DNA from: Oscillospiraceae bacterium
GTDB lineage: Bacteria; Bacillota; Clostridia; Oscillospirales; Ruminococcaceae
Direction of reading: 5' to 3'
Length of the DNA: 64,000 bases
NCBI GenBank assembly: GCA_017521325.1
Contig: JAFXCV010000051.1
Span: 1 to 64,000 of the forward strand
Part shown: positions 1 to 64,000 of the stretch, one piece after another
How the letters are laid out: each line of letters begins with the position of its first letter
Position numbering within the stretch: position 1 is the first letter of the stretch
Position numbers and translations under genes: made by a program
The notes under the pieces: generated by a model
Told to the model about the DNA's origin: nothing
Databases searched by the model: none
Seen by the model: the letters and a program-made list of their open reading frames with translations, nothing else

Positions 1-30
1 TGCCCCCTGTTCCGCTATATCAGAAAAATA

Positions 31-942
31 TCACTCTATTTCATCAAAACTGGAATTGAGGACTCTTCCCTCGGAGGGAAGCCTCCTGCGTTCCTCCGCT
101 TCTTCCAGAAGATCCTCCACATACTTGGGCAGCATGAATGCGCCCATGTGGAGATTCGTGGTATAGTACCACGTCTGCAAGCCCCTTGCCTTCCAGCGGG
201 CGGCATCAAGGTCATGCAGAGGATGGTATTTCTTTGACGCAAAGCCGAACAACCAGTATCCCGACGGGCAGGTCGGGATATGCGCCTGATACACACGACT
301 AATGGGGAAACAGCGGAATGCACGTTTATGCATCGCCGTACAGGCTTCCTCATCCTCATCAAAGAACGGACTGCCATGCTGATACACCATGATGCCGTCC
401 TCTTTGAGTGCCTTAAAACAGCTGCCGTAGAATTCCTTTGTAAAAAGGCCTGCCGTATGTCCAAAGGGGTTCGTGCTGTCATTGATGATCAGGTCGTACT
501 CGTTTTCCTTGCGCCGCAGGAATCGCAGACCGTCACGGTAGAAAATTTTCACTCGCTCATCCTCAAGTCCCCTTGCGTTATCAGGGAAGAACTCCTTGCA
601 CACCTGCACAAACAGCTCATCCGGTTCGACCACGTCAATCGACTCAATTTCATCATAATACGAAAGCTCTCTTGCTACGCCTCCGTCGCCGCCGCCGATG
701 ACAAGAACTTTTTTCACATGCGGATGCACCGCCATCGGCACATGCACAATCATTTCGTCGTAGGTAAATTCGTCCTTCTCGGAAAATATCACACTGCCGT
801 CCGAGGTCACGAACCGTCCAAATTCCTCGGACTCGAACACATCAATGCGCTGAAAGTCGCTCTCGCCCGAAAACAGCTGTTTTTCCACACGAATAGACAT
901 TTTCACGTTATTGGTATGCAGTTCCGAAAACCAGTAATCCAT
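31..942 (-). CDS. speE: Spermidine synthase
   Basis: This 303-residue protein has the class I methyltransferase-like fold of polyamine aminopropyltransferases, which move an aminopropyl group from decarboxylated S-adenosylmethionine to putrescine. The family signature IGGGDGG lies at about residues 82-88, the substrate segment YDEMIVHVP at about 61-69, and the gatekeeper Asp region INDSTNP at about 150-160. Length is normal for the family. The start codon lies 3 bases after the stop of the arginine decarboxylase gene, so the two are almost certainly cotranscribed and belong to one polyamine pathway. A third gene may follow beyond the left window edge. The enzyme is cytosolic. Confidence 0.95.
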   Translation of the reverse strand: MDYWFSELHTNNVKMSIRVEKQLFSGESDFQRIDVFESEEFGRFVTSDGSVIFSEKDEFTYDEMIVHVPMAVHPHVKKVLVIGGGDGGVARELSYYDEIESIDVVEPDELFVQVCKEFFPDNARGLEDERVKIFYRDGLRFLRRKENEYDLIINDSTNPFGHTAGLFTKEFYGSCFKALKEDGIMVYQHGSPFFDEDEEACTAMHKRAFRCFPISRVYQAHIPTCPSGYWLFGFASKKYHPLHDLDAARWKARGLQTWYYTTNLHMGAFMLPKYVEDLLEEAEERRRLPSEGRVLNSSFDEIE

Positions 943-945
943 CCG

Positions 946-2400
946 TTACTCTCCCTTCAAGACATTGAGCTTCTCAAGCTCGGGATCCTCCGGACCCTGC
1001 ATCGAGCAGCCCTTTTCCTTGGCATACAGAATATAATCCACAAGCTCCGCCGTGATCATCTCACCGGGTGCCAGAATCGGGATGCCGGGGGGATAGCACA
1101 TGACAAATTCTCCGCAGATGCGCCCTGCCGTTTCACGGATGGGGATCAGTTCCTTCTCCGAATAGAACGCCTTCTGGGGCGTGATGGCTACGATGGGGGA
1201 AATGTATTCCGCATTGTGCATCGTGGACTTGTCACGGGAATACAGGCGTTTGATGTCCTCCAGCGCACCCACCAGACGTTCAATGTCCTGAATGCGGTCG
1301 CCGATGGAAATATATGCCAGAATATTGCCGATATCGCCGAATTCGATCTGGATATCGTACTCGTCACGCAGAAGGTCGTAGACCTCAATTCCCGTAAGTC
1401 CGATGTCCCTCGTGTAGACCGAAAGCTTTGTCACATCGTAATCGTAGATGCTGCTGCCGTTGACAAGATCCTTTCCGTAGGCATAAAATCCGCCGATGGA
1501 GTTGATCTCCTCCCTTGCATATTCCGCCATGCGGCTCACCTTTTCAAAGGAATCACGCCCACGAAGTGCAAGATTTCTTCGGGAAATATCCAAACTCGAC
1601 AACAACAGGTAGGATGCACTTGTTGTCTGTGTGAGATTGATGATCTGTTCGACATAGCGCATGTTCATGCTCTTTCCCAGAAGCAGCAGAGAACTCTGCG
1701 TCAGGCTTCCGCCGGATTTATGCATGGACACCGCCGCCATATCTGCACCTGCCTCCATTGCGGAAACAGGGAGATTCTCATGGAAATACAGATGCGTGCC
1801 GTGCGCTTCATCCACAAGCGCCAGCATTCCGTGGTCATGGGCAAGCTTCACGATCGAACGCAGATCGGAGCAGATACCGTAATAGGTCGGGTTATTGACA
1901 AAAATCGCCACAGCATCGGGATTTTCCTCAATCACACGCTCCACCTGTGAAATTTCCATACCAAGTGCAATGCCGATATGTCCGTCCACATCGGGATTGA
2001 CGTAGACAGGCTCTGCGCCGCACAGAACAAGGGCGTTGATGACGCTTTTATGGACATTTCGGGGGAGAATGATCTTATCCCCCGCCTTGCATGCAGTGAG
2101 GATCATGGTCTGCACGGAGGAGGTCGTTCCCCCCACCATGAAGAAAGCGTGCGCCGCCCCGAACGCATCCGCTGCAAGCTGCTCCGCTTCCAGAATGACG
2201 GAAACAGGATGGCAGAGATTATCCAGCGGCTTCATGGAGTTGACATCGATGCCAACACATTTTTCGCCAAGAAGCTGCACAAGCTCGGGATTTCCACGTC
2301 CTCGCTTATGTCCCGGAACGTCAAATGGCACAACTCGCTGCTTGCGGAAGCGTTCGAGTGCCTCGTAGACGGGCGCTGATTTTTGTTTTTCGATATTCAT
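946..2400 (-). CDS. speA: Orn/Lys/Arg decarboxylase, probably arginine decarboxylase
   Basis: This 484-residue PLP-dependent fold-type I decarboxylase matches the short Firmicute Orn/Lys/Arg decarboxylase family (SpeA/YaaO-like). The PLP lysine is K228 in SMHKSGGS, and the cofactor Asp and neighbouring His lie in LVDEAHGTH at about 195-203. The C-terminal lobe carries the family segment CYPPGIPILAPGE. It would produce agmatine from arginine (cadaverine or putrescine are alternatives) and feed the spermidine synthase gene directly downstream. A GAGG element about 9 bases upstream supports the ATG start. The gene sits behind a roughly 300-base leader that ends in a terminator just before the ribosome-binding site, which suggests regulation by attenuation. 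Confidence 0.9.
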   Translation of the reverse strand: MNIEKQKSAPVYEALERFRKQRVVPFDVPGHKRGRGNPELVQLLGEKCVGIDVNSMKPLDNLCHPVSVILEAEQLAADAFGAAHAFFMVGGTTSSVQTMILTACKAGDKIILPRNVHKSVINALVLCGAEPVYVNPDVDGHIGIALGMEISQVERVIEENPDAVAIFVNNPTYYGICSDLRSIVKLAHDHGMLALVDEAHGTHLYFHENLPVSAMEAGADMAAVSMHKSGGSLTQSSLLLLGKSMNMRYVEQIINLTQTTSASYLLLSSLDISRRNLALRGRDSFEKVSRMAEYAREEINSIGGFYAYGKDLVNGSSIYDYDVTKLSVYTRDIGLTGIEVYDLLRDEYDIQIEFGDIGNILAYISIGDRIQDIERLVGALEDIKRLYSRDKSTMHNAEYISPIVAITPQKAFYSEKELIPIRETAGRICGEFVMCYPPGIPILAPGEMITAELVDYILYAKEKGCSMQGPEDPELEKLNVLKGE

Positions 2401-2415
2401 AGGCTTTTCCTCATC

Positions 2416-2723
2416 CGATAAAAAATAAAAAACAGGTGATTTTTCATCACCTGTTTGTCAATCTCATATACATCACGAAAACAGATTGTTTCCGCCATTT
2501 CTGAGCTATAGTGCTGCGCATTGCCGCTTCTTATTGACCGTTTCACAAGTGATTAGATTATGATTATAAAGTTATCATCTTATAAAATTTGGGCTTTTAA
2601 CCCAATCAATAATGCAGCTTTTTCGCTGCGCTCGGCAATCCGACCCGCCTGTCCGTATGGGCTGTCCTTCCGCTGCTGCGGAAAGCGGTCGTGCGCTTTC
2701 AGCTATATCGCTTTACTACGCTA
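2416..2723 (-). ncRNA. Structured 5' leader of speA (candidate riboswitch or attenuator)
   Basis: About 300 transcribed bases lie between the promoter and speA. The first part is G+C-rich and can fold: an outer helix CGACC/GGGTCG encloses a hairpin TTCCGC-agca-GCGGAA and a second with GCC/GGC arms. It is followed by GCAGC-gaaaa-AGCTGC-type and TGGG...CCCA hairpins. The segment at 2553-2545 (ATCACTTGT on the minus strand) can pair over nine positions, with one G-U, with the 5' arm of the terminator, forming an antiterminator. I could not match it to a riboswitch class I know. The alternatives are a stand-alone small RNA ending at the terminator, or a dispersed intergenic repeat in the G+C-rich part. 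Confidence 0.55.
2418..2455 (-). terminator. Intrinsic terminator in the speA leader
   Basis: Reading toward speA, a perfect 10-bp stem (arms 2446-2455 and 2431-2440, loop GAAAA) is followed by a T-rich tract. It lies upstream of the speA start, between promoter and ribosome-binding site, so transcripts must read through it to express speA. This is the arrangement of an attenuator or riboswitch expression platform. Confidence 0.85.
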
Positions 2724-2729
2724 TATTGT

Positions 2730-2758
2730 ATTGTAGCATATTTTCTGTGGTTTGTCAA
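2730..2758 (-). promoter_or_regulatory. Sigma-A type promoter for the speA leader
   Basis: On the minus strand TTGACA (2758-2753) and TACAAT (2735-2730) are separated by exactly 17 bases. The predicted start is near 2723, leaving a leader of over 300 bases before speA. Confidence 0.85.
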
Positions 2759-2789
2759 TTGGTTTTTGAAAAAAAGTTGTGAGCCATAC

Positions 2790-3536
2790 TCAATGCTTAT
2801 CATTGTAATCATAGAACAATTCATCAAGCAGCTTGTCCACGCCCGTGGTATCGCCAAACGCCGCCTTGAGAAACGAGCCTGCATTCTTGAACATCAATCG
2901 GAAATAGAGCCAGTCGCCATGTGCATCAAACTTTCTGGTTGAATTGATCAAGTGATTCTGCCGCAGTACGGTGTAGCGTTTTCCCTGCGTTTTTCCGTAC
3001 TTGCGGATGCGCTTTGCTGTTGCTGCATCCTCCATCGCTTTTTTCTCGACGAATCCTCCCACGGCTTCAAATGTCCGCTTCTCCGCCCAGAAAATGCCGC
3101 AGTACAGCCCCGTGATACGGAACATCACACGGCACATGATGTCATTGCACCAAAGCGGAAAGGAATAGCGTTCAAAGCGGATGGGGGCACCGCCGCCGAT
3201 GTATTTGCCGCTGTCAAGCAGCTTTGTAATTTCGGAGAGAGTTCCTTCCGTCATGCGGTTGTCGCAGTCAATGGTGACGATGATGCGTCCCCTCGCAGCC
3301 CTAATGCCGGCATTGCGGACGCTTGCAATGCAGCGTGTTTCGTCATGCACGACTCTTGCGCCGTTTGCCTTGGCGATTTGTTCCGTTGCGTCCGTGCAAC
3401 GGTTGCAGACCACGATGATTTCAACGTCACCGCCGTATCTTGCAGCAGCTTTGCGGATGGAACTGATGCACCGTGCCACATAGCGTTCCTCGTTGTGGGC
3501 GGGGATGATGACGGAGAGAAGGTTGTTGGGGTTCAT
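2790..3536 (-). CDS. Family 2 glycosyltransferase
   Basis: A GT-A fold glycosyltransferase of about 248 residues. It opens with LSVIIPAHNEE, the nucleotide-sugar binding strand. The acidic VTIDCDNRM segment near residue 90 corresponds to the metal-binding DXD position. The start used here (MNPNN) is preceded by AAGGGAG; an upstream in-frame ATG at 3557 would add seven residues. No transmembrane segment is obvious, so it probably acts at the cytoplasmic face on an unknown acceptor. It begins about 38 bases after the stop of the Thr-rich secreted protein on the same strand and is likely cotranscribed with it, so glycosylation of that Thr-rich linker is a conceivable but unproven role. Confidence 0.8.
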   Translation of the reverse strand: MNPNNLLSVIIPAHNEERYVARCISSIRKAAARYGGDVEIIVVCNRCTDATEQIAKANGARVVHDETRCIASVRNAGIRAARGRIIVTIDCDNRMTEGTLSEITKLLDSGKYIGGGAPIRFERYSFPLWCNDIMCRVMFRITGLYCGIFWAEKRTFEAVGGFVEKKAMEDAATAKRIRKYGKTQGKRYTVLRQNHLINSTRKFDAHGDWLYFRLMFKNAGSFLKAAFGDTTGVDKLLDELFYDYNDKH

Positions 3537-3574
3537 ATTCTCCCTTCTTTCAGGCATTTTTAGCGCATCGAAGG

Positions 3575-5854
3575 TTATCTTCTGATAATTTCTTCAACAG
3601 GATTACCATTTTCGTCAAGTATTACCATGTAGAAATCTAAAGGATAATGTCTATATGCAGTTATATAAAAGAGTTCTTCCCCTTGAGAAATTTGATTATC
3701 TTCTACATAATCTGAATATGTCCAAACATAATAGTCATGTTTAGTTCTCATAATATCATCCACTATGTCTTTAGCTTCAGTTTCTGAATAACCTTTATCT
3801 ATATACTTTTGATATATGTTTGGATCAAGATTGACCAAATCTGTTGTTGGTATCATTTGAAGTGCAATCTCACACTTACCAATATCTGTTCTTATGTCTC
3901 CATCGCTATAGGCATAATATACATTTTCTTCAGAATACACAAACTCAACATTTGCATCCTCGAAATTATATACATCCATTGTTTTTACAAACCTGTAAAA
4001 GGACTCTCTAGGCAAAATAATAGAGCCCGGAGTAAGTTCTTCAATAGTCCACCAATAGTTTGAAACTACTGAAGTTTTTGTTACCGTATATTCACCCTTA
4101 TTAAGTTCGTATACAGGTTCTCCATTTTCATCAATTGGAATAAGATACCAATTGATAAATTCGAACGGATTAAACTTATTCTCATCTTTTAATAGAACGA
4201 TATATTCAGTATAAATGTACGTCGGTTCAATAATGTCATCAATCATCATACCAACAAGACCAGTTTCAAAATCTCTATAAGAACCATACGATTCTTCATA
4301 GTTCATCATAACTTTCTCTGCATTATCTTCTTCTACCAAAGGACGATAACACATATACTGGTTCCACTCGAAATCCGATGCTGTGAAATTATCCATAGTC
4401 GGACAGATTCCTTTCACATCAGTCCCTGATACAATCTGCACACCATAGCCATAAGCTATGCCATTGTGCATGCAATAATACAAACCAGGGTCTGCATATG
4501 CATATTCAATGGGATGATCAGACCATACAATCTGATATTTCTCAATATTAAACATTTTTGCTGTATTGAGAAGAATATCATATGTGTTCTGGTCAATCTG
4601 TTCGCCTTCATGAACCAAGTCTTCCATTGCAGGCGGGTTCCAATCGGCGGTTGTTGTGGTTGCCTGGGGTTCTGTTGTGGTGGTCGTGGTGGTTGTTTCC
4701 GTTGTAGTTGTGGTAGTCGTTTCTGTTGTGGTTGTTGCCTTCGTCGTGCTTGTCGTAGTCGTTGCCTTCGTCGTACTTGTTGTCGTAGTCGTAGGCTTCG
4801 TTGTCGTAGTCGTTGCCTTCGTCGTGCTTGTCGTAGTCGTCGTAGGCTTCGTTGTCGTAGTTGTTGCCTTCGTCGTACTTGTTGTCACGGTCGTGGGCTT
4901 CGTAGTTGTAGTCGTTGCCTTCGTCGTACTTGTTGTTGTCGTCGTAGGCTTCGTTGTCGTAGTCGTGGGCTTCGTAGTTGTAGTCGTTGCCTTCGTCGTA
5001 CTTGTTGTCATAGTCGTAGGTTTCGTAGTTGTGGTTGTTGCCTTCGTCGTACTTGTTGTCGTCGTAGGCTTCGTAGTTGTAGTTGTTGCCTTCGTCGTAC
5101 TTGTTGTTGTCGTCGTAGGCTTCGTAGTTGTGGTCGTTGCCTTCGTCGTACTTGTCGTAGGCTCTGTTGTGGCGGTTGTTGTCACTGTGGTAGTTGTACT
5201 TTCTTCAACTGCTTCTGGCTTATCACCATACATAATAGTGATAACCTCCTGCCCAGCAGCTTCTTTCTGCTCCAGAATCTGAAAGAAATCGTCATAAGAC
5301 ATTTCATCATAGTTTGAAGCATCACCATTTGTTACAAAATTCATCGGCACACAATTACGCATTCTCTGTGCGAAGATATAATCCGGCAGGCAGATGACAT
5401 CATCCTGAAAAAAATCATATTTTTTTATCATTTCTTTATCGTAGACCTTGACGGAATTGAGAATTTCTGTGATAATCACTTCAATATCCGAAAGCATCAA
5501 TGCATTGGGACTCACCATGCCGCTTCGTAAACTTCTGTTCATTGTTTCGCAGTTCTGAACATGGTATGGATTCTCCATTTCTGATTTTCTTACAGATACG
5601 CCATTGGCATATGCTGTATCAATCGAAATATCATCTGCAGCGCCATCGGAAACATTGAACAGGGCATTAAATTCCCACAATGTTCCATCTGCATCCCTAA
5701 AATAGCCTTTGGATTCATCCGCCGCCACGATGGTTGCAGACTCCGACTGCGTTTTGTCCTTCGCATCTACCCCACTTACTGTAAAGGGTGACACCATAAG
5801 TGCCAGAGTTAATGCGGTGGTGATACTACAAATCAAACCTTTCTGTTTTTTCAT
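3575..5854 (-). CDS. Secreted protein with long threonine-rich repeat linker
   Basis: About 759 residues starting at MKKQKG, chosen because AAAAGGAG lies six bases upstream; an earlier ATG at 5875 lacks such a site. A signal peptide (Lys-rich start, hydrophobic ALTLALMVS, cleavage near SGVDA) is followed by an N-terminal domain of about 180 residues, then a roughly 180-residue linker of TTSTTKATTTTTKP-like repeats, then a C-terminal domain of about 340 residues rich in Tyr and acidic residues. I do not recognise either domain. Thr-rich linkers are typical of cellulosomal and cell-surface proteins of Ruminococcus. The gene is more A+T-rich than its neighbours. The family is unknown. Confidence 0.75.
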   Translation of the reverse strand: MKKQKGLICSITTALTLALMVSPFTVSGVDAKDKTQSESATIVAADESKGYFRDADGTLWEFNALFNVSDGAADDISIDTAYANGVSVRKSEMENPYHVQNCETMNRSLRSGMVSPNALMLSDIEVIITEILNSVKVYDKEMIKKYDFFQDDVICLPDYIFAQRMRNCVPMNFVTNGDASNYDEMSYDDFFQILEQKEAAGQEVITIMYGDKPEAVEESTTTTVTTTATTEPTTSTTKATTTTTKPTTTTTSTTKATTTTTKPTTTTSTTKATTTTTKPTTMTTSTTKATTTTTKPTTTTTKPTTTTTSTTKATTTTTKPTTVTTSTTKATTTTTKPTTTTTSTTKATTTTTKPTTTTTSTTKATTTTSTTKATTTTETTTTTTTETTTTTTTTEPQATTTTADWNPPAMEDLVHEGEQIDQNTYDILLNTAKMFNIEKYQIVWSDHPIEYAYADPGLYYCMHNGIAYGYGVQIVSGTDVKGICPTMDNFTASDFEWNQYMCYRPLVEEDNAEKVMMNYEESYGSYRDFETGLVGMMIDDIIEPTYIYTEYIVLLKDENKFNPFEFINWYLIPIDENGEPVYELNKGEYTVTKTSVVSNYWWTIEELTPGSIILPRESFYRFVKTMDVYNFEDANVEFVYSEENVYYAYSDGDIRTDIGKCEIALQMIPTTDLVNLDPNIYQKYIDKGYSETEAKDIVDDIMRTKHDYYVWTYSDYVEDNQISQGEELFYITAYRHYPLDFYMVILDENGNPVEEIIRR
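4665..5205 (-). repeat. Imperfect tandem repeat encoding the Thr-rich linker
   Basis: Roughly a dozen imperfect 36-48-base units encode alternating (S)TTKATTTTTKPTT modules inside the secreted protein gene. Unit lengths vary in multiples of three, so the frame is kept. The opposite strand is also open here because of the repeat composition, but that is an artefact. Confidence 0.85.
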
Positions 5855-5883
5855 GCAATACTCCTTTTCATTCATTTTTTGTT

Positions 5884-6060
5884 TTACTTAAATCTTCTCT
5901 GCCCCGCATCATACACATACCCGATTCTTGCAAGCTTGTCAATGATCTCCTGCATATCGCAGTCATTGGTCTTGCAGAATTCCTCCAGACTTGGATAAAA
6001 ATCACGCAGCTGGGTATTCAAAAAGCTCACTAAAATGGCGGGATCGTTTGGGATGTTCAT
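5884..6060 (-). CDS. DUF4250 family small protein
   Basis: A 58-residue protein starting MNIPNDPAILVSF and ending GYVYDAGQRRFK. The pattern of an N-terminal NxPxDPxxLxSFxNTxLRD segment and a C-terminal IGYxYDxxxxxF segment is that of DUF4250, small cytosolic Firmicute proteins of unknown function. Its ATG overlaps the stop of the upstream dockerin-protein gene (TGATG), so it is probably translationally coupled to it. It ends about 30 bases before the start of the Thr-rich secreted protein gene on the same strand. Confidence 0.8.
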   Translation of the reverse strand: MNIPNDPAILVSFLNTQLRDFYPSLEEFCKTNDCDMQEIIDKLARIGYVYDAGQRRFK

Positions 6061-7367
6061 CACTGATCTTCGCCTTTCTGTGCCATAAATTCCTCCAGTG
6101 TACCCTTGAAATCGGCACCTGCTGCTGCCGCATAGGTCAGGATCATTGCAGCGTCAGTTGCACTGAAGCTCTCATTGCCCATTACCTTGGCAACACGCTC
6201 CTGCTCCTGAGTCAGACCGCTTTCGCCGCCTGCACCGACTGCCGCTGCTGCCACAAGGATCATTGCGGCATCCGTTGCGTTCACGATACCGTCGGCACTG
6301 ACATCACCAAGGCGAAGCTCGATGGAATTGATGGAAATAATATTGGAATAGCTGTTGGTCAGCGGCTCGCTGTGACGCTGTCTGACACGCAGCTGAATGT
6401 AGTCATAATCCGTGAACGGAATATTGTTCGTTTCCGCAGAATCAACCACTCTCGTGCCGCCCGTGAACCATTGTCCATTAATAACGGATACCTCCTGCCA
6501 GCCGGTGTTGTTGATGTTGATTTCGGCGTACAGATCGCCGACGGTACCTTGATAGTCAAAATACCAGCTGTTCATTTTATAGTAATAATCCGCATATGCC
6601 ATCTCAATCGGATAGAACAGCTCGAAGGTCATGTAATAATTGCCCGCCTCTTCCGTCAGTACCTGAAGGTTCGAAATCTGTGGTGCCGGCAGTGCCGTCG
6701 GGGCAGTCAGTTCGCCCTGATTGCCGTCCTTACCGATGGACTGCTCCTCCGACCAGTCGCTGAAAAACGCCTGTGTCTCGTAGGTTTCCGCATCGGCATA
6801 CTGGAGCATGTATCTTGCACGGAAGGTAACAGTGTGGTTTTCGTCATCGAAATTCGGGCAGTCGTGTCCGTAATAGTCATTGTAGATCCAGACAAGGGCG
6901 TCCTTGATATTCTCATAGTCCGTCATATTCTCGTCCGAACCGCCAAGCACGGAAGTATTATCACAGAGCCAATCGCCGGCATGGGGCCAGCAGATACCGT
7001 TGTAAAAATCGCAGCCGTAGATTTCCTCATCCCATGCGGCATCGTACTGCCATTCGCCGTCATCGATTCTGTAGTCGATCTGCATCACAAGGCTCATATC
7101 CTCCAGACCATATGCCTCACACATCGCTGCTTTATCCTGCCATGCGATCAGGAAATCATAGACCTCCTGTGAATTGGCAAAGGTCGGCTCGATCCAGAAG
7201 CTTTCCTCGTTATTATCCAGCAGGATATGGTGGACGGAGGGCGTCTGGGTGAAGCCATCGGGGAAGAAATCCTGCTCAAAATTCTTTTCGGTTTCAGCTG
7301 CTGCCGGAAGTGAGCAGACTCCAAGACAGAGCGCTGCAGCTGTCATCATTGCGGTCATTCGTTTCAT
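6060..7367 (-). CDS. Secreted protein with C-terminal degenerate dockerin
   Basis: A 435-residue exported protein. A signal peptide (MKRMTAMM then an Ala/Leu core, cleavage near PAAAE) is preceded by AAGGAGG at good spacing. The body of about 300 residues is Tyr-, Trp- and Asp-rich, beta-type, with no recognised catalytic motif. The last 90 residues resemble a dockerin type I: a clear first calcium loop (GDVSADGIVNATDAAMIL) and a second repeat that keeps SATDAAMILTYAAAA but has lost most loop acidic residues. Cellulosomal or surface attachment is therefore likely but the second calcium site may not be functional. Function of the main domain is unknown. Confidence 0.75.
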   Translation of the reverse strand: MKRMTAMMTAAALCLGVCSLPAAAETEKNFEQDFFPDGFTQTPSVHHILLDNNEESFWIEPTFANSQEVYDFLIAWQDKAAMCEAYGLEDMSLVMQIDYRIDDGEWQYDAAWDEEIYGCDFYNGICWPHAGDWLCDNTSVLGGSDENMTDYENIKDALVWIYNDYYGHDCPNFDDENHTVTFRARYMLQYADAETYETQAFFSDWSEEQSIGKDGNQGELTAPTALPAPQISNLQVLTEEAGNYYMTFELFYPIEMAYADYYYKMNSWYFDYQGTVGDLYAEININNTGWQEVSVINGQWFTGGTRVVDSAETNNIPFTDYDYIQLRVRQRHSEPLTNSYSNIISINSIELRLGDVSADGIVNATDAAMILVAAAAVGAGGESGLTQEQERVAKVMGNESFSATDAAMILTYAAAAGADFKGTLEEFMAQKGEDQ

Positions 7368-7525
7368 CGTAATTCCTCCTTTTCGGCATTGCCGGATGAT
7401 ACTTCATTTTAGCATAAAAAACGAAAATTGTCAAGCCGGATTTGTGAGGAATTGCCAAAATCCGGCGATAAATTCACAGCATTTCTCACACATGTCCAAT
7501 TACAGAAAAAAATATAAAATAGGAC

Positions 7526-7554
7526 TTGCAGAATCAGGAAAAATAGTGTATAAT
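7526..7554 (+). promoter_or_regulatory. Promoter of the pgk operon
   Basis: TTGCAG (7526-7531) and TATAAT (7549-7554) are separated by 17 bases. The leader downstream contains a short CGATA...TATCG hairpin before the pgk ribosome-binding site. Confidence 0.8.
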
Positions 7555-7634
7555 ATATGTGTATGCCGATAGGAAATTATCGACATGTTACCAAAAGACC
7601 TGAAAGGGCAAAAAATTTAATCTGAAAGGATGTC

Positions 7635-8864
7635 ATGACAATGGCAGGTTTGAACAAGGTTACTGTAGAAGATATTCAGGTGAAGGGCAAGAAGGTTCTC
7701 GTCCGCTGCGATTTCAACGTTCCGCTCAAGGACGGTGTGATCACAAACGACAACAGAATCCAGGCTGCACTTCCCACCATCAAGAAGCTGCTCAAGAACG
7801 GCGCAAAGGTTGTACTCTGCTCCCATCTGGGCAAGCCGAAGAATGGTCCGGAGGAGAAGTTCTCCCTCGCTCCTGTAGCAGCAAGACTTGCTGAGGTGCT
7901 CGCTCCCGCAAAGGTAACATTTGCAAATGATGACACAGTTGTTGGCGAAAATGCAAAGGCTGCAGTTGCAGCTATGGCTGAGGGCGAGGTTGTTCTGCTG
8001 CAGAACACAAGATTCCGTGGCGCAGAAGAAACCAAGAACGGCGAAGAGTTCTCCAAGGAGCTGGCAGACCTCGTTGACGGCGAAGCTTTCGTAATGGACG
8101 CTTTCGGCAGCGCACACAGAGCACATGCTTCCACAGCAGGCGTTACCAAGTTTGTAAAGGAAACCGCAGTTGGCTACCTGATGCAGAAGGAGATCCAGTA
8201 CCTCGGCAATGCTGTAGAGGTTCCGGTTCGTCCGTTCGTTGCAATCCTGGGCGGTGCTAAGGTTGCTGACAAGCTCAACGTTATCTCCAACCTGCTCGAA
8301 AAGTGCGATACCCTGATCATCGGCGGCGGTATGGCTTATACATTCATCAAGGCACAGGGCGGTTCCATCGGTACTTCTCTGGTTGACGATGAGAAGATCG
8401 ACTACTGCAAGGAGATGCTCGCAAAGGCTGAATCCCTGGGCAAGAAGATCCTGCTCCCTGTTGATACCACAATTGCAGCTGAATTCCCGAACCCGATCGA
8501 CGCTGAGATCGCTGTTGAGATCGTTGATTCCAACGCAATTCCGGCTGACAAGATGGGTCTGGACATCGGCACAAAGACACAGGAACTGTTTGCTGAGGCT
8601 GTAAAGTCTGCAAAGACTGTTGTATGGAACGGCCCGATGGGCGTATTCGAGAACCCGACTCTGGCTAAGGGTACCATCGCTGTTGCAAAGGCTCTTGCTG
8701 AAACAGACGCTACAACAATCATCGGCGGCGGCGACTCCGCAGCAGCTGTTATGCAGCTGGGCTTTGCTGACAAGATGAGCCACATCTCCACAGGCGGCGG
8801 CGCTTCTCTGGAATACCTCGAGGGCAAGGTTCTGCCGGGCGTAGCTGTTATTGCTGAAAAGTAA
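7635..8864 (+). CDS. pgk: Phosphoglycerate kinase
   Basis: A 409-residue cytosolic glycolytic enzyme making 3-phosphoglycerate and ATP from 1,3-bisphosphoglycerate and ADP. The signature [12 protein letters not shown] near residue 18, the conserved [12 protein letters not shown] near 200 and the C-terminal nucleotide-binding [10 protein letters not shown] and [13 protein letters not shown] segments are all present. Length is normal. AAAGGA lies five bases upstream of the first ATG (MTMAGLN); a second ATG two codons later is possible. Codon use is strongly biased, as expected for a highly expressed gene. It heads a run with two small membrane-protein genes, tpiA and gpmI. Confidence 0.98.
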
Positions 8865-8879
8865 GTTTTACACAAATAC

Positions 8880-8906
8880 AGGGCGGATAGTTCCTATTCG
8901 CCCTTC
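8880..8906 (+). terminator. Hairpin after pgk
   Basis: An 11-bp stem (AGGGCGGATAG with CTATTCGCCCT, loop TTC) follows the pgk stop. The U-rich tail is poor, so it may be a partial terminator or an mRNA-stabilising hairpin that lowers expression of the downstream small genes. Confidence 0.55.
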
Positions 8907-8929
8907 TTGTGCTATACGGAGGTTTCATT

Positions 8930-9118
8930 ATGAATCTCATTGAAAAGATCAAACAGAACGAAAATGCACCAATTTATCTGGCATTTACGCTGGGTATCCT
9001 GACAGGAACGATCATCGGTTTCTTAGCATCCCCCGTCAAGGCGGGAATCACCATCGGCAGCAATAACAACATTGAAAATAATGAAGGGTGCTGCAAAGAG
9101 GAGAACGATGCAGAATGA
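8930..9118 (+). CDS. Small single-pass membrane protein, function unknown
   Basis: A 62-residue protein starting MNLIEKIK, chosen because GGAGG lies just upstream; a GTG seven codons earlier overlaps that site. It has one hydrophobic helix (IYLAFTLGILTGTIIGFLA, about residues 13-31) and a polar acidic tail with a CC pair. No family recognised. Its stop overlaps the start of the next gene (ATGA), so the two are translationally coupled, and both sit between pgk and tpiA. Confidence 0.65.
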   Translation: MNLIEKIKQNENAPIYLAFTLGILTGTIIGFLASPVKAGITIGSNNNIENNEGCCKEENDAE

Positions 9119-9645
9119 CATTTGAATTCACACACGGAAGCACACACACCATGATGGATCTTCCGACACTGATCATCCATGTGCTGTTTGCCGGATTCTT
9201 TGTCTGGTTGATCTTCTGGTCGCTCCGGCGTGGCATCCTCTCTTTGATGGGAAAACCGCTGAATGCACGCCCCTGCCCGTTATTCTGGGAAGAGGTGGAA
9301 GCAAAGGTTCTTACAACAGAAGAGGATGAAGTCTGGCAGGAATTCCATCGGGCTGATCTTTCGGCGAAAACAGGAATCCCGAACCGTCCGTCAGGACAAA
9401 TGCGAAAGATCACTAACTGTAAAGTTGAATATTCCTATCAGGGCAAGGTTTATCAGAAAACTGTTTACAATGCAATGGCAGAGGATGATACAGTACATCT
9501 TTATTGCTGCAAAGGAAATCCCGAACAGACAAAAGCCTATGTTCCGGAAAACAACTGGAGCAAGGGTGCAGGTATTTCCTACCTGATGATCGGTGGATTT
9601 CTGCTTCTCATCGGGATAGTCATCATTAGCGTTATGTTTTTTTAA
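9115..9645 (+). CDS. Two-helix membrane protein, function unknown
   Basis: A 176-residue protein with an N-terminal hydrophobic helix (about residues 20-37), a polar central domain of roughly 100 residues, and a C-terminal helix (MIGGFLLLIGIVIISVMFF). The layout, with a beta-rich domain between two helices, recalls DUF3592-type proteins, but I cannot confirm this. The ATG at 9115 overlaps the preceding stop (ATGA); a longer in-frame start at 9088 would lie inside the preceding gene and lacks a ribosome-binding site. It ends 25 bases before tpiA. Confidence 0.65.
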   Translation: MTFEFTHGSTHTMMDLPTLIIHVLFAGFFVWLIFWSLRRGILSLMGKPLNARPCPLFWEEVEAKVLTTEEDEVWQEFHRADLSAKTGIPNRPSGQMRKITNCKVEYSYQGKVYQKTVYNAMAEDDTVHLYCCKGNPEQTKAYVPENNWSKGAGISYLMIGGFLLLIGIVIISVMFF

Positions 9646-9670
9646 TTTTATGTATAAGGAGTAATTTACT

Positions 9671-10447
9671 ATGAACAAGGCAACAAGAAAGGCAATCATT
9701 GCCGGCAACTGGAAGATGAACAACACAAGAGTAGAGGCTAAGGCTCTGCTCGAAGCAATCAAGCCCCTGGTAGCAAACGCTGAGGGCAATGTTGAAGTTA
9801 TCGCTTGCGTACCGTTCACAAACCTTGAAACTGCTATGAACGTAACAGCAGGTTCCAACGTAAAGATCGGTGCTGAGAACGTACACTTTGCAAAGTCCGG
9901 CGCATACACAGGCGAAATCTCCGCTGACATGCTCGTTGAGCTGGGCGTTGAGTATGTAGTCATCGGTCACTCCGAGAGAAGACAGTATTTCGGCGAAACT
10001 GATGAAACCGTCAACAAGAGAACTGTTGCTGCTCTGGAAGCAGGTCTCAAGCCCATCGTTTGCGTAGGCGAGCTGAAGTGGGAGCGTGAGTGCAACATCA
10101 CAGAGGAAGTCATCGCTCGCCAGATCAAGCTGGATCTGTGGTCTCTGACTGCTGAGCAGGTAAAGAACACAGTCATCGCATATGAGCCGGTATGGGCAAT
10201 CGGTACAGGTCTGACTGCAACTCCGGATCAGGCTGAAGAGGTTTGCGCATTCATCCGTGCACAGCTTGCAAAGCTCTATGATGCAGAAACTGCTGAGGCA
10301 GTTACAATTCAGTACGGCGGTTCTATGAACGCTGCAAATGCTGCAGAACTCTTGGCTAAGCCCAACATCGACGGCGGTCTGATCGGCGGTGCTTCTCTGA
10401 AGGCTGCTGATTTCAATACCATTGTACAGGCTGCTGTACAGGGCTAA
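9671..10447 (+). CDS. tpiA: Triosephosphate isomerase
   Basis: A 258-residue TIM-barrel enzyme interconverting dihydroxyacetone phosphate and glyceraldehyde 3-phosphate. It shows the N-terminal GNWKMN with the catalytic Lys, the catalytic His in VIGHSERR, the catalytic Glu in AYEPVWAIGTG and the phosphate-binding YGGSMN and GGLIGGASL loops. Length is normal. AAGGAG lies upstream of the ATG. Codon bias is strong. It belongs to the pgk-tpiA-gpmI glycolytic cluster. Confidence 0.98.
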   Translation: MNKATRKAIIAGNWKMNNTRVEAKALLEAIKPLVANAEGNVEVIACVPFTNLETAMNVTAGSNVKIGAENVHFAKSGAYTGEISADMLVELGVEYVVIGHSERRQYFGETDETVNKRTVAALEAGLKPIVCVGELKWERECNITEEVIARQIKLDLWSLTAEQVKNTVIAYEPVWAIGTGLTATPDQAEEVCAFIRAQLAKLYDAETAEAVTIQYGGSMNAANAAELLAKPNIDGGLIGGASLKAADFNTIVQAAVQG

Positions 10448-10466
10448 GCATAATCAAATATTATCA

Positions 10467-10498
10467 AGGGGATGCCGTCCTCGGTGTCCCCTCTTTTT
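10467..10498 (+). terminator. Terminator after tpiA
   Basis: A stem AGGGGA-TGCCG with CGGTG-TCCCCT, loop TCCT, followed by CTTTTT. It is a good intrinsic terminator, so the genes beyond may depend on read-through or a separate promoter. Confidence 0.8.
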
Positions 10499-10512
10499 AA
10501 AGGGGCGACAGT

Positions 10513-11289
10513 ATGGAGGGACAGAATATTCAGGAAAAGGAGAAAACACCATTCCCGTGGTCTTTGATCAATACGATCGTGGGCATTCTGCTGTTTTTTA
10601 ATCCGCTGGTTCTCTTTCAGCTTACTGTAATCGGCATTTCCGTGCCGTTAGGCGGCGCACTCCTCCTTCTGTGTACGATCATACGAGTATTACATCGGAA
10701 ATACAGAAGAACCGGTAAATGCAGGAACTCCATGTTTGTTGTCCGAGGTGTTTCCATTGTGTTGGCGGTGTTATATGCTGCCACACCGATGGTGATTCAT
10801 TCCTTTGAAGAAAACAGGCTGTTCTACCAAGCAAAGAAGTATGCTTATGCCTATGGTGTTGGTAATGCTTCACGAACGCTGTCAATCCTCCCCGACCGGC
10901 TGCCGCCGGAATGTGAGGATTACTATATGATCACACAGGGGGCTACGATCGCACAGGACTACCACCCTTCGATCTATCTGATGTTCCACACCAATGAAGA
11001 AACCATGCGAAAATATGAATCGCATATGGAATCTCTGGCAGAAGCGAAACGGCATGAAAATAAACCACCTGCACCGGATGATCCGTATTATATCTACTAT
11101 ATGGATCCTGATCCGATCTATGAATCTGCACGGTGCCCTTACGAATTTCCCATGCATGTTTACAGCAGGGTGCGAAGGGCAGGTTTCACGGACAGTCTGG
11201 GTTATGCGGTGATCTATGAGATACCGGATTATTATAATAAAGGCTGTATGCTCAATTATGAAACGGGACTTGTGGTATTCTGGATTTAA
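10513..11289 (+). CDS. Membrane protein of unknown function
   Basis: A 258-residue protein with at least three hydrophobic segments in the N-terminal third (about residues 14-28, 33-55 and 75-95), followed by a soluble, Tyr- and Pro-rich domain of about 150 residues that is probably outside the membrane. No family recognised. AGGGGCG upstream of the ATG may serve for ribosome binding and is shared with the end of the tpiA terminator region. It lies between tpiA and gpmI, and codon use is ordinary, unlike the flanking glycolytic genes. Confidence 0.6.
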   Translation: MEGQNIQEKEKTPFPWSLINTIVGILLFFNPLVLFQLTVIGISVPLGGALLLLCTIIRVLHRKYRRTGKCRNSMFVVRGVSIVLAVLYAATPMVIHSFEENRLFYQAKKYAYAYGVGNASRTLSILPDRLPPECEDYYMITQGATIAQDYHPSIYLMFHTNEETMRKYESHMESLAEAKRHENKPPAPDDPYYIYYMDPDPIYESARCPYEFPMHVYSRVRRAGFTDSLGYAVIYEIPDYYNKGCMLNYETGLVVFWI

Positions 11290-11342
11290 TTGGGTATCAT
11301 TGATTTTATCAAATTAAATAAGTTATGAAAGGGTTAATTACT

Positions 11343-12863
11343 ATGAGCAAAAAACCAGTAGCTTTGATTATTATGGATGGTTTCGGCTATAATGCGAGCG
11401 ATTACGGCAATGCCATTTTCGCCGCAAAGACACCGAACCTCGACAAATATATGCAGGGCCCGAACACCATCATCGGTGCAAGCGGTCTTGATGTCGGTCT
11501 GCCGGATGGACAGATGGGCAACTCCGAGGTTGGTCACACCAACATCGGCGCAGGCAGAATCGTTTACCAGATGCTGGTGAAGATCTCCAAGTCCATCAAG
11601 GACGGCGATTTCTTCGAGAACAAGGCACTTGTGGATGCTATGGAAAACTGCAAGGCAAAGGGCAGCGCACTGCATCTGATGGGTCTTCTCTCCCCCGGCG
11701 GCGTACACAGCCACATGGAGCATCTCTACGGTCTGTGCGAAATGGCGAAGAAGAATGGTCTTGACAAGGTTTATGTTCACGCATTCCTCGACGGACGTGA
11801 CGTTCCTCCGTCCTCCGCAGCTGATTTCATGGAAGAAGCAGTTGCAAAGATGAACGAGATCGGCGTGGGCAAGGTTGCGACTGTCATGGGCAGATTCTAT
11901 GCAATGGACAGAGATAACGCTTGGGACAGAGTGGAAAAGGCATACGCTGCAATGGTTTACGGCGAGGGCGTAAACGCACAGTGTCCTGTACAGGCAATCC
12001 GTGATTCCTATGCAAATGAAGTAACGGACGAATTCATGCTCCCGACTGTTGTGGAAGGCGGTGCAAAGATCGCAGCTGACGACAGCGTGGTATTCTTCAA
12101 CTTCCGTCCTGACCGTGCAAGACAGATCACCCGTGCATTCGTGGACGAGGCATTCACAGGCTTTGAGAGAAAGAACGGCTTCTTCCCGCTGCATTTTGTC
12201 TGCATGGCACAGTATGATGCGACAATGCCCAACGTATCCGTTGCCTTCCCCCCTGAGGCTCTGACCATGACTCTGGGCGAATACCTGAGCAAGTGCGGCA
12301 AAACACAGCTCAGAATTGCCGAAACACAGAAGTATGCACATGTTACATTCTTCTTCAATGGCGGCGAAGAAAAGCAGTTCGAGGGCGAGGACAGAATCCT
12401 CATCAAGTCCCCCGATGTAGAAACCTTCGATATGAAGCCCGAAATGAGCGCATATGAAGTAACTGACGCTGTTGTGGAAGCGATCGAATCCGACAAATAT
12501 GATGTCATCATCCTCAACTACGCAAACTGCGACATGGTAGGTCACACAGGCATTTTCGATGCAGCTGTGGCTGCAGTGGAGGCTGTGGATACCTGCGTTG
12601 GCAGAATGGTTGACGCAATTCTCGCAAAGGGCGGTGCGGCTCTGATTACCGCTGACCATGGCAATGCTGACAAGATGTACGAACCCGACGGCAGTGCATT
12701 CACCGCACACACCACAAACCCCGTTCCGTTCATCGTAGTGGGCGCAGGCGACTGCAAGCTGCGTGAGGGCGGCGTGCTGGCTGACCTCTCCCCGACCATC
12801 CTCAAGCTCCTTAATCTTGAGCAGCCGAAGGAAATGACAGGAACTTCCCTGATTGTAGATTAA
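11343..12863 (+). CDS. gpmI: 2,3-bisphosphoglycerate-independent phosphoglycerate mutase
   Basis: A 506-residue, two-metal phosphoglycerate mutase of the alkaline phosphatase superfamily, interconverting 3- and 2-phosphoglycerate. It shows LIIMDGFGYN at the N-terminus, the phosphoserine region GQMGNSEVGHTNIGAG, DGRDVPP, and the C-terminal metal ligands in DMVGHTG and ITADHGNAD. The start MSKKPVAL at 11343 is preferred because GAAAGGG lies upstream; an ATG at 11325 overlaps that site. Cytosolic, last gene of the glycolytic cluster. Confidence 0.97.
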   Translation: MSKKPVALIIMDGFGYNASDYGNAIFAAKTPNLDKYMQGPNTIIGASGLDVGLPDGQMGNSEVGHTNIGAGRIVYQMLVKISKSIKDGDFFENKALVDAMENCKAKGSALHLMGLLSPGGVHSHMEHLYGLCEMAKKNGLDKVYVHAFLDGRDVPPSSAADFMEEAVAKMNEIGVGKVATVMGRFYAMDRDNAWDRVEKAYAAMVYGEGVNAQCPVQAIRDSYANEVTDEFMLPTVVEGGAKIAADDSVVFFNFRPDRARQITRAFVDEAFTGFERKNGFFPLHFVCMAQYDATMPNVSVAFPPEALTMTLGEYLSKCGKTQLRIAETQKYAHVTFFFNGGEEKQFEGEDRILIKSPDVETFDMKPEMSAYEVTDAVVEAIESDKYDVIILNYANCDMVGHTGIFDAAVAAVEAVDTCVGRMVDAILAKGGAALITADHGNADKMYEPDGSAFTAHTTNPVPFIVVGAGDCKLREGGVLADLSPTILKLLNLEQPKEMTGTSLIVD

Positions 12864-12869
12864 ACTGAT

Positions 12870-12913
12870 AAATCCCAAATTCCCCATGCATTGTTCGGAA
12901 TTTGGGATTTTCT
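12870..12913 (+). terminator. Terminator after gpmI
   Basis: A long stem AAATCCCAAATTCC with GGAATTTGGGATTT closes a 13-base loop and ends in a T-run. It is nearly symmetrical and ends the glycolytic cluster. Confidence 0.85.
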
Positions 12914-12955
12914 AAAATATCGGATGTTATAAATAAGTAAGAAAGGGGCAAAATC

Positions 12956-14107
12956 ATGGAAAAAGGAAATGTTTTGGTAATCGGTAATTCCGGCGTTGGA
13001 AAATCAACGCTGATCAACGCAGTTCTCGGTGAAGATGTTGCTGTGACCGGATGGGGCACCGAAGGAACGACAAGCGAACTGAAAATCCACGAAAATGAGA
13101 ACATTCCGTTTCGACTGATTGATACCGTTGGTTTTGAGGCAACATTTCTGAAGGATCAGCAGGCGATCAATTCTGTAAAAAAATGGTCGAAAAATTGTGC
13201 CAAAGAGGGAAAAGAGGATCATCAGATCAACCTCATCTGGTTTTGTGTGGACGGCACACGTCGTAAACTGTTTTCGAGGGATCTTCAGGTTTTTCTGAGG
13301 GCAACCTCCATGTGGAAAACAGTACCGATCATCGTGACGATCACCAAATCCTATTCCGTTAAGGAAAGAGCCGAAAACATTGAGATGGTCAAGCTTGCTT
13401 TCACGAAGCAGAAAAATGTATCCAGAATGCCACGGGAAATCATTCCCGTTGTGGCTTCGATCTATGAAATTGATGATGCAGTGTTTTCGCCGCCATCCGG
13501 AATTACCGAACTGATTGAAAAGACAAATGAACTGATGCCGGAGGGAATCCAGGCAGGTGAAAATGATCTTGCGCAATTCAAACTTACCAGAAAGCGTGCA
13601 TTGTCACAGACCGTAGTTGCCGCAACCACAACTGCCGGTGCAATTGTAGGTGCTGTACCGATTCCGTTTGCCGATGGTGCGATACTTTCCCCCATTGAGG
13701 TTGCCATGGTGAACTCACTCTCGCAGATCTACGGCGTCAATAAGGATGAAAAATCGAAATTGTTCTTCACCTCCATTGTTGAAGTCGGTACTGTAGGCGT
13801 AGCCGCAAGGGCTGCAATCAGTGCATTGAAAATGATACCCGGCATCAATCTCGGCGCAAGCGTCCTCAATGCCATTATTGCCGGCAGCATCATCGCAGCA
13901 CTCGGTGAAGGCTCAATCTATGTTTTTGAACAAATCTACCTGGGCAACAAATCCATCGAAGATATTGAATGGATGAAGAATCTGATGGAATCACGGTTCT
14001 CCTCTGAATTTGTCAAGAAGGTGATGAAGATCGCCGAAAGTCTGACAGAAACGTCGGATCCTAAAACAATCGCCAAAAACTGCATCAATATCTTCAAGAA
14101 CAAGTAA
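12956..14107 (+). CDS. Era-like GTPase with C-terminal DUF697-type membrane domain
   Basis: A 383-residue protein. The N-terminal TRAFAC-class GTPase domain has the P-loop GNSGVGKST at about residues 9-17, a G2 Thr in EGTTSE, G3 DTVGF near 58, and TITKSY as a non-canonical G4. The C-terminal 170 residues contain hydrophobic helices (VVAATTTAGAIVGAVPIPFADG and a glycine-rich stretch near 300) typical of DUF697, which in other bacteria follows such GTPases. It probably binds the membrane in a nucleotide-dependent way; the cellular role of this family is not established. GAAAGGGG upstream supports the start. RNase Z follows 20 bases downstream. Confidence 0.8.
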   Translation: MEKGNVLVIGNSGVGKSTLINAVLGEDVAVTGWGTEGTTSELKIHENENIPFRLIDTVGFEATFLKDQQAINSVKKWSKNCAKEGKEDHQINLIWFCVDGTRRKLFSRDLQVFLRATSMWKTVPIIVTITKSYSVKERAENIEMVKLAFTKQKNVSRMPREIIPVVASIYEIDDAVFSPPSGITELIEKTNELMPEGIQAGENDLAQFKLTRKRALSQTVVAATTTAGAIVGAVPIPFADGAILSPIEVAMVNSLSQIYGVNKDEKSKLFFTSIVEVGTVGVAARAAISALKMIPGINLGASVLNAIIAGSIIAALGEGSIYVFEQIYLGNKSIEDIEWMKNLMESRFSSEFVKKVMKIAESLTETSDPKTIAKNCINIFKNK

Positions 14108-14127
14108 TGTATAAGAGGTAAAGCTTT

Positions 14128-15030
14128 ATGATAAATATATGCCTTGCAGGAACCGGGGGTATGCTCCCCCTTCCGAACCGCTGGCTGACCTGTTTCTGGC
14201 TCGATTATAACGGAAAAGCGGCACTCATCGACTGCGGCGAGGGCACGCAGATCACACTTGCCAAGCACGGCTGCAAGCTCAGCCGACTTGATGCGCTGCT
14301 GATCACCCATGCCCACGCAGACCATATTTCGGGGCTTCCCGGACTTCTGCTTTCGCTCGGAAACTACGGAAAAACGGACACCCTTACCATCTACGGTCAC
14401 GAGGGAATCAGCGCTGTCATCGAACAGCTCTGCTGCATCTGTCCGATGCTCCCCTTTCCGCTGGAAGTCGTAGAGCTTTCCGATACGGAGATTTCCAACT
14501 TTTCGTGGAACGGTCTGGAGGTGCAAAGCCTCCCTTTGCGCCATAGAATACCCTGTCTTGGTTATTCCTTCAAGCTGCATAGAAATCCCGTATTCAATCC
14601 ACAAAAGGCACAGAATGCAGGAATTCCGTTGCAATTCTGGAAAGCACTCCACGCCGGCGAAACCATCACGACCGAAAATGCGGTGTATACCCCCGACATG
14701 GTGACGGATGAAACCCGTCCCCCTATCAAGATCACCTATATGACCGATACGCTGTATTTTGAGCAGATAACGGATTTTGCAAAGGATTCCGATCTGCTGG
14801 TGTGCGAGGGCATGTACGGGGATGATGAGTATCTGCCGAAAATGCAGGAGAAAATGCACATGGTCTTTTCGCAGGCGGCAACGCTTGCAAAGGATGCTGC
14901 TGTAAAAGAGCTCTGGCTGACGCATTACAGCCCGGCACTGACAAATCCTGCGGAATATGCGGAAATGGTGCAGGCGATCTTTCCGGATACGGTCGTGAGT
15001 ACGGATGGGCAGAGGATGACACTCGGATAA
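14128..15030 (+). CDS. rnz: Ribonuclease Z
   Basis: A 300-residue metallo-beta-lactamase-fold endonuclease that trims tRNA 3' ends. It shows the N-terminal LAGTGGMLPLPNR segment, the first metal motif THAHADHISGLPG (HxHxDH) at about residues 61-73, the LPLRHRIPCLGY segment and the second-half metal ligands (MTDT near 205, LTHYSP near 272). Length is typical of short bacterial RNase Z. AAGAGGT lies upstream of the ATG. It is cotranscribed with the preceding GTPase (20-base gap) and ends at a strong terminator. Confidence 0.93.
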   Translation: MINICLAGTGGMLPLPNRWLTCFWLDYNGKAALIDCGEGTQITLAKHGCKLSRLDALLITHAHADHISGLPGLLLSLGNYGKTDTLTIYGHEGISAVIEQLCCICPMLPFPLEVVELSDTEISNFSWNGLEVQSLPLRHRIPCLGYSFKLHRNPVFNPQKAQNAGIPLQFWKALHAGETITTENAVYTPDMVTDETRPPIKITYMTDTLYFEQITDFAKDSDLLVCEGMYGDDEYLPKMQEKMHMVFSQAATLAKDAAVKELWLTHYSPALTNPAEYAEMVQAIFPDTVVSTDGQRMTLG

Positions 15031-15057
15031 TGACAAATACTCCACAAAATTACACAA

Positions 15058-15085
15058 CCCCCGACAATCGTCGGGGGCATTTTTT
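15058..15085 (+). terminator. Terminator after rnz
   Basis: A stem CCCCCGAC...GTCGGGGG followed by CATTTTTT. It is a textbook intrinsic terminator. Confidence 0.92.
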
Positions 15086-15114
15086 GTCAGCAGTTGAGAA
15101 ATGCCCAAAATCCA

Positions 15115-15143
15115 TTGACGAGGGGAATTTTTTGTGCTATAAT
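15115..15143 (+). promoter_or_regulatory. Promoter of the nfnAB-yajC unit
   Basis: TTGACG (15115-15120) and a perfect TATAAT (15138-15143) are separated by 17 bases. About 70 bases of leader precede the GTG start. Confidence 0.88.
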
Positions 15144-15222
15144 AAAGAGAATACAACTTTTTAAGCTGTAAATTTTTCAGAACACTGCATGGCATCATGC
15201 AGCAGATTGGAGGAATCTGAAC

Positions 15223-16056
15223 GTGTTTCCAATCGTTCGTAAAAAAGAACTCAACCCCAATGTTACTTTGATGGAAATTTCCGCTCCCTACATTGCCGCA
15301 AAGGCAATGCCCGGACAGTTCATCATCTTCCGTGTGGATGAAACCGGCGAGCGTGTTCCGCTGACCATTGCGGATTTTGACCGTGAAAAGGGTACGATTA
15401 CGATTATTTTCCAGATCGTCGGCTACTCTACCGAAAAACTGAATGCACTCTCCGAGGGCGACAGCATCCTCGATGTGGTAGGCCCTCTGGGTCTGCCGAC
15501 CGAATATCCCGAAAATGCTGAGCGCATCTGCGTGATCGGCGGCGGCGTAGGCTGTGCGATCGCCTATCCGCAGGCAAAATATATGCATGCACAGGGCAAG
15601 CAGGTGGATGTCATCGCAGGCTTCCGTTCCAAGGATATTGTGATCCTTGAGGAGGAATTCAAGGCAGCTTGTTCCGAACTGATCCTCTGCACGGATGACG
15701 GCAGCTACGGCAGACAGGGCTTTGTGACACAGGCGCTGCAGGCGCAGATCGATGCAGGTGTCAAGTATGATGCTGTGATCGCCATCGGTCCTGTACCGAT
15801 GATGAAGTTTGTCTGTGAGCTGACGAAAAAGTACGATATTCCGACCATTGTATCTCTCAACCCCATCATGGTTGACGGTACGGGTATGTGCGGCGGATGC
15901 CGTGTGACTGTCGGCGGACAGATCCGCTATGCCTGCGTGGATGGTCCCGATTTTGACGGACATCAGGTCGATTTTGACGAGCTGATGCGCCGAAACGGCA
16001 CTTACCGTGTGCGTGAAGCAAGCTGCCGCATGCTCAGACAGGCTGATAAACTGTAA
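15223..16056 (+). CDS. nfnA: NfnA, FAD/[2Fe-2S] subunit of NADH-dependent ferredoxin:NADP+ oxidoreductase
   Basis: A 277-residue ferredoxin-NADP reductase-type protein, like the dihydroorotate dehydrogenase electron-transfer subunit PyrK. It has the FAD segment RVPLTIAD, the NAD-binding GGGVGCAIAYPQ near residue 106 and a C-terminal [2Fe-2S] cysteine cluster (GTGMCGGCRVTV plus a Cys in RYACVDGP). With the next gene it forms the electron-bifurcating Nfn complex, which couples ferredoxin and NADH to NADP+ reduction in clostridia. The start is GTG, nine bases after GGAGG. PyrK alone is an alternative, but no pyrD is adjacent and nfnB follows. Confidence 0.9.
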   Translation: MFPIVRKKELNPNVTLMEISAPYIAAKAMPGQFIIFRVDETGERVPLTIADFDREKGTITIIFQIVGYSTEKLNALSEGDSILDVVGPLGLPTEYPENAERICVIGGGVGCAIAYPQAKYMHAQGKQVDVIAGFRSKDIVILEEEFKAACSELILCTDDGSYGRQGFVTQALQAQIDAGVKYDAVIAIGPVPMMKFVCELTKKYDIPTIVSLNPIMVDGTGMCGGCRVTVGGQIRYACVDGPDFDGHQVDFDELMRRNGTYRVREASCRMLRQADKL

Positions 16057-16081
16057 GGACCGATCGGAAGGAGTGACAAAT

Positions 16082-17473
16082 ATGCCGAATATGGCAATGA
16101 CGAAAGTACCGATTCCGGAGCAGGATCCCAAGGTACGAGCAAGAAATTTTGACGAGGTAACCCTCGGTTATACTGCTGAAATGGCAATGGAGGAAGCGCA
16201 GCGCTGTCTCAATTGCAAAAATATGCCCTGTGTTTCGGGATGTCCTGTGAATGTGCGCATTCCGGAATTTATCCAAAAGGTTGCAGAGGGTGATTTTGAA
16301 CAGGCGTATGTCATCATCCGCAGCACAAACGGACTTCCCGCTGTCTGCGGCAGAGTTTGTCCGCAGGAACGCCAGTGCGAAAGCAAGTGCGTGCGTGGTA
16401 TCAAGGGTGAGCCGGTCGGCATCGGCAGACTCGAACGCTTCGTTGCGGATACTCACATGAAAAACGGCGATACTACTGTAGAAAAGCCCGTATCCAACGG
16501 TCACAAGGCTGCCATTGTCGGCGGCGGCCCTGCAGGACTTACCTGTGCAGGCGATCTTGCAAGAATGGGCTATGAGGTAACGATCTTTGAGGCATTCCAC
16601 GTTGCGGGTGGCGTGCTGATGTACGGCATTCCGGAATTCCGTCTGCCCAAGGACATCGTACAGAAGGAAGTGCAGACGCTGCGTAAGCTGGGCGTAAACA
16701 TCATGACGAATATGGTCATCGGCAAGGTGCTGTCCATTGATGAACTGATGGAACAGGGGTATGAAACGATCTTCGTCGGCTCCGGCGCAGGACTTCCCCG
16801 TTTCATGGGAATTGAAGGCGAAGCACTCGTGGGCGTATGCTCGGCAAACGAGTACCTGACCAGAATCAACCTCATGAAGGGCTACAAGGAGGGCTATGAT
16901 ACGCCCGTGCTGAAGTCGAAATCCGTTGCGGTTGTCGGCGGCGGCAATGTGGCAATGGATGCCGCAAGAAGCGCCCTGCGCATGGGTGCGGAGCATGTAT
17001 ACATTGTATACAGACGTTCCGAGGACGAAATGCCTGCAAGACGTGAGGAGGTTCATCACGCAAAGGAAGAGGGCGTGGAATTCCTGACGCTGAATAATCC
17101 CGTGAAGATCCTTGGTGACGAAAACGGCAGGGCATGTGCAATGGTATGCCAGAAGATGGAGCTTGGTGAGCCGGACGAAAGCGGCAGACGCTCCCCTGTT
17201 CCGGTGGAAGGCTCGGAATATGAGCTTCCTGTGGACACAGTAATCATGTCCATCGGTACTTCTCCGAATCCCCTGATCCGCACGACCACAAAGGGACTTG
17301 AAGCAAACCGCAGGGGCTGCCTGATCGTAGATGAAGATATGATGACGACCAAGGAAGGCGTATACGCCGGCGGTGATGCCGTGACAGGCGCTGCTACGGT
17401 CATTCTTGCCATGGGTGCAGGTAAAGCTGCCGCAAAGGCAATGGACGAATATATGCAAAAGAAATCAAAATAA
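16082..17473 (+). CDS. nfnB: NfnB, FAD/[4Fe-4S] subunit (glutamate synthase small-subunit-like)
   Basis: A 463-residue flavoprotein of the GltA/GltD-like family. The N-terminal half carries Cys motifs for two [4Fe-4S] clusters (CLNCKNMPCVSGCP and CGRVCPQERQCESKCV). It is followed by the FAD-binding IVGGGPAGL, the NADP-binding VVGGGNVAMDAARSA and the C-terminal VYAGGDAVTGAATV motif. It is annotated in many genomes as gltA, but the adjacent nfnA makes the Nfn bifurcating complex the better assignment. The start at 16082 is set by GGAAGGAG; an upstream ATG at 16007 lies inside nfnA. It probably supplies NADPH for biosynthesis. Confidence 0.92.
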   Translation: MPNMAMTKVPIPEQDPKVRARNFDEVTLGYTAEMAMEEAQRCLNCKNMPCVSGCPVNVRIPEFIQKVAEGDFEQAYVIIRSTNGLPAVCGRVCPQERQCESKCVRGIKGEPVGIGRLERFVADTHMKNGDTTVEKPVSNGHKAAIVGGGPAGLTCAGDLARMGYEVTIFEAFHVAGGVLMYGIPEFRLPKDIVQKEVQTLRKLGVNIMTNMVIGKVLSIDELMEQGYETIFVGSGAGLPRFMGIEGEALVGVCSANEYLTRINLMKGYKEGYDTPVLKSKSVAVVGGGNVAMDAARSALRMGAEHVYIVYRRSEDEMPARREEVHHAKEEGVEFLTLNNPVKILGDENGRACAMVCQKMELGEPDESGRRSPVPVEGSEYELPVDTVIMSIGTSPNPLIRTTTKGLEANRRGCLIVDEDMMTTKEGVYAGGDAVTGAATVILAMGAGKAAAKAMDEYMQKKSK

Positions 17474-17489
17474 ATCGGAGGTAGTATTT

Positions 17490-17951
17490 ATGAGAAAGAC
17501 TTTTTTGAAAGCACTGGCTGCGCTGACAGGCACATCCATGGTTACGGTAATGGGTACTGTGACAGCATTTGCTGAGGATGCTGCTGCTTCCAATCAGCAG
17601 CCCGGTGGAATCGGCGCACTGATTTCCACCTTTGCACTTCCCCTCATCCTGCTGTTTTTCCTCTATTTCATCATGATCCGTCCGCAGCGCAAGGCGGAGA
17701 AGGAAACACTCGAAATGCAGAAGAACCTGCAGATCGGTGATGAAGTTATCACCATCGGCGGCATCGTTGGTATCGTTCTTCGTGTGGAAGAGGCAACCAA
17801 GACCGTTGTTCTGGAAACAGGCAGCGATCGTCTGAAGATCCGCATGATGCAGGACGCCATCAAGGAAAATGTAACTGCAAGAGAAGCTGCAGCTGCTGCA
17901 AAGGCTGAGAAGATGAAGGCAAAAACCCAGCCCAAGTCCAATAAGGAATAA
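17490..17951 (+). CDS. yajC: Preprotein translocase accessory subunit YajC
   Basis: A 153-residue membrane protein with a hydrophobic N-terminus, one firm transmembrane helix (LPLILLFFLYFIMI) directly followed by the YajC hallmark RPQRKAEKE, then a small soluble domain with QIGDEVITIGGIVGIV and a charged Ala/Lys tail. The first 28 residues look like an extra signal-like helix ending in AFAED, longer than in many YajC proteins. The start at 17490 has GGAGG upstream. It lies 16 bases after nfnB and is probably cotranscribed. It would associate with SecDF/SecYEG. Confidence 0.93.
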   Translation: MRKTFLKALAALTGTSMVTVMGTVTAFAEDAAASNQQPGGIGALISTFALPLILLFFLYFIMIRPQRKAEKETLEMQKNLQIGDEVITIGGIVGIVLRVEEATKTVVLETGSDRLKIRMMQDAIKENVTAREAAAAAKAEKMKAKTQPKSNKE

Positions 17952-17985
17952 TCCCTGCTTTATCCGCATAGAATGTACCATGCAT

Positions 17986-18011
17986 CGCCCTGCATTATGC
18001 AGGGCGTTCAT
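17986..18011 (+). terminator. Hairpin after yajC
   Basis: A perfect 9-bp stem CGCCCTGCA-TTA-TGCAGGGCG followed by a modest U-rich tail (TTCATTTT). It is probably a weak terminator. Confidence 0.6.
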
Positions 18012-18031
18012 TTTCGGCGGAGGTGGTCATT

Positions 18032-18424
18032 TTGCGGTACAGTATCTGGAAATCCCCCGTACTGCGTTCAGTATCCGGCGTGCTTTCAGGAATAATGATG
18101 ATGGCGGCAGCTGCGGTGCCGATTGCGGTTCTGATGCTGTTTGTACATATTCCGGAGCGTTTTCTGATGCTGCTCTCCGATGTACTTTGGTGCATGGGGG
18201 CATTCTTTGCGGGAAAGATATCCGGAAAACACGCAAGGGTGCATGGCATCCGCACTGGCATTACCTGCGGCATTCTCATGTGTGTGGTACTGATGAGTGT
18301 ATGCTGCGGCTTGGGTGCTGTGATTTCCTTACGAATCCAAATACGCTGCATGGCGATTTTACCATGTGCCGTATTGGGCGGCATTCTTGGTGTGAACACC
18401 AGAATTACCAAACCACCTTACTAA
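18032..18424 (+). CDS. TIGR04086-like multi-pass membrane protein
   Basis: About 130 residues with four hydrophobic segments. The length, the helix layout with a small GKISGKHARVHG loop, and the position between yajC and the SCIFF gene match the TIGR04086 family of clostridial membrane proteins, whose function is unknown. The start is uncertain: a TTG at 18032 sits eight bases after GGAGG and is preferred; a GTG at 18023 overlaps that site. It could be part of a secretion or processing function for the neighbouring peptide, but this is inference from position only. Confidence 0.65.
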   Translation: MRYSIWKSPVLRSVSGVLSGIMMMAAAAVPIAVLMLFVHIPERFLMLLSDVLWCMGAFFAGKISGKHARVHGIRTGITCGILMCVVLMSVCCGLGAVISLRIQIRCMAILPCAVLGGILGVNTRITKPPY

Positions 18425-18469
18425 AAAATCCATAAAATCAGATTTCAATGAAAAAATTGTCTTTCCCTC

Positions 18470-18498
18470 TTGCAATTGGGGGAAAGATGTGGTATAAT
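18470..18498 (+). promoter_or_regulatory. Promoter of the SCIFF gene
   Basis: TTGCAA (18470-18475) and TATAAT (18493-18498) are separated by 17 bases, 45 bases before the SCIFF start codon. Confidence 0.85.
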
Positions 18499-18542
18499 AT
18501 TAAAAACGAGCATGCTCGAACACGAAACGGAGGGAAACCGAA

Positions 18543-18680
18543 ATGAAGCACATTCAGACAATCAACAAGGCAAATCTGAAGGAGAGCGCAAAGAAGGGCG
18601 GCTGCGGCAAGTGCCAGGCATCCTGCCAGTCTGCTTGCAAGACTTCCTGCACAGTTGCTAACCAGAAGTGTGAGAGATAA
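18543..18680 (+). CDS. scfA: SCIFF ranthipeptide precursor (six cysteines in forty-five residues)
   Basis: A 45-residue peptide starting MKHIQTINKANLKESAKKGG and continuing with a Cys-rich core: cysteines at 21, 24, 28, 32, 36 and 43. This is exactly the six-Cys-in-45 SCIFF family, a RiPP precursor found widely in Clostridia. Its cysteines are cross-linked to other residues (thioethers) by the radical-SAM maturase encoded next. GGAGGG lies upstream of the ATG. The gene has its own promoter and is separated from the maturase by a terminator-like hairpin, which should give more peptide than enzyme. The biological role of SCIFF products is still poorly known. Confidence 0.97.
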   Translation: MKHIQTINKANLKESAKKGGCGKCQASCQSACKTSCTVANQKCER

Positions 18681-18702
18681 GTTCTTTTGCAGTTTCTTCA
18701 CT

Positions 18703-18731
18703 GCCCTGCGCCGTTGTGCAGGGCGGTTTTT
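18703..18731 (+). terminator. Attenuating terminator between SCIFF and maturase
   Basis: A stem GCCCTGC...GCAGGGC followed by GGTTTTTA. No obvious strong promoter lies between it and the maturase gene, so read-through would set the peptide-to-enzyme ratio. Confidence 0.8.
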
Positions 18732-18781
18732 ATGTGAAATGATGCGCACTGGCGCAAGTATAGAAATAAAGGATGAATAGT

Positions 18782-20155
18782 ATGATACATAAGTTTACAC
18801 TGGGCGGTCTGTATATCGTTCTGGATATCAACAGCGGCGGCGTACATATCGTAGATGAGATGACCTACGATCTTCTCGATGACGCAAAGCCCCCGTTTGC
18901 TGACGAATGTCCTGCGGAGATCCTCGAAAAGCTTTCTGGCAAGTACGATGCAGACGAGCTCAAGGAATGCTACTTAGAGCTGAAGGCTCTGCACGAGGAA
19001 AAGATCCTCTTCTCCGTGGATGATTATGAAAAATATGCGGCTTTTGCTGTTGCTTCCCCTGTCAAGGCGATGTGCCTGCACATTGCACATGACTGCAATC
19101 TGCGCTGCGCTTACTGCTTTGCATCCACAGGTGATTTCGGCACGGGCAGAAAGCTGATGCCGGTGGAAACGGGCAAGATGGCAATTGATTTTCTGCTGGA
19201 ACAGTCCGGCAGCCGTGAAAATCTGGAGCTTGACTTCTTCGGCGGCGAGCCGCTGATGAATTTTGATGCGGTCAAGGAAATCGTACAGTACGCCAGAGAG
19301 CGTGAAAAGGAATACGGCAAGAACTTCCGCTTTACCATCACCACAAACGGACTGCTGCTCGATGACGACAAGATCGACTTCATCAACAAGGAAATGTCCA
19401 ACGTTGTCCTTTCCATCGACGGCAGAAAGGAAGTCAATGACCGTATCCGTGTGACTCCCAACGGCAAGGGCAGCTATGACATCATTCTGCCGAAGTTCAA
19501 GCAGCTGGTGGATGCACGCAGCAAGGACAAGGATTACTATGTGCGTGGCACGTTCACGAAGTTCAATCTCGATTTCTCCGAGGATGTGTTCCACCTCAAT
19601 GAAGCAGGCTTTGACCAGATTTCCGTGGAACCCGTTGTGGGCAAGCCCGATGATCCGTATGCACTGACGGAAGCGGAACTTCCGCAGGTATTTGCAGAAT
19701 ACGAGAAGCTTGCACAGCGTCTGCTGGAAAATGACAAGGCGGGCAAGCACTTCAATTTCTTCCATTTCATGCTCGATCTCAACCAGGGTCCGTGTGCCAT
19801 CAAGCGTCTGCGTGGCTGCGGCTGCGGTAATGAGTATGTAGCCATTACCCCCGACGGCGATATCTATCCCTGCCACCAGTTTGTGGGCATGGAGGAATAT
19901 AAGATGGGCAACCTCGAAGAAGGCACCTTTGACATGGAAATGAAGAAGGTCTTTGCAGGCACGCACATCTACAACAAGCCCAAGTGCCGTGAATGCTGGG
20001 CGAAGTTCTACTGCAGCGGCGGCTGCAACGCCAACAATTACCAGTATGCAGGTGACATTCACAATGCGCACGAGCTTTCCTGTGAAATGGAGAAGAAGCG
20101 TCTGGAATGCGCCATCATGATGCAGGCGGTTAAGGCGATTGAGAAGGGTATCTGA
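18782..20155 (+). CDS. scfB: SCIFF maturase, radical-SAM/SPASM thioether synthase
   Basis: A 457-residue enzyme. An N-terminal RRE-like region (about residues 1-85), which would bind the leader peptide, is followed by the radical-SAM motif CNLRCAYC at about 105-112 and GGEPL near 155. A C-terminal SPASM domain has many cysteines (RLRGCGCGNEY, IYPCHQF, CRECWAKFYCSGGC) that bind auxiliary [4Fe-4S] clusters. This is the architecture of the SCIFF/ranthipeptide maturases. It modifies the Cys residues of the peptide encoded immediately upstream. ATG at 18782 has AAAGG nine bases upstream; the ATG at 18773 abuts that site. Confidence 0.96.
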   Translation: MIHKFTLGGLYIVLDINSGGVHIVDEMTYDLLDDAKPPFADECPAEILEKLSGKYDADELKECYLELKALHEEKILFSVDDYEKYAAFAVASPVKAMCLHIAHDCNLRCAYCFASTGDFGTGRKLMPVETGKMAIDFLLEQSGSRENLELDFFGGEPLMNFDAVKEIVQYAREREKEYGKNFRFTITTNGLLLDDDKIDFINKEMSNVVLSIDGRKEVNDRIRVTPNGKGSYDIILPKFKQLVDARSKDKDYYVRGTFTKFNLDFSEDVFHLNEAGFDQISVEPVVGKPDDPYALTEAELPQVFAEYEKLAQRLLENDKAGKHFNFFHFMLDLNQGPCAIKRLRGCGCGNEYVAITPDGDIYPCHQFVGMEEYKMGNLEEGTFDMEMKKVFAGTHIYNKPKCRECWAKFYCSGGCNANNYQYAGDIHNAHELSCEMEKKRLECAIMMQAVKAIEKGI

Positions 20156-20170
20156 TTGCGAATATGAAGA

Positions 20171-20202
20171 AAAGCCTGAGAGCGATGCTCTCAGGCTTTT
20201 TC
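20171..20202. terminator. Bidirectional terminator
   Basis: An 11-bp stem AAGCCTGAGAG with CTCTCAGGCTT (loop CGATG) has T-runs on both sides. It serves the SCIFF maturase gene on the plus strand and the small gene ending at 20203 on the minus strand. Confidence 0.92.
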
Positions 20203-20472
20203 CTACACTTGTTTTACAAATTCAGCATATCTTTTTAATGCATTTATTATCGTTTTATGTGATTTAGAACCAAGTTCTTCATTAATACCACCTAAATCAT
20301 ACATAACTACAATTTTAGAAATATCATCTGCAAGCTCTGTCCAATTTATACCTTCCCACTCGCATACTTTTTCTATGCTGTTTAAATAGCTGTACACGGT
20401 ACTCGGATTTCCACTGGGAGTCGTCGTTCTGTAGCCCTTTTCAATTAAAAAAAGTTCAAACTTCTCCTTCAT
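20203..20472 (-). CDS. Small protein of unknown function
   Basis: An 89-residue protein beginning MKEKFELFLIEKGY. The start at 20472 has GGAGTGG upstream; a GTG at 20481 overlaps it. It is predicted mostly helical, with an aromatic/Lys-rich composition reminiscent of the N-terminal SAM-like DNA-binding domain of tyrosine recombinases, but there is no catalytic domain, so this is only a loose resemblance. It is clearly more A+T-rich than its neighbours, which may indicate recent acquisition. It follows the DAHP synthase gene by about a dozen bases and probably shares its transcript. Confidence 0.55.
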   Translation of the reverse strand: MKEKFELFLIEKGYRTTTPSGNPSTVYSYLNSIEKVCEWEGINWTELADDISKIVVMYDLGGINEELGSKSHKTIINALKRYAEFVKQV

Positions 20473-20484
20473 AAAAACCACTCC

Positions 20485-21513
20485 TTACAGCTGATCCGCA
20501 ATCTGATAAATCAGCTTCTCGGTCTTGTCCCAGCCAAGGCACGGATCGGTGATGGACTTGCCATAGATGCCCTCTTCGACCTTCTGTGCGCCGTCCTCCA
20601 GATAGCTCTCGATCATGAAGCCCTTGACCATGCTATGGATCTCAGGACTTGTGCGGCAGCTGTGCAGGATCTCGTTAACGATTCTCGGCTGCTCCAGATA
20701 GCACTTGTTGGAGTTTGCATGGTTTGTATCCACGATCACTGCCATGTTCTGCAGGCCCTTTTCCTTATAGTGGTGATAGGTCAGCAGCAAATCCTCATAG
20801 TGGTAGTTCGGCAGGGATTCGCCGTGCTTGTTCACATAACCACGCAGAATCGCATGCGTCAGCGGATTTCCCGTTGTGTGTACCTCCCAGCCTCTGTACA
20901 GGAATGTATGACTGCTCTCTGCCGCAAAAATCGAATTGAACATCACGGACAGGTCGCCGCTGGTCGGATTCTTCATGCCCACAGGGATATCCATGCCGCT
21001 TGCTGTCAGACGATGCTGCTGGTTCTCCACGCTTCTTGCGCCGATGGCAACGTAGGACAGCAGATCGGACAGATAACGGTAATTCTCGGGATAGAGCATC
21101 TCGTCGGCACAGGTGAAACCTGTTTCCTCCACCACTCTTGTGTGCAGCTTACGGATGGAAATCAAACCCTCCAGCATGTCCTCAGCCTTCGTCGGATCGG
21201 GCTGATGTACCATGCCCTTATAACCCGTGCCGTTGGTGCGGGGCTTGTTGGTGTAAATTCTCGGGATAATGAGGATCTTGTGCTTGACCTGCTCGTTGAC
21301 CTTCGCCAGACGATGCATGTATTCCATCACGGAATCCTCACGGTCAGCAGAACACGGTCCGATGATCAGGATCATTCTGTCGGACTGTCCCATGAATACT
21401 CTGCGGATCTCTGCATCACGATGCGCCTTGATTGCAACACACTTTTCCGAAAGCGGGAACTGCTCCCTGATCTCCTCCGGCAGCGGCATTTTTCTGATAA
21501 ACTCCATTGACAT
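20485..21513 (-). CDS. aroF: 3-deoxy-7-phosphoheptulonate synthase (DAHP synthase, class I)
   Basis: A 342-residue enzyme of the AroF/G/H type, which condenses phosphoenolpyruvate and erythrose 4-phosphate in the first step of the shikimate pathway. It shows LIIGPCSADREDSVMEY near residue 50, the RIYTNKPRTNGTGYKGMVHQPD region, the VGMKNPTSGD segment and the metal-site DTNHANSNK near 260. Length fits the family. The ATG at 21513 sits seven bases after GGAGG, so the ATG at 21549 is rejected. The paralogue type (Phe-, Tyr- or Trp-sensitive) cannot be told from sequence inspection. Confidence 0.94.
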   Translation of the reverse strand: MSMEFIRKMPLPEEIREQFPLSEKCVAIKAHRDAEIRRVFMGQSDRMILIIGPCSADREDSVMEYMHRLAKVNEQVKHKILIIPRIYTNKPRTNGTGYKGMVHQPDPTKAEDMLEGLISIRKLHTRVVEETGFTCADEMLYPENYRYLSDLLSYVAIGARSVENQQHRLTASGMDIPVGMKNPTSGDLSVMFNSIFAAESSHTFLYRGWEVHTTGNPLTHAILRGYVNKHGESLPNYHYEDLLLTYHHYKEKGLQNMAVIVDTNHANSNKCYLEQPRIVNEILHSCRTSPEIHSMVKGFMIESYLEDGAQKVEEGIYGKSITDPCLGWDKTEKLIYQIADQL

Positions 21514-21547
21514 GGAAATTCCTCCTTTATTTATCGACTCCATTTTC

Positions 21548-21576
21548 ATTATACATCAAATGCAAGGAACTGTCAA
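21548..21576 (-). promoter_or_regulatory. Promoter of aroF
   Basis: On the minus strand TTGACA (21576-21571) and TATAAT (21553-21548) with a 17-base spacer, about 35 bases upstream of the start codon. Confidence 0.88.
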
Positions 21577-21716
21577 GAATTTCTGCATTCTTTTCCGCCC
21601 GATTTCCGTCTACATACAATGTTCATAATTTCCTCTGTTTCATTTTTTCCACAGCGGATTGTCTGGAAATACTGCGGTTAACGTCCTGAAACGACAGTTT
21701 TTACACAATTCTCAAC

Positions 21717-21732
21717 ACACTATATATTGTGT
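21717..21732. promoter_or_regulatory. NrdR box upstream of nrdD
   Basis: ACACTATATATTGTGT matches the palindromic NrdR consensus (acaCwAtATaTwGtgt) at every informative position. NrdR is the ATP/dATP-sensing repressor of ribonucleotide reductase genes. I did not find the usual second box one to three helical turns away. It lies about 130 bases upstream of the nrdD -35 element. Confidence 0.8.
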
Positions 21733-21739
21733 TTCCGAA

Positions 21740-21765
21740 CTTTTGTTCTTGAAACTGAACAAAAG
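21740..21765. promoter_or_regulatory. Perfect 9-bp inverted repeat next to the NrdR box
   Basis: CTTTTGTTC (21740-21748) and GAACAAAAG (21757-21765) flank an 8-base spacer. There is no T-run after it, so it is more likely an operator than a terminator. Its regulator is unknown. Confidence 0.5.
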
Positions 21766-21863
21766 CATCGAAATTTGTATTTTTTATTAAAAATGCACTG
21801 TTTTGCAGCATTTCTAACAAATTTTAGCCGCTGTTATTGTATAATTTAACGGATAAAATGTGC

Positions 21864-21892
21864 TTGACAAGCCGTGAATTATAGGGTATACT
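21864..21892 (+). promoter_or_regulatory. Promoter of nrdDG
   Basis: TTGACA (21864-21869) and TATACT (21887-21892) with a 17-base spacer, about 60 bases before the nrdD start. Confidence 0.85.
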
Positions 21893-21951
21893 ATAATAGA
21901 ACAGAAAAAACGGAGTACAAGATATTGTGTTTTGAAAGGATGGGTCTAGAG

Positions 21952-24267
21952 ATGCTGATGTACATTATCAAGCGTGACGGCAGACGTGTGCCGTTCAACG
22001 TAGAAAAGATTGCAAATGCGATTTTCAAGGCTGCCAAAGCAGTTGGCGGCACAAACTACGAGGAGTCCATGGCAGTTGCCGAGGAGGTTTGCAGACTGTG
22101 CGACGCTGCCTATGCAGATGTCCCCTCCGTAGAACAGGTACAGGATCTGGTAGAGAAGGTATTGATTGAGAGAGGTCATGCACAGACCGCAAAGGCATAC
22201 ATCCTGTATCGTTACGAGCGCACACGGGCAAGAGAGATGAAAACAAACCTGATGAGCGTTCTGAATGAACTGACTTTCCATTCCGCTAAGGACAGCGACA
22301 TCAAGAGAGAAAATGCAAATATTGACGGCGATACCGCAATGGGCACCATGCTCAAATACGGCAGCGTTTCTGCAAAGGAATTCTATGAGATGTATGTACT
22401 CAAGCCCGAGCATGCAAAGGCGCACGCAAACGGCGACATCCACATTCACGATCTGGACTTCCTGACGCTGACCACGACATGCTGTCAGATCGACCTGCTC
22501 AAGCTTTTTAAGGGCGGATTTTCCACAGGTCACGGCTTCCTTCGTGAACCGAACGACATTTCCAGCTATTCCGCACTCGCCTGCATTGCCATTCAGTCCA
22601 ACCAGAATGACCAGCACGGCGGACAGAGCGTTCCGAATTTCGACTACGCTATGGCAGAGGGTGTCAGAAAGACCTATGTTTCGAGATACAAGCAGAATGT
22701 TGCCCGTGCGCTGGATTTCCTGACAGTCTGTGAGGACTCCGAGGCACTGGCCGAAGCATTGATGCAGGCAATGGAAGAACAGGGTATTGTTCCCGTTCTT
22801 GCCAATAACAACGGCTTTGCAGAAAAGGCCGCAGCTTATCTTGCGCAGAGCATCACCGCAGAGCAGGCTGCACAGGTTCTGGAATTTGCCGCAAAGCATG
22901 CATACAAGGAAACAAACCGTGCGACCTATCAGGCAATGGAAGCTCTGGTACACAACCTGAATACCATGAACAGCCGTGCCGGCGCACAGACACCGTTCTC
23001 CTCCATCAACTACGGTACGGACACTTCTCCGGAAGGTCAGATGGTCATTGAGAATATCCTGCTGGCAAATGAAGCAGGTCTGGGAAATGGCGAAACTCCA
23101 ATCTTCCCGATTCACATTTTCAAAATCAAGGAAGGCATCAACTACAATCCCGAGGATCCGAACTATGCACTCTTCAAGCTTGCGTGCAGAGTTTCCGCAA
23201 AGCGTCTGTTCCCGAATTTCTCCTTCATCGACGCTCCCTACAACCTCAAGTACTATAAGGAGGGCGACTACGAAACAGAGATCGCCTACATGGGCTGCCG
23301 CACCAGAGTTATCGGCAACGTGCATGATCCGAGCCGTGAGATCGTAACAGGCAGAGGCAACCTGAGCTTCACTTCCATCAACCTCCCCAGACTCGCCATC
23401 AGAGCTGACGGAGATCTGGAGAAGTTCTTTGAAAGTCTGGACAACATGATGAACCTTGCCATCGACCAGCTGATGCATCGTTTCCACATTCAGTGCCAGA
23501 AGAAAGTACGCAACTTCCCGTTCCTCATGGGACAGGGCATCTGGATGGATTCCGAAGGCATGAGTCCTGACGAGGATCTGAGTGAAGTACTCAAGCACGG
23601 CACACTGTCCGTGGGCTTCATCGGTCTTGCGGAAACCCTCAAATCCCTCATCGGCGAGCATCACGGTGAGAGCGAGCGTGCAAGAGAGCTGGGTCTGCAG
23701 ATCATCGGCAGAATGCGCAAGCGTCTGGATGACGAGGCACAGGCAACGGGGCTGAATTTCTCCCTGCTTGCAACACCGGCAGAGGGACTTTCCGGCCGTT
23801 TCGTGGGCATGGACAAGAAGAAGTTCGGCATCATCGACGGCGTTACCGATCGTGCATACTACACCAATTCTTTCCATGTGCCGGTTTATTATCCCATCAG
23901 TGCATTTGACAAGATCCGCATTGAAGCTCCTTATCACGAGCTGACCAATGCAGGACATATCAGCTATGTGGAGCTTGACGGAGATCCGCTGCAGAATCTC
24001 TCCGCATTCGAAAAGGTCATCCGCTGCATGAAGGAATCCGGTATCGGCTATGGTTCCATCAACCATCCTGTTGACCGTGATCCCGTTTGCGGATACACCG
24101 GTATCATCGGCGACAAATGCCCGATGTGCGGACGTCCCGAATCCGACCACAACCAGGTGGGATTTGAGAGAATCCGCCGCATCACAGGCTATCTGGTAGG
24201 CACACTCGACCGCTTCAACAACGCAAAGCGCAGTGAAGTGAGCGACAGAGTGAAGCATAACGTATAA
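21952..24267 (+). CDS. nrdD: Anaerobic (class III) ribonucleoside-triphosphate reductase
   Basis: A 771-residue glycyl-radical enzyme reducing ribonucleoside triphosphates. An N-terminal ATP-cone (MYIIKRDGRRVPFNVEKI) precedes the reductase barrel. Near the C-terminus come the zinc site and the glycyl-radical loop RITGYLVG, with the radical Gly at about residue 746. The zinc site reads RDPVCGYTG...CPMCG: the first of the four usual Cys positions is Asp here. The start at 21952 follows an AAAGGA about 11 bases upstream; ATGs at 21940 and 21958 are alternatives. The activase gene nrdG follows, with a terminator-like hairpin between them. Confidence 0.95.
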   Translation: MLMYIIKRDGRRVPFNVEKIANAIFKAAKAVGGTNYEESMAVAEEVCRLCDAAYADVPSVEQVQDLVEKVLIERGHAQTAKAYILYRYERTRAREMKTNLMSVLNELTFHSAKDSDIKRENANIDGDTAMGTMLKYGSVSAKEFYEMYVLKPEHAKAHANGDIHIHDLDFLTLTTTCCQIDLLKLFKGGFSTGHGFLREPNDISSYSALACIAIQSNQNDQHGGQSVPNFDYAMAEGVRKTYVSRYKQNVARALDFLTVCEDSEALAEALMQAMEEQGIVPVLANNNGFAEKAAAYLAQSITAEQAAQVLEFAAKHAYKETNRATYQAMEALVHNLNTMNSRAGAQTPFSSINYGTDTSPEGQMVIENILLANEAGLGNGETPIFPIHIFKIKEGINYNPEDPNYALFKLACRVSAKRLFPNFSFIDAPYNLKYYKEGDYETEIAYMGCRTRVIGNVHDPSREIVTGRGNLSFTSINLPRLAIRADGDLEKFFESLDNMMNLAIDQLMHRFHIQCQKKVRNFPFLMGQGIWMDSEGMSPDEDLSEVLKHGTLSVGFIGLAETLKSLIGEHHGESERARELGLQIIGRMRKRLDDEAQATGLNFSLLATPAEGLSGRFVGMDKKKFGIIDGVTDRAYYTNSFHVPVYYPISAFDKIRIEAPYHELTNAGHISYVELDGDPLQNLSAFEKVIRCMKESGIGYGSINHPVDRDPVCGYTGIIGDKCPMCGRPESDHNQVGFERIRRITGYLVGTLDRFNNAKRSEVSDRVKHNV

Positions 24268-24273
24268 TACAAA

Positions 24274-24305
24274 AGGGGCTGCCGGTATCTTGCAGCCCCT
24301 CTTTT
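24274..24305 (+). terminator. Hairpin between nrdD and nrdG
   Basis: A 9-bp stem AGGGGCTGC...GCAGCCCCT followed by CTTTT. It probably terminates part of the transcripts and keeps the activase level below that of the reductase. Confidence 0.8.
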
Positions 24306-24320
24306 CACAGGAGGTATCGC

Positions 24321-24824
24321 ATGCAATTACAGCTTTCCGGCACAGCCAACGATTCCATCGTAGATGGACCGGGGCTGCGCTTTACCATTTTCGTGCAGGG
24401 CTGTCCGCACCGCTGCAAAGGCTGTCACAATCCGCAGACGCACGATTTCAAGGGCGGAACCCCCGCAGATACGGAAGAACTGCTCGAAAAAATCCGCCGC
24501 AATCCCCTGCTCGACGGTGTGACATTTTCAGGCGGCGAGCCGTTCTGTCAGGCACTGCCCCTTGCGGAAATCGGCAAAAAAGTGCATGAACTCGGGCTGA
24601 ACACCATCACCTACACGGGCTACACCTTTGAGGAATTATACGAACGCCGAAATGAAAGCGGCATCGGGGAATTACTGGCAGTAACGGATTATCTGATCGA
24701 TGGTCCGTTCGTGGAAGCGCAGAAAAGCTATCAGCTCCAATTCCGTGGGAGTGCAAATCAAAGGATCCTCAACTGCCGGAAGAGTCTGGAAACAGGCTGC
24801 GCTGTCGAAACGGAGTTCCCGTGA
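24321..24824 (+). CDS. nrdG: Anaerobic ribonucleotide reductase activating protein
   Basis: A 167-residue radical-SAM activase that installs the glycyl radical on NrdD. It has the NDSIVDGPGLR start region, the cluster motif CPHRCKGC at about residues 29-36 and FSGGEPF near 75. Length is normal for NrdG. AGGAGG lies upstream of the ATG. Its stop overlaps the start of the next gene (TGATG). Confidence 0.95.
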   Translation: MQLQLSGTANDSIVDGPGLRFTIFVQGCPHRCKGCHNPQTHDFKGGTPADTEELLEKIRRNPLLDGVTFSGGEPFCQALPLAEIGKKVHELGLNTITYTGYTFEELYERRNESGIGELLAVTDYLIDGPFVEAQKSYQLQFRGSANQRILNCRKSLETGCAVETEFP

Positions 24825-25117
24825 TGGCTGCCGCAGAAGCAGCCGCCCCTTGCTATACCTATATGGTGCGCTGTGCCGACGGCACGCTGTACACAGGCTG
24901 GACAAACGACCTGCAAAAACGGCTTGCGGCACACAATTCAGGCAAGGGTGCAAAATATACGGCGTCACGCCGTCCTGTTGCATGCGTGTATGCAGAACGG
25001 CACGAGGATAAAATTGCCGCCATGCAGCAGGAATACGCCATCAAGCATCTTACACGGGGCGAAAAGGAAGCACTGATTGAAAGTGAACGGAATATTCTGG
25101 AACAGCTTGAATTGTAA
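24824..25117 (+). CDS. GIY-YIG nuclease superfamily protein (YhbQ/YazA-like)
   Basis: A 97-residue protein. YTYMVRCADGTLYTGWTND is the GIY-YIG core (here YMV...YTG), followed by the conserved RLAAHNSGKGAKYT and RRPVACVYAE segments of the UPF0213 family; the Glu in KIAAMQQEYAIK is in the catalytic position. These small single-domain proteins have DNA or RNA nuclease activity in some bacteria, but their role is unclear. The ATG at 24824 overlaps the nrdG stop. The last codons form one arm of a long palindrome. Confidence 0.85.
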   Translation: MAAAEAAAPCYTYMVRCADGTLYTGWTNDLQKRLAAHNSGKGAKYTASRRPVACVYAERHEDKIAAMQQEYAIKHLTRGEKEALIESERNILEQLEL

Positions 25118-25139
25118 ATAAAATTTACAATTCAAGCTG
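25103..25139 (+). terminator. 16-bp perfect palindrome across the GIY-YIG gene stop
   Basis: CAGCTTGAATTGTAAA pairs perfectly with TTTACAATTCAAGCTG across a five-base loop. The stop codon lies inside the left arm. There is no T-run afterwards, so it may be an mRNA end-protecting hairpin or a recognition site rather than a simple terminator. Confidence 0.5.
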
Positions 25140-25145
25140 AAATTC

Positions 25146-25174
25146 TTGACATTTTCTTCTGAGCATGCTATAAT
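25146..25174 (+). promoter_or_regulatory. Promoter of the CPBP protease gene
   Basis: TTGACA (25146-25151) and TATAAT (25169-25174) with a 17-base spacer, starting seven bases after the palindrome. Confidence 0.88.
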
Positions 25175-25221
25175 AAAAACAAAATCAACCAAATGACACA
25201 CCACACATCAAGGAGGAACCT

Positions 25222-26268
25222 ATGGATACCACAAAACTAAAACAAGAGCTGCGCCATGGGGCGAATGCAAGCGGCGTGATGCTCATTTTGTTCTATCTGC
25301 TGATCTACGGCGGCAGCTTTCTGCTCAGCACCATACTCTCACAGTTCGGCAATATCGAAGAAGGATTTTTAGGCGATCTGTTCGGATTTCTTGCTTTCAC
25401 CTTCCAGTATCCCGTGACGGTACCGCTGATTCTGCTGGCATTTCATCTGATACACGGCAAGAAGTACGGGATGCGGCTGCGTGAGGTCTTCTGCAAACCC
25501 AAGGTGCCGATGAAAACGGTATTCCGCTGGATTCTGATCTGTCTCGGCATCACCTACGCCAGCGTCTATGTCAGCCGTTTCTTCTGGATGCTCATTCAAC
25601 TGCTCACAGGATGGGAAATGGTGGCGCAGGATTTTTCTTCGGAAAGCTCATGGCTCTCCATGCTTACAAATATCATTGCAATGGTGATCTATGCGCCGTT
25701 GTTTGAAGAAATGATGTTTCGTGGCACGATTTTCCGCAGCACGCAGAAGGGCGGCGATCTTGCAAGCGCACTGCTTTGCGGCATCGCCTTCGGTCTATGG
25801 CACACGAATTACGACCAGACGCTGTACACCGCTGTAATGGGCTTCGCTGCCTGCGTACTGTTTGTAAAAAGCGGCAGCCTGTGGGCGCCGATCCTCATGC
25901 ATGCACTGATGAATTCCATCGGCGCATTTCAGTCCATCATTCTTGGTTCGATGAATCTGAATATGACGGAGCTGACGGATCTTACCTCCATGACGGATGA
26001 ACAGGCAATCGAATTTCTGATGGAAAATGCAGTTCCTTTCCTGTTTCTGATGCTCTCCTCCTTTCTTGTCATGGGTCTGATGGGGGCAGGACTGATCCTG
26101 CTGATTATCGAGCTTGTGCAGCACAAGCAGCTGTTCCGCTTTGAAAAAGCGGAGGGTGATCTTCCCACTGGCAAAAAGCTTGTGATCTGCCTGACCTCCC
26201 CCGTGATGCTGATCGCCTGTCTGGGACTTGCGGCATTCACCGTGATCCGGGCAATGGGAATTGTCTGA
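25222..26268 (+). CDS. CPBP family intramembrane glutamic endopeptidase
   Basis: A 348-residue polytopic membrane protein with about eight hydrophobic segments. The three Abi/CPBP (Rce1-like) motifs are intact: FEEMMFRGTIF (EExxxR) near residue 160, FGLWHTN (FxxxH) near 193, and HALMNS (HxxxN) near 230. Such proteases cleave within membranes; in Firmicutes they are linked to bacteriocin self-immunity or peptide processing. No substrate gene is adjacent. AAGGAGG lies before the ATG. It has its own promoter and terminator. Confidence 0.9.
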   Translation: MDTTKLKQELRHGANASGVMLILFYLLIYGGSFLLSTILSQFGNIEEGFLGDLFGFLAFTFQYPVTVPLILLAFHLIHGKKYGMRLREVFCKPKVPMKTVFRWILICLGITYASVYVSRFFWMLIQLLTGWEMVAQDFSSESSWLSMLTNIIAMVIYAPLFEEMMFRGTIFRSTQKGGDLASALLCGIAFGLWHTNYDQTLYTAVMGFAACVLFVKSGSLWAPILMHALMNSIGAFQSIILGSMNLNMTELTDLTSMTDEQAIEFLMENAVPFLFLMLSSFLVMGLMGAGLILLIIELVQHKQLFRFEKAEGDLPTGKKLVICLTSPVMLIACLGLAAFTVIRAMGIV

Positions 26269-26328
26269 TTGGATTTCACACTTGCCAAGATATACAAATA
26301 TTCCACATAACATTGAATTTTCTATGTC

Positions 26329-26363
26329 TTTGGGACTGTTTCACAATGAAGCAGTCCCAAAAA
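26329..26363 (+). terminator. Terminator after the CPBP gene
   Basis: A 10-bp stem TTTGGGACTG...CAGTCCCAAA with a 13-base loop. The tail is A-rich on this strand, so its polarity is uncertain and it may be a weak terminator. Confidence 0.55.
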
Positions 26364-26397
26364 TTACGATTTGGTGGAGAAAATGAGTCTTTTTCTC

Positions 26398-26426
26398 TTG
26401 ACAAAACACCGAAAATCTGGTATAAT
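26398..26426 (+). promoter_or_regulatory. Promoter of the AraC-type regulator gene
   Basis: TTGACA (26398-26403) and TATAAT (26421-26426) with a 17-base spacer, 30 bases before the start codon. Confidence 0.88.
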
Positions 26427-26456
26427 AGAAACAGATTTCACGGGGCGGTGGAAAAA

Positions 26457-28649
26457 ATGAGTAAGAAGAAAAGAATGATATTCGGCGTTGTGGGCGCCGA
26501 GGTAAACAGTATCGAGCAGAGAGAGATACTGAAGGGAGTCATCTCACAGGCACAGAGCTGCAACATTGACATTGTTGTCATTTCCAATATCTATAATACG
26601 AGCAATTACAATGCAGATGTCAATTGTGAAAATCAGATCTACGATCTGATCCTCTCGCCCGAATTTGATGCTTTGATCGTGCTTTCCGAATCTTTTGTCA
26701 ACGAAGAACTGCAGCAGAACATCTGTCAGCTGCTCCTGCAGCAGACAGTCCCCGTCCTCATCGTGGGAAGCAGGCTGCAAAATCTCGATCACCCGAATTT
26801 CCGTTACATCAACACGAGCGACGAAAATGACATTGAGGATATCACCAACCATCTGATCGAGGAGCATGGCTTCACGGATATCGACATTCTGACGGGCTAT
26901 GATTTTATTGATATTTCGCATTACCGTGTCAACGGCTACAGAAAGGCTCTGGAAAGCCACGGCATCGAATTTGACGAGAAAAAAGTGTATTACGGCGATT
27001 TCTGGATGAATTCCGGACAGGCACTTGCCAAGAGATACATCAACGGAGAGCTTCCCTATCCGCAGGCGATTGTATGCGCCAATGACTACATGGCATATGG
27101 TCTGATCGACGAACTGCTTGAGCATCACGTTGTCCTCCCCGACCGTATGACGGTCATCGGTTATGAATATGTCTGTGAGCGTTTTCTGCATTCTCCATTG
27201 CTGACGACCTATCAGCGCAACAGGGAAAAGCTCGGGGAATCGGCAGTACAGATCCTCTATGGCGTTCTGCAGGGCGATCCGAAGCCCGCATTTACGCCTC
27301 CTAAGGGCAAGATTATTTTCGGCACAAGCTGTACCTGCGGCAAGTACAGAATGCAGCTGCATGAAGAACTGAAAAACGCACGCATCAAAAAACAGTATGA
27401 TACCTGGAATCTGTTCAACCAGATGGAACAGAAGCTTACAGTATCCACAACACTTGAAGAGCTCATCAAGATCATCGGTGATTTCCAGTTTCTGGTGCGC
27501 TATGTGCAGAACATCTATCTTTGCCTGTATGAGCATTGGTTTGACTGCACCCCCGATATTCCGGATGAATTCATCACCTGCCGCAGCGTCATCCCGTGGA
27601 TGGATCAGACGCCCATTGTAATGCAGCGGCTGCGCTTTTCCGAGATGTTTGCAGACAGCGATATTCCGTCGGCATACTATTTCAGCCCTCTTTTCTTCAA
27701 CGGGCATATGTTCGGACATATTGTTCTGAAGTACGAAAAACCTGATACCTACGACGATGTGTTCCGCAACTGGATGAAATCCGTTTCCAACGGTCTGGAA
27801 TTCCTGCGTATGAAGAACGACATTCAGTATCTGTTGCAGTGCCGCAATCTGTCCGAGCATCACGACACAATGCTGAACATGTACAATGAAAATGGTCTTC
27901 GCAATGCCTTCCAGTCCATGATGGCAAGCACAAAGGAGACAAATGTCTACGTTCTGATGCTCCGTGTTTGCCTGAACAGATCGGATAATTTCTCGGAAAC
28001 TGCCAAAAAGCACAAGATCAAGGCACTTCTCAATGCTGCTGATGCAGTTAAGAACTGCTGTCATTCCTCGGGCATCTGCGGAAGAATGGGTGAAAATACC
28101 TTCCTGTGCTTCATCAAGCATGATGCCGCAACGGCGGACATGATTGCCGACAAATGCACCAATATGATGCTTTTCAGTGAGGATTACATGGAGCAATACG
28201 ATCTGGATTCTTTCTGCTGCGCAGCGGCACTCATGCCCGAGGGTTGTACCTACACGCAGGCAGAGGAACTTGTCGCACAGCTTCTTGAGGATAAGATCCA
28301 CGAAATTACTGTCAGACGTACGCATCCGCATTATTCCGCATTGCTTTCCATCCGCCAGCAGATTTACAATCAGCCGCAAAGTGTCTTCTCTCTCGAAGAG
28401 CTTGGAAAGCAGCAGTTCCTCAGCACCAACTATCTGCGCAAGATCTACAAGGACTGCTTCGGTACCAGTTTCCATCAGGAATGCATCAACGTCAGAGTTT
28501 CGATGGCACGGCACCTGCTTCTGACAACATCTATGAATATTTCCGCCATTGCAGAAAAATGCGGCTATGATGACAGCAAGTATTTCATGCGCCAGTTCGT
28601 TGCAGCAACGGACTGTACACCCAGTCAGTACAGAAAGCTGCTGGGATGA
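26457..28649 (+). CDS. Regulator with LacI-type sensor, GGDEF-like region and AraC DNA-binding domain
   Basis: About 730 residues starting at MSKKKRMIFGVVG. Residues 1-280 resemble the periplasmic-binding-protein-like sensor of LacI/GalR regulators (ILKGVISQAQ, PQAIVCANDYMAYGL, MTVIGYE), but without the N-terminal HTH. A linker region of about 200 residues follows. The stretch near 490-630 looks like a degenerate GGDEF domain in which the signature reads GRMGENTF. The last 95 residues are an AraC/XylS double HTH (FSLEELGKQQFLSTNYLRK, ISAIAEKCGYDDSKYFMRQF). It is soluble and probably senses a sugar or similar ligand. It stands alone between terminators, so its targets are unknown; the divergent neighbour is cysK. 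Confidence 0.8.
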   Translation: MSKKKRMIFGVVGAEVNSIEQREILKGVISQAQSCNIDIVVISNIYNTSNYNADVNCENQIYDLILSPEFDALIVLSESFVNEELQQNICQLLLQQTVPVLIVGSRLQNLDHPNFRYINTSDENDIEDITNHLIEEHGFTDIDILTGYDFIDISHYRVNGYRKALESHGIEFDEKKVYYGDFWMNSGQALAKRYINGELPYPQAIVCANDYMAYGLIDELLEHHVVLPDRMTVIGYEYVCERFLHSPLLTTYQRNREKLGESAVQILYGVLQGDPKPAFTPPKGKIIFGTSCTCGKYRMQLHEELKNARIKKQYDTWNLFNQMEQKLTVSTTLEELIKIIGDFQFLVRYVQNIYLCLYEHWFDCTPDIPDEFITCRSVIPWMDQTPIVMQRLRFSEMFADSDIPSAYYFSPLFFNGHMFGHIVLKYEKPDTYDDVFRNWMKSVSNGLEFLRMKNDIQYLLQCRNLSEHHDTMLNMYNENGLRNAFQSMMASTKETNVYVLMLRVCLNRSDNFSETAKKHKIKALLNAADAVKNCCHSSGICGRMGENTFLCFIKHDAATADMIADKCTNMMLFSEDYMEQYDLDSFCCAAALMPEGCTYTQAEELVAQLLEDKIHEITVRRTHPHYSALLSIRQQIYNQPQSVFSLEELGKQQFLSTNYLRKIYKDCFGTSFHQECINVRVSMARHLLLTTSMNISAIAEKCGYDDSKYFMRQFVAATDCTPSQYRKLLG

Positions 28650-28673
28650 TGTGTCCCTGCATACATAAAACAG

Positions 28674-28705
28674 AAATGCACCATCCGAAAGGACGGTGCA
28701 TTTTT
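28674..28705. terminator. Bidirectional terminator
   Basis: A 13-bp stem (one mismatch) AAATGCACCATCC-gaaa-GGACGGTGCATTT with T-runs on both sides, shared by the regulator gene (plus) and cysK (minus). Confidence 0.9.
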
Positions 28706-28722
28706 AGTAATTCACAGTTTTC

Positions 28723-29652
28723 TTATCCAAACAGTCCCGTGGACAGGTAACGATCCCCCGTGTCAGGCAGAAGTACTACGATCTGCTTCCCCCTATTTTC
28801 AGGGCGTTTCGCAAGCTCCAGCGCAGCATGCGCTGCAGCTCCTGAGGAAATCCCCACAAGGATGCCCTCTGTCGTTCCAAGCCTTCTTGCAGCTGCATAT
28901 GCCTGCTCGGCAGTCACGGTCATCACCTCATCATAGACATCGGTATGCAGCACCTCCGGCACAAAGCCTGCGCCGATTCCCTGCAGCTTATGCGCACCTG
29001 CCTTACCACCCGAAAGCACGGGGGAATCCGCAGGCTCTACGGCAATCACCTGCACCGAGGGCTTGCGGGATTTCAGATATTCTCCCACACCTGTAATCGT
29101 GCCGCCCGTGCCAACACCTGCTACAAAAATATCCACTTCGCCCTCCGTATCCTCAAAAATCTCAGGACCTGTGGTCTTGCGGTGCGCCTCGGAATTGGCA
29201 GGATTGACAAACTGACCAGCAATCAGGCTGTTCGGAATCTCATCCGCAAGCTCCTGCGCCTTTTCAATGGCACCCGTCATTCCTTTTGCACCGTCGCTCA
29301 GCACCAGCTGCGCACCATATGCCTGCATCAGCTGACGACGTTCCACGGACATGGTGTCGGGCATAACGATGATGCACCTGTATCCCCTTGCTGCACAGAC
29401 GCTTGCAAGCCCGATGCCCGTATTGCCGCTGGTCGGCTCAATGATCACGGTATCCGCCGTCAGCTTTCCTGTGCGGATCGCATCGTCGATCATTTCCCTT
29501 GCCACTCTATCCTTGACGGAACCCGCCGGATTGAAATATTCAAGCTTTGCAAGCACCCTCGCCTGCAGTTCATCCTGTTCCTCGATGTTCGTCAGCTCCA
29601 TCAGGGGCGTTCTGCCAATCAGCTGATCGGCAGATCTATAAATATTTGCCAT
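28723..29652 (-). CDS. cysK: Cysteine synthase (O-acetylserine sulfhydrylase A)
   Basis: A 309-residue PLP enzyme of fold type II, making cysteine from O-acetylserine and sulfide. The PLP Lys lies in [11 protein letters not shown] near residue 45, the substrate loop [10 protein letters not shown] near 73, and the phosphate-binding [11 protein letters not shown] near 180; the [10 protein letters not shown] motif is also present. Length is normal for CysK. AGGAGG precedes the ATG. It is monocistronic, with its own promoter and terminator, and no cysE is adjacent. Confidence 0.96.
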
Positions 29653-29699
29653 ACTGCAATCCTCCTGTAGTTAAAGTTGTAATTCATTCGAATACTTGC

Positions 29700-29728
29700 A
29701 TTATACCACCTTTTGCAGGCTTTGTCAA
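29700..29728 (-). promoter_or_regulatory. Promoter of cysK
   Basis: On the minus strand TTGACA (29728-29723) and TATAAT (29705-29700) with a 17-base spacer. Confidence 0.88.
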
Positions 29729-29761
29729 TTAAAATCGCACTTGAAAAATCAGGGATTCCTC

Positions 29762-29776
29762 TATACAAATTGTATA
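29762..29776. promoter_or_regulatory. Palindromic site upstream of cysK
   Basis: TATACAAATTGTATA is a perfect 15-base palindrome about 33 bases upstream of the cysK -35 element. It could be an operator, but the regulator is unknown. Confidence 0.4.
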
Positions 29777-29952
29777 ACACAGACTATCAAACATATGAAT
29801 TTCAGAATTTTTAGTAAATTTACATAGATTTAAGATTCCTTTAAGAAACGTATCGTATAATTAGTACAATCGCAAAGGAAGTCAGCGCAGCCGATACGAT
29901 GCTTGATCTGCTGCAAATATGTGAATGATAATAATTAAAGGAGCGATGCACT
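29777..29952 (+). promoter_or_regulatory. Leader region of the beta-helix dockerin gene
   Basis: This stretch contains no gene. A TATAAT (29856-29861) lies between the arms of a 7-bp inverted repeat, CGTATCG (29849-29855) and CGATACG (29892-29898). No good -35 element is seen at the right spacing, which would fit an activator-dependent promoter. Confidence 0.4.
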
Positions 29953-32900
29953 ATGAAAAAACATGATTTCAGACGTGGACTTGCCGGAATTCTGGCAGTC
30001 AGCACCATGTGTGCAGCGATGCCTGCGGTTACACTTACCGCTGCGCAGACGCTTGCAGGTGATGTCAATCTTGACAGTATGGTTTCTACGGTCGATGTGG
30101 TTGCCCTGCAGAAATACCTGCTTGGCAAGGCATCTCTTTCCAAGGACGCTTTTGACAATGCAAATGTAGCAGCGGATAAATCCGTAAACGCTTTCGATCT
30201 GGCAGTTCTTAAGAGAATGGTTCTGGCTGATCCCGTATCCAACGAGGTTACTATCCGCCTGAGCGACAGCGGAATCAAGGTGGAGGGCGACGACAACAAG
30301 GTGGTTGAGGTTTCCGGAAAGGTTGCAAAGATCACCGCAAGCGGTTTGTATCATGTATACGGCAGCATTACAGACGGTCAGATCTACATTGAAACTGCTG
30401 CAGAGGATGTTGCAGATGTGGAGCTTGAACTGAATGACGTTACAATGGCAGGCACCAAGCAGGCATACATTTATTCCTCCGCTGCATCGGGTTCTGAAAA
30501 GACAAAGATCACGCTGGTAGGCGAGAGTACTCTGACCGATACCGCTGCAGCGGCATATACGGAAAGCGGCGTCATCTACACCAACAACAAGCTTACTATT
30601 ACAAACAACAGTACCGGTACACTGAACATCAACAGCAACATGAATACCGGTATTTATGCGGACAAGAAGCTCAATCTCAACGGCGGCACGATTGTTGTCA
30701 ATACCGCAGACGGTTCTGAAACCGCTGAAGCGGATGCAATTGTCGGCGATAACAACATTGAAATCGAAGGTGCGGTCATTGATATTGATTCTTCCGGCGA
30801 CGGTATCAAGTCCAAGGATCAGGGCGTATTCGTACTTGGCGGTACGGTAACGATAAAGGCAGGCAAGGACGCTGTACAGGCATGCACGGAAATTGCGGTT
30901 TCCGATGGTACAGTCACTGCAGGCGGCGATCGTGGCTTCCGCCTTGACGAGGCAGGCATGCTCAACATCACGGGCGGTAAGGTCATTGCAACCGCAACCG
31001 ATTATCAGCTCACAGGCGCAGGTGTAACGGTAAATCTTTCCGGCAGCACACAGCCTGTCATGATGCTCGATATGGCAGCGGAATGGACTAAGGACAGTGT
31101 CATCACCGTGAAGAATGGCGACAAGACTGTCTGCGAATATGCCCCCAGAAAGAAGTACAGCTATGTACTCATCAGTGATGCGGCACTTTCCGCAAGCGGC
31201 AAGTACAATGTATTTGTAGGCGGCACGCAGATGGCACACAGCAAATCCGCAACAGGGGAATTTGCATTCACAGCAGCAAGCACAGAATTCCTTGATGTCA
31301 AGGCAATGGACGGCGGCGCAACGGTTACTCCCGGCACGGGGGATAACGTGGTTGCTTCCATCGAATATGCCAGTAGTGGCTTAAAAGCTTACAATGCACT
31401 GGGAGAAGCGGTTTCCGCCCCTTCCAATCTGACAATATCCGGCACAAAAGTGACCATCACCGAACCGAGCGTGATCTCTGTCAGCGGATCTTCCACTTCC
31501 GCACAAATCGTTGTGGATGTGGACAAGACAAAATTTGCCGACGGCGTGGTGGAACTCGACCTCATGGGTGCGGAGCTTTCCAACAGCAGTGCAGCTCCGA
31601 TCTATGTCAAGCAGATCGGCGATGAGGCTGTCATCGTTGCAAAGAATGGTACAACGAATACCATTACAGACGGCACGAATCATTCCGATACCAATTCCGA
31701 CGGTGAAGTAATTGCCGCTGCGATCTATGCAGAGGATGACCTCAAGATCAAGGGGCAGGGCGCACTGACCGTCAACGGCAAGTGCCAGGATGGTATTGCA
31801 ACCAAGAATGACCTGAAGGTCTACAACGGCACAATCAATGTCAATGCCGTGGATGATGCCCTCAGAGGCGGCGACAGCGTGACCATCGGCAATGATACCG
31901 ACACGGATTTCAGCACGCTGAACATCACACTGAAAACCACCGCAGGTGACGGCATCAAGGCAAACGATACCGACACCACAAGCGGCAAGGGGTTCATCAC
32001 CGTCAACGGCGGCAAGGTGAATGTGACTGCATTCTCCGACGGTATGCATGCATCTCAGGCACTGAATATCAATGGCGGCGATATTACTGTTAAAACATCT
32101 GCAACCAGCTCCGGCGATACCAGCGCAAAGGGTCTGAAAGCAGGCTGTACGGATGAAAACGGAACCGCAGTTACAGGCGTCATTGCCATTAACGGCGGCA
32201 ATATTGACGTAGATTCCACCGATGATTGCATCCATGCAAGCGGCAATATCACGCTCTACGGCGGTGTGATGCAGCTTAATTCCGGTGACGATGCGGTGCA
32301 TTCTGATGCGGATGTCACCATCGGTCAGGGCAGCAACACATTCGATGACGTGCTGATCCTCGTTGAGGCTGGCTACGAAGGAATTGAAGGTCTGAATATC
32401 ACTCAGAACAGCGGCACCGTGATTTCCAACACCACCGATGACGGCTACAATGCTGCAGGCGGTGCGGACGGTTCCGGAAACATGTCCCCCGGCGGCTGGG
32501 GCGGCGGCTGGGGCGGCGGCTTCGGCGGCGGCGGCGGAAACTACTCCCTGAATCTCAAGGGCGGTTTTGCACTCGTCAACACAACCAACGGCGACCACGA
32601 TGGTTTTGACTCCAATGGTTCCCTGACAGTCAGCGGCGGTTATGTTATTTCCAACGGTCAGGAGCCTTTCGACTGCGATGGAACTCTGTCCTACACGGGC
32701 GGTGTATATGTCAAGAACACTGGCTCCGGCGGCATGGGCGGCGGTATGATGCCCGGCGGCGGCGGATCCATGACGCAGTCTGTTTCAGCATCCGTATCTG
32801 CAAGTGCAAGTACCAGAATCACCCTCTGCGACGGCAGCGGCAATGTAATCGTATCTTTCATTGCTGATAAGGCAGTTTCCAGCGTGATTGCAGGCTGCAC

Positions 32901-33057
32901 AGCTTATACCGGTGCAACCGTTTACACGGGCGGCACACTGCAGGGCAGCACCTATTTCCAGGAAATCGACCAGACGCAGCTGGCTGCATACGGCGGCACG
33001 CTGCAGGGCGGCACACAGGCTTCCGGCTCTGCCGGCGGCAATACCTCCTGGTGGTAA
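29953..33057 (+). CDS. Dockerin protein with two Cthe_2159-type beta-helix (carbohydrate-binding) domains
   Basis: A 1034-residue secreted protein. A signal peptide (about residues 1-32) is followed by an N-terminal dockerin type I with two calcium repeats (GDVNLDSMVSTVDVVALQKY near 37 and NVAADKSVNAFDLAVLKRM near 75). Two large beta-helical regions follow, about 95-420 and 440-960, with repeated turns such as DGIKSKDQG, DGIATKNDL and DGIKAND; these fit the Cthe_2159-type polysaccharide-binding family. The second is interrupted by a Gly/Trp-rich stretch (GGWGGGWGGGFGGGGG) and followed by a Gly/Met-rich one. Dockerins are usually C-terminal, so the order is unusual. Binding to acidic plant polysaccharides is expected from the family; no catalytic site is seen. 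Confidence 0.85.
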   Translation: MKKHDFRRGLAGILAVSTMCAAMPAVTLTAAQTLAGDVNLDSMVSTVDVVALQKYLLGKASLSKDAFDNANVAADKSVNAFDLAVLKRMVLADPVSNEVTIRLSDSGIKVEGDDNKVVEVSGKVAKITASGLYHVYGSITDGQIYIETAAEDVADVELELNDVTMAGTKQAYIYSSAASGSEKTKITLVGESTLTDTAAAAYTESGVIYTNNKLTITNNSTGTLNINSNMNTGIYADKKLNLNGGTIVVNTADGSETAEADAIVGDNNIEIEGAVIDIDSSGDGIKSKDQGVFVLGGTVTIKAGKDAVQACTEIAVSDGTVTAGGDRGFRLDEAGMLNITGGKVIATATDYQLTGAGVTVNLSGSTQPVMMLDMAAEWTKDSVITVKNGDKTVCEYAPRKKYSYVLISDAALSASGKYNVFVGGTQMAHSKSATGEFAFTAASTEFLDVKAMDGGATVTPGTGDNVVASIEYASSGLKAYNALGEAVSAPSNLTISGTKVTITEPSVISVSGSSTSAQIVVDVDKTKFADGVVELDLMGAELSNSSAAPIYVKQIGDEAVIVAKNGTTNTITDGTNHSDTNSDGEVIAAAIYAEDDLKIKGQGALTVNGKCQDGIATKNDLKVYNGTINVNAVDDALRGGDSVTIGNDTDTDFSTLNITLKTTAGDGIKANDTDTTSGKGFITVNGGKVNVTAFSDGMHASQALNINGGDITVKTSATSSGDTSAKGLKAGCTDENGTAVTGVIAINGGNIDVDSTDDCIHASGNITLYGGVMQLNSGDDAVHSDADVTIGQGSNTFDDVLILVEAGYEGIEGLNITQNSGTVISNTTDDGYNAAGGADGSGNMSPGGWGGGWGGGFGGGGGNYSLNLKGGFALVNTTNGDHDGFDSNGSLTVSGGYVISNGQEPFDCDGTLSYTGGVYVKNTGSGGMGGGMMPGGGGSMTQSVSASVSASASTRITLCDGSGNVIVSFIADKAVSSVIAGCTAYTGATVYTGGTLQGSTYFQEIDQTQLAAYGGTLQGGTQASGSAGGNTSWW

Positions 33058-33067
33058 AATTCGAATT

Positions 33068-33098
33068 AAAATCCCCTCACGCAAGTGAGGGGATTTTT
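33068..33098 (+). terminator. Terminator after the beta-helix dockerin gene
   Basis: A stem AAAATCCCCTCAC...GTGAGGGGATTTTT with a short loop and T-run. It is a strong intrinsic terminator. Confidence 0.92.
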
Positions 33099-33106
33099 CC
33101 ATGTCA

Positions 33107-33151
33107 AAAAAAAAGCCACTTTTGACAATGTTATCAAAAGCGGCTTTACAA
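33107..33151 (-). terminator. Terminator of the epimerase gene
   Basis: On the minus strand, a stem AAAGCCGCTTTTGAT...GTCAAAAGTGGCTTT with a T-run lies just after the epimerase stop codon. Confidence 0.88.
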
Positions 33152-33161
33152 TAGTTTCAGT

Positions 33162-34115
33162 TTACTTGGTATTCTTGATGTTCCAGCGGAAGGAACAGAA
33201 CTTGGATGCCTTGCTGATATCGAACATATTATTGTTCAGAATTCTGGTAAAATCAAGGAAACGGTAGTTGGTTTTCATTTCCTTATTGCCGATCAGGCTC
33301 TTGATCGTCGTAACACTCGCATTCGGAGGGATACGCTGCAGAACTACGCCGATACGATGGTTTTGCTTCATGTACTCAATGATCTCAGAAGCCATTGTCA
33401 GATGCTTGTCCGCTACATTGTAGATGCCATTGTAGGAATTATCCTCTGCGGCACGGGTGAAGCCCAGCAGGAAATCCACCATATTATGTACGCAGCAGAA
33501 ATGGAAACCATATTCACCTGTGCGGTATACAAACTTCGTATTATCCTTCGGGTCTGTGATCTTCGCTTCAAGGTTTGCAGAGAATTTCTTTGTATACACC
33601 GGAGGAATTCGGATAATCGCACACACAATGCCCTTGGCACGACCGATGTCCGCCGCCATGGTGTTCTCAGAATCCGACTTGAGCTTTGCATAATTCGTGA
33701 TGGGCTTTGTAAAATCGTCCTCACGCAACGGCTCACGGGTCTTGGGCATCTGATAAACCTGTGTCGTACTGATGAGAATGAAACGCTTTACATCATGTGC
33801 AATCGCAAAACGATAGATAAAGCTATTGCACTGGTTGTTCATGTCAATTTCCTTATCGGTCACAATATGTCCCAGATCATTATCCACGGTGCATGCAAGA
33901 TGAATCACAGTGTCAATCTTGTTGCGGTCAAAAATATCGGCATATGCAGACTTATCCGACGGTACGGCTTGCACAAATGTAAAATTTTCCTTGTTGATAT
34001 TATAGTCGCTCGGCTCACGGTCAACGGCAATGACCTCATATCCCTTCTTTAAAAAACCGGAACACACATGGTCACCCATCAGTCCGCAGCCGCCTGTTAC
34101 CAGTACCTTTGCCAT
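33162..34115 (-). CDS. NAD-dependent epimerase/dehydratase (extended SDR)
   Basis: A 317-residue Rossmann-fold protein of the extended short-chain dehydrogenase family, which acts on nucleotide sugars. It has the cofactor loop VTGGCGLMGDHV at residues 6-17, an acidic residue after beta-2 (VDREP), STTQVY at the catalytic Ser/Thr strand and NYAKLKSD as the YxxxK pair. AGGAGG precedes the ATG. The specific substrate cannot be assigned. It is monocistronic with its own promoter and terminator, without neighbouring polysaccharide genes. Confidence 0.88.
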   Translation of the reverse strand: MAKVLVTGGCGLMGDHVCSGFLKKGYEVIAVDREPSDYNINKENFTFVQAVPSDKSAYADIFDRNKIDTVIHLACTVDNDLGHIVTDKEIDMNNQCNSFIYRFAIAHDVKRFILISTTQVYQMPKTREPLREDDFTKPITNYAKLKSDSENTMAADIGRAKGIVCAIIRIPPVYTKKFSANLEAKITDPKDNTKFVYRTGEYGFHFCCVHNMVDFLLGFTRAAEDNSYNGIYNVADKHLTMASEIIEYMKQNHRIGVVLQRIPPNASVTTIKSLIGNKEMKTNYRFLDFTRILNNNMFDISKASKFCSFRWNIKNTK

Positions 34116-34147
34116 ACGAGTAAGCCTCCTGTAGTTTTGTTAGTTTC

Positions 34148-34176
34148 ATTATAACATGTTCTCTACCATAATTCAA
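34148..34176 (-). promoter_or_regulatory. Promoter of the epimerase gene
   Basis: On the minus strand TTGAAT (34176-34171) and TATAAT (34153-34148) with a 17-base spacer. Confidence 0.82.
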
Positions 34177-34292
34177 GTATTTTTTGTGAACTTTACACCA
34201 ATAATACACTGAAATGTAAAATCTTTCGGTAATTCGGACAAGAAAACCGGAAAAACCAAGTTTTCAAATGAAAAACGTATAAAAGCGTAACA

Positions 34293-34319
34293 GCAGCTCT
34301 GCAGATTCTGCAGAGCTGC
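34293..34319 (-). terminator. Hairpin after the sugar-binding lipoprotein gene
   Basis: A perfect stem GCAGCTCTGCAG-aat-CTGCAGAGCTGC. The U-rich tail (TGTTACGCTTTTA) is imperfect. Confidence 0.65.
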
Positions 34320-34331
34320 CGCAGTATTCAC

Positions 34332-35747
34332 TTACTGAGCGTTGTTTGCTTCATCAACCATTGTCTGAACTGCATCCTTGATCATAGAGAGGGACTCATT
34401 CCAGGGAGTACCCTTTGCCGCAGCACGAACGCCGTTTACATTGTCATCGAGGATATCTGCAAGGTCGGTGGAAACACCGTTCATGAAGTCAAATGTCGGA
34501 TTTTCGAGAGCAATCTCGTCCATCTTCTTCTTCATTTCGATCATTTCCTCGGACCACTGATAGTCCGCAATGAACGCCTCGTTACCGATGCGGATCGCTT
34601 CCTCATTCATCATTGCAACACGCTTGCATTCGAGGTACTTCGCAACGCCCTCGGGGTTGTGACCGCCTGCTACGAACAGGTAGGATTCCATGTTGGTGGG
34701 GATGTAATATTCATCAGCATCGGGATCTCTGGGCATGGGAACAAAGAAGCAATTGTCGCCGAACTGCTTCATCCAGTCAGGTCTGGAATCTTCATCCTTG
34801 GTGTCCAGGTCGCCGCCGTACAGTGCCCACAGACCTACGGGATAGAACAGGAGCTTGCCTTCGCCGATGTATTCGGGATGATCAGTCCAGCCATAGTCGC
34901 CGACACCGATTGCAACTGCATTAGAAGTGTACAGATCATACATGTAATTCTGTACACGCTCAACGGACGGATCTGTCAGGTTGTTCACGAGCTTGCCGTC
35001 CTTCAGACCGATGTAGGGAACACCGGTTGTTGCGGACAGACCGCCCTCAAACCACCAGCCGTCGATACCATACTTACCGTTCTCGGGATCTACAAATGCT
35101 TCAAGCATTTCCTGGAATGCTTCCCATGTCCACTCGCCCTTTTCGAAAAGCTCTGCGGGATCGTCAAAGCCCAGCTCCTCGATGGTATCACGGTTGTAGA
35201 TGACAGCACAGCCGTCGCCTGTTACCTGGGTAACGGTCATGTAGTGCTTGCCATTCCACATGATATTGTCGTTGGCTTCCTTGATGTCCTTCCATGCGTC
35301 GCTTGTGAAGTCAATGTAATCATCCGCAGGAACGAACATACCACGGATCGCACCCTTCGGGAATGCGTCGAAGTTGCCGCCGTAGAAGAAGTCGATGCCT
35401 TCATCGCTGTTGATGGAGTTTGCGAGCTTGTCATAGCGCTCTTCATATGCACAGGAGATCCACTTAACCTCGCCGCCGTAGCGTTCCTGGAACATTGCCA
35501 GATCTACAGGTGTGCTCTTAGCGGTCGTGCCGGGGTTGATGTCCCAGTCGGACAGCCATTTGATGGTCTTGTTTTCCAGCTCGCCCGTCAGTCTGTCATC
35601 CTCACCTGCAAGGCTTGCAACCTCCTCACGAACGGAGGAATCCATTTCTTTGAAGCTCTCTGTCTTTCCTCCGCAGCCGAAGCTTGTCATGGACATGCCG
35701 GCTACCAGCAGCAGTGCGAGTGCCGCCTTGAATCTTCTCATCATCAT
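34332..35747 (-). CDS. Extracellular solute-binding lipoprotein, ABC family 1 (sugar type)
   Basis: About 471 residues. A lipoprotein signal peptide (RRFKAALALLLVAGMSMTSFGC, lipobox TSFGC) is followed by a family 1 solute-binding fold with many aromatic residues, as in oligosaccharide-binding proteins (NDNIMWNGKHYMTV, GYGIDGWWFEGG-like segments). The start is one of three adjacent ATGs; GGAG seven bases before 35747 favours that one. No permease or ATPase gene is adjacent, so it would need partners elsewhere. It probably acts at the outer face of the membrane in carbohydrate uptake. Confidence 0.87.
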   Translation of the reverse strand: MMMRRFKAALALLLVAGMSMTSFGCGGKTESFKEMDSSVREEVASLAGEDDRLTGELENKTIKWLSDWDINPGTTAKSTPVDLAMFQERYGGEVKWISCAYEERYDKLANSINSDEGIDFFYGGNFDAFPKGAIRGMFVPADDYIDFTSDAWKDIKEANDNIMWNGKHYMTVTQVTGDGCAVIYNRDTIEELGFDDPAELFEKGEWTWEAFQEMLEAFVDPENGKYGIDGWWFEGGLSATTGVPYIGLKDGKLVNNLTDPSVERVQNYMYDLYTSNAVAIGVGDYGWTDHPEYIGEGKLLFYPVGLWALYGGDLDTKDEDSRPDWMKQFGDNCFFVPMPRDPDADEYYIPTNMESYLFVAGGHNPEGVAKYLECKRVAMMNEEAIRIGNEAFIADYQWSEEMIEMKKKMDEIALENPTFDFMNGVSTDLADILDDNVNGVRAAAKGTPWNESLSMIKDAVQTMVDEANNAQ

Positions 35748-35837
35748 AAACATTCTCCATTCTCCGTACCTGCGGTAGTCGGCAGGTCACTTATTATTTT
35801 TTTGACTCCATGCAGACTGTTCTGCACTATTCTAACA

Positions 35838-35866
35838 TTATACCATATTCTGCACCAAAATGCAAT
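35838..35866 (-). promoter_or_regulatory. Promoter of the sugar-binding lipoprotein gene
   Basis: On the minus strand TTGCAT (35866-35861) and TATAAT (35843-35838) with a 17-base spacer. The leader has two small hairpins (GCAGA/TCTGC and ACCTGC/GCAGGT). Repeated TGCA-type words around the -35 may be operator half-sites. Confidence 0.75.
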
Positions 35867-35927
35867 TACTATTTTGCACTATTTTTCATCGGAAAATCCA
35901 CCGTTTTGCACAAAAGTATACCGCATT

Positions 35928-36281
35928 TTATTCCATCACATGTTCAAGCGCATGATAGAAAATTGTTTTCACATGGGCATCGGCAAGGGAATAATAAATG
36001 ATTTTTCCTGCACGGCGGCTTCTGACCAGACGTGCCTGCTTGAGCACACGAAGCTGATGGGAGATGGATGACACGGTCATGGAAAGCCGCTCGGCGATCT
36101 CACTGACGCAGCGTTCATGTTCGAGCAATTCAAAGAGGATACGCACACGGGTCGGATCTCCGAACATTTTGAGAAGCTCAGCAACCCTTGTCAGCATCTC
36201 TGCATCCGGCATCTGCTGCATCAGATCGTCAATCAGGTTCTGATGTTTCACGCACTCACCGCAGATATGTTCCTGTTCCAT
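35928..36281 (-). CDS. ArsR/SmtB-family metal-responsive repressor
   Basis: A 117-residue winged-helix protein. The recognition helix lies in MTVSSISHQLRVLKQARLV near residue 70. The C-terminal alpha-5 zinc site is complete in SmtB spacing: D101, H103, H114 and E117 (DAHVKTIFYHALEHVME). There is also an N-terminal CxxC (C7, C10), which could add a thiolate site as in CadC-type sensors. This predicts a Zn(II)-type sensor, possibly with wider metal range. It is the last gene of a three-gene minus-strand unit with an SDR and an HMA-domain protein, which it may regulate. Confidence 0.9.
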   Translation of the reverse strand: MEQEHICGECVKHQNLIDDLMQQMPDAEMLTRVAELLKMFGDPTRVRILFELLEHERCVSEIAERLSMTVSSISHQLRVLKQARLVRSRRAGKIIYYSLADAHVKTIFYHALEHVME

Positions 36282-36297
36282 ACGACACCTCCATCAA

Positions 36298-37062
36298 TTA
36301 AATCGCCGGCATGACCCTGCCGCCGGAAACCGGAATATAGGCGCCGGTCGTAAAGCTTGCAAGATCTGATAGGAGAAATGCCGTCATCTGTGCAATTTCC
36401 TGATCTGTTCCACGTCTGCCAAGCGGTACGGTTTTGTCATATTCGGGGGCGGATTCCGTGTGATTCTGCCTGTCACGCTCGGAAATCGTCCAGCCGGGAG
36501 CCACTTGATTGATCGTGATTCCATGGCAGCCGACTTCCTTTGCAAGGCAGCGGACAATGCCGTCAAGTCCACGTTTTCCTGCGGTATACGCACCGACACC
36601 CGGTTCGGCAAGGGCGGAACATTCGGTATTGATCGCAACGATCCTCCCATAGCCCTGTGCGATCATGTCGGGCAGGAACACCTTGGCGAGATGCACGGTC
36701 TGCATCACGCAGGAATCAAACTGACTCTGAAAATCCGCAAGCGGCTGGTCAAGGATGTTCTTCCATTCATACTGGATCACGGCGTTTGCGACCAGCAGAT
36801 CAACCTTGCCGAACTGGTCGGATACGGTTTTCTGCATGCTGCAAACGGAATCAAAATCCGTCACATCACACTGCACAAGAAAGGCACGTCTTCCCTCCTG
36901 CTCGACAAGCTTTGCCGCACGCTCCGCCTTTTCCGCACTGCGGCAGTAATGCAGCACCACATCTGCACCGCATGCGGCAAGTGTGCGTGCAATGACGCTG
37001 CCGAGTTCTCCGGATGCACCCGTAACAAGGGCAATCCTGCCGCTAAGATCAATTTTCAGCAT
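36298..37062 (-). CDS. Short-chain dehydrogenase/reductase (FabG-like)
   Basis: A 254-residue classical SDR. The cofactor motif is TGASGELG near residue 15, the CDVTD segment near 65, NAVIQ instead of the usual NNAG near 92, and the catalytic YTAGK (YxxxK) near 155. The residue at the catalytic Ser position falls within INTECSAL, which is not fully canonical. The substrate is unknown. It lies 16 bases before the ArsR gene and 16 bases after the HMA protein gene, so its context is a metal-type operon rather than fatty-acid synthesis. Confidence 0.85.
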   Translation of the reverse strand: MLKIDLSGRIALVTGASGELGSVIARTLAACGADVVLHYCRSAEKAERAAKLVEQEGRRAFLVQCDVTDFDSVCSMQKTVSDQFGKVDLLVANAVIQYEWKNILDQPLADFQSQFDSCVMQTVHLAKVFLPDMIAQGYGRIVAINTECSALAEPGVGAYTAGKRGLDGIVRCLAKEVGCHGITINQVAPGWTISERDRQNHTESAPEYDKTVPLGRRGTDQEIAQMTAFLLSDLASFTTGAYIPVSGGRVMPAI

Positions 37063-37078
37063 CGCATGAACCTCCTGT

Positions 37079-37450
37079 TTACACGATTTCCGTCACCGTA
37101 AAGCCTGCATCCTCCACAGCCTTGCTCAATTTTTCAAGGAGTGTAAGATCCGGATAGCCCTCATAACGGATGTTTGCCGTTTCGGTTTTCAGGTCAACCG
37201 TTGCCGTTACGCCTTCAAATGCATTGAGCGCAGCCTCCGCATTTGCCCTGCAATGTTCGCAGTTCATGCCGGAGATATGCATCGTGTAGCTGCCGCCGCC
37301 TCCCGGAAGCGGCTCAGCGGGAGGAACAGACTTTGCAGATGTTTTTCTTTTCATCACGCAGATCGAGGTAATGACAACAATGAGTGCGACGACGGCACAG
37401 AATGCGAGAATCGCCACAGCCAAAAAACGGATGTTGAATGTATTCATCAT
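37079..37450 (-). CDS. Membrane-anchored heavy-metal-associated (HMA) domain protein
   Basis: A 123-residue protein. An N-terminal transmembrane helix (about residues 8-33) is followed by a Pro/Gly-rich linker and a C-terminal ferredoxin-like HMA domain with the metal-binding GMNCEHC (C64, C67) and a typical second half (AVEDAGFTVTEIV). Free HMA domains bind Cu(I) or Zn/Cd and hand them to P-type ATPases, but no ATPase gene is adjacent. GGAGG precedes two adjacent ATGs (37450 or 37447). It is the first gene of the HMA-SDR-ArsR unit. Confidence 0.87.
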   Translation of the reverse strand: MMNTFNIRFLAVAILAFCAVVALIVVITSICVMKRKTSAKSVPPAEPLPGGGGSYTMHISGMNCEHCRANAEAALNAFEGVTATVDLKTETANIRYEGYPDLTLLEKLSKAVEDAGFTVTEIV

Positions 37451-37484
37451 AGGAATCGCCTCCGGTCTTTATCTTATTACTTCT

Positions 37485-37514
37485 ATTATACCACATTTTC
37501 CTGCCTCTTGTAAA
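37485..37514 (-). promoter_or_regulatory. Promoter of the HMA-SDR-ArsR unit
   Basis: On the minus strand TTTACA (37514-37509) and TATAAT (37490-37485) with an 18-base spacer. Confidence 0.75.
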
Positions 37515-37627
37515 GCAAATTTTTTGTGATAAACATATTGCTGCAAAATGTCCGCATATAGTGTACAGAGCCACCCTCCGAGGGGCAAATTCAGATTCCG
37601 CAGGAAGCGGATCATGGGAGTGAGGTT

Positions 37628-37891
37628 ATGGAAGAACAGCCAAATGAAAGAGCAATCCTGCTGGGGCAGTACATACTCGAGCAGCGTACAACGGTTCGTG
37701 CCGCAGCAAAGCAATTCGGGATTTCCAAAAGCACGGTGCATAAGGATGTCAGTGAACGCCTGCCGCATATCAGACCACAGCTTGCGCAGGAGGTACGGGA
37801 AGTGCTTTTACAGAATAAACAGGAACGCCATATCCGTGGGGGTCTTGCAACCAAGGAAAAATACGCAAGACTCGCCGCAGGAAGGGAATAG
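37628..37891 (+). CDS. spoIIID: Stage III sporulation transcriptional regulator SpoIIID
   Basis: An 87-residue DNA-binding protein. The HTH TTVRAAAKQFGISKSTVHKDVSERL (about residues 21-45) and the basic C-terminal part (KQERHIRGGLATKEKY) match SpoIIID closely in sequence and length. SpoIIID controls mother-cell genes under sigma-E during sporulation. GAGTGAGG lies just upstream of the ATG. It is monocistronic with a terminator; no other sporulation gene was recognised in the window. Confidence 0.93.
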   Translation: MEEQPNERAILLGQYILEQRTTVRAAAKQFGISKSTVHKDVSERLPHIRPQLAQEVREVLLQNKQERHIRGGLATKEKYARLAAGRE

Positions 37892-37897
37892 AAACGC

Positions 37898-37927
37898 AGC
37901 CCACCCTCTACGGAAGGTGGGCTGTTT
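37898..37927 (+). terminator. Terminator after spoIIID
   Basis: A stem AGCCCACC...GGTGGGCT followed by GTTTT. Confidence 0.85.
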
Positions 37928-37979
37928 TGGTGTTTTCTCCCGAATATTATTATGATGTATTTAATTTTTTTGTTTTCAC

Positions 37980-38008
37980 TTGCTTTTTCAGAAATTTTCC
38001 TGTATAAT
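37980..38008 (+). promoter_or_regulatory. Promoter of the second glycosyltransferase gene
   Basis: TTGCTT (37980-37985) and TATAAT (38003-38008) with a 17-base spacer. Confidence 0.7.
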
Positions 38009-38099
38009 TACTATGTATAGTTATGTGCATACAATCTTAAAATATAACAATACCCCTATGACAATTACAGCAGATCATGGAAGAAATGAGGAGAACAGA

Positions 38100-39122
38100 A
38101 TGAAATTGTTAAGCATCGCAGTGCCCTGCTACAATTCCGCAGAATATATGGAACATTGTATTGATACCCTTCTGACAGGAGGGGAGGATGTTGAAATCCT
38201 GATCGTCAACGACGGTTCCACAAAGGATAATACCGCAGAAATCGCCGACCGTTATCAGGCGCAGTATCCGTCGATCGTCAAGGCGATACACAAGGAAAAC
38301 GGCGGCCACGGCTCCGGCGTCAATATGGGTCTGGAAAAAGCAAGCGGTCTGTATTTCAAGGTTGTCGATTCCGACGACTGGGTCAATACGGAAGTGCTTT
38401 CCAAAATCCTTGCAAAGCTCCGTGAATTTTCGGAAATGGAGCATCCTGTGGATATGCTGCTTTCCAATTACACCTATGAACATGTGGAGGACGGCACAAG
38501 CCACACTGTCAGATATACCGGAAAAATGCCGGAAAACAAAGTGTTTGGCTGGGAGGAGCTGGGACGCTTCCGCCCCGACCAGAATATTCTGATGCACTCG
38601 GTCATTTACCGCACGCAGATGCTGCGTGACAGCGGCACGAAGCTTCCGCATCACTGTTTTTATGTGGATAACATCTTTGTTTACGAGCCGCTGCCCTATG
38701 TGAAAACGCTCTATTATCTGAACGAAAATTTCTACTGCTACTTTATCGGAAGATCCGATCAGTCCGTCAACGAGGAGGTGTTCATCCGTCAGGTGGATCA
38801 GCAGCTTCGTGTAACCTATCATATGCTCAATGTCTGCAATCCGATGCAGCTTGATGCTCCCAAACGTCTGCGCAGCTATATGCTGCACTATCTGTCGATG
38901 ATGATCCTCATCTGCTCAGTATTCCTGACGCTAAGCAAAACGGAAGAGAACGAACAGAAGCGCCGCAAGCTCTGGAAGGACATCCGACAGATGGACGAAA
39001 AGCTCTACCGTCAGCTGCGTTACCGCACACTCTGCGGACTTTCGGACACGCCCATCGTCCGCAAGCGTCAGGTGCTGGGAAATGGTTACAGATTAGCAAG
39101 AAAAATTTTCAAATTCAACTGA
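38100..39122 (+). CDS. Family 2 glycosyltransferase
   Basis: A 340-residue GT-A glycosyltransferase. It opens with LLSIAVPCYNSAEYMEHCID, has ILIVNDGSTKDNT at the nucleotide-sugar site near residue 40, and KVVDSDDWV as the DXD metal motif near 88. The C-terminal half is of the type found in enzymes of polysaccharide or teichoic-acid-like synthesis, with no firm transmembrane helix. GAGGAG upstream sets the start at 38100. It is monocistronic; the acceptor is unknown. Confidence 0.87.
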   Translation: MKLLSIAVPCYNSAEYMEHCIDTLLTGGEDVEILIVNDGSTKDNTAEIADRYQAQYPSIVKAIHKENGGHGSGVNMGLEKASGLYFKVVDSDDWVNTEVLSKILAKLREFSEMEHPVDMLLSNYTYEHVEDGTSHTVRYTGKMPENKVFGWEELGRFRPDQNILMHSVIYRTQMLRDSGTKLPHHCFYVDNIFVYEPLPYVKTLYYLNENFYCYFIGRSDQSVNEEVFIRQVDQQLRVTYHMLNVCNPMQLDAPKRLRSYMLHYLSMMILICSVFLTLSKTEENEQKRRKLWKDIRQMDEKLYRQLRYRTLCGLSDTPIVRKRQVLGNGYRLARKIFKFN

Positions 39123-39252
39123 TATTTTCCATTTGACGTAAAAGTTTCATCCAATATTAACCGGCTGTATACGCATGTTGCATAATTCTCCGTGTCCGTG
39201 GGAAAATAAAATGGAAGAATGACCGAAACTGAGTTAGCGCTCCTAACCTGCA

Positions 39253-39281
39253 TTGACAAAACTGCCTGAATGGTGTATGAT
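39253..39281 (+). promoter_or_regulatory. Promoter of the pyruvate formate-lyase cluster
   Basis: TTGACA (39253-39258) and TATGAT (39276-39281) with a 17-base spacer. A small inverted repeat GTTAG...CTAAC lies just upstream and could be an operator. Confidence 0.82.
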
Positions 39282-39356
39282 GAAGATAATGAAACTATCA
39301 AAAATCCATCGGCAGCAAGACATGGGGACTGCCAACTGTTGAAAGGAAGAGGTAAT

Positions 39357-41432
39357 ATGTCAATGATATTTGAACCCGAATGGGAAGGCTTTGAGCCGGG
39401 ACGCTGGAGTCACACCTCCGTCAATGTCCGTGATTTCATTCAGAAGAATTATACGCCCTATGAGGGCGATGACAGCTTCCTCGAAGGCCCGACCGAGGCA
39501 ACGACAAAGCTGTGGGATCAGGTCATGGAGCTTTCACGTCAGGAACGTGAAAACGGCGGCGTGCTGGATATGGACACAAAAATCATTTCGACCATCACCT
39601 CCCATGGTCCGGGTTATCTGAATAAGGATCTGGAAAAAATCGTGGGATTTCAGACAGACAAGCCCTTCAAGCGTTCACTGCAGCCCTTCGGTGGCATCCG
39701 CATGGCGCAGACCGCATGCAAGGCATACGGCTACGAAGTGGACGACGAGGTTGTTGACATTTTCACAAAATACAGAAAAACCCACAATCAGGGTGTTTTT
39801 GATGCATACACCCCCGAGATGCGGCTTGCAAGAAAGTCTGCAATTCTGACGGGACTTCCCGATGCCTACGGCAGAGGCAGAATCATCGGCGACTACCGCA
39901 GAGTTGCACTCTACGGTGTGGATCGTCTGATCGAGGATAAGAAGCACCAGCAGGATACGCATTTTGTCCGCATGACCTCCAAAAATATCCGTCTGCGTGA
40001 GGAGCTGTCCGAACAGATCCGTGCACTCGGAGAGCTCAAGGAGCTTGGCAATATCTACGGCTATGATATTTCACGCCCCGCAAGAAATGCACAGGAGGCT
40101 GTACAGTGGCTGTATTTCGGCTATCTGGCAGCGGTCAAGGAGCAGAACGGCGCAGCCATGAGCCTTGGCAGAACCTCCACATTCCTGGATATCTACATCC
40201 AGCGTGATCTTGACAGAGGACTTATTACGGAGCGTGAGGCGCAGGAGCTGATCGACCACTTCATTATGAAGCTGCGTCTGGTAAAATTCGCAAGAACGCC
40301 CGAATACAATGCGCTGTTCTCCGGTGACCCGACATGGGTGACCGAATCCATTGCCGGCGTTTCTGTAGACGGCAAGCATCTGGTAACGAAGAATTCCTTC
40401 CGTTATCTGAATACTCTGAACAACCTCGGTACAGCGCCTGAGCCAAATATGACGGTTTTGTGGTCTGTGAATCTACCGCCCAATTTTAAAAAGTTCTGTG
40501 CCAAAATGTCCATCAAGTCCTCCTCCATTCAGTATGAGAATGACGATTTGATGCGTGTAACACATGGTGACGACTATGCAATTGCCTGCTGCGTATCTTC
40601 GATGCGCATCGGTAAGGAAATGCAGTTCTTCGGTGCAAGAGCAAACCTTGCAAAATGCCTGCTCTACGCCATCAACGGCGGCGTGGATGAGGTCATGAAA
40701 GTGCAGGTAGGCCCTAAATACAGACCCGTTGAGGGCGATTATCTGGACTTTGACGATGTCATGGACAAGTACGACCAGATGATGGAATGGCTTGCGGGAC
40801 TGTATGTCAATACACTGAACGTCATTCATTATATGCATGACAAATACAGCTACGAACGCCTGCAGATGGCACTGCATGACAGAGATGTCAAGCGTTACTT
40901 TGCGACAGGTATTGCAGGTCTCTCCGTTGTTGCGGATTCCCTCAGTGCCATCAAGTATGCAAAGGTAAAGTGCATCCGTGATGAAAACAGTATTGTCGTG
41001 GACTACGAGGTGGAGGGTGATTTCCCGAAATACGGCAACGACGACGACCGTGTGGACAGCATTGCGGTGGATATCGTCCGCATCTTCATGGACAAGATCC
41101 GCAAGCACCACACCTATCGTGACGGCGTACCGACGATGTCCATTCTGACGATCACGTCAAACGTTGTATACGGCAAAAAGACGGGCAACACACCCGATGG
41201 AAGAAAGCAGGGTGTTCCGCTGGCTCCGGGTGCAAATCCGATGCACGGCAGGGATACGGCAGGTGCAGTGGCATCTCTGGCATCCGTTGCAAAGCTTCCG
41301 TTCCGTCATGCACAGGACGGTATTTCCAACACCTTCTCCATCATTCCCGATGCACTGGGCAAGAGTACGGTGCTGTTTTCGGGCGAGCTGGATTTAGACG
41401 CACTGAAAACGGAGGCAGAAGATGCAGAATAA
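39357..41432 (+). CDS. pflB: Pyruvate formate-lyase core, lacking its glycyl-radical domain
   Basis: A 691-residue protein matching formate C-acetyltransferase from its N-terminus (WEGFEPGRW) through the active-site cysteine pair (Cys411-Cys412 in IACCVSSMR) to the segment [15 protein letters not shown]...SIIPDALGK. In the E. coli enzyme that segment is followed by about 80 further residues carrying the radical loop RVSGYAV. Here the protein instead ends in a short acidic tail after the equivalent of ALGK. The missing domain is encoded separately at 41694-41933. The cut is at a domain boundary with no frameshift scar, so this looks like a genuine split enzyme converting pyruvate and CoA to acetyl-CoA and formate. 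The start at 39357 is set by GGAAGAGG. Confidence 0.95.
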
Positions 41433-41649
41433 TCCCGATCTTGAAGCGCAGGCAGAGGAGCTTGCCGCACTGCTTGATGCATTGGTGGAAAGCGGCAGTG
41501 AGCATATCAATCTTGAAGTCGGCGAGCAGACAAGAGTGCGGACAGTGAACAGTACCGACTGTTCCGGAAAGCTCGGTGCCTGTGCTGTTCCGACTTTTGA
41601 AGATGAGGAAGAAACTGACGAAAAGAGTGAGGACGAGGAGGACTGGTAA
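41422..41649 (+). CDS. Small acidic protein related to the front half of the PFL radical domain
   Basis: A 75-residue protein. Residues 13-33 ([21 protein letters not shown]) resemble the start of the PFL C-terminal domain, where the neighbouring 79-residue protein reads [21 protein letters not shown]. After that it diverges: it has no RVSGY radical loop, a Cys pair (C47, C54 in DCSGKLGAC) and a very acidic tail ([16 protein letters not shown]). The ATG overlaps the end of the PFL core gene by 11 bases, and GGAGG lies six bases upstream, so it is surely translated with PFL. The function is unknown; it could regulate, chaperone or compete with the separate radical domain. Confidence 0.85.
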
Positions 41650-41693
41650 CAGTTGCTTTTCGTACACAAAGATTGTTACAGGAGGTTATTTTT

Positions 41694-41933
41694 ATGGCAA
41701 ATGACGCACAGATCGACAACCTCGTAGAGCTGCTGGATGGTTATGTTGCAAAAGGCGGCCATCATCTGAATGTAAATGTTTTTACAAAGGAAACTCTGCT
41801 GGATGCACAGAAGCATCCGGAGAAGTATCCGCAGCTGACAGTCCGTGTATCCGGTTATGCGGTGAACTTCATCAAGCTGACGAAAGAGCAGCAGGATGAT
41901 GTCATCTCCAGAACCTTTCACGGAAAAATCTGA
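41694..41933 (+). CDS. Stand-alone PFL glycyl-radical domain (GrcA-like)
   Basis: A 79-residue protein equivalent to the C-terminal domain of pyruvate formate-lyase: [35 protein letters not shown], the radical loop RVSGYAVNF with the radical Gly at residue 54, and the family ending [15 protein letters not shown]. coli GrcA (YfiD) is a similar spare part that repairs oxygen-cleaved PFL, but there PFL also keeps its own domain. Here it is the only such domain seen in the cluster, so it is probably an obligate subunit. AGGAGG precedes the ATG at 41694. Confidence 0.94.
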
Positions 41934-41939
41934 TTACAG

Positions 41940-41963
41940 AAAGCCCCTGCAAGCAGGGGCTTT
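41940..41963 (+). terminator. Hairpin between the radical-domain gene and pflA
   Basis: A stem AAAGCCCCTGC-aa-GCAGGGGCTTT followed by GTCA. It is probably a partial terminator that lowers expression of the activase relative to the enzyme. Confidence 0.75.
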
Positions 41964-41982
41964 GTCATAGAAAGGAGCCGCT

Positions 41983-42726
41983 ATGGAAGGCTACATCCAT
42001 TCAATTGAAAGCTTCGGAACGGTCGATGGACCCGGTGTGCGGCTTGTGATTTTCTTTCAGGGCTGTCCGATGCGATGTCTTTACTGTCACAACCCCGACA
42101 GCTGGAAGCCGAAACAGGGACGGACCATGACCACGGATGCAATTCTGGAAAAATACGAACGCTACAAGGAATTTCTCAAAAGCGGCGGCATTACCGCAAC
42201 GGGCGGCGAGCCGATGCTGCAGCCGGAATTCCTCATTGAACTGTTTTCGAAGGCTAAGGCAAGGGGCATTCACACCTGTCTGGATACATCGGGGATTTGT
42301 TTTGATCCGCAGAATCCCGAAACCGCCCTGCGCCTTGCAGAAGTGACGGATCTTGTGATGCTGGACATCAAGCATATTGATGAGGAAAAGCACAGGGCAC
42401 TCACAGGGCACAGCAACCGCAATATCCTCGCATTTGCACAATTTCTGGCAGACCATGGCGTGCCGCTGTGGATACGGCATGTGGTCGTTCCCGGATGGAC
42501 GGATGATGCAGAGGAGCAGCGCAGGCTCGGCTATTTCATCGGCGGTCTGAAAACACTCAAGGCACTCGATGTGCTGCCGTATCACGATATGGGCAAGTCG
42601 AAGTACGAAGCTCTGGGGATGGACTACCCCCTGAAGGACGTTCAGCCCCTGCCTGCGGAGGATGCGCAGCGTGCAAGGGCGGAGATCATGAAGGGCATCA
42701 AAAAGCGGTTACGGGAACAAAACTAA
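41983..42726 (+). CDS. pflA: Pyruvate formate-lyase activating enzyme
   Basis: A 247-residue radical-SAM activase. It has IESFGTVDGPGVRLVIF at the N-terminus, the cluster motif CPMRCLYC at about residues 27-34, TATGGEPMLQPEF near 70 and DIKHIDEEKHRALTG near 125. Length is normal. AAGGAG precedes the ATG. It would place the radical on Gly54 of the separate radical-domain protein, which sits directly upstream in the same unit. Confidence 0.96.
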   Translation: MEGYIHSIESFGTVDGPGVRLVIFFQGCPMRCLYCHNPDSWKPKQGRTMTTDAILEKYERYKEFLKSGGITATGGEPMLQPEFLIELFSKAKARGIHTCLDTSGICFDPQNPETALRLAEVTDLVMLDIKHIDEEKHRALTGHSNRNILAFAQFLADHGVPLWIRHVVVPGWTDDAEEQRRLGYFIGGLKTLKALDVLPYHDMGKSKYEALGMDYPLKDVQPLPAEDAQRARAEIMKGIKKRLREQN

Positions 42727-42730
42727 GGTG

Positions 42731-42757
42731 CCGCCCTGCTTTGCAGGGCGGTTTTGT
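42731..42757 (+). terminator. Terminator after pflA
   Basis: A stem CCGCCCTGC-ttt-GCAGGGCGG followed by TTTTG. Confidence 0.85.
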
Positions 42758-42812
42758 GCATACTATACAATAAATACAGTTGAAATTTGGCGTGCTTTTA
42801 AGTAGAAAGATA

Positions 42813-42841
42813 TTGCATATTTTTTATTTATCGTGTATAAT
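42813..42841 (+). promoter_or_regulatory. Promoter of the dockerin-protease unit
   Basis: TTGCAT (42813-42818) and TATAAT (42836-42841) with a 17-base spacer. Confidence 0.82.
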
Positions 42842-42891
42842 GAAAGTACAAGGACGAGGGTTCTTGAAAATAATGTGAAGGGGAAATTACT

Positions 42892-44052
42892 ATGAAAAGG
42901 AGAGTTACTGCGGCGGCAATTGCAGCATTGTGTTTGTGCAGTGCAACAACATCGCTTTTTGCCGGTGCAACGACGTATGACGCTTGTGATGTCAACCATG
43001 ACGGTTCAGTCAATATGACTGATGTAATCACTATCAACCGCTTTTTGCTTGGTGCGGATTATTATCCAAACTACAATCAACTCGATGCTAACAGAAGTCA
43101 TACAGTTGATGCGGCAGATGCTACCTGTGTTATGAGTAAAATAACACAAACACCCTATTCTGCATGCTATATTCGTCAGTATGCGAATGCGTATATGGAA
43201 GTTGTAAATATGCCTGCTGTTTCAAATACGATTACGTTAGATAATACTACGAATGCTACAAATGTACGAACATATAAAAGATATTCTTATGATGATGACT
43301 GCTATCTTTCGCCTTATACCTTGACAACATCATCATTAACATTGAATTCGCCTCAATCAAGAGATATACTAAACGGCGATGACAACCGTAATGTTGCTCA
43401 TGGTTATGAAAATACCGGAATTGTTTATCTTGAAAATATAGGTACAGGTTTTATCATTGGTGATCATGAAATTGCAACAGCTGCTCATTGTGTGTTTAAT
43501 AGTAATGGAATCCGTAAAAATATTGAGATTCTAACATATGATCGCACAGGTCAACCGGATGGAGGAGAATTGCACGTTTCAGAAATACATCTTCCTCAAG
43601 ATTATTCGGTTATAAAGGAGTGCACGCCTGATGATTTTGCGTTGATTATTGTAGAAGAAGATTTATCGGATCGCATTCATTTTTCAATCGGAAATTCCTA
43701 CAATATGACAAACAGTGAGGTAGGCACAATCCCACTTCACGTTACAGGAATACCGGATAAAAAGCCTAACGGTGAGCCAGATGAGGAAAACGATATGCTC
43801 TACACGCATTTTGGAAGCATTTATGGAAATGATAATCGGAGTTTGTTGCATTACACTGTAGATACAACCGGAGGTCAAAGCGGCTCTCCTGTCTATACAA
43901 TCACCCGTGAGCGTTATAATAGCACTGATTACTACACTTATACGGCTCTTGCAATTCATACAGCGGGCCCTGATGGTGCCGGATATAATTATGGCACACT
44001 CATGACGAAATATCAACTCAATTTTTACCGAAACAATCCTTATGTGAATTAA
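42892..44052 (+). CDS. Secreted V8-like serine protease with N-terminal dockerin
   Basis: A 386-residue exported protein. A signal peptide (about residues 1-25) is followed by a dockerin type I (about 30-85; DVNHDGSVNMTDVITINRFL, then LDANRSHTVDAADATCVM). The catalytic domain is of the trypsin/V8 (glutamyl endopeptidase) type with a complete triad: H199 in ATAAHC, D248 in DDFALI and S330 in GGQSGSP. Dockerin-bearing proteases are uncommon; a role in trimming cellulosomal or surface proteins, or in feeding on plant protein, is possible. It is more A+T-rich than the flanking genes. A second dockerin protein gene follows after 20 bases. Confidence 0.88.
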   Translation: MKRRVTAAAIAALCLCSATTSLFAGATTYDACDVNHDGSVNMTDVITINRFLLGADYYPNYNQLDANRSHTVDAADATCVMSKITQTPYSACYIRQYANAYMEVVNMPAVSNTITLDNTTNATNVRTYKRYSYDDDCYLSPYTLTTSSLTLNSPQSRDILNGDDNRNVAHGYENTGIVYLENIGTGFIIGDHEIATAAHCVFNSNGIRKNIEILTYDRTGQPDGGELHVSEIHLPQDYSVIKECTPDDFALIIVEEDLSDRIHFSIGNSYNMTNSEVGTIPLHVTGIPDKKPNGEPDEENDMLYTHFGSIYGNDNRSLLHYTVDTTGGQSGSPVYTITRERYNSTDYYTYTALAIHTAGPDGAGYNYGTLMTKYQLNFYRNNPYVN

Positions 44053-44072
44053 GTGAATAAGGAGGTTATATT

Positions 44073-44852
44073 ATGAAAAAGAAACTAACAGCCCTATTGA
44101 CGGCGATTCTTTGTATGAGCACTCCTTTATCTGCCAATGCAGTAGATGTGAGCATTGATTTTTCAGAGGATTCCAACGGCATTGTGATTCGATCGGATGA
44201 TTTTGTATACAGATCGAATGAAACCTATGGTCTTAAAAGTGGATTCTTCCTTGAATCTGCACTGGATGAGCCGGATTTTATGGTGGTCGGATATGTATAC
44301 TACGAGAACTGTCCCGAAAGTCCGTTTAATTATGTGGTATCTCCCATCAATCAGGAAAGCCTTCTTAAGTCGGGAACGGGTATTCTCTACCATCATTTCG
44401 TGCAAAGGGATTTAGGCGATAATTCTCGGCTTCAAATCGGCGATTTTGTGAAGATTGATGGCCTCATTGTGAAACCGGAATCCGAGCCGATATCCTATTT
44501 ACCGATCGAAGAAGGTTCGCTATCTTGTCTTGGCAATGGCGTGGAGCTTTTTGGTGAAGAATTCAAAGCAGTAATCCGTCTTCAGATGGTGATTGACCGG
44601 ACAGTAATTGATAAGATGAAGCAAGGAAATGACCAAATTGACGACATTGAATTGATTCAGGGTGACATCAATATTGACGATGTCCTCAATATTCTCGACT
44701 GCATTACCATCAACAAGCATCTTCTGACGGGCACGGAGCTTTGCGACTATGCAAAGGTTGTGGGCGATATCAATCAGAACGGTGCACTTGATTTCGGCGA
44801 TTCTCTCGCCATCCTCAAGGAATCCATCGGTATTACGGTGAATTTTGAGTAA
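44073..44852 (+). CDS. Secreted protein with C-terminal dockerin, function unknown
   Basis: A 259-residue exported protein. A signal peptide (MKKKLTALLTAIL, cleavage near ANA) is followed by a domain of about 165 residues of unknown family and a C-terminal dockerin (GDINIDDVLNILDCITINKH and GDINQNGALDFGDSLAILKE). GGAGG precedes the ATG. It is very probably cotranscribed with the dockerin protease, so it could be a partner or inhibitor of that enzyme, but this is a positional inference only. Confidence 0.82.
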   Translation: MKKKLTALLTAILCMSTPLSANAVDVSIDFSEDSNGIVIRSDDFVYRSNETYGLKSGFFLESALDEPDFMVVGYVYYENCPESPFNYVVSPINQESLLKSGTGILYHHFVQRDLGDNSRLQIGDFVKIDGLIVKPESEPISYLPIEEGSLSCLGNGVELFGEEFKAVIRLQMVIDRTVIDKMKQGNDQIDDIELIQGDINIDDVLNILDCITINKHLLTGTELCDYAKVVGDINQNGALDFGDSLAILKESIGITVNFE

Positions 44853-44880
44853 TGCTTGATAAAGCACATGAAAGTATGAC

Positions 44881-44909
44881 GCCCTCTCCCCACAGGAGAG
44901 GGCATTTTT
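44881..44909 (+). terminator. Terminator after the dockerin pair
   Basis: A 9-bp stem GCCCTCTCC...GGAGAGGGC followed by ATTTTTA. Confidence 0.9.
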
Positions 44910-44935
44910 ATCCCCAAAATACACCGCTGTGTTAA

Positions 44936-44964
44936 TTGACAAGCACACTAAAGTATGGTATAAT
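44936..44964 (+). promoter_or_regulatory. Promoter of the amino-acid ABC transporter genes
   Basis: TTGACA (44936-44941) and TATAAT (44959-44964) with a 17-base spacer. Confidence 0.88.
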
Positions 44965-45023
44965 TGAGGTATTGTGTCGAAAGCGGCAGAATTTACAGAA
45001 TGAAGAAAGCGGTGGTGCAGCTT

Positions 45024-45734
45024 ATGGATTTTGAAGCAATCAAAAAGGTCACGTTGATCTTACTCGAATATCTCCCGAACACCCTCAGCCTCTTTGCGTG
45101 GACACTTGTATTTTCCATTCCTGTGGGAATGATCGTTACATGGCTGAAAAAATGCAGATGCAAACCTGTCAACTGGCTGACGGATCTGTACATCCTCATC
45201 ATGCGTGGTACACCCCTGATGCTGCAGATCATTGCATTCTACTACGCCATCCCCATGATCGTGGCATCGGCGGTGAAAAACGGTAATACGGGCGGTATCA
45301 TCCCGTTCTTTCAGAATATCATGAGCAGCGACCATTATATGATCATCATGCTTGTTGTGGCATTTTCCCTCAATTATGCAGCATATTTTGCGGAGATCTT
45401 CCGTGGCGGCATTGAGGCAATTCCGAAGGGACAGTATGAGGCGGCACAGATGCTGGGCATGACGAAAATGCAGACCTTCTTCCGCATCATCCTGCCGCAG
45501 GTGACAAAGCGTGTCATTCCGGCAACGGCAAACGAGGTCATTGTCCTTGTCAAGGATACCTCTCTTGCCAATGTCATTGCCTTTGCGGAGATCACGATGA
45601 AGGCAAAGCAGCAGATGAATTTCTATTCGTCCATCCTGCCCCTGTTCATTGCAGGCGTATTCTATTTTGTGATGAATGCAGTGGTTACGGCACTTTTCTC
45701 ATTTATTGAGAAGAAATTTGACTATTACAAGTAA
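45024..45734 (+). CDS. Amino-acid ABC transporter permease
   Basis: About 236 residues if started at MDFEAIKK, which has GGTGG eight bases upstream; an in-frame ATG at 45000 would add eight residues. It has about five transmembrane segments and the polar-amino-acid permease signature LNYAAYFAEIFRGGIEAIPKGQYEAAQMLGM, the EAA loop that contacts the ATPase. It belongs to the HisM/GlnP family. The ATPase gene follows after 12 bases, and a matching binding protein lies at 47766-48590. Confidence 0.92.
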   Translation: MDFEAIKKVTLILLEYLPNTLSLFAWTLVFSIPVGMIVTWLKKCRCKPVNWLTDLYILIMRGTPLMLQIIAFYYAIPMIVASAVKNGNTGGIIPFFQNIMSSDHYMIIMLVVAFSLNYAAYFAEIFRGGIEAIPKGQYEAAQMLGMTKMQTFFRIILPQVTKRVIPATANEVIVLVKDTSLANVIAFAEITMKAKQQMNFYSSILPLFIAGVFYFVMNAVVTALFSFIEKKFDYYK

Positions 45735-45746
45735 GGGGGGCTATCC

Positions 45747-46508
45747 ATGGCAATTCTTGAAGTACGCAATATTTCGAAAAAATTCGGGGATCTGGAAGTC
45801 CTCAAGGATATTTCCTTCAACGTCGAGGTCGGACAGGTCGTGGCGATCATCGGACCGTCCGGCAGCGGCAAATCCACGCTGCTGCGCTGCGTCAATCAGC
45901 TAGAGCGTGCCGACAGCGGTGAGATCGTCGTAGATGGTCTGACAATGCTGCACACAGAGGACGGAAAGGCACAGTATGCGGACAAGAAAACGCTCCGTGA
46001 CATCCGTCTGAAAATCGGTCTGGTGTTCCAGAATTTCAACCTGTTTCCGCATTTTTCCGTATTGCAGAATGTGATCGAAGCTCCCATCCATGTGCTGAAG
46101 AAATCCAAGGCGGAAGCAACCAAAACAGCGGAGGAGCTGCTCAAAAAGATGGGACTTGAAACGAAGGAGAAGTCCTATCCCTGTGAGCTTTCCGGCGGTC
46201 AGCAGCAGAGAGTGTCCATTGCAAGGGCGCTTGCCTTGAATCCGCAGATCCTGTTTTTCGATGAACCGACCTCTGCGCTTGATCCGGAATTGACGGGTGA
46301 GATTCTCAAGGTCATCAAGGAACTTGCCAAGGAAAAGATGACGATGGTGATCGTCACCCACGAAATGGCATTTGCACGGGATGTGGCAAACCACGTTATT
46401 TTCATGGATCAAGGCTATATCGTGGAAGAAGGCGCACCGGAGGAGGTCTTTGGCAATACGCAGAATGAGAGAACAAAGCAGTTCTTGCAGAGGTATAATG
46501 AGAACTGA
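45747..46508 (+). CDS. Amino-acid ABC transporter ATP-binding protein
   Basis: A 253-residue ABC ATPase of the polar-amino-acid class (GlnQ/HisP-like). It shows Walker A GPSGSGKST near residue 35, the Q-loop LVFQNFNLFPH, the signature LSGGQQQR, Walker B ILFFDEPTSALDPE and the switch His in VTHEM. Length is normal. It pairs with the permease directly upstream. Confidence 0.96.
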   Translation: MAILEVRNISKKFGDLEVLKDISFNVEVGQVVAIIGPSGSGKSTLLRCVNQLERADSGEIVVDGLTMLHTEDGKAQYADKKTLRDIRLKIGLVFQNFNLFPHFSVLQNVIEAPIHVLKKSKAEATKTAEELLKKMGLETKEKSYPCELSGGQQQRVSIARALALNPQILFFDEPTSALDPELTGEILKVIKELAKEKMTMVIVTHEMAFARDVANHVIFMDQGYIVEEGAPEEVFGNTQNERTKQFLQRYNEN

Positions 46509-46529
46509 TTTCTGCTGAAAGGATAGTTT

Positions 46530-46946
46530 ATGAAAAAGGCAATTCGGATTATGTTGATTTGCATCGCAGGACTTGCTGTAATCATAACCGGAACGATTCT
46601 GCTTGTGAGATGGAGTCTGAATGGGACGAATTACCGGACTTTCTCCGAGGAGAAAAGGCAGATGATGGAACAGGAATTCCATATCAAGGTAACGGATGAT
46701 CTGACGTTGGAGGAATATTTCCAAATTGGCTTTCATGAGGACAGACGGCTGAATCTTTCCACGCAAAAGAATTTGCAGGCATTTCTGGATGAAAATATAC
46801 TTTCTGCTGCCGTCATTACCGAAGCTGAACAGGATTCTCTCTATACACAAACAAAATTTGAGTATGCTTCCGGCAATGAAACAGTCTACGGCACATTCAC
46901 CGAATTGGGAGAGGAAAATGCTGTTTCTCTGTTTCTGCCCTCATGA
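46530..46946 (+). CDS. Membrane-anchored protein of unknown function
   Basis: A 138-residue protein with one N-terminal transmembrane helix (about residues 7-28) and a soluble outer domain of roughly 110 residues with no recognised motif. GAAAGGA lies upstream of the ATG, and it starts 21 bases after the transporter ATPase gene, so it is probably cotranscribed with it. Not a known transporter part. Confidence 0.65.
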   Translation: MKKAIRIMLICIAGLAVIITGTILLVRWSLNGTNYRTFSEEKRQMMEQEFHIKVTDDLTLEEYFQIGFHEDRRLNLSTQKNLQAFLDENILSAAVITEAEQDSLYTQTKFEYASGNETVYGTFTELGEENAVSLFLPS

Positions 46947-47013
46947 TTGTATCGTGAGAAGGCGAACCATCCGCAAATGACAACTATTTAAAAACTTCTG
47001 GGGGAATGTCAAC

Positions 47014-47619
47014 ATGTCAAAATTCAAGTGTATCCTGACTGCCCTTCTGGGCGTGGTGATGATCGTGCTTGCTGTTGTGATGTATGTGCGTGAAGCATCG
47101 TATATTTTCATGGGGAAGACGCTGAATCTCAACGAAATCATTGAAGAGGGCGGTGAAATGCCGAGGGGCGAATTTGTCACATTCACAGTTGAATATCCGC
47201 TTGGCAATTATGCAGAAACCCGTGAAATGATCGCCGGTTTCATCCCGATGCCGTTCGGCAAGACACAGCAGTATGCAATTCTGTGTGAAGACGGCAGCAT
47301 CATTTCGGCGGAGGTCGGCAAGAAATCGAAGATTGCAGAGCTGGAACAGGCGGTGGAGGCTTTCTACAATGACAAAACCGCCGCTGTGACGATCGTCGGA
47401 TGTGTAGCAACGAATAATTCCGAAATGAACGGCTATCTTGCCGAATTTACGGATTATCTCTTTGAGGGAGATACGGCATCTGCAGGCGTGACACCGACCT
47501 ATTTTCTGATCGACACAACCCAGACAAGGGCATCGCAGTTTTTCCTCTATTTCTTTTTCCTGCTGCTGGGCGGTGCAATTTCTGTGGGCGGCATCTATAG
47601 ACTGTGCAGGCGCATGTGA
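47014..47619 (+). CDS. Two-helix membrane protein of unknown function
   Basis: A 201-residue protein with an N-terminal helix (about residues 6-26), an extracytoplasmic domain of about 140 residues, and a C-terminal helix (FFLYFFFLLLGGAISVGGIY). The layout is like that of the protein at 9115-9645, but I see no clear sequence identity. No family could be named with confidence. It lies between the ATPase and binding-protein genes of the amino-acid transporter. Confidence 0.65.
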   Translation: MSKFKCILTALLGVVMIVLAVVMYVREASYIFMGKTLNLNEIIEEGGEMPRGEFVTFTVEYPLGNYAETREMIAGFIPMPFGKTQQYAILCEDGSIISAEVGKKSKIAELEQAVEAFYNDKTAAVTIVGCVATNNSEMNGYLAEFTDYLFEGDTASAGVTPTYFLIDTTQTRASQFFLYFFFLLLGGAISVGGIYRLCRRM

Positions 47620-47697
47620 TGCCTTGTAATTTCCCACAAAAGCTCATCCGCAAATTTATGAAAACATGATAATAAATCCGAATTTACTGCCGTTCTC

Positions 47698-47726
47698 TTT
47701 ACTTTCCCTGAAAGATATGGTATCAT
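47698..47726 (+). promoter_or_regulatory. Promoter of the amino-acid binding protein gene
   Basis: TTTACT (47698-47703) and TATCAT (47721-47726) with a 17-base spacer. A separate promoter lets the binding protein be made in excess of the membrane parts. Confidence 0.72.
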
Positions 47727-47765
47727 AATAAGACAGTAATACAATCAATGAAAAGGAGAAGAATT

Positions 47766-48590
47766 ATGAGAAAATCTATCTTTAAGAAGCTTCTGTGCGT
47801 GGCTGCATCCGCAGTAATGCTGTTTTCCGCAGCTGCATGCAGCAATGCAGGGGGCGGCAGCGGCAAGGACGAATCCCTCAAGAAGGTAAAGGACGCAGGC
47901 AAGATCATCCTCGGTCTGGACGCAACCTTCAAGCCCATGGGCTTCACCGATGAAAACGACCAGATCGTAGGCTTTGACATTGACGTTGCAAAGGAAGTCT
48001 GCAAGAGAATGGGCGTTTCTCTGGAGCTGTATGCGGTAAACTGGGATACCAAGGAGCAGGATCTAAATGCAGGCACGATCGACCTGATCTGGAACGGTCT
48101 GTCCGTATCCGACGAGCGTAAGCAGGTAATGCTCATGAGTGAACCGTACATGGATAACGAGATGGTATTCGTTGTGAACGGCAGCAGCGAAATCAAGGAG
48201 CTTTCCGACCTGAAGGACGCAAAGATCGGCGTACAGAACGGTTCCACCGCACTGGATATCCTCAATGCATCCGAGGTTGTTGCAAACGGCGCAACTCCCG
48301 TTGAGCTTGCGACCAACGTAGAAGCCCTGCAGCAGCTGGAGCTGAACATGGTGGACGCTGTGTTCATGGATTCCGTTGTGGCAAACTATGAGATCGTTTC
48401 CACCGGCAAGGATTACAAGCTTCTGGAAGAGGGTCTGTCCTCCGAGCAGTATGCAATCGGCTTCCGTCTGGGCGATCAGGCACTGTGCGATGAGGTAACA
48501 AAGACACTCAAGGAAATGGTGTCCGACGGCACACTGGCAAAGATCTCTACCGAGTGGTTTGGCAGTGACGTGACAACGATCGGCAAGTAA
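47766..48590 (+). CDS. Amino-acid ABC transporter substrate-binding lipoprotein
   Basis: A 274-residue lipoprotein of solute-binding family 3. The signal peptide ends in the lipobox SAAAC near residue 20. The mature part has the family segments GKIILGLDATFKPMGF, VGFDIDVAKEVCKRMG and TIDLIWNGLSVSDERK. AAGGAG sets the start at 47766. It would capture a polar amino acid for the permease and ATPase encoded at 45024-46508. The exact substrate cannot be told. Confidence 0.93.
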   Translation: MRKSIFKKLLCVAASAVMLFSAAACSNAGGGSGKDESLKKVKDAGKIILGLDATFKPMGFTDENDQIVGFDIDVAKEVCKRMGVSLELYAVNWDTKEQDLNAGTIDLIWNGLSVSDERKQVMLMSEPYMDNEMVFVVNGSSEIKELSDLKDAKIGVQNGSTALDILNASEVVANGATPVELATNVEALQQLELNMVDAVFMDSVVANYEIVSTGKDYKLLEEGLSSEQYAIGFRLGDQALCDEVTKTLKEMVSDGTLAKISTEWFGSDVTTIGK

Positions 48591-48599
48591 ATAAATCGG

Positions 48600-48630
48600 C
48601 TCCTCCTGCGATGCAGGGGGAGTTTTTTTA
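48600..48630 (+). terminator. Terminator after the binding protein gene
   Basis: A stem CTCCTCCTGC...GCAGGGGGAG followed by seven T residues. Confidence 0.9.
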
Positions 48631-48631
48631 T

Positions 48632-48661
48632 GCGAAAAGCCCTGCCAAATGGCAGGGCTTC
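48632..48661 (-). terminator. Hairpin between converging genes
   Basis: A perfect stem AAGCCCTGCC-aaat-GGCAGGGCTT. On the minus strand it is followed by a short T-run, so it may end xylB transcripts. Confidence 0.6.
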
Positions 48662-48710
48662 AGTTTGTAGAAAAGTCCATTTTCTTAGTGGGCGTATGCT
48701 TGAAACTGCC

Positions 48711-48740
48711 CCTCCCCTTCCCAAAGGGGAGGGCTTTTTC
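48711..48740 (+). terminator. Second plus-strand hairpin before the xylB end
   Basis: CCCCTCCCC and GGGGAGGG arms with a short loop are followed by CTTTTTC. Together with the two hairpins before it, it forms a dense transcription barrier between converging genes. Confidence 0.6.
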
Positions 48741-48766
48741 ACATTTTTACGTCTTTAAATCCGTCA

Positions 48767-50290
48767 TCACATCACTGCAAGCTTTGCAAACTGCGCCTTC
48801 AGTGCAGGATAAATCTCACGGTAGAGCTGATAGTATTTCTCGTATTCCGGAACGTTTTCGGCAATCGGTTCCTGCACATTCGCTGTATGCACGATCGCAT
48901 CACAAGCCTCCGGCACGCTCTTGTACATACCCGCACCCACTTCTGCAAGAATGGCAACGCCCAGCGCAGGGCCTTCCTTGGAATCCACGGTCTTTACCGG
49001 ACATCCGTACAGATCCGCCAGCATCTGCCTCCACACGGGGGAGGAGCCTCCTCCGCCGCACGCCATCATATCGCTTACGGGGACGCCCATTTCACGGCAG
49101 ATTTCCACGCAGTCACGCAGAGAATAGGTCACGCCCTCCATTACCGCACGAAGCATGTCACGCTTTTCGTGAATTGCGGAAAGTCCGAAGAATACGCCTC
49201 TCGCATTCGGGTCAAGATGCGGTGTGCGCTCGCCCATCAGATACGGCAGATACAGGAGCTTATTGGCCCCGATCGGGGATTCCAGCACCGCCTTGTCCAT
49301 CAGATAATAGGGATCCACGCCCATTGCCGCAGCTGTTTCCTTTTCCGCATTGCAGAAATTGTCACGGAACCACTTCAGGGACAGTCCTGCACCCTGTGTC
49401 ACGCCCATCACATGCCAGCAATCCGGAACAGCGCAGCAGAAGGTATGCACTCTGCTGCCCTTGTCAATCGTAATATCGGAGGTATGTGCAAATACCACGC
49501 CGCTTGTGCCGATGGTGGTGAACGCCTTACCGTCACGCACAACGCCGGTTCCGACAGCCGCAGCCGCATTATCGCCTGCACCGCCGACCACGATCGTGCC
49601 TGCTTTGAGTCCGCATCTTGCGGCAGCTTCCGCAGTCAGTCCGCCCGTAATCTCAGGGCTTTCGTACACCTTTGCAAGCATGGATTTGTCAATATCAAGC
49701 TTCTCCAGTACTTCATCCGACCACTGACGCTTCGGGATGTCCAGAAGCTGCATGCCCGATGCATCGGATACCTCCGTTGCAAATTCCCCCGTCAGACAGA
49801 AACGCACATAATCCTTCGGAAGAAGAATATGACGGCATTTCTCATAATTCTCAGGCTCGTTGTTTCTCACCCACAGGATCTTCGATGCGGTAAAGCCCGT
49901 AAGCGCAGGATTCGCCGTAATTTCAATCAGACGATCCTTGCCGACTCTTTCCGTGATCTCTGCGCACTCCTTCTCCGTTCTCTGATCACACCAGATGATC
50001 GAATTGCGGATGACATTGCAGTCCTTGTCGAGCATCACAAGTCCATGCATCTGTCCGGAAAGTCCGATGCCCTTAACTTCATCCGCCGGTACACCACTCT
50101 TGTCCATCACCGCCCTGATCGTTGCAAAGGCAGCCTCCCGCCAGTCCGCAGGATCCTGCTCTGCATAGCCGTTTTTCGGCTGATACAGGGGATATTCGAT
50201 CGTATGGGATGCAATCACCTTTCCCGTTTCGTCAAATAATACCGTCTTGGTTCCGCTTGTTCCAAGATCCACTCCAATTACATATGCCAT
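48767..50290 (-). CDS. xylB: Xylulokinase
   Basis: A 507-residue FGGY-family carbohydrate kinase. It has the N-terminal phosphate motif IGVDLGTSGTKTVLFD, SGQMHGLVMLD near residue 80, the GGAGDNAAAAVGTG segment near 260 and the C-terminal GGGGSSPVWRQMLADLYG. The SGQMHG motif and overall length favour xylulokinase over glycerol kinase. It phosphorylates xylulose for entry into the pentose phosphate route, fitting a plant-fibre degrader. GGAGTGAG sets the start at 50290. No xylose isomerase gene is adjacent. Confidence 0.94.
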   Translation of the reverse strand: MAYVIGVDLGTSGTKTVLFDETGKVIASHTIEYPLYQPKNGYAEQDPADWREAAFATIRAVMDKSGVPADEVKGIGLSGQMHGLVMLDKDCNVIRNSIIWCDQRTEKECAEITERVGKDRLIEITANPALTGFTASKILWVRNNEPENYEKCRHILLPKDYVRFCLTGEFATEVSDASGMQLLDIPKRQWSDEVLEKLDIDKSMLAKVYESPEITGGLTAEAAARCGLKAGTIVVGGAGDNAAAAVGTGVVRDGKAFTTIGTSGVVFAHTSDITIDKGSRVHTFCCAVPDCWHVMGVTQGAGLSLKWFRDNFCNAEKETAAAMGVDPYYLMDKAVLESPIGANKLLYLPYLMGERTPHLDPNARGVFFGLSAIHEKRDMLRAVMEGVTYSLRDCVEICREMGVPVSDMMACGGGGSSPVWRQMLADLYGCPVKTVDSKEGPALGVAILAEVGAGMYKSVPEACDAIVHTANVQEPIAENVPEYEKYYQLYREIYPALKAQFAKLAVM

Positions 50291-50346
50291 TACTCTCACT
50301 CCATTCCATCTTCCTGCAATGCTCCCGCACTGCGTACCATACTCAC

Positions 50347-50375
50347 ATTATACTATATTTCATCTCTTTTTTCAA
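50347..50375 (-). promoter_or_regulatory. Promoter of xylB
   Basis: On the minus strand TTGAAA (50375-50370) and TATAAT (50352-50347) with a 17-base spacer. Confidence 0.83.
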
Positions 50376-50455
50376 GGATTACGGGAGTATTTTCCACATA
50401 AAATCCGCATTTTTTGAAAAAAGAAAAAATATTATTGTTTTTCAATAAAAAACTC

Positions 50456-50484
50456 TTGACAAATGATATTTTATATGATATACT
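50456..50484 (+). promoter_or_regulatory. Promoter of the DUF2975/HTH unit
   Basis: TTGACA (50456-50461) and TATACT (50479-50484) with a 17-base spacer, divergent from xylB. Confidence 0.87.
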
Positions 50485-50523
50485 AAAAGCACAACATCAA
50501 TCTTGACTCTGGAGGTATCTACT

Positions 50524-50985
50524 ATGTGGAACAAAACAAAATCGCTGCAGCTTTCCCTTCTTTTGGTGAAGGTGCTGTTCGTCTTCGTACCGCTCCTCAT
50601 GACCTGCGTACCGGTGATTGCTGAATGGTATGATGCGGTATACGGCGAGGGCGTGGGCTTTCTGGACGGCTCAGTCTACTGGCCGCTTTCCATCACGCTG
50701 TATCTGGCTGCGATCTGCGCCATGGTTTGCCTGTATGCACTGCACAAGCTTCTGGGCAATATCAAAAAGGACGAGGTTTTCACCCCTACCAACTGCAAGT
50801 GCCTGCGCATCATTTCCTGGTGCTGCATTCTGGCGGCAATTCCGTTTGGTTTGCTTGGCATCTGGAGATTCTTAAGTTTCATCGTTGCTTTGGCAGCGGC
50901 ATTCTTCGGGCTGATTCTTCGGGTTCTGAAAAATGTCTTTGAAAAGGCAGTAGAGCTTAAAGAAGAAAACGACTTCACGATCTAA
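50524..50985 (+). CDS. DUF2975 family membrane protein
   Basis: A 153-residue protein with four hydrophobic segments. The layout and the KKDEVFTPTNCKCLRIISW-type loop match DUF2975, membrane proteins that are usually encoded just upstream of a small Xre-type HTH protein, as here. The start at 50524 has TGGAGG upstream. The pair is thought to work as a membrane-linked regulatory module, but its signal is unknown. Confidence 0.85.
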   Translation: MWNKTKSLQLSLLLVKVLFVFVPLLMTCVPVIAEWYDAVYGEGVGFLDGSVYWPLSITLYLAAICAMVCLYALHKLLGNIKKDEVFTPTNCKCLRIISWCCILAAIPFGLLGIWRFLSFIVALAAAFFGLILRVLKNVFEKAVELKEENDFTI

Positions 50986-50999
50986 AGGAGGAACTAACA

Positions 51000-51215
51000 A
51001 TGCCAATTATTGTCAATCTGGATGTGATGATGGCGAAGCGGAAGATTTCCTCCGGTGATCTTGCCAAGAAAATTGACATCACACCTGCAAATTTATCCAT
51101 TCTTAAAACAGGAAAAGCCAAAGCCATCCGCTTTTCCACGCTCGAAAAGCTCTGCGAAGTCCTCCAGTGTCAACCCGGAGATATTCTCGAATGGAGAGAT
51201 GAGGAAGAAGTATGA
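51000..51215 (+). CDS. Small HTH (Xre/YozG-like) transcriptional regulator
   Basis: A 71-residue protein consisting almost only of a Cro/CI-type HTH: VNLDVMMAKRKISSGDLAKK, then ITPANLSILKTGKAKAIRFSTLEKLCEVLQCQPGDILEW. This matches the YozG-like partner of DUF2975 proteins in size and sequence. It lies 14 bases after that gene. Its last codons (EWRDEEEV and stop) are copied twice downstream as part of a tandem repeat, and the stop originally seems to have overlapped the start of the next gene. Confidence 0.9.
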   Translation: MPIIVNLDVMMAKRKISSGDLAKKIDITPANLSILKTGKAKAIRFSTLEKLCEVLQCQPGDILEWRDEEEV

Positions 51216-51403
51216 AAACTTTGCTTACGCTTGTGCGAAGCACAAAGGAAGCAGCTCACCGGCGGCGGTTCGCCGCATTCTGGAATGGAGAGATGAGGAA
51301 GAAGTATGAGAACTTTGCTTCCGCTTGTGCGAAGCACAAAGGAAGCAGCTCACCGGGCGGTTCGCCGCATCCTGGAATGGAGAGATGAGGAAGAAGTATG
51401 AAA
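51189..51403 (+). repeat. Tandem 94- and 92-bp repeat carrying the 3' end of the HTH gene
   Basis: The 27-base segment ending the HTH gene (GAATGGAGAGATGAGGAAGA and the following seven bases) occurs at 51189, 51283 and 51375. The 65-67 bases between copies are themselves near-identical and contain two hairpins (GCTTCC...GGAAGC enclosing TTGTGC...GCACAA, and GCGG-TTCG-CCGC). The last copy runs directly into the start of the next gene. This looks like a small element inserted or duplicated twice at a former ATGA gene junction. Confidence 0.85.
51306..51401 (+). CDS. Possible 31-residue microprotein created by the repeat
   Basis: Inside the second repeat copy, an ATG with a GAGGAAG element upstream opens a 31-residue frame (MRTLLPLVRSTKEAAHRAVR and a tail) that ends in the same EWRDEEEV as the HTH protein. 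The first repeat copy has a related start but a different frame (51212-51388). This may be an accident of the duplication; no function can be claimed. Confidence 0.25.
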   Translation: MRTLLPLVRSTKEAAHRAVRRILEWRDEEEV

Positions 51404-52129
51404 CAAGAATTGAAAGCAGCAATGGGATATACAGCAGCATCCATCCTGCTGTTCCTGACGGAAATCGTCATCGGTATCTACGGTCTGGGGATCGTGCGAA
51501 AATACATCGGTGATGTGCTGGTCGTGATGCTGCTGTACTGCATGATCCGAATTTTCACAAAGGCTCTGCCGAAAACGCTGCCGCTCTGGATGTTCGGCGT
51601 TGGCTGCATTGCAGAAATCATGCAGTATTTCCACCTGAGTGACCGTCTTGGATTTGAACGTGACAGCCTGCCTGCCATCCTCATTGGAACAAGCGCAAGC
51701 TGGTGGGACGTGGTGAGCTACGCAGCCGGTGCAGCACTCATCTATGCGGCAATGCTTTTGCTGCATGGAGTTTCCAAAATACCGCAGAAAATCCGAAACA
51801 CCGTATGCACCATCGGCGTAATTGCATTGACGGCAGGTACTGTGGGCTGGTGGGCGCAGATGGCATACACCTATCGCTTTGATTTTGATCCCGACTGGAT
51901 GCTGGGAAGGTCATTGACTGCCGTACAGAAACGCTATGTGCGCTATGATGCACAGGAACGCAGAAACGATACGCTCGAAGAACAGGGCTATGTGTTCATC
52001 GGGCAGGACTGTTATTTCCATGATGTGATCAGCAGTGCCGGAAATTTCTACTATCTCTACTATGTAAAATGCAACGAAAAGAATATTGTCACCGATGTAC
52101 AAATTATCGACACCGGAATAGGAGGATAA
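51398..52129 (+). CDS. DUF2809 domain membrane protein
   Basis: A 243-residue protein. The N-terminal half has four hydrophobic segments with the DUF2809 features YIGDVLVVMLLYCMIR and the QYFHLSDRLG...SWWDVVSYAAGA segments. The C-terminal part, about 100 residues after a further helix, is soluble and unrecognised. The ATG lies at the end of the third copy of the tandem repeat, with GAGGAAG upstream. The next gene starts three bases after its stop, so they are cotranscribed. Confidence 0.82.
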   Translation: MKQELKAAMGYTAASILLFLTEIVIGIYGLGIVRKYIGDVLVVMLLYCMIRIFTKALPKTLPLWMFGVGCIAEIMQYFHLSDRLGFERDSLPAILIGTSASWWDVVSYAAGAALIYAAMLLLHGVSKIPQKIRNTVCTIGVIALTAGTVGWWAQMAYTYRFDFDPDWMLGRSLTAVQKRYVRYDAQERRNDTLEEQGYVFIGQDCYFHDVISSAGNFYYLYYVKCNEKNIVTDVQIIDTGIGG

Positions 52130-52132
52130 ACC

Positions 52133-52504
52133 ATGAAAAAAGCAATTAAAATTACCGCAATTACACTTGGAATTCTGTTCACGCTCTTTGCAGCCTACTG
52201 CATCTGGGGAGCATTTGACTATGTAAACAGAGTGCCCAAGATCGAACCTCTCTCCCCCGTTCGGACAGAGATCGGATCCACCTTGCAGATCGACGATCTT
52301 GTAAAGATTCAATGCGGCGGTGATTATACCACCAAAATGAGACTGAGTGACGTGGAAAATACCTATGATGCAAAGATCGCTGAAGATGGACAGTCTATTT
52401 ATGTGGGCGGTAACGAAGGAACGCTTATGGTCCTCGTCCAAGCGTACGGAAGCGAACCGACCGGCGCAGAGGTTGAGGTGATCGTATACAAGACTGAAAG
52501 CTAA
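52133..52504 (+). CDS. Membrane-anchored protein of unknown function
   Basis: A 123-residue protein with one N-terminal helix (about residues 7-26) and a beta-rich outer domain of about 90 residues, possibly Ig-like (VGGNEGTLMVLVQAYGSEP). GGAGG lies upstream of the ATG. It is in a run of small membrane-protein genes between the HTH gene and the TIGR01212 gene. Confidence 0.65.
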   Translation: MKKAIKITAITLGILFTLFAAYCIWGAFDYVNRVPKIEPLSPVRTEIGSTLQIDDLVKIQCGGDYTTKMRLSDVENTYDAKIAEDGQSIYVGGNEGTLMVLVQAYGSEPTGAEVEVIVYKTES

Positions 52505-52529
52505 GATTTCAAGTGAAAGGAAACATCGT

Positions 52530-52823
52530 ATGCCCAATGCCATGGTTTATGCGGCAGTGACGCCCATCTGTATTCTTTATGTGTTGTTCTTTGTGTCCCA
52601 GTTCCCGTATTTTCTGGGCGGGTTTACCGGAGAACTTGCAGAGGGCTTCACCTATGCCGAATACGCTCGTAAAGGATTCTTTGAACTGTGTGCCGTCTGC
52701 TGCATCAACTTCGCCGTGATCGGGATCATGAGTTTTATGGCAAAACAATGCAGCGAGGATTTTTACCAGCCCCTCAATCTCTCCGCATGGCTGATCTTAG
52801 CAAACGGAGGCGCATCCAAATGA
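52530..52823 (+). pseudogene. Fragment of a DUF4173-type membrane protein
   Basis: A 97-residue frame with two hydrophobic segments. Its core, LYVLFFVSQFPYFLGGF followed by EGFTYAEYARKGFFELCAV, is the conserved middle of DUF4173 proteins, which are normally several hundred residues long. Both the N-terminal and C-terminal parts are missing, so this is most likely the remnant of a deletion. It still has AAAGGA before an ATG, and its stop overlaps the start of the next gene (ATGA), so it may still be translated. Confidence 0.65.
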
Positions 52824-53746
52824 ATCCGTTCTCCTATTCAAACGACAACAAACGTTACCACACGCTTTATTACCACAATCTGAAAATCTTTGGCGGCAGA
52901 GTCTACAAAGCGGTGCTCAACGGCGGCTTTACCTGTCCGAATATCGACGGAACAAAGGGATTCGGCGGCTGTGCCTTCTGTGACGGCGGCAGCGGTGCAT
53001 TCACGCATCCTGCCCCTCTTGAAGAACAGCTCCGCCTTGAAATGGAACGCATCCGCAGGCGCAGTCCCGATGCAAAAGCAATTGCCTATTTTCAGGTGCA
53101 TACGAACACCTATGCACCCGTATCCCGCCTGAAAGAGTGCTACGAAGCCGCCCTTTCCCATCCCGACATCATCGGAATTTCCATCGGCACTCGTCCCGAT
53201 TGCCTGCCCGACGAAGTGCTGGAATACCTCTCCGATCTCAATCGCCGCACCCATCTGACGGTGGAACTCGGTGTACAGACGGTGCATGACCGCACGGCGG
53301 AGGATTTCGGGCGAGGGTATGACTTTGCGGAATTTCTCAGAAGCTACCAAAAATTGCAGGCACTCGGCATCCGTACCTGCCTGCACATCATCAACGGTCT
53401 GCCCCATGAAAGCATGGAGGATATGCTGCAAACGGCTGAAATTCTCGGAAAACTCCGTCCGCAGGCAGTGAAGATACAGCTTCTGCACATTCTGGAGGGA
53501 ACACGTTTTGCGCAGCGTTACCGTGACGGAGAGATCATTCCCATGACACAGGATGCCTACATTGAAACCGTTGTTCGTCAGCTTGAATTCTTCCCCCCCG
53601 AAACCGTGATAGAACGTGTCACGGGCGACGGCGAAAAGGCAAAGCTGCTTGCTCCCCTCTGGAGTATGGATAAGATTTCCACGCTCGGGGGAATCGACAA
53701 GATGCAAAAGGAAATGGACAGCTATCAAGGGAAACTGTTTGGATAG
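52820..53746 (+). CDS. TIGR01212 family radical-SAM protein (YhcC-like)
   Basis: A 308-residue radical-SAM protein of the Elp3-like branch. The cluster cysteines are in GGFTCPNIDGTKGFGGCAFC near residues 34-53 (CxnCxxC-type spacing of the family), followed by YFQVHTNTYAP, GISIGTRPDC and VELGVQT segments. This matches the TIGR01212/YhcC family, whose reaction is not established. The start at 52820 overlaps the preceding stop (ATGA) and has CGGAGG upstream; an in-frame start at 52688 is inside the previous gene. Confidence 0.9.
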   Translation: MNPFSYSNDNKRYHTLYYHNLKIFGGRVYKAVLNGGFTCPNIDGTKGFGGCAFCDGGSGAFTHPAPLEEQLRLEMERIRRRSPDAKAIAYFQVHTNTYAPVSRLKECYEAALSHPDIIGISIGTRPDCLPDEVLEYLSDLNRRTHLTVELGVQTVHDRTAEDFGRGYDFAEFLRSYQKLQALGIRTCLHIINGLPHESMEDMLQTAEILGKLRPQAVKIQLLHILEGTRFAQRYRDGEIIPMTQDAYIETVVRQLEFFPPETVIERVTGDGEKAKLLAPLWSMDKISTLGGIDKMQKEMDSYQGKLFG

Positions 53747-53784
53747 AAAAATTCCCCATCGTCATGGACGATGGGGAATTTGTG
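53747..53784 (+). terminator. Terminator after the TIGR01212 gene
   Basis: A 12-bp stem AATTCCCCATCG...CGATGGGGAATT followed by TGTGTTG. It is also flanked by A-rich sequence for the converging GH26 gene. Confidence 0.8.
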
Positions 53785-53797
53785 TTGTATTCGATGA

Positions 53798-55675
53798 TTA
53801 TTTCACCGGAAGCGTATCAATGAGCTTCACAAGGAATTTCATAATATTGAGAGAATCCTGTGCCGTGGGCTTGTTATCGCCATCCACATCCGCATTGAGC
53901 TTTCCCTGCGCCGTGAGCGTTCCGCTGCCAAGCAGTGATCTGTTCAGCATGATAATATCCAGAATATCCACGCTGCCGCTGCAGTCCGCATCACCGTACA
54001 GCACCTTGCCGTCGGGCGCATCCGTGGGCTTAACTTCTGTGGGCTTTTCCTCCGTGGGCTTAGCTTCGGTGGGTTTGGTTTCCGTGGGCTTTTCGTCCTC
54101 ACCGGAATCGGAAATCGGATAGCTCTTCAGATCCGGCAGTTCATCAAGGGTAATGCAGTACTCGCTCTGGTACAGCTCCTTCACATTCTCCTTGGGATTG
54201 TTCTGCTCGCTTGTCAGATAATTCATATACCACGGGCAGAAATACAGCCATGCCGCCTTGTCGTTCACCAGATTTTCCAGTGATGGAATGGAATCATTCT
54301 CGGTCATTGCAACCATCTTTTCACCGTCCGTACTCTGCACCAGTGTGTAGAACGTGGAAGCAATGGAGCTGAGATTCGGCTTGCCGTCCACAGCATTGTA
54401 CTTGTCATAGCCGATCATGTCCACAACGTCATCACCCGGATACCAGTTTGCGGAGGTTTCAAAAGTGCCGCCCGTCCACTGCCAGATGAGGTTGTCAAGT
54501 CCATAGACATTCGTCAGCTGGTCGTACAGCAGATGATACAGCTTCTTGCAGGGCTCCGGTCCCTCGGCACCCCACCAGAACCAGCCACCCTCGGCTTCGT
54601 GCAGGGGACGCCAGAGAATCGGCACGTCCGCATCCTCAAGCTTCTGCAGTTCTCCTGCAATCAGCTCGATATCCTGCATAATTTTCTCGTTTTCCCATGT
54701 TCCCTCCGTCACGGCATTGGTAACGCTGAAGGTGGTAAAGGGCGTATTTCCGGTGGATTCCACATAGAACGCCGCATCCGAGCTGCCTTTCTCTGTGGGA
54801 ACATTCCAGTGCCAGCTGACAGTAACGATGCCGCCGTATTTATTCACCCACTCAATACAGCGTTCGGGTGCATTATCACGCCACTCAAAAGTGGTATTAT
54901 ATGCAAGGAAGTCAATGCCACGGATAGCGGGCTGCTTTCCTGTCAGATCCATCAGGTACTCAAATTCCGCTTCGTTATCCTTAATATAAGTATCGGGATC
55001 GTTCCACTGGTTGTAGTTGTGGGAACCGCAGTATTCCTGCTGACCGGAAATGATATGCTTGCCATACTGATCGCACAGATAATTATAAAGACGCTTTGCA
55101 GAATCCGATGCGTTGGGATTCGACAGCTTGCGTGTGGGAGAAAGATTGGTCAGACTCTCATCCGCAGGCTTGATGGTCAGGTAATCATAATACGCATAGC
55201 CCCAGTATGCCTTGAGTTCAATAGTGTTCTTGCCTTCCTTGAGCATCACAACACCGCCGGAGGTTTCTGAAAATTCCAGATTGTGCGGAAAACACACCTC
55301 ACCCTGATTGACGCCGTTGACATTCAGATATTGGATCTTCTTGTTCGGGTCGCTCGGCTCGCAGTAACAGATGGACAGCTCATACAGGCCATCCGCAGGC
55401 ACTGTCACATCCACGCTGATGCTTGTCCCCTTCTGCTCGAGGTAGGCAAAGCCATCCCCCGAAAATCCCGTCATGTCGTAATCCTCGCCCGTGCCGTCCT
55501 CGGCAGTATTGCCCTTCCAGCCCTCGGTGTGAAGCTTGCCGCCTGTGATGGTTCCGTCCTCAAACTCATACTTTTGCAGCTCTTCCGCACTGACTCCCGT
55601 GGGAAGTGCAGCCGCAGGTGCTGCCAGCGCCGCTGCAAGCAGCAGCGATAACGCCGATTTCATTCTCTGTTTCAT
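53798..55675 (-). CDS. Cellulosomal GH26 beta-mannanase with CBM and dockerin
   Basis: A 625-residue secreted enzyme. A signal peptide (about residues 1-30) is followed by a beta-sandwich carbohydrate-binding module, probably CBM35-like (about 35-170; YEFEDGTITGG, NTIELKAYWGYAYYDYLTI). The GH26 catalytic domain (about 180-510) has the acid/base E360 in WRPLHEAEGGWFWWG and the nucleophile E459 in VAMTENDS. A linker of KPTET/KPTEA/KPTEE units leads to a C-terminal dockerin with two calcium repeats (GDADCSGSVDILDIIMLNRS, ADVDGDNKPTAQDSLNIMKF). It would cleave mannan or glucomannan while bound to a cellulosome scaffoldin. GGAGG seven bases upstream supports the start. It is monocistronic. Confidence 0.94.
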   Translation of the reverse strand: MKQRMKSALSLLLAAALAAPAAALPTGVSAEELQKYEFEDGTITGGKLHTEGWKGNTAEDGTGEDYDMTGFSGDGFAYLEQKGTSISVDVTVPADGLYELSICYCEPSDPNKKIQYLNVNGVNQGEVCFPHNLEFSETSGGVVMLKEGKNTIELKAYWGYAYYDYLTIKPADESLTNLSPTRKLSNPNASDSAKRLYNYLCDQYGKHIISGQQEYCGSHNYNQWNDPDTYIKDNEAEFEYLMDLTGKQPAIRGIDFLAYNTTFEWRDNAPERCIEWVNKYGGIVTVSWHWNVPTEKGSSDAAFYVESTGNTPFTTFSVTNAVTEGTWENEKIMQDIELIAGELQKLEDADVPILWRPLHEAEGGWFWWGAEGPEPCKKLYHLLYDQLTNVYGLDNLIWQWTGGTFETSANWYPGDDVVDMIGYDKYNAVDGKPNLSSIASTFYTLVQSTDGEKMVAMTENDSIPSLENLVNDKAAWLYFCPWYMNYLTSEQNNPKENVKELYQSEYCITLDELPDLKSYPISDSGEDEKPTETKPTEAKPTEEKPTEVKPTDAPDGKVLYGDADCSGSVDILDIIMLNRSLLGSGTLTAQGKLNADVDGDNKPTAQDSLNIMKFLVKLIDTLPVK

Positions 55676-55727
55676 TCTGACTCCTCCATTCCTGTATTTT
55701 TAAGTAAAAAAAGCTAACTGTACCTTA

Positions 55728-55756
55728 ATTATAGCACACTATTATACTAATTACAA
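55728..55756 (-). promoter_or_regulatory. Promoter of the GH26 gene
   Basis: On the minus strand TTGTAA (55756-55751) and TATAAT (55733-55728) with a 17-base spacer; a second TATAAT lies within the spacer. Confidence 0.75.
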
Positions 55757-55809
55757 GTGTTTGCAAAAAAATTAACAGTTCGTATATAAATTTCCATATG
55801 GTAGAAGGT

Positions 55810-55842
55810 GCAGATGCCCCACCAAAAAGGCAGGGCATCTGC
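55810..55842 (-). terminator. Hairpin after the ClpC-type gene
   Basis: A 10-bp stem GCAGATGCCC...GGGCATCTGC lies just past the ATPase stop codon on the minus strand. The T-run is poor. Confidence 0.6.
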
Positions 55843-55860
55843 AATAAAAATAAGGAGGGA

Positions 55861-58098
55861 TTATACCATCACATTGGTCAGAAGGCGGATTTTGCCGTTT
55901 TCCGCAGTCACAAAGACGCTGTCGCCTGCATGAAGCTCACCGCACAGCCACATTTTTGAAAGGGGATTTTCCACCTCACGGGTAATAAACCGGCGGATGG
56001 GGCGTGCGCCGTATTCTCTGGTTTCACCGCATGCAGCCGCAGCCTGTGCAGCCTCCTGCGCAATTGTCAGCGTCAGGCCCATGGCGGCCGCCCGTTCACA
56101 GACCAGTTCCATCTGCCGTCCTGCGATAACGGCAAGACTCTGCGCACTCAGTCGCTCAAAGGTGAGAATTTCATCCATGCGATTGAGAAGCTCCGGCGGC
56201 AATGCACGGCGCAGTGCTTCAGGTGCCTGCATCTGCGCTGCGGTCTGTGTAAAACCGAGGCTGCTGCGCATTTCATGCATGCCGATATTAGAGGTCATGA
56301 AGATCAGGCAGTTTCGCAGGCTGATCTTTCTGCCGGTGCTGTCGGTGATGATGCCATCCTCCAGCATCTGCAACAGGATGTGCAGCACATCCGGATGCGC
56401 CTTTTCAATCTCGTCAAACAGTACCACACTGCACGGACGGCGGCGCAGATGCGCACAGAATCGGGTTTCCTCCTCATGTCCCACATAACCGGGCGGTGCG
56501 CCGATGAGCTTTGCAACGGCGTGCGGCTCCATATACTCCGACATATCCACCGTCAGAAGGGATTTCTCCGAACCATGCAGACACCTTGCCAGCGCTCTGA
56601 CAAGCCCTGTCTTGCCGACTCCCGTGGGACCGAGCAGCAGAAAGGAACCCACAGGGCGTTTGCAGTCACGCAATCCGCTGCCTGCACGGCATACAGCATC
56701 TGACAGACGCTCGATGACCGTATCGTGTCCGATGATTTCAGCTGCAAGCTGCTTTCGCAGGAGCAGGAGCCGTTCCTGCTCGGCGGCAGTCATCTGCTGC
56801 AAGGGGATTCCCGTGCGTACTGCCGCAATGACGGCTACATCCTCTGCTGTGACGACGGCGGACGGTGATCCGCCACGCATGGATGCCCTTGCGCATGCTT
56901 CATCGAGTAAATCAATTGCTTTATCGGGGAAGCTTTTTTCACTGATATACTTATCCGAGAGCTTTACGCAGACCTCCGGCACCTCATCGGAAATGGAAAC
57001 GCCGTGGAAGCTTCCATAGCTGCTGCGCAGACCCTGCAAAATCGAAAGCGTCTGTTCCGCTGTCGGCTCTGCGATTTCCACCGACTGGAAACGCCTTGCA
57101 AGCGCACCATCCTTTTCAATGCTTGCTCGGTACTCATAGGGAGTCGTTGCACCGATGATGCGAAGGTCGCCCCTTGCAAGTCCGGGTTTCAGCATATTTG
57201 CCGCATCAATTGCACCCTCCGCTGCACCTGCCCCGACGATGGTGTGCAGTTCATCTATAAAGAGGATGATCCTGCTGCTCCCTGTCACTTCATCCACGCA
57301 GGCACGGATGCGCTCCTCAAAATCGCCACGGTACTTTGCACCTGCAAGGAGGGATCCTAAATCGAGAGAGAAAATGAACATCCCCCGCAGATGCTCGGGA
57401 ACCTGTCCCCTCGCAAAACGCTGCGCAACCCCCTGCACGATGGCAGTCTTTCCGACGCCGGGATCGCCAATGAGGCATGGATTATTCTTGCTGCGGCGTG
57501 AAAGAATCTGCATGACCCTGTCGATTTCCTCTTCCCTGCCGATAAGGGGATCCTGCAGCTGCTCGGGGGATGCCATGAGCCTTCCGTAGCGGAAGAGGTT
57601 GGGGAATTCCTTTGCGGAGGGAACCGTCGGCATCACAGCATGGGGAATCGGCTTTCCCGTACATGCGGAGGCAATTGCATCCGTATCCGCACCGAGCGAT
57701 TCCAGGAGCTGCACTGCCGCACAATTTTCATCCTTCAAAAGTGCCAGAAGAAGCCACTGGGTATCGGTTTCGACACTGCCGCCTGCATCTGCCAGCTCCT
57801 GTGCATTGCGGAACATCCGATGCAGCGCAGGTGTCATGCAGCGATAGCCCGGAGAGGTCTTGATGCCCTTTCCGACCGTCAGCACGATCCGTTCATACAG
57901 CACATGCTCGGTAATTCCGGAGGAAACCAGAATTTCAGCTGCGGTATTTGGCTGCTGATGCAGAAGTCCGAGCAGAAAATGCTCCGTCCCGACATAGGTA
58001 TGCCCCAGTTCCCCTGCAAGGAACATGGCAGCGTCAAGTGAAAGCACGGCGCTTTCGGAAAATCGGTCAATATTGTAGTTTTCTGTATTTCTGGGCAA
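55861..58098 (-). CDS. clpC: ClpC-type AAA+ chaperone/protease ATPase
   Basis: About 745 residues. Two Clp N-terminal repeats (residues 10-145) precede the first AAA+ domain (Walker A GDPGVGKT near 211; Walker B IILFIDELH), a short middle region with no long ClpB coiled coil, and the second AAA+ domain (GPTGVGKT; VVLFDEIEKAHPDV) with a C-terminal D2-small domain. The loop SSLGFT carries an LGF tripeptide at the ClpP-binding position, so it should unfold proteins for ClpP. The start is probably a TTG at 58098, nine bases after AAGGAGG; the upstream ATG at 58149 has no such site. No mcsAB or ctsR genes are adjacent. Confidence 0.9.
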   Translation of the reverse strand: MPRNTENYNIDRFSESAVLSLDAAMFLAGELGHTYVGTEHFLLGLLHQQPNTAAEILVSSGITEHVLYERIVLTVGKGIKTSPGYRCMTPALHRMFRNAQELADAGGSVETDTQWLLLALLKDENCAAVQLLESLGADTDAIASACTGKPIPHAVMPTVPSAKEFPNLFRYGRLMASPEQLQDPLIGREEEIDRVMQILSRRSKNNPCLIGDPGVGKTAIVQGVAQRFARGQVPEHLRGMFIFSLDLGSLLAGAKYRGDFEERIRACVDEVTGSSRIILFIDELHTIVGAGAAEGAIDAANMLKPGLARGDLRIIGATTPYEYRASIEKDGALARRFQSVEIAEPTAEQTLSILQGLRSSYGSFHGVSISDEVPEVCVKLSDKYISEKSFPDKAIDLLDEACARASMRGGSPSAVVTAEDVAVIAAVRTGIPLQQMTAAEQERLLLLRKQLAAEIIGHDTVIERLSDAVCRAGSGLRDCKRPVGSFLLLGPTGVGKTGLVRALARCLHGSEKSLLTVDMSEYMEPHAVAKLIGAPPGYVGHEEETRFCAHLRRRPCSVVLFDEIEKAHPDVLHILLQMLEDGIITDSTGRKISLRNCLIFMTSNIGMHEMRSSLGFTQTAAQMQAPEALRRALPPELLNRMDEILTFERLSAQSLAVIAGRQMELVCERAAAMGLTLTIAQEAAQAAAACGETREYGARPIRRFITREVENPLSKMWLCGELHAGDSVFVTAENGKIRLLTNVMV

Positions 58099-58352
58099 GC
58101 TGCTCCGCCTCCTTAGTATAATATACAAATACATACAGAGAAGTTTCATTCAATACTTCCGTAACATAGTATAGCATATTTTTCCTGCAATATTTGTCGA
58201 GAGAGAAACGCTGTGCAATTCTTTTCGATGGGGCAGATATTTTTTGACAAAAGTGCTGCACACATTTTCGCATCCGACATAGTATGTAATATGGAACGGC
58301 TCAAGAGAGCAGAAAGTTCCAAATACTATATTTTTTAAGGAGTGCTTGATTT

Positions 58353-58490
58353 ATGAACTGTGGATGCTTTGAGGGTAACAACTGCTGCTGGATTATCGTA
58401 CTGATCATTCTCTTCTGGCTGTTCTGCGGCAATGGCTGCGGCAACAACTCTGTAGCTAACACCTGCGGCTGCGGCAATTCCTGCTGCTAA
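58353..58490 (+). CDS. 45-residue cysteine-rich single-helix membrane peptide
   Basis: A 45-residue protein with ten cysteines (3, 5, 11, 12, 25, 29, 38, 40, 44, 45). Gly/Asn/Cys-rich ends flank one hydrophobic helix (WIIVLIILFWLF). It resembles the small proteins often annotated as high-cysteine chorion-class or HCB-type in clostridia, whose function is unknown. AAGGAG lies 11 bases before the ATG. A strong terminator follows. TTGACA at 58254 has no good partner at 17 bases; a CATA word near 58278 could be a sporulation-type -10, but this is weak. Confidence 0.75.
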   Translation: MNCGCFEGNNCCWIIVLIILFWLFCGNGCGNNSVANTCGCGNSCC

Positions 58491-58506
58491 TTTCCCCGCA
58501 AACATG

Positions 58507-58541
58507 AAGCAGCCCCGCCAATCGGCGGGGCTGCTTCTTTT
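58507..58541. terminator. Bidirectional terminator
   Basis: A 13-bp stem AAGCAGCCCCGCC-aatc-GGCGGGGCTGCTT followed by CTTTTA serves the Cys-rich gene and, on the other strand, the zinc-ribbon protein gene. Confidence 0.85.
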
Positions 58542-58546
58542 ACATA

Positions 58547-59632
58547 TTATTCCTCAGTTTTCACATGCTCCTGCACGTTTCCGCATTTGTAGCAGAACTT
58601 TGCATCGGGATTGACCAGCGGCTGACCGCAGTTGCGGCAGAACTTCCGCTGCGCCTGTTCCTCGGCTTCTTCCACGGGCTGCGGTGCTTCTTCTGCGGCA
58701 GTATTCTTGGCTTCACCGAAGAAGCCGTCATAGATCTCCTCCTGCTGCTCCGAAGACGCTGCGGCTGTCTGCGGCTTCTTTCTGCCCGATGTGATCAGAT
58801 TGCAGAGAATGCCGATTCCAAAAATCACTGCAGCGGCAAGAATTCCCAGCACATAAACGCCTATTGCCTCATAAAGGAAATTATCCGCCCTGCCAAACAC
58901 GGGGAGCTTGACGGCAACGATGATATCCGACAAAATCGAGAGCGCCGTCATCAGAACACTCGGGATGAACACCGCAACGCCGTAGGTTTTAAATGCCTTT
59001 CCAGCGGAAACTGTACTGCGGACATGGATGACGATCATCCAGACCAGAAGTGCAAGCAGCAGCACCCCCAGCACGATCGGCAGCCAGATGGAAAGCACTG
59101 CCTTTACTGCAAAAGCCTTCACGCCCTTGTGCATGGTATCCGCAGCAGCGGCATTCCATTCCTCCACCATGTCCGACATGCTTTCACGCAGCTTCTGCTT
59201 GTCGGGTTCAAGGAACCGAAGCCCCGTTTCCTCAAGGATCAGTTCCTCGTTTTCCTCAATGAGTCTTACAAATTCGTCCGCCGAAACCGTCGGGAATTCG
59301 CCGCCCTCACGCAGATAGGTGTTGTAGCGTTCCGTAAGCTCTGCGGTAAATTCGGAGAACGTCCCCTCTTTCATGACCTTTTCCACGCTCTCAAGGCTCA
59401 CACGCTCGTCCTGAATAAAGTACTTGTGCACATATTCCGCCATCGTCGCCCCGTCAACAGGAATTCTCGCAAGCTCCACCTGTCCGACAGCCGTCGGAAG
59501 GCTTTCCTCCTGCACCATGGTACGCAGATTGAGCGATACCATCAGCGCAAGACTTAGCACCATTGTCAGCACAAAGCACAGAATTGTGAGCAGGACAAAC
59601 TTGGGCTTGCCGTATTTCTTTTTATTTTTCAT
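58547..59632 (-). CDS. Membrane protein with C-terminal zinc ribbon
   Basis: A 361-residue protein. An N-terminal helix (about residues 12-33) is followed by an extracytoplasmic helical domain of about 130 residues, then three hydrophobic segments (about 170-290), a charged linker, and a C-terminal zinc ribbon with CRNCG and CYKCG knuckles. No family name can be given for the main part; the layout suggests a sensor or quality-control role at the membrane. GGAGG favours the second of two adjacent ATGs. It follows the tex gene by 27 bases on the same strand. Confidence 0.75.
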   Translation of the reverse strand: MKNKKKYGKPKFVLLTILCFVLTMVLSLALMVSLNLRTMVQEESLPTAVGQVELARIPVDGATMAEYVHKYFIQDERVSLESVEKVMKEGTFSEFTAELTERYNTYLREGGEFPTVSADEFVRLIEENEELILEETGLRFLEPDKQKLRESMSDMVEEWNAAAADTMHKGVKAFAVKAVLSIWLPIVLGVLLLALLVWMIVIHVRSTVSAGKAFKTYGVAVFIPSVLMTALSILSDIIVAVKLPVFGRADNFLYEAIGVYVLGILAAAVIFGIGILCNLITSGRKKPQTAAASSEQQEEIYDGFFGEAKNTAAEEAPQPVEEAEEQAQRKFCRNCGQPLVNPDAKFCYKCGNVQEHVKTEE

Positions 59633-59659
59633 CATAAATCCTCCATTCTATGGGGTTTC

Positions 59660-60385
59660 TTACTTCTTCTGCCCCTTCATCGTCAGTCCGATTCTCTTGC
59701 GCTTGACATCCACTTCCATGACCGTCACTTGTACCACATCGCCGACCTTGACGGCTTCCAGCGGATGCTTGATGTAGCGGTCACAGATCTGAGAAATATG
59801 CACAAGTCCGTCCTCATGCACGCCGATGTCCACAAAGCAGCCAAAATCCACAATATTGCGCACGGTACCCATCATCTGCATGCCGGGCTTGAGGTCGGAT
59901 ATCTCCATGACGCTTCCGCTGCGCAGCAAAGGCGGCGGCAGAAGATCACGGGGGTCACGTCCGGGCTTCTGTAGCTCGGATACCATATCATTGAGCGTAT
60001 AGCTGCCGATGTTCAGTTCTTTTGCAAGTGTGGAACTGCCTGTTTTCTTCACCTGCTCGGCAAGCCCCGAGAGCTTGCCGCCTGCGGCATCCTGCAACGA
60101 ATAGCCGAATCTTTGCAGCAGCGCCTGCGCCGCATCATAGCTTTCGGGATGCACGGCGGTATTGTCCAGCGGCTGTGTGCCGCCGATGATGCGCAGAAAG
60201 CCTGCGCACTGCTCAAATGCCTTCGGACCGAGCTTCGGCACCTTCAGAAGCTGGCGGCGGTTTGTAAATGCACCGTTTTCCTCTCGGTATTTTACAATAT
60301 TCTTCGCAACCGCACTGCTGATGCCTGCAATATGGGAGAGAAGCGGTGCGGATGCGGTATTCACATCCACGCCCACGGCATTCAC
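59660..60385 (-). CDS. tex: Tex, C-terminal part (after an in-frame stop)
   Basis: A frame of 241 residues starting with GTG four bases after the TAA that ends the N-terminal part. It carries the Tex helix-hairpin-helix region (NAVGVDVNTASAPLLSHIAG, ENGAFTNRRQLLKVPKLGP) and the C-terminal S1 RNA-binding domain (GTVRNIVDFGCFVDIGVHEDGLVHIS without gaps in the fold). The sequence continues the upstream frame exactly: a normal Tex reads GVVE-x-CVNAVGV, and here x is TAA. GGAG four bases before the GTG could allow restart; otherwise tex is a pseudogene, or the TAA is a sequencing error. Confidence 0.8.
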   Translation of the reverse strand: MNAVGVDVNTASAPLLSHIAGISSAVAKNIVKYREENGAFTNRRQLLKVPKLGPKAFEQCAGFLRIIGGTQPLDNTAVHPESYDAAQALLQRFGYSLQDAAGGKLSGLAEQVKKTGSSTLAKELNIGSYTLNDMVSELQKPGRDPRDLLPPPLLRSGSVMEISDLKPGMQMMGTVRNIVDFGCFVDIGVHEDGLVHISQICDRYIKHPLEAVKVGDVVQVTVMEVDVKRKRIGLTMKGQKK

Positions 60386-60388
60386 ACA

Positions 60389-61816
60389 TTACTCCACCAC
60401 ACCGTCAAGTGCGGTCTGCAGGTCATTTTTGGGCATGTCATGCTGATACTGCCCGACGCCGATCGCCTTGGGGTCGATTTTCACAAGCTCCGCAAGCGGA
60501 TCCTGCAAGCGTCTTGCAATGGAAACCGCACTTCGCAGGGATACGTCAAATTCGGGGAATTCCTCCGCCGCAAGCTCCGATGCGGAATACACCGATGCGC
60601 CTGCCTCGGAAACCACCATGTAGGAAACCTTGTGCGGCAGCTCCGGCAGGAGGTCGGCAACAAAGCTTTCAGATTCACGGGACGCCGTGCCATTGCCGAT
60701 GGAAATGGCAGTAACACCGTGCTTTTTCACAAGTGCAGTCAGCTTCTGCGCTGCCTCACGAGTCTTGTTCTGGGGCGGCGTGGGATAGATGACAGTCGTA
60801 TCCAGCACCTTGCCCGTTGCATCTACCACGGCGATCTTACAGCCCGTCCTGTAGGCAGGATCAAGTCCGAGTGTGACGGTATTCTTCAGCGGCGGCTGCA
60901 TCAGAAGCTGTCCGAGGTTGGACGCAAAGACTCGAATTGCCTTCTGGCAGGCATCATCATAGAGGGCATTTCTCACTTCACGGATGATGGACGGCACGAT
61001 CAGCCGCTTTGCGCTGTCGCATGCGGCAAGGCGGACAAGCTCGCCGCAGGGAGAGGTATTTTTCACATAGGGCTTTGTGCAGGTCTGCTCGCTCAGTCCC
61101 TCGGCGGTGGTGATGGTAACCTTCAGAAAGCCCTCCTTCTCTCCTCTGCCGATGGCAAGAAGCTGATGACCGGGCATTCTTGCCACGGGCTTTTCAAATG
61201 CATAGTAATCACGGTACACGCTCTCCTGCTTCGCATCTGCGGCAACGCACACGAATGTACCGAATCTCTGGTAAAGGTCACGCATCGCATGGCGCACCTT
61301 CGCATCATCGGCGATATCCTCAGCGATGATGTCCATTGCACCCTGCAATGCCGCCTGCACATCGGGAACCTCCTTTTCTTCATCTACGAAGTCCTCCGCA
61401 GCCTTCTCCGGAACTGTCCGTGCATCCTGCGCCATGAGAATTTCCGCAAGCGGTGCAAGTCCACGTTCCCTTGCCTTGGAGCCTCTTGTGCTGCGCTTTT
61501 CCTTGAAGGGACGGTAGATATCCTCCGCCTCGGTCATGGTCTTGGCATTTTCAAGTGCCTTTGCAATTTCAGGCGTCATTGCCCCCTTGCCCTCAATGGC
61601 ATTGCGGATTTCCTCCTTGCGGGCTTCGAGGTTGCGCAGTGCCTGCAGGCGCAGTGCCATGCGGCGGATGGTCTGGTCGTCAAGTGCGCCCGTCATTTCC
61701 TTTCGGTAACGTGCGATAAACGGCACGGTCTTGCCGTCATCAAGCAGCGCAACAACGTTTTCCGCCTGGTCACGGCGGACTGAAAATTCCTCGGTCAGGA
61801 TCTGAATGATGTCCAT
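60389..61816 (-). CDS. tex: Tex transcription accessory protein, N-terminal part (interrupted)
   Basis: A frame of 475 residues covering the Tex N-terminal HTH-like region (PFIARYRKEMTGALDDQTIR), the helical linker (EDIYRPFKEKRSTRGSKARE) and the YqgF/RuvC-like domain (VTLGLDPAYRTGCKIAVVD), up to GVGQYQHDMPKNDLQTALDG-VVE. It then meets TAA at 60391-60389 where full-length Tex (about 720 residues) continues. Tex binds nucleic acids and affects transcription; the S1 domain, encoded after the stop, is needed for binding in studied homologues. It follows recQ by 18 bases. Confidence 0.85.
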   Translation of the reverse strand: MDIIQILTEEFSVRRDQAENVVALLDDGKTVPFIARYRKEMTGALDDQTIRRMALRLQALRNLEARKEEIRNAIEGKGAMTPEIAKALENAKTMTEAEDIYRPFKEKRSTRGSKARERGLAPLAEILMAQDARTVPEKAAEDFVDEEKEVPDVQAALQGAMDIIAEDIADDAKVRHAMRDLYQRFGTFVCVAADAKQESVYRDYYAFEKPVARMPGHQLLAIGRGEKEGFLKVTITTAEGLSEQTCTKPYVKNTSPCGELVRLAACDSAKRLIVPSIIREVRNALYDDACQKAIRVFASNLGQLLMQPPLKNTVTLGLDPAYRTGCKIAVVDATGKVLDTTVIYPTPPQNKTREAAQKLTALVKKHGVTAISIGNGTASRESESFVADLLPELPHKVSYMVVSEAGASVYSASELAAEEFPEFDVSLRSAVSIARRLQDPLAELVKIDPKAIGVGQYQHDMPKNDLQTALDGVVE

Positions 61817-61834
61817 ATGATTCTCCTTATGTGT

Positions 61835-63673
61835 TTATCTGTTTGCTTTATTTTTGATGTAGGCACGGATCTGTGCCATGAACACATCTCCGTATTTTTG
61901 AAGTTTGGATCTGCCAACGCCCGAAACCGCCAGAAACCCCATTTCATTGACAGGAAGCTTCTGGCACATGTCACGCAGGGATGCATCTGTGAAAATGATA
62001 TAAGCTGGAACTCGCTCCTTTGCAGCAATTTCGCTGCGGCAGCTGCGGAGTATTTCATACAGTTCGGGATTGACGCAAGGATCCGCAGAACTGCGTTTTT
62101 TCTCTGCAGGCGGCGATTCCTTGGCGATATTGATCGTCACCGTGCATTTTTCCTTGAGCAGCCTTGCAGAATTGCGGTTGAGCGAAAGCACCGGAAATGC
62201 ACCGTCCGACTGCGAAATCCACTCCTCTGCAAGCAGATGCCCGATCATGTCACGGCACAAACGCTCCGGAACTTCCGACATGATGCCGAAGGTGGAAAGG
62301 GTATCGGCAAAGCGGAATTTTTCGTATTTCTCAGCCCTGCTCCCCCGAAGAATGTCTGTGATGGCTGCCGCACCGAACTGCAGATTTCTCTGCTGCAGGC
62401 GATAGATGCAGGAGATGATCTTCTGCGCCTCGAGCGTCATATCCCTCTGCTCATAATTTCCACGGCAGCAGCTGCAATTTCCACAGAAGCTCTTTGCGGT
62501 ATCTCCGAAATATTCAAGCATGTATTTTCTAAGGCAGGTCTGCTTTGTGGCATAGAACGTCATTTTCTTCAGACGTTCTTCGTCCTTCTGCCGAATGGCA
62601 GCACGGGTATGCTCGTCAAGATGTTCATTTTCACTGCTGTTTTCGATCAGAAAACGATTGGTATGCACATCCTGTCCGCTGTAGAGCAGAATGCAGTCCG
62701 CAGGGCTGCCGTCACGCCCTGCTCTGCCTGCCTCCTGATAATAGCTTTCCAGATTTTTCGGCATGTTATAATGCACCACAAAGCTAACGTCGGATTTGTC
62801 AATCCCCATGCCAAAGGCATTGGTCGCCACCATGACGGGAATGCGGTCGTAGAGGAATGCATCCTGATTGCTGCGGCGTTCCTCATCGGAAAGTCCTGCG
62901 TGGTATCTCGTTGCAGAAATGCCGTTGTCGCACAGCTCCTCGCAGACCTGCTCCACAAGTCTGCGTGAAATGCAGTATACAATGCCCGACTGCTTTGGAT
63001 GTGCGGCAATGATCTGCATGAGCGCACGGAATTTATCCCTCGGCTGCTGCACGCCGAAATACAGGTTCTCACGGTCAAAGCCCGTTGCCACGGTATACGG
63101 TGCATGAAGTCCCAGAAGCCGCACGATATCTTCGCATACCTCGGGCGTTGCGGTTGCGGTAAATGCGCTGATGCGTGGACGAACCGGCAGCAGGCGCAGA
63201 AATTCGGCGATATTCAGATAGCTCGGACGGAAATCCTGTCCCCACTGGGATACACAGTGCGCCTCGTCCACTGTGACCATGGAGATGGGAATGTTCTCGG
63301 CAATCCGAAGAAAGCTCTCGGTTTCCAGACGTTCGGGGGCAGCGTAAAGGAGCTTTACTTCCCCACGGTAGACCTGCGAAAGTACTCTGCGGTAATCCTC
63401 CTCCGACAGCGTGCTGTTGAGAAATGCCGCAGGGATGCCATTCATCCGCAGCGCATCCACCTGATCCTGCATCAGGGAAATCAGGGGCGATATGACGATC
63501 GTCAATCCCTCCAGCATCAATGCAGGCACCTGATAGCAGATGGATTTTCCTGCACCCGTGGGCATAATGCCCATTACATCCCGACCGCTGAGGATCTGTG
63601 TGATCAGCTCCTCCTGTCCTTTGCGGAAGGATTGATAGCCGAAATACTGCTGTAAAACTTCCTGTGCCGTCAA
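61835..63673 (-). CDS. recQ: ATP-dependent DNA helicase RecQ
   Basis: A 612-residue superfamily 2 helicase. Walker A is MPTGAGKSICYQ near residue 38, motif II VDEAHCVSQWGQDFRPSY near 134, and motif VI QEAGRAGRDG near 320. The zinc-binding Cys of the RecQ C-terminal region (CLRKYMLEYFG...CGNCSCC) and a C-terminal HRDC domain (RSEIAAKERVPAYIIFTD) are present. The start is TTG, which overlaps the stop of the upstream GH5 gene (TTGA) and has AAGGAGG nine bases upstream. It is cotranscribed with tex. Confidence 0.95.
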   Translation of the reverse strand: MTAQEVLQQYFGYQSFRKGQEELITQILSGRDVMGIMPTGAGKSICYQVPALMLEGLTIVISPLISLMQDQVDALRMNGIPAAFLNSTLSEEDYRRVLSQVYRGEVKLLYAAPERLETESFLRIAENIPISMVTVDEAHCVSQWGQDFRPSYLNIAEFLRLLPVRPRISAFTATATPEVCEDIVRLLGLHAPYTVATGFDRENLYFGVQQPRDKFRALMQIIAAHPKQSGIVYCISRRLVEQVCEELCDNGISATRYHAGLSDEERRSNQDAFLYDRIPVMVATNAFGMGIDKSDVSFVVHYNMPKNLESYYQEAGRAGRDGSPADCILLYSGQDVHTNRFLIENSSENEHLDEHTRAAIRQKDEERLKKMTFYATKQTCLRKYMLEYFGDTAKSFCGNCSCCRGNYEQRDMTLEAQKIISCIYRLQQRNLQFGAAAITDILRGSRAEKYEKFRFADTLSTFGIMSEVPERLCRDMIGHLLAEEWISQSDGAFPVLSLNRNSARLLKEKCTVTINIAKESPPAEKKRSSADPCVNPELYEILRSCRSEIAAKERVPAYIIFTDASLRDMCQKLPVNEMGFLAVSGVGRSKLQKYGDVFMAQIRAYIKNKANR

Positions 63674-64000
63674 GGCAGCGTTCCCTCCTTCGTATTGTCC
63701 CCGTTGCCCATCGGCTGCTTCATATCATAGGCAGTACCCGAGGATGCACGGAGCATGGCAAGCAGTATATCCTCATGCAGTATTTCACCCGTATATCTGT
63801 CCAACAGTGCCATTCCAAACTGCCCGTCGTAGCCATTATCCCAGTACATGGGTGGAATGCCTCTGTCATATGCTGCCTTCACCACATATTCCATATAGTA
63901 ACGGCGGTAACTGTCGCTGTTCTTGTTGATCGCTCCGAATTCTCCGAGGACAACGGGGATACCGTTTTTTATATAGGTATCCTCCAGCTTCTGAAACAGC
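63670..64000 (-). CDS. GH5 glycoside hydrolase, C-terminal end (cut by window edge)
   Basis: The last 109 residues of a gene that enters from beyond the right edge. The segment NGIPVVLGEFGAINKNSD contains GEFGA with the nucleophile Glu of family 5 cellulases (clan GH-A), followed by the conserved Trp in PPMYWDNGYDGQFG. This is typical of endoglucanases of the GH5 subfamily 4 type. No dockerin follows the catalytic domain, so any such module would have to be N-terminal. The stop overlaps the TTG start of recQ. Substrate cannot be judged from the fragment. Confidence 0.85.
   Translation of the reverse strand, partial: LFQKLEDTYIKNGIPVVLGEFGAINKNSDSYRRYYMEYVVKAAYDRGIPPMYWDNGYDGQFGMALLDRYTGEILHEDILLAMLRASSGTAYDMKQPMGNGDNTKEGTLP

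Follow-up and report, generated by a model that had tools for sequence, protein, structure and literature searches.

A conserved attenuation leader of polyamine genes in Bacillota contains the Rfam family RF02440 and is a candidate spermidine riboswitch

Introduction

Polyamines have a high affinity for RNA, and there has long been a search for a natural, widespread receptor that recognizes them. Earlier claims of polyamine receptors were judged unconvincing by Salvail et al. (2023), who described a spermidine riboswitch that is a variant of SAM-I and gave an alignment of 13 representatives (PMC10853860). It controls polyamine genes (speE, speB and ldcC) by way of a terminator and is switched OFF by spermidine (PMC10853860). 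The leader described here likewise combines polyamine genes with a terminator, but it differs in architecture from the SAM-I fold of that RNA, and a search with the Rfam models gave no match to the SAM-I or any other SAM family, even at an E-value of 10. In enterobacteria, a polyamine decarboxylase gene is also preceded by an attenuation leader, the speF leader with its peptide SpeFL and the speF 5' element (PMC6386406), but that system is peptide-based, whereas the present leader lacks a conserved ORF. The potE and odc1 motifs (Brewer et al. 2021, PMC8632094) are further polyamine-associated RNA motif candidates; they were described with other genes, the main text of that paper giving neither ldc nor speA, and it is by this description that they are set apart from the present leader.

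The closest described relative is a small RNA of streptococci. Rfam family RF02440, "Streptococcus sRNA SpF59 (ldcC RNA)", is a 54 nt model of type Gene; sRNA. The pneumococcal RNA F59 was found between SP0915 and SP0916 (PMC3395615), and a 2025 survey places it (as M7/srn235/F59/Spd_sr49) at TIGR4 positions 869478-869804, a length of 327 nt, in 385 strains (PMC12323649). SP_0916 is the arginine decarboxylase SpeA (PMC7531197), and the gene downstream of the pneumococcal RNA is thus speA, as it is for the leader studied here. RF02440 and its pneumococcal members (F59, srn235, SN20, Spd_sr49) are homologous to this leader and span its helices P2 to P3 and the following UGCCGA. While RF02440 models a 54-nt sRNA gene, the present leader adds a core domain, a long-range closing helix (P1) and a terminator/antiterminator, and it occurs in many families of Bacillota.

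Results

The speA leader and its operon

The window, meaning the whole stretch of DNA analysed, comprises 64,000 nt of Oscillospiraceae bacterium (GCA_017521325.1, contig JAFXCV010000051.1, positions 1 to 64,000). Near its start, on the minus strand, lies speA (946-2400), the gene placed under the control of the leader, which encodes a PLP-dependent Orn/Lys/Arg decarboxylase (OKR_DC_1, by NCBIfam and Pfam checks). It is followed by the second gene of the operon, speE (31-942, minus strand), for spermidine synthase (polyamine aminopropyltransferase; TIGR00417 and NF002010 both above cut-off). SpeD is encoded on another contig of the same genome. Two other minus-strand genes of the window code for probably secreted proteins: one of 766 aa (3575-5875) that matches nothing in Pfam and contains a long linker of threonine-rich repeats (TTTTTKATTTTTKP), and one (6060-7367) with a C-terminal dockerin-like module (LGDVSADGIVNATDAAMIL, recognized by eye). 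Dockerin-like modules are found in cellulosome-forming Ruminococcus.

An initial annotation, made from the sequence of the window, had proposed that a strong promoter, a structured leader and a terminator precede speA, and all of its coordinates stand. The promoter is of the sigma-70 type (2730-2758, minus strand), with a -35 element TTGACA at 2758-2753, a 17-nt spacer and an extended -10 element TACAAT at 2735-2730, together matching 11 of 12 consensus positions, and transcription would start near 2722. About 290 nt further along the minus strand is an intrinsic terminator (2430-2456, minus strand), an 11-pair stem-loop followed by TTTATTTTTT and a U-rich tail reaching to about 2420. Both the speA ribosome-binding site (GAGGA, about 2412-2408) and the ATG at 2400 lie downstream of it.

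Upstream of the terminator is the switching segment AUCACUUGU (2545-2553, minus strand). When its pairing with the terminator 5' arm (2454-2446, ACAGGUGAU) was recomputed, the nine pairs of the proposed alternative fold were recovered, one of them U-G, and this antiterminator is mutually exclusive with the terminator's own pairing of 2454-2446 with 2440-2432. The whole segment forms the antiterminator 5' strand, and in the aptamer fold the CUUGU within it provides the 3' strand of helix P7. By free-energy folding of the window leader, the terminator form is at -100.2 kcal/mol compared with -88.7 kcal/mol when the antiterminator is enforced. The terminator form is thus preferred energetically even without a ligand, and an ON state would have to be kinetic or assisted.

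The sole Rfam match in the window is to RF02440 (2691-2632), which scores 48.3 bits where the gathering threshold is 37.2. The leader had been called unrecognised, and this needs qualification: its first 60 nt are RF02440, but the database files that family under sRNA genes, not under cis-regulatory elements. The reported lack of a T-box agrees with the Rfam search of the window and leader, which gave no T-box family match; nor did known riboswitch classes or ribosomal-protein leaders match, RF02440 being the only hit.

Architecture of the leader

Judged by comparison of sequences, the conserved leader extends over about 210 nt, of which RF02440 appears to cover the first domain only. In alignment A1, which comprises 47 divergent leaders, 34 columns are invariant, although most loci came from a search with an exact 19-nt core pattern; this selects for close members and makes that stretch look more invariant than it is. 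The leader is closed by the long-range helix P1, in which a 5' strand at 2692-2712 (minus strand; AGC.AUA..GCU....GCGCA) pairs with a 3' strand at 2504-2520 (minus strand; UGCGCAGCacUAUaGCU), as 2712-2692 with 2504-2520, the window's own pairing amounting to -13.2 kcal/mol. Across 59 leaders, P1 segments of the same leader pair at -10.83 kcal/mol compared with -6.91 (sd 0.31) for mismatched ones, a value reached in 0 of 5000 permutations, while the effect in a control was far weaker (-6.78 versus -6.01).

Within P1, the 5' domain (2641-2691, minus strand) consists of helix P2 (CGACC 2691-2687 with GGUCG 2645-2641; consensus GACC/GGUC), the variable hairpin P2b (2685-2666) and helix P3 (GCC 2662-2660 with GGC 2649-2647), which encloses the conserved loop CAUACGGACA. 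The closing pair of P2 is formed in 83 of 91 cases, where 44 were expected. P3 is paired in all 96 distinct 5' domains; its register was picked from four, which biases this count towards pairing, but the three pair sets observed (GGC/GCC, GCC/GGC and AGC/GCU) are genuine two-sided changes. After the 5' domain, alignment A1 shows a conserved UUGCCG (2638-2633) and the hairpin P4, formed by GCAGC (2629-2625) and GCUGC (2618-2614), the two together occupying 2614-2638 on the minus strand.

The core domain (2531-2612, minus strand) is closed by P5 (2612-2605 with 2538-2531; consensus UUAUUGAU/RUCAAUAA) and holds the hairpin P6 (GGG 2603-2601 with CCC 2593-2591), helix P7 (2587-2579 with 2549-2541; consensus UUUUAUAAG/CUUGUGAAA) and the hairpin P8 (2577-2561). 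RNAalifold on A1 misaligns the variable hairpins P4 and P9, and covariation counts were therefore taken from anchored extraction and from a separate core alignment, A2. Of five measures on A2, four lay above all 500 shuffles, among them the paired cells, the two-sided pair changes and the covariation score, and shifting the partner by 1-3 columns halved the pairing. P5 and P7, the strongest core helices, are almost invariant and so display conservation with little covariation. Related genes thus share a 5' leader with a conserved, structured receptor that shows covariation, as expected of a riboswitch.

In the window's clade, the 3' domain deviates from the majority consensus. The conserved UGCCG can there pair with a CGGCA(A) in the 3' domain, in the window as 2639-2633 with 2525-2519, and four other leaders offer the same pairing. 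The majority clade has no such pairing, which suggests that the 3' domain has been rebuilt. Four further leaders keep the core without the RF02440 5' domain, indicating that the core is separable; it may be that the core suffices as a receptor, or that the 5' domain is an accessory module. In two relatives of the same genus, the leader region is broken up by insertions that look foreign and end in inverted repeats, one lying between promoter and receptor and the other in the core, within P8. One leader, present also as a duplicate entry, has an apparent tandem duplication of the P8 hairpin, GTTGGCAACTCAATTGCCA being followed by GTTGGTTACTTCATAACCA.

Distribution and gene context

RF02440 matched 16 of 61 relatives and 18 of 398 genomes of the phylum, and conservation extends about 150 nt further beyond these matches. 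R1, a covariance model restricted to the core, matched 20 of the 398 genomes, with one copy in each, including all 18 genomes with RF02440; the two additional genomes have an R1 match without an RF02440 match, yet this again lies upstream of speA. In the genome of the window, R1 found a single copy (2612-2516, E 6.9e-15). The RNA model, the Rfam model and a DNA search all gave a single copy of the leader in its genome, which disposes of a genomic repeat element, the one reading that the initial annotation had named as an alternative should many copies be found. The core pattern CTTGTGAAACGRTCAATAA matched at least 118 stretches among GTDB contigs, and the titles among the matches listed belong to Bacillota, including Streptococcus, Bacillus, Paenibacillus, Lachnospiraceae, Oscillospiraceae, Faecalibacterium and Acidaminococcus. 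No exact core match was found in viral contigs, and a phage origin was rejected.

At least 149 loci were collected, and the downstream gene could be read in 142, its identity being checked with NCBIfam and Pfam. In every one of these the leader is followed by a polyamine gene: speA in 79, CASDH in 32, speD in 24 and potA in seven. All 40 operons that could be read for 5 kb downstream carry speE and/or CASDH, which, with SpeD encoded in the window's genome, points to spermidine as the common product. At one potA locus, an ORF for a 112-aa PII-like small protein (recognized by eye) sits between leader and potA, about 130-470 nt past the core.

Conservation of the switch

A terminator with a U-run lies ahead of the gene in 128 of the 142 leaders, and none was detected by the criteria used in the other 14. 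The antiterminator was examined by pairing a 16 nt segment ending in CUUGUG with the terminator 5' arm of its own or of other leaders (84 distinct leaders). Own pairings averaged -12.4 kcal/mol compared with -9.25 (sd 0.25) for mismatched ones, with 0 of 5000 permutations as strong, and the difference persisted with the constant CUUGUG left out (-6.38 versus -4.80, sd 0.20; 0/5000). A control region just upstream of the switching segment gave a null result in the same test. Such permutations are not a full phylogenetic null, a concern answered in part by restricting them to within clades, where own pairings again prevailed (-12.81 versus -10.04, sd 0.29; 0/5000). The initial annotation had made its proposal depend on the leader and antiterminator pairing being conserved in relatives, and both are. 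Selection appears to preserve complementarity between the P7 3' strand and the terminator arm, and this, on the comparative evidence, is the classical coupling of a receptor to its expression platform, here one with two exclusive folds.

The pneumococcal RNA can be read in the same terms. In S. pseudopneumoniae, the predicted length from promoter to U-run is about 330 nt, close to the 327 nt of the RNA detected in pneumococcus, and this suggests that termination occurs in cells.

Discussion

From sequence comparison, it is close to certain that this leader is a conserved cis-regulatory attenuator. The earlier proposal of a riboswitch-like attenuator of the polyamine operon is therefore strongly supported as regards the attenuator; as it also held, no known riboswitch class is matched, but RF02440 is. 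Probably the leader is a cis-acting, transcription-attenuating OFF riboswitch for a polyamine end product, spermidine being the likeliest. The fold, exclusive pairing, terminator and gene context are shown by comparison, and from these we infer direct binding of a small molecule, with spermidine or a close triamine as ligand and regulation in the OFF direction. In the mechanism envisaged, P1, formed by the 5' flank and the 3' domain, would close a receptor of about 210 nt made up of the 5' domain (P2, P2b, P3 and the CAUACGGACA loop) and the core (P5 to P8). Once stabilised by ligand, the receptor would hold the CUUGU of AUCACUUGU in P7, the downstream hairpin would form, and RNA polymerase would halt before speA; in the absence of ligand, AUCACUUGU would pair with the terminator 5' arm and speA-speE would be transcribed. 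The direction follows from P7 being compatible with the terminator and incompatible with the antiterminator, so that stabilising the receptor means termination. Genes of biosynthesis and of uptake (potA) stand under one leader and share spermidine as product, for which end-product repression is the most economical reading, and the same gene context favours this polyamine as ligand over arginine or guanidine.

The comparative signature would be much the same for a protein-binding attenuator, in which an RNA-binding regulator, perhaps polyamine-responsive, sets the balance between terminator and antiterminator, in the way that PyrR acts on pyr operons. Conserved loops and a long leader fit that explanation equally well, but no regulator gene recurs as the first gene beside the leader, and a multi-helix architecture of about 210 nt with 34 invariant columns is larger than protein-binding sites usually need; we regard it as unlikely. 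Much the same low probability attaches to a riboswitch of identical architecture that senses a precursor or co-substrate (arginine, agmatine, putrescine, S-adenosylmethionine or decarboxylated SAM). Leaders standing before speA or speD alone could sense any metabolite of the pathway, but those before potA, CASDH and speA have only the end product in common, and the CASDH pathway, which works without decarboxylated SAM, speaks against that compound in particular. A trans-acting small RNA with an incidental link to speA, as implied by Rfam and the pneumococcal surveys, is very improbable: a discrete RNA is indeed detected in S. pneumoniae (F59/srn235/Spd_sr49) and the Rfam type is Gene; sRNA, but each of the 142 readable copies immediately precedes a polyamine gene on the same strand, the antiterminator varies in concert with the terminator found in the same leader, and the length detected is that of the terminated leader. 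A secondary role in trans besides cis control is possible. Translation-coupled attenuation by a leader peptide, as in the ornithine-sensing SpeFL leader of enterobacterial speF, scarcely merits consideration even though the target gene is of the same kind, since an RBS-preceded ORF of at least 7 codons occurs in just 2 of 53 leaders, fewer than in shuffled ones (23%), with none in the window leader and no conserved translated short ORF among the leaders.

An OFF riboswitch for spermidine thus remains the preferred reading, and it would be novel as a class within the literature and databases searched, while homologous to the known RF02440 fragment. No description of the leader as a riboswitch was found in that literature, which included few subscription papers, and the main texts of Stav 2019, Brewer 2021, Narunsky 2024 and Weinberg 2010 give none. 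On this evidence, RF02440, each readable copy of which is the 5' leader of a polyamine gene and not an sRNA gene independent of its neighbour, appears to be a mis-typed fragment of a cis-regulatory leader; its label "ldcC RNA" may stem from work outside the literature searched.

Gut commensals, soil bacilli and streptococci all have this leader, with polyamine genes downstream in every readable case, and it provides a concrete RNA for a polyamine-receptor assay. On balance, we favour the view that it represents a widespread new class of polyamine riboswitch, large (~210 nt) and with no structural relation to the rare one derived from SAM-I. In many Bacillota it would be a main feedback regulator of both the synthesis and the uptake of polyamines, and its terminated product would have been catalogued for more than a decade as a pneumococcal small RNA. 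If this is true, RF02440 and the pneumococcal "sRNA" F59 would be re-annotated as a cis-regulator of speA, and the leader would reveal the means by which these bacteria regulate a metabolite linked to growth and stress.
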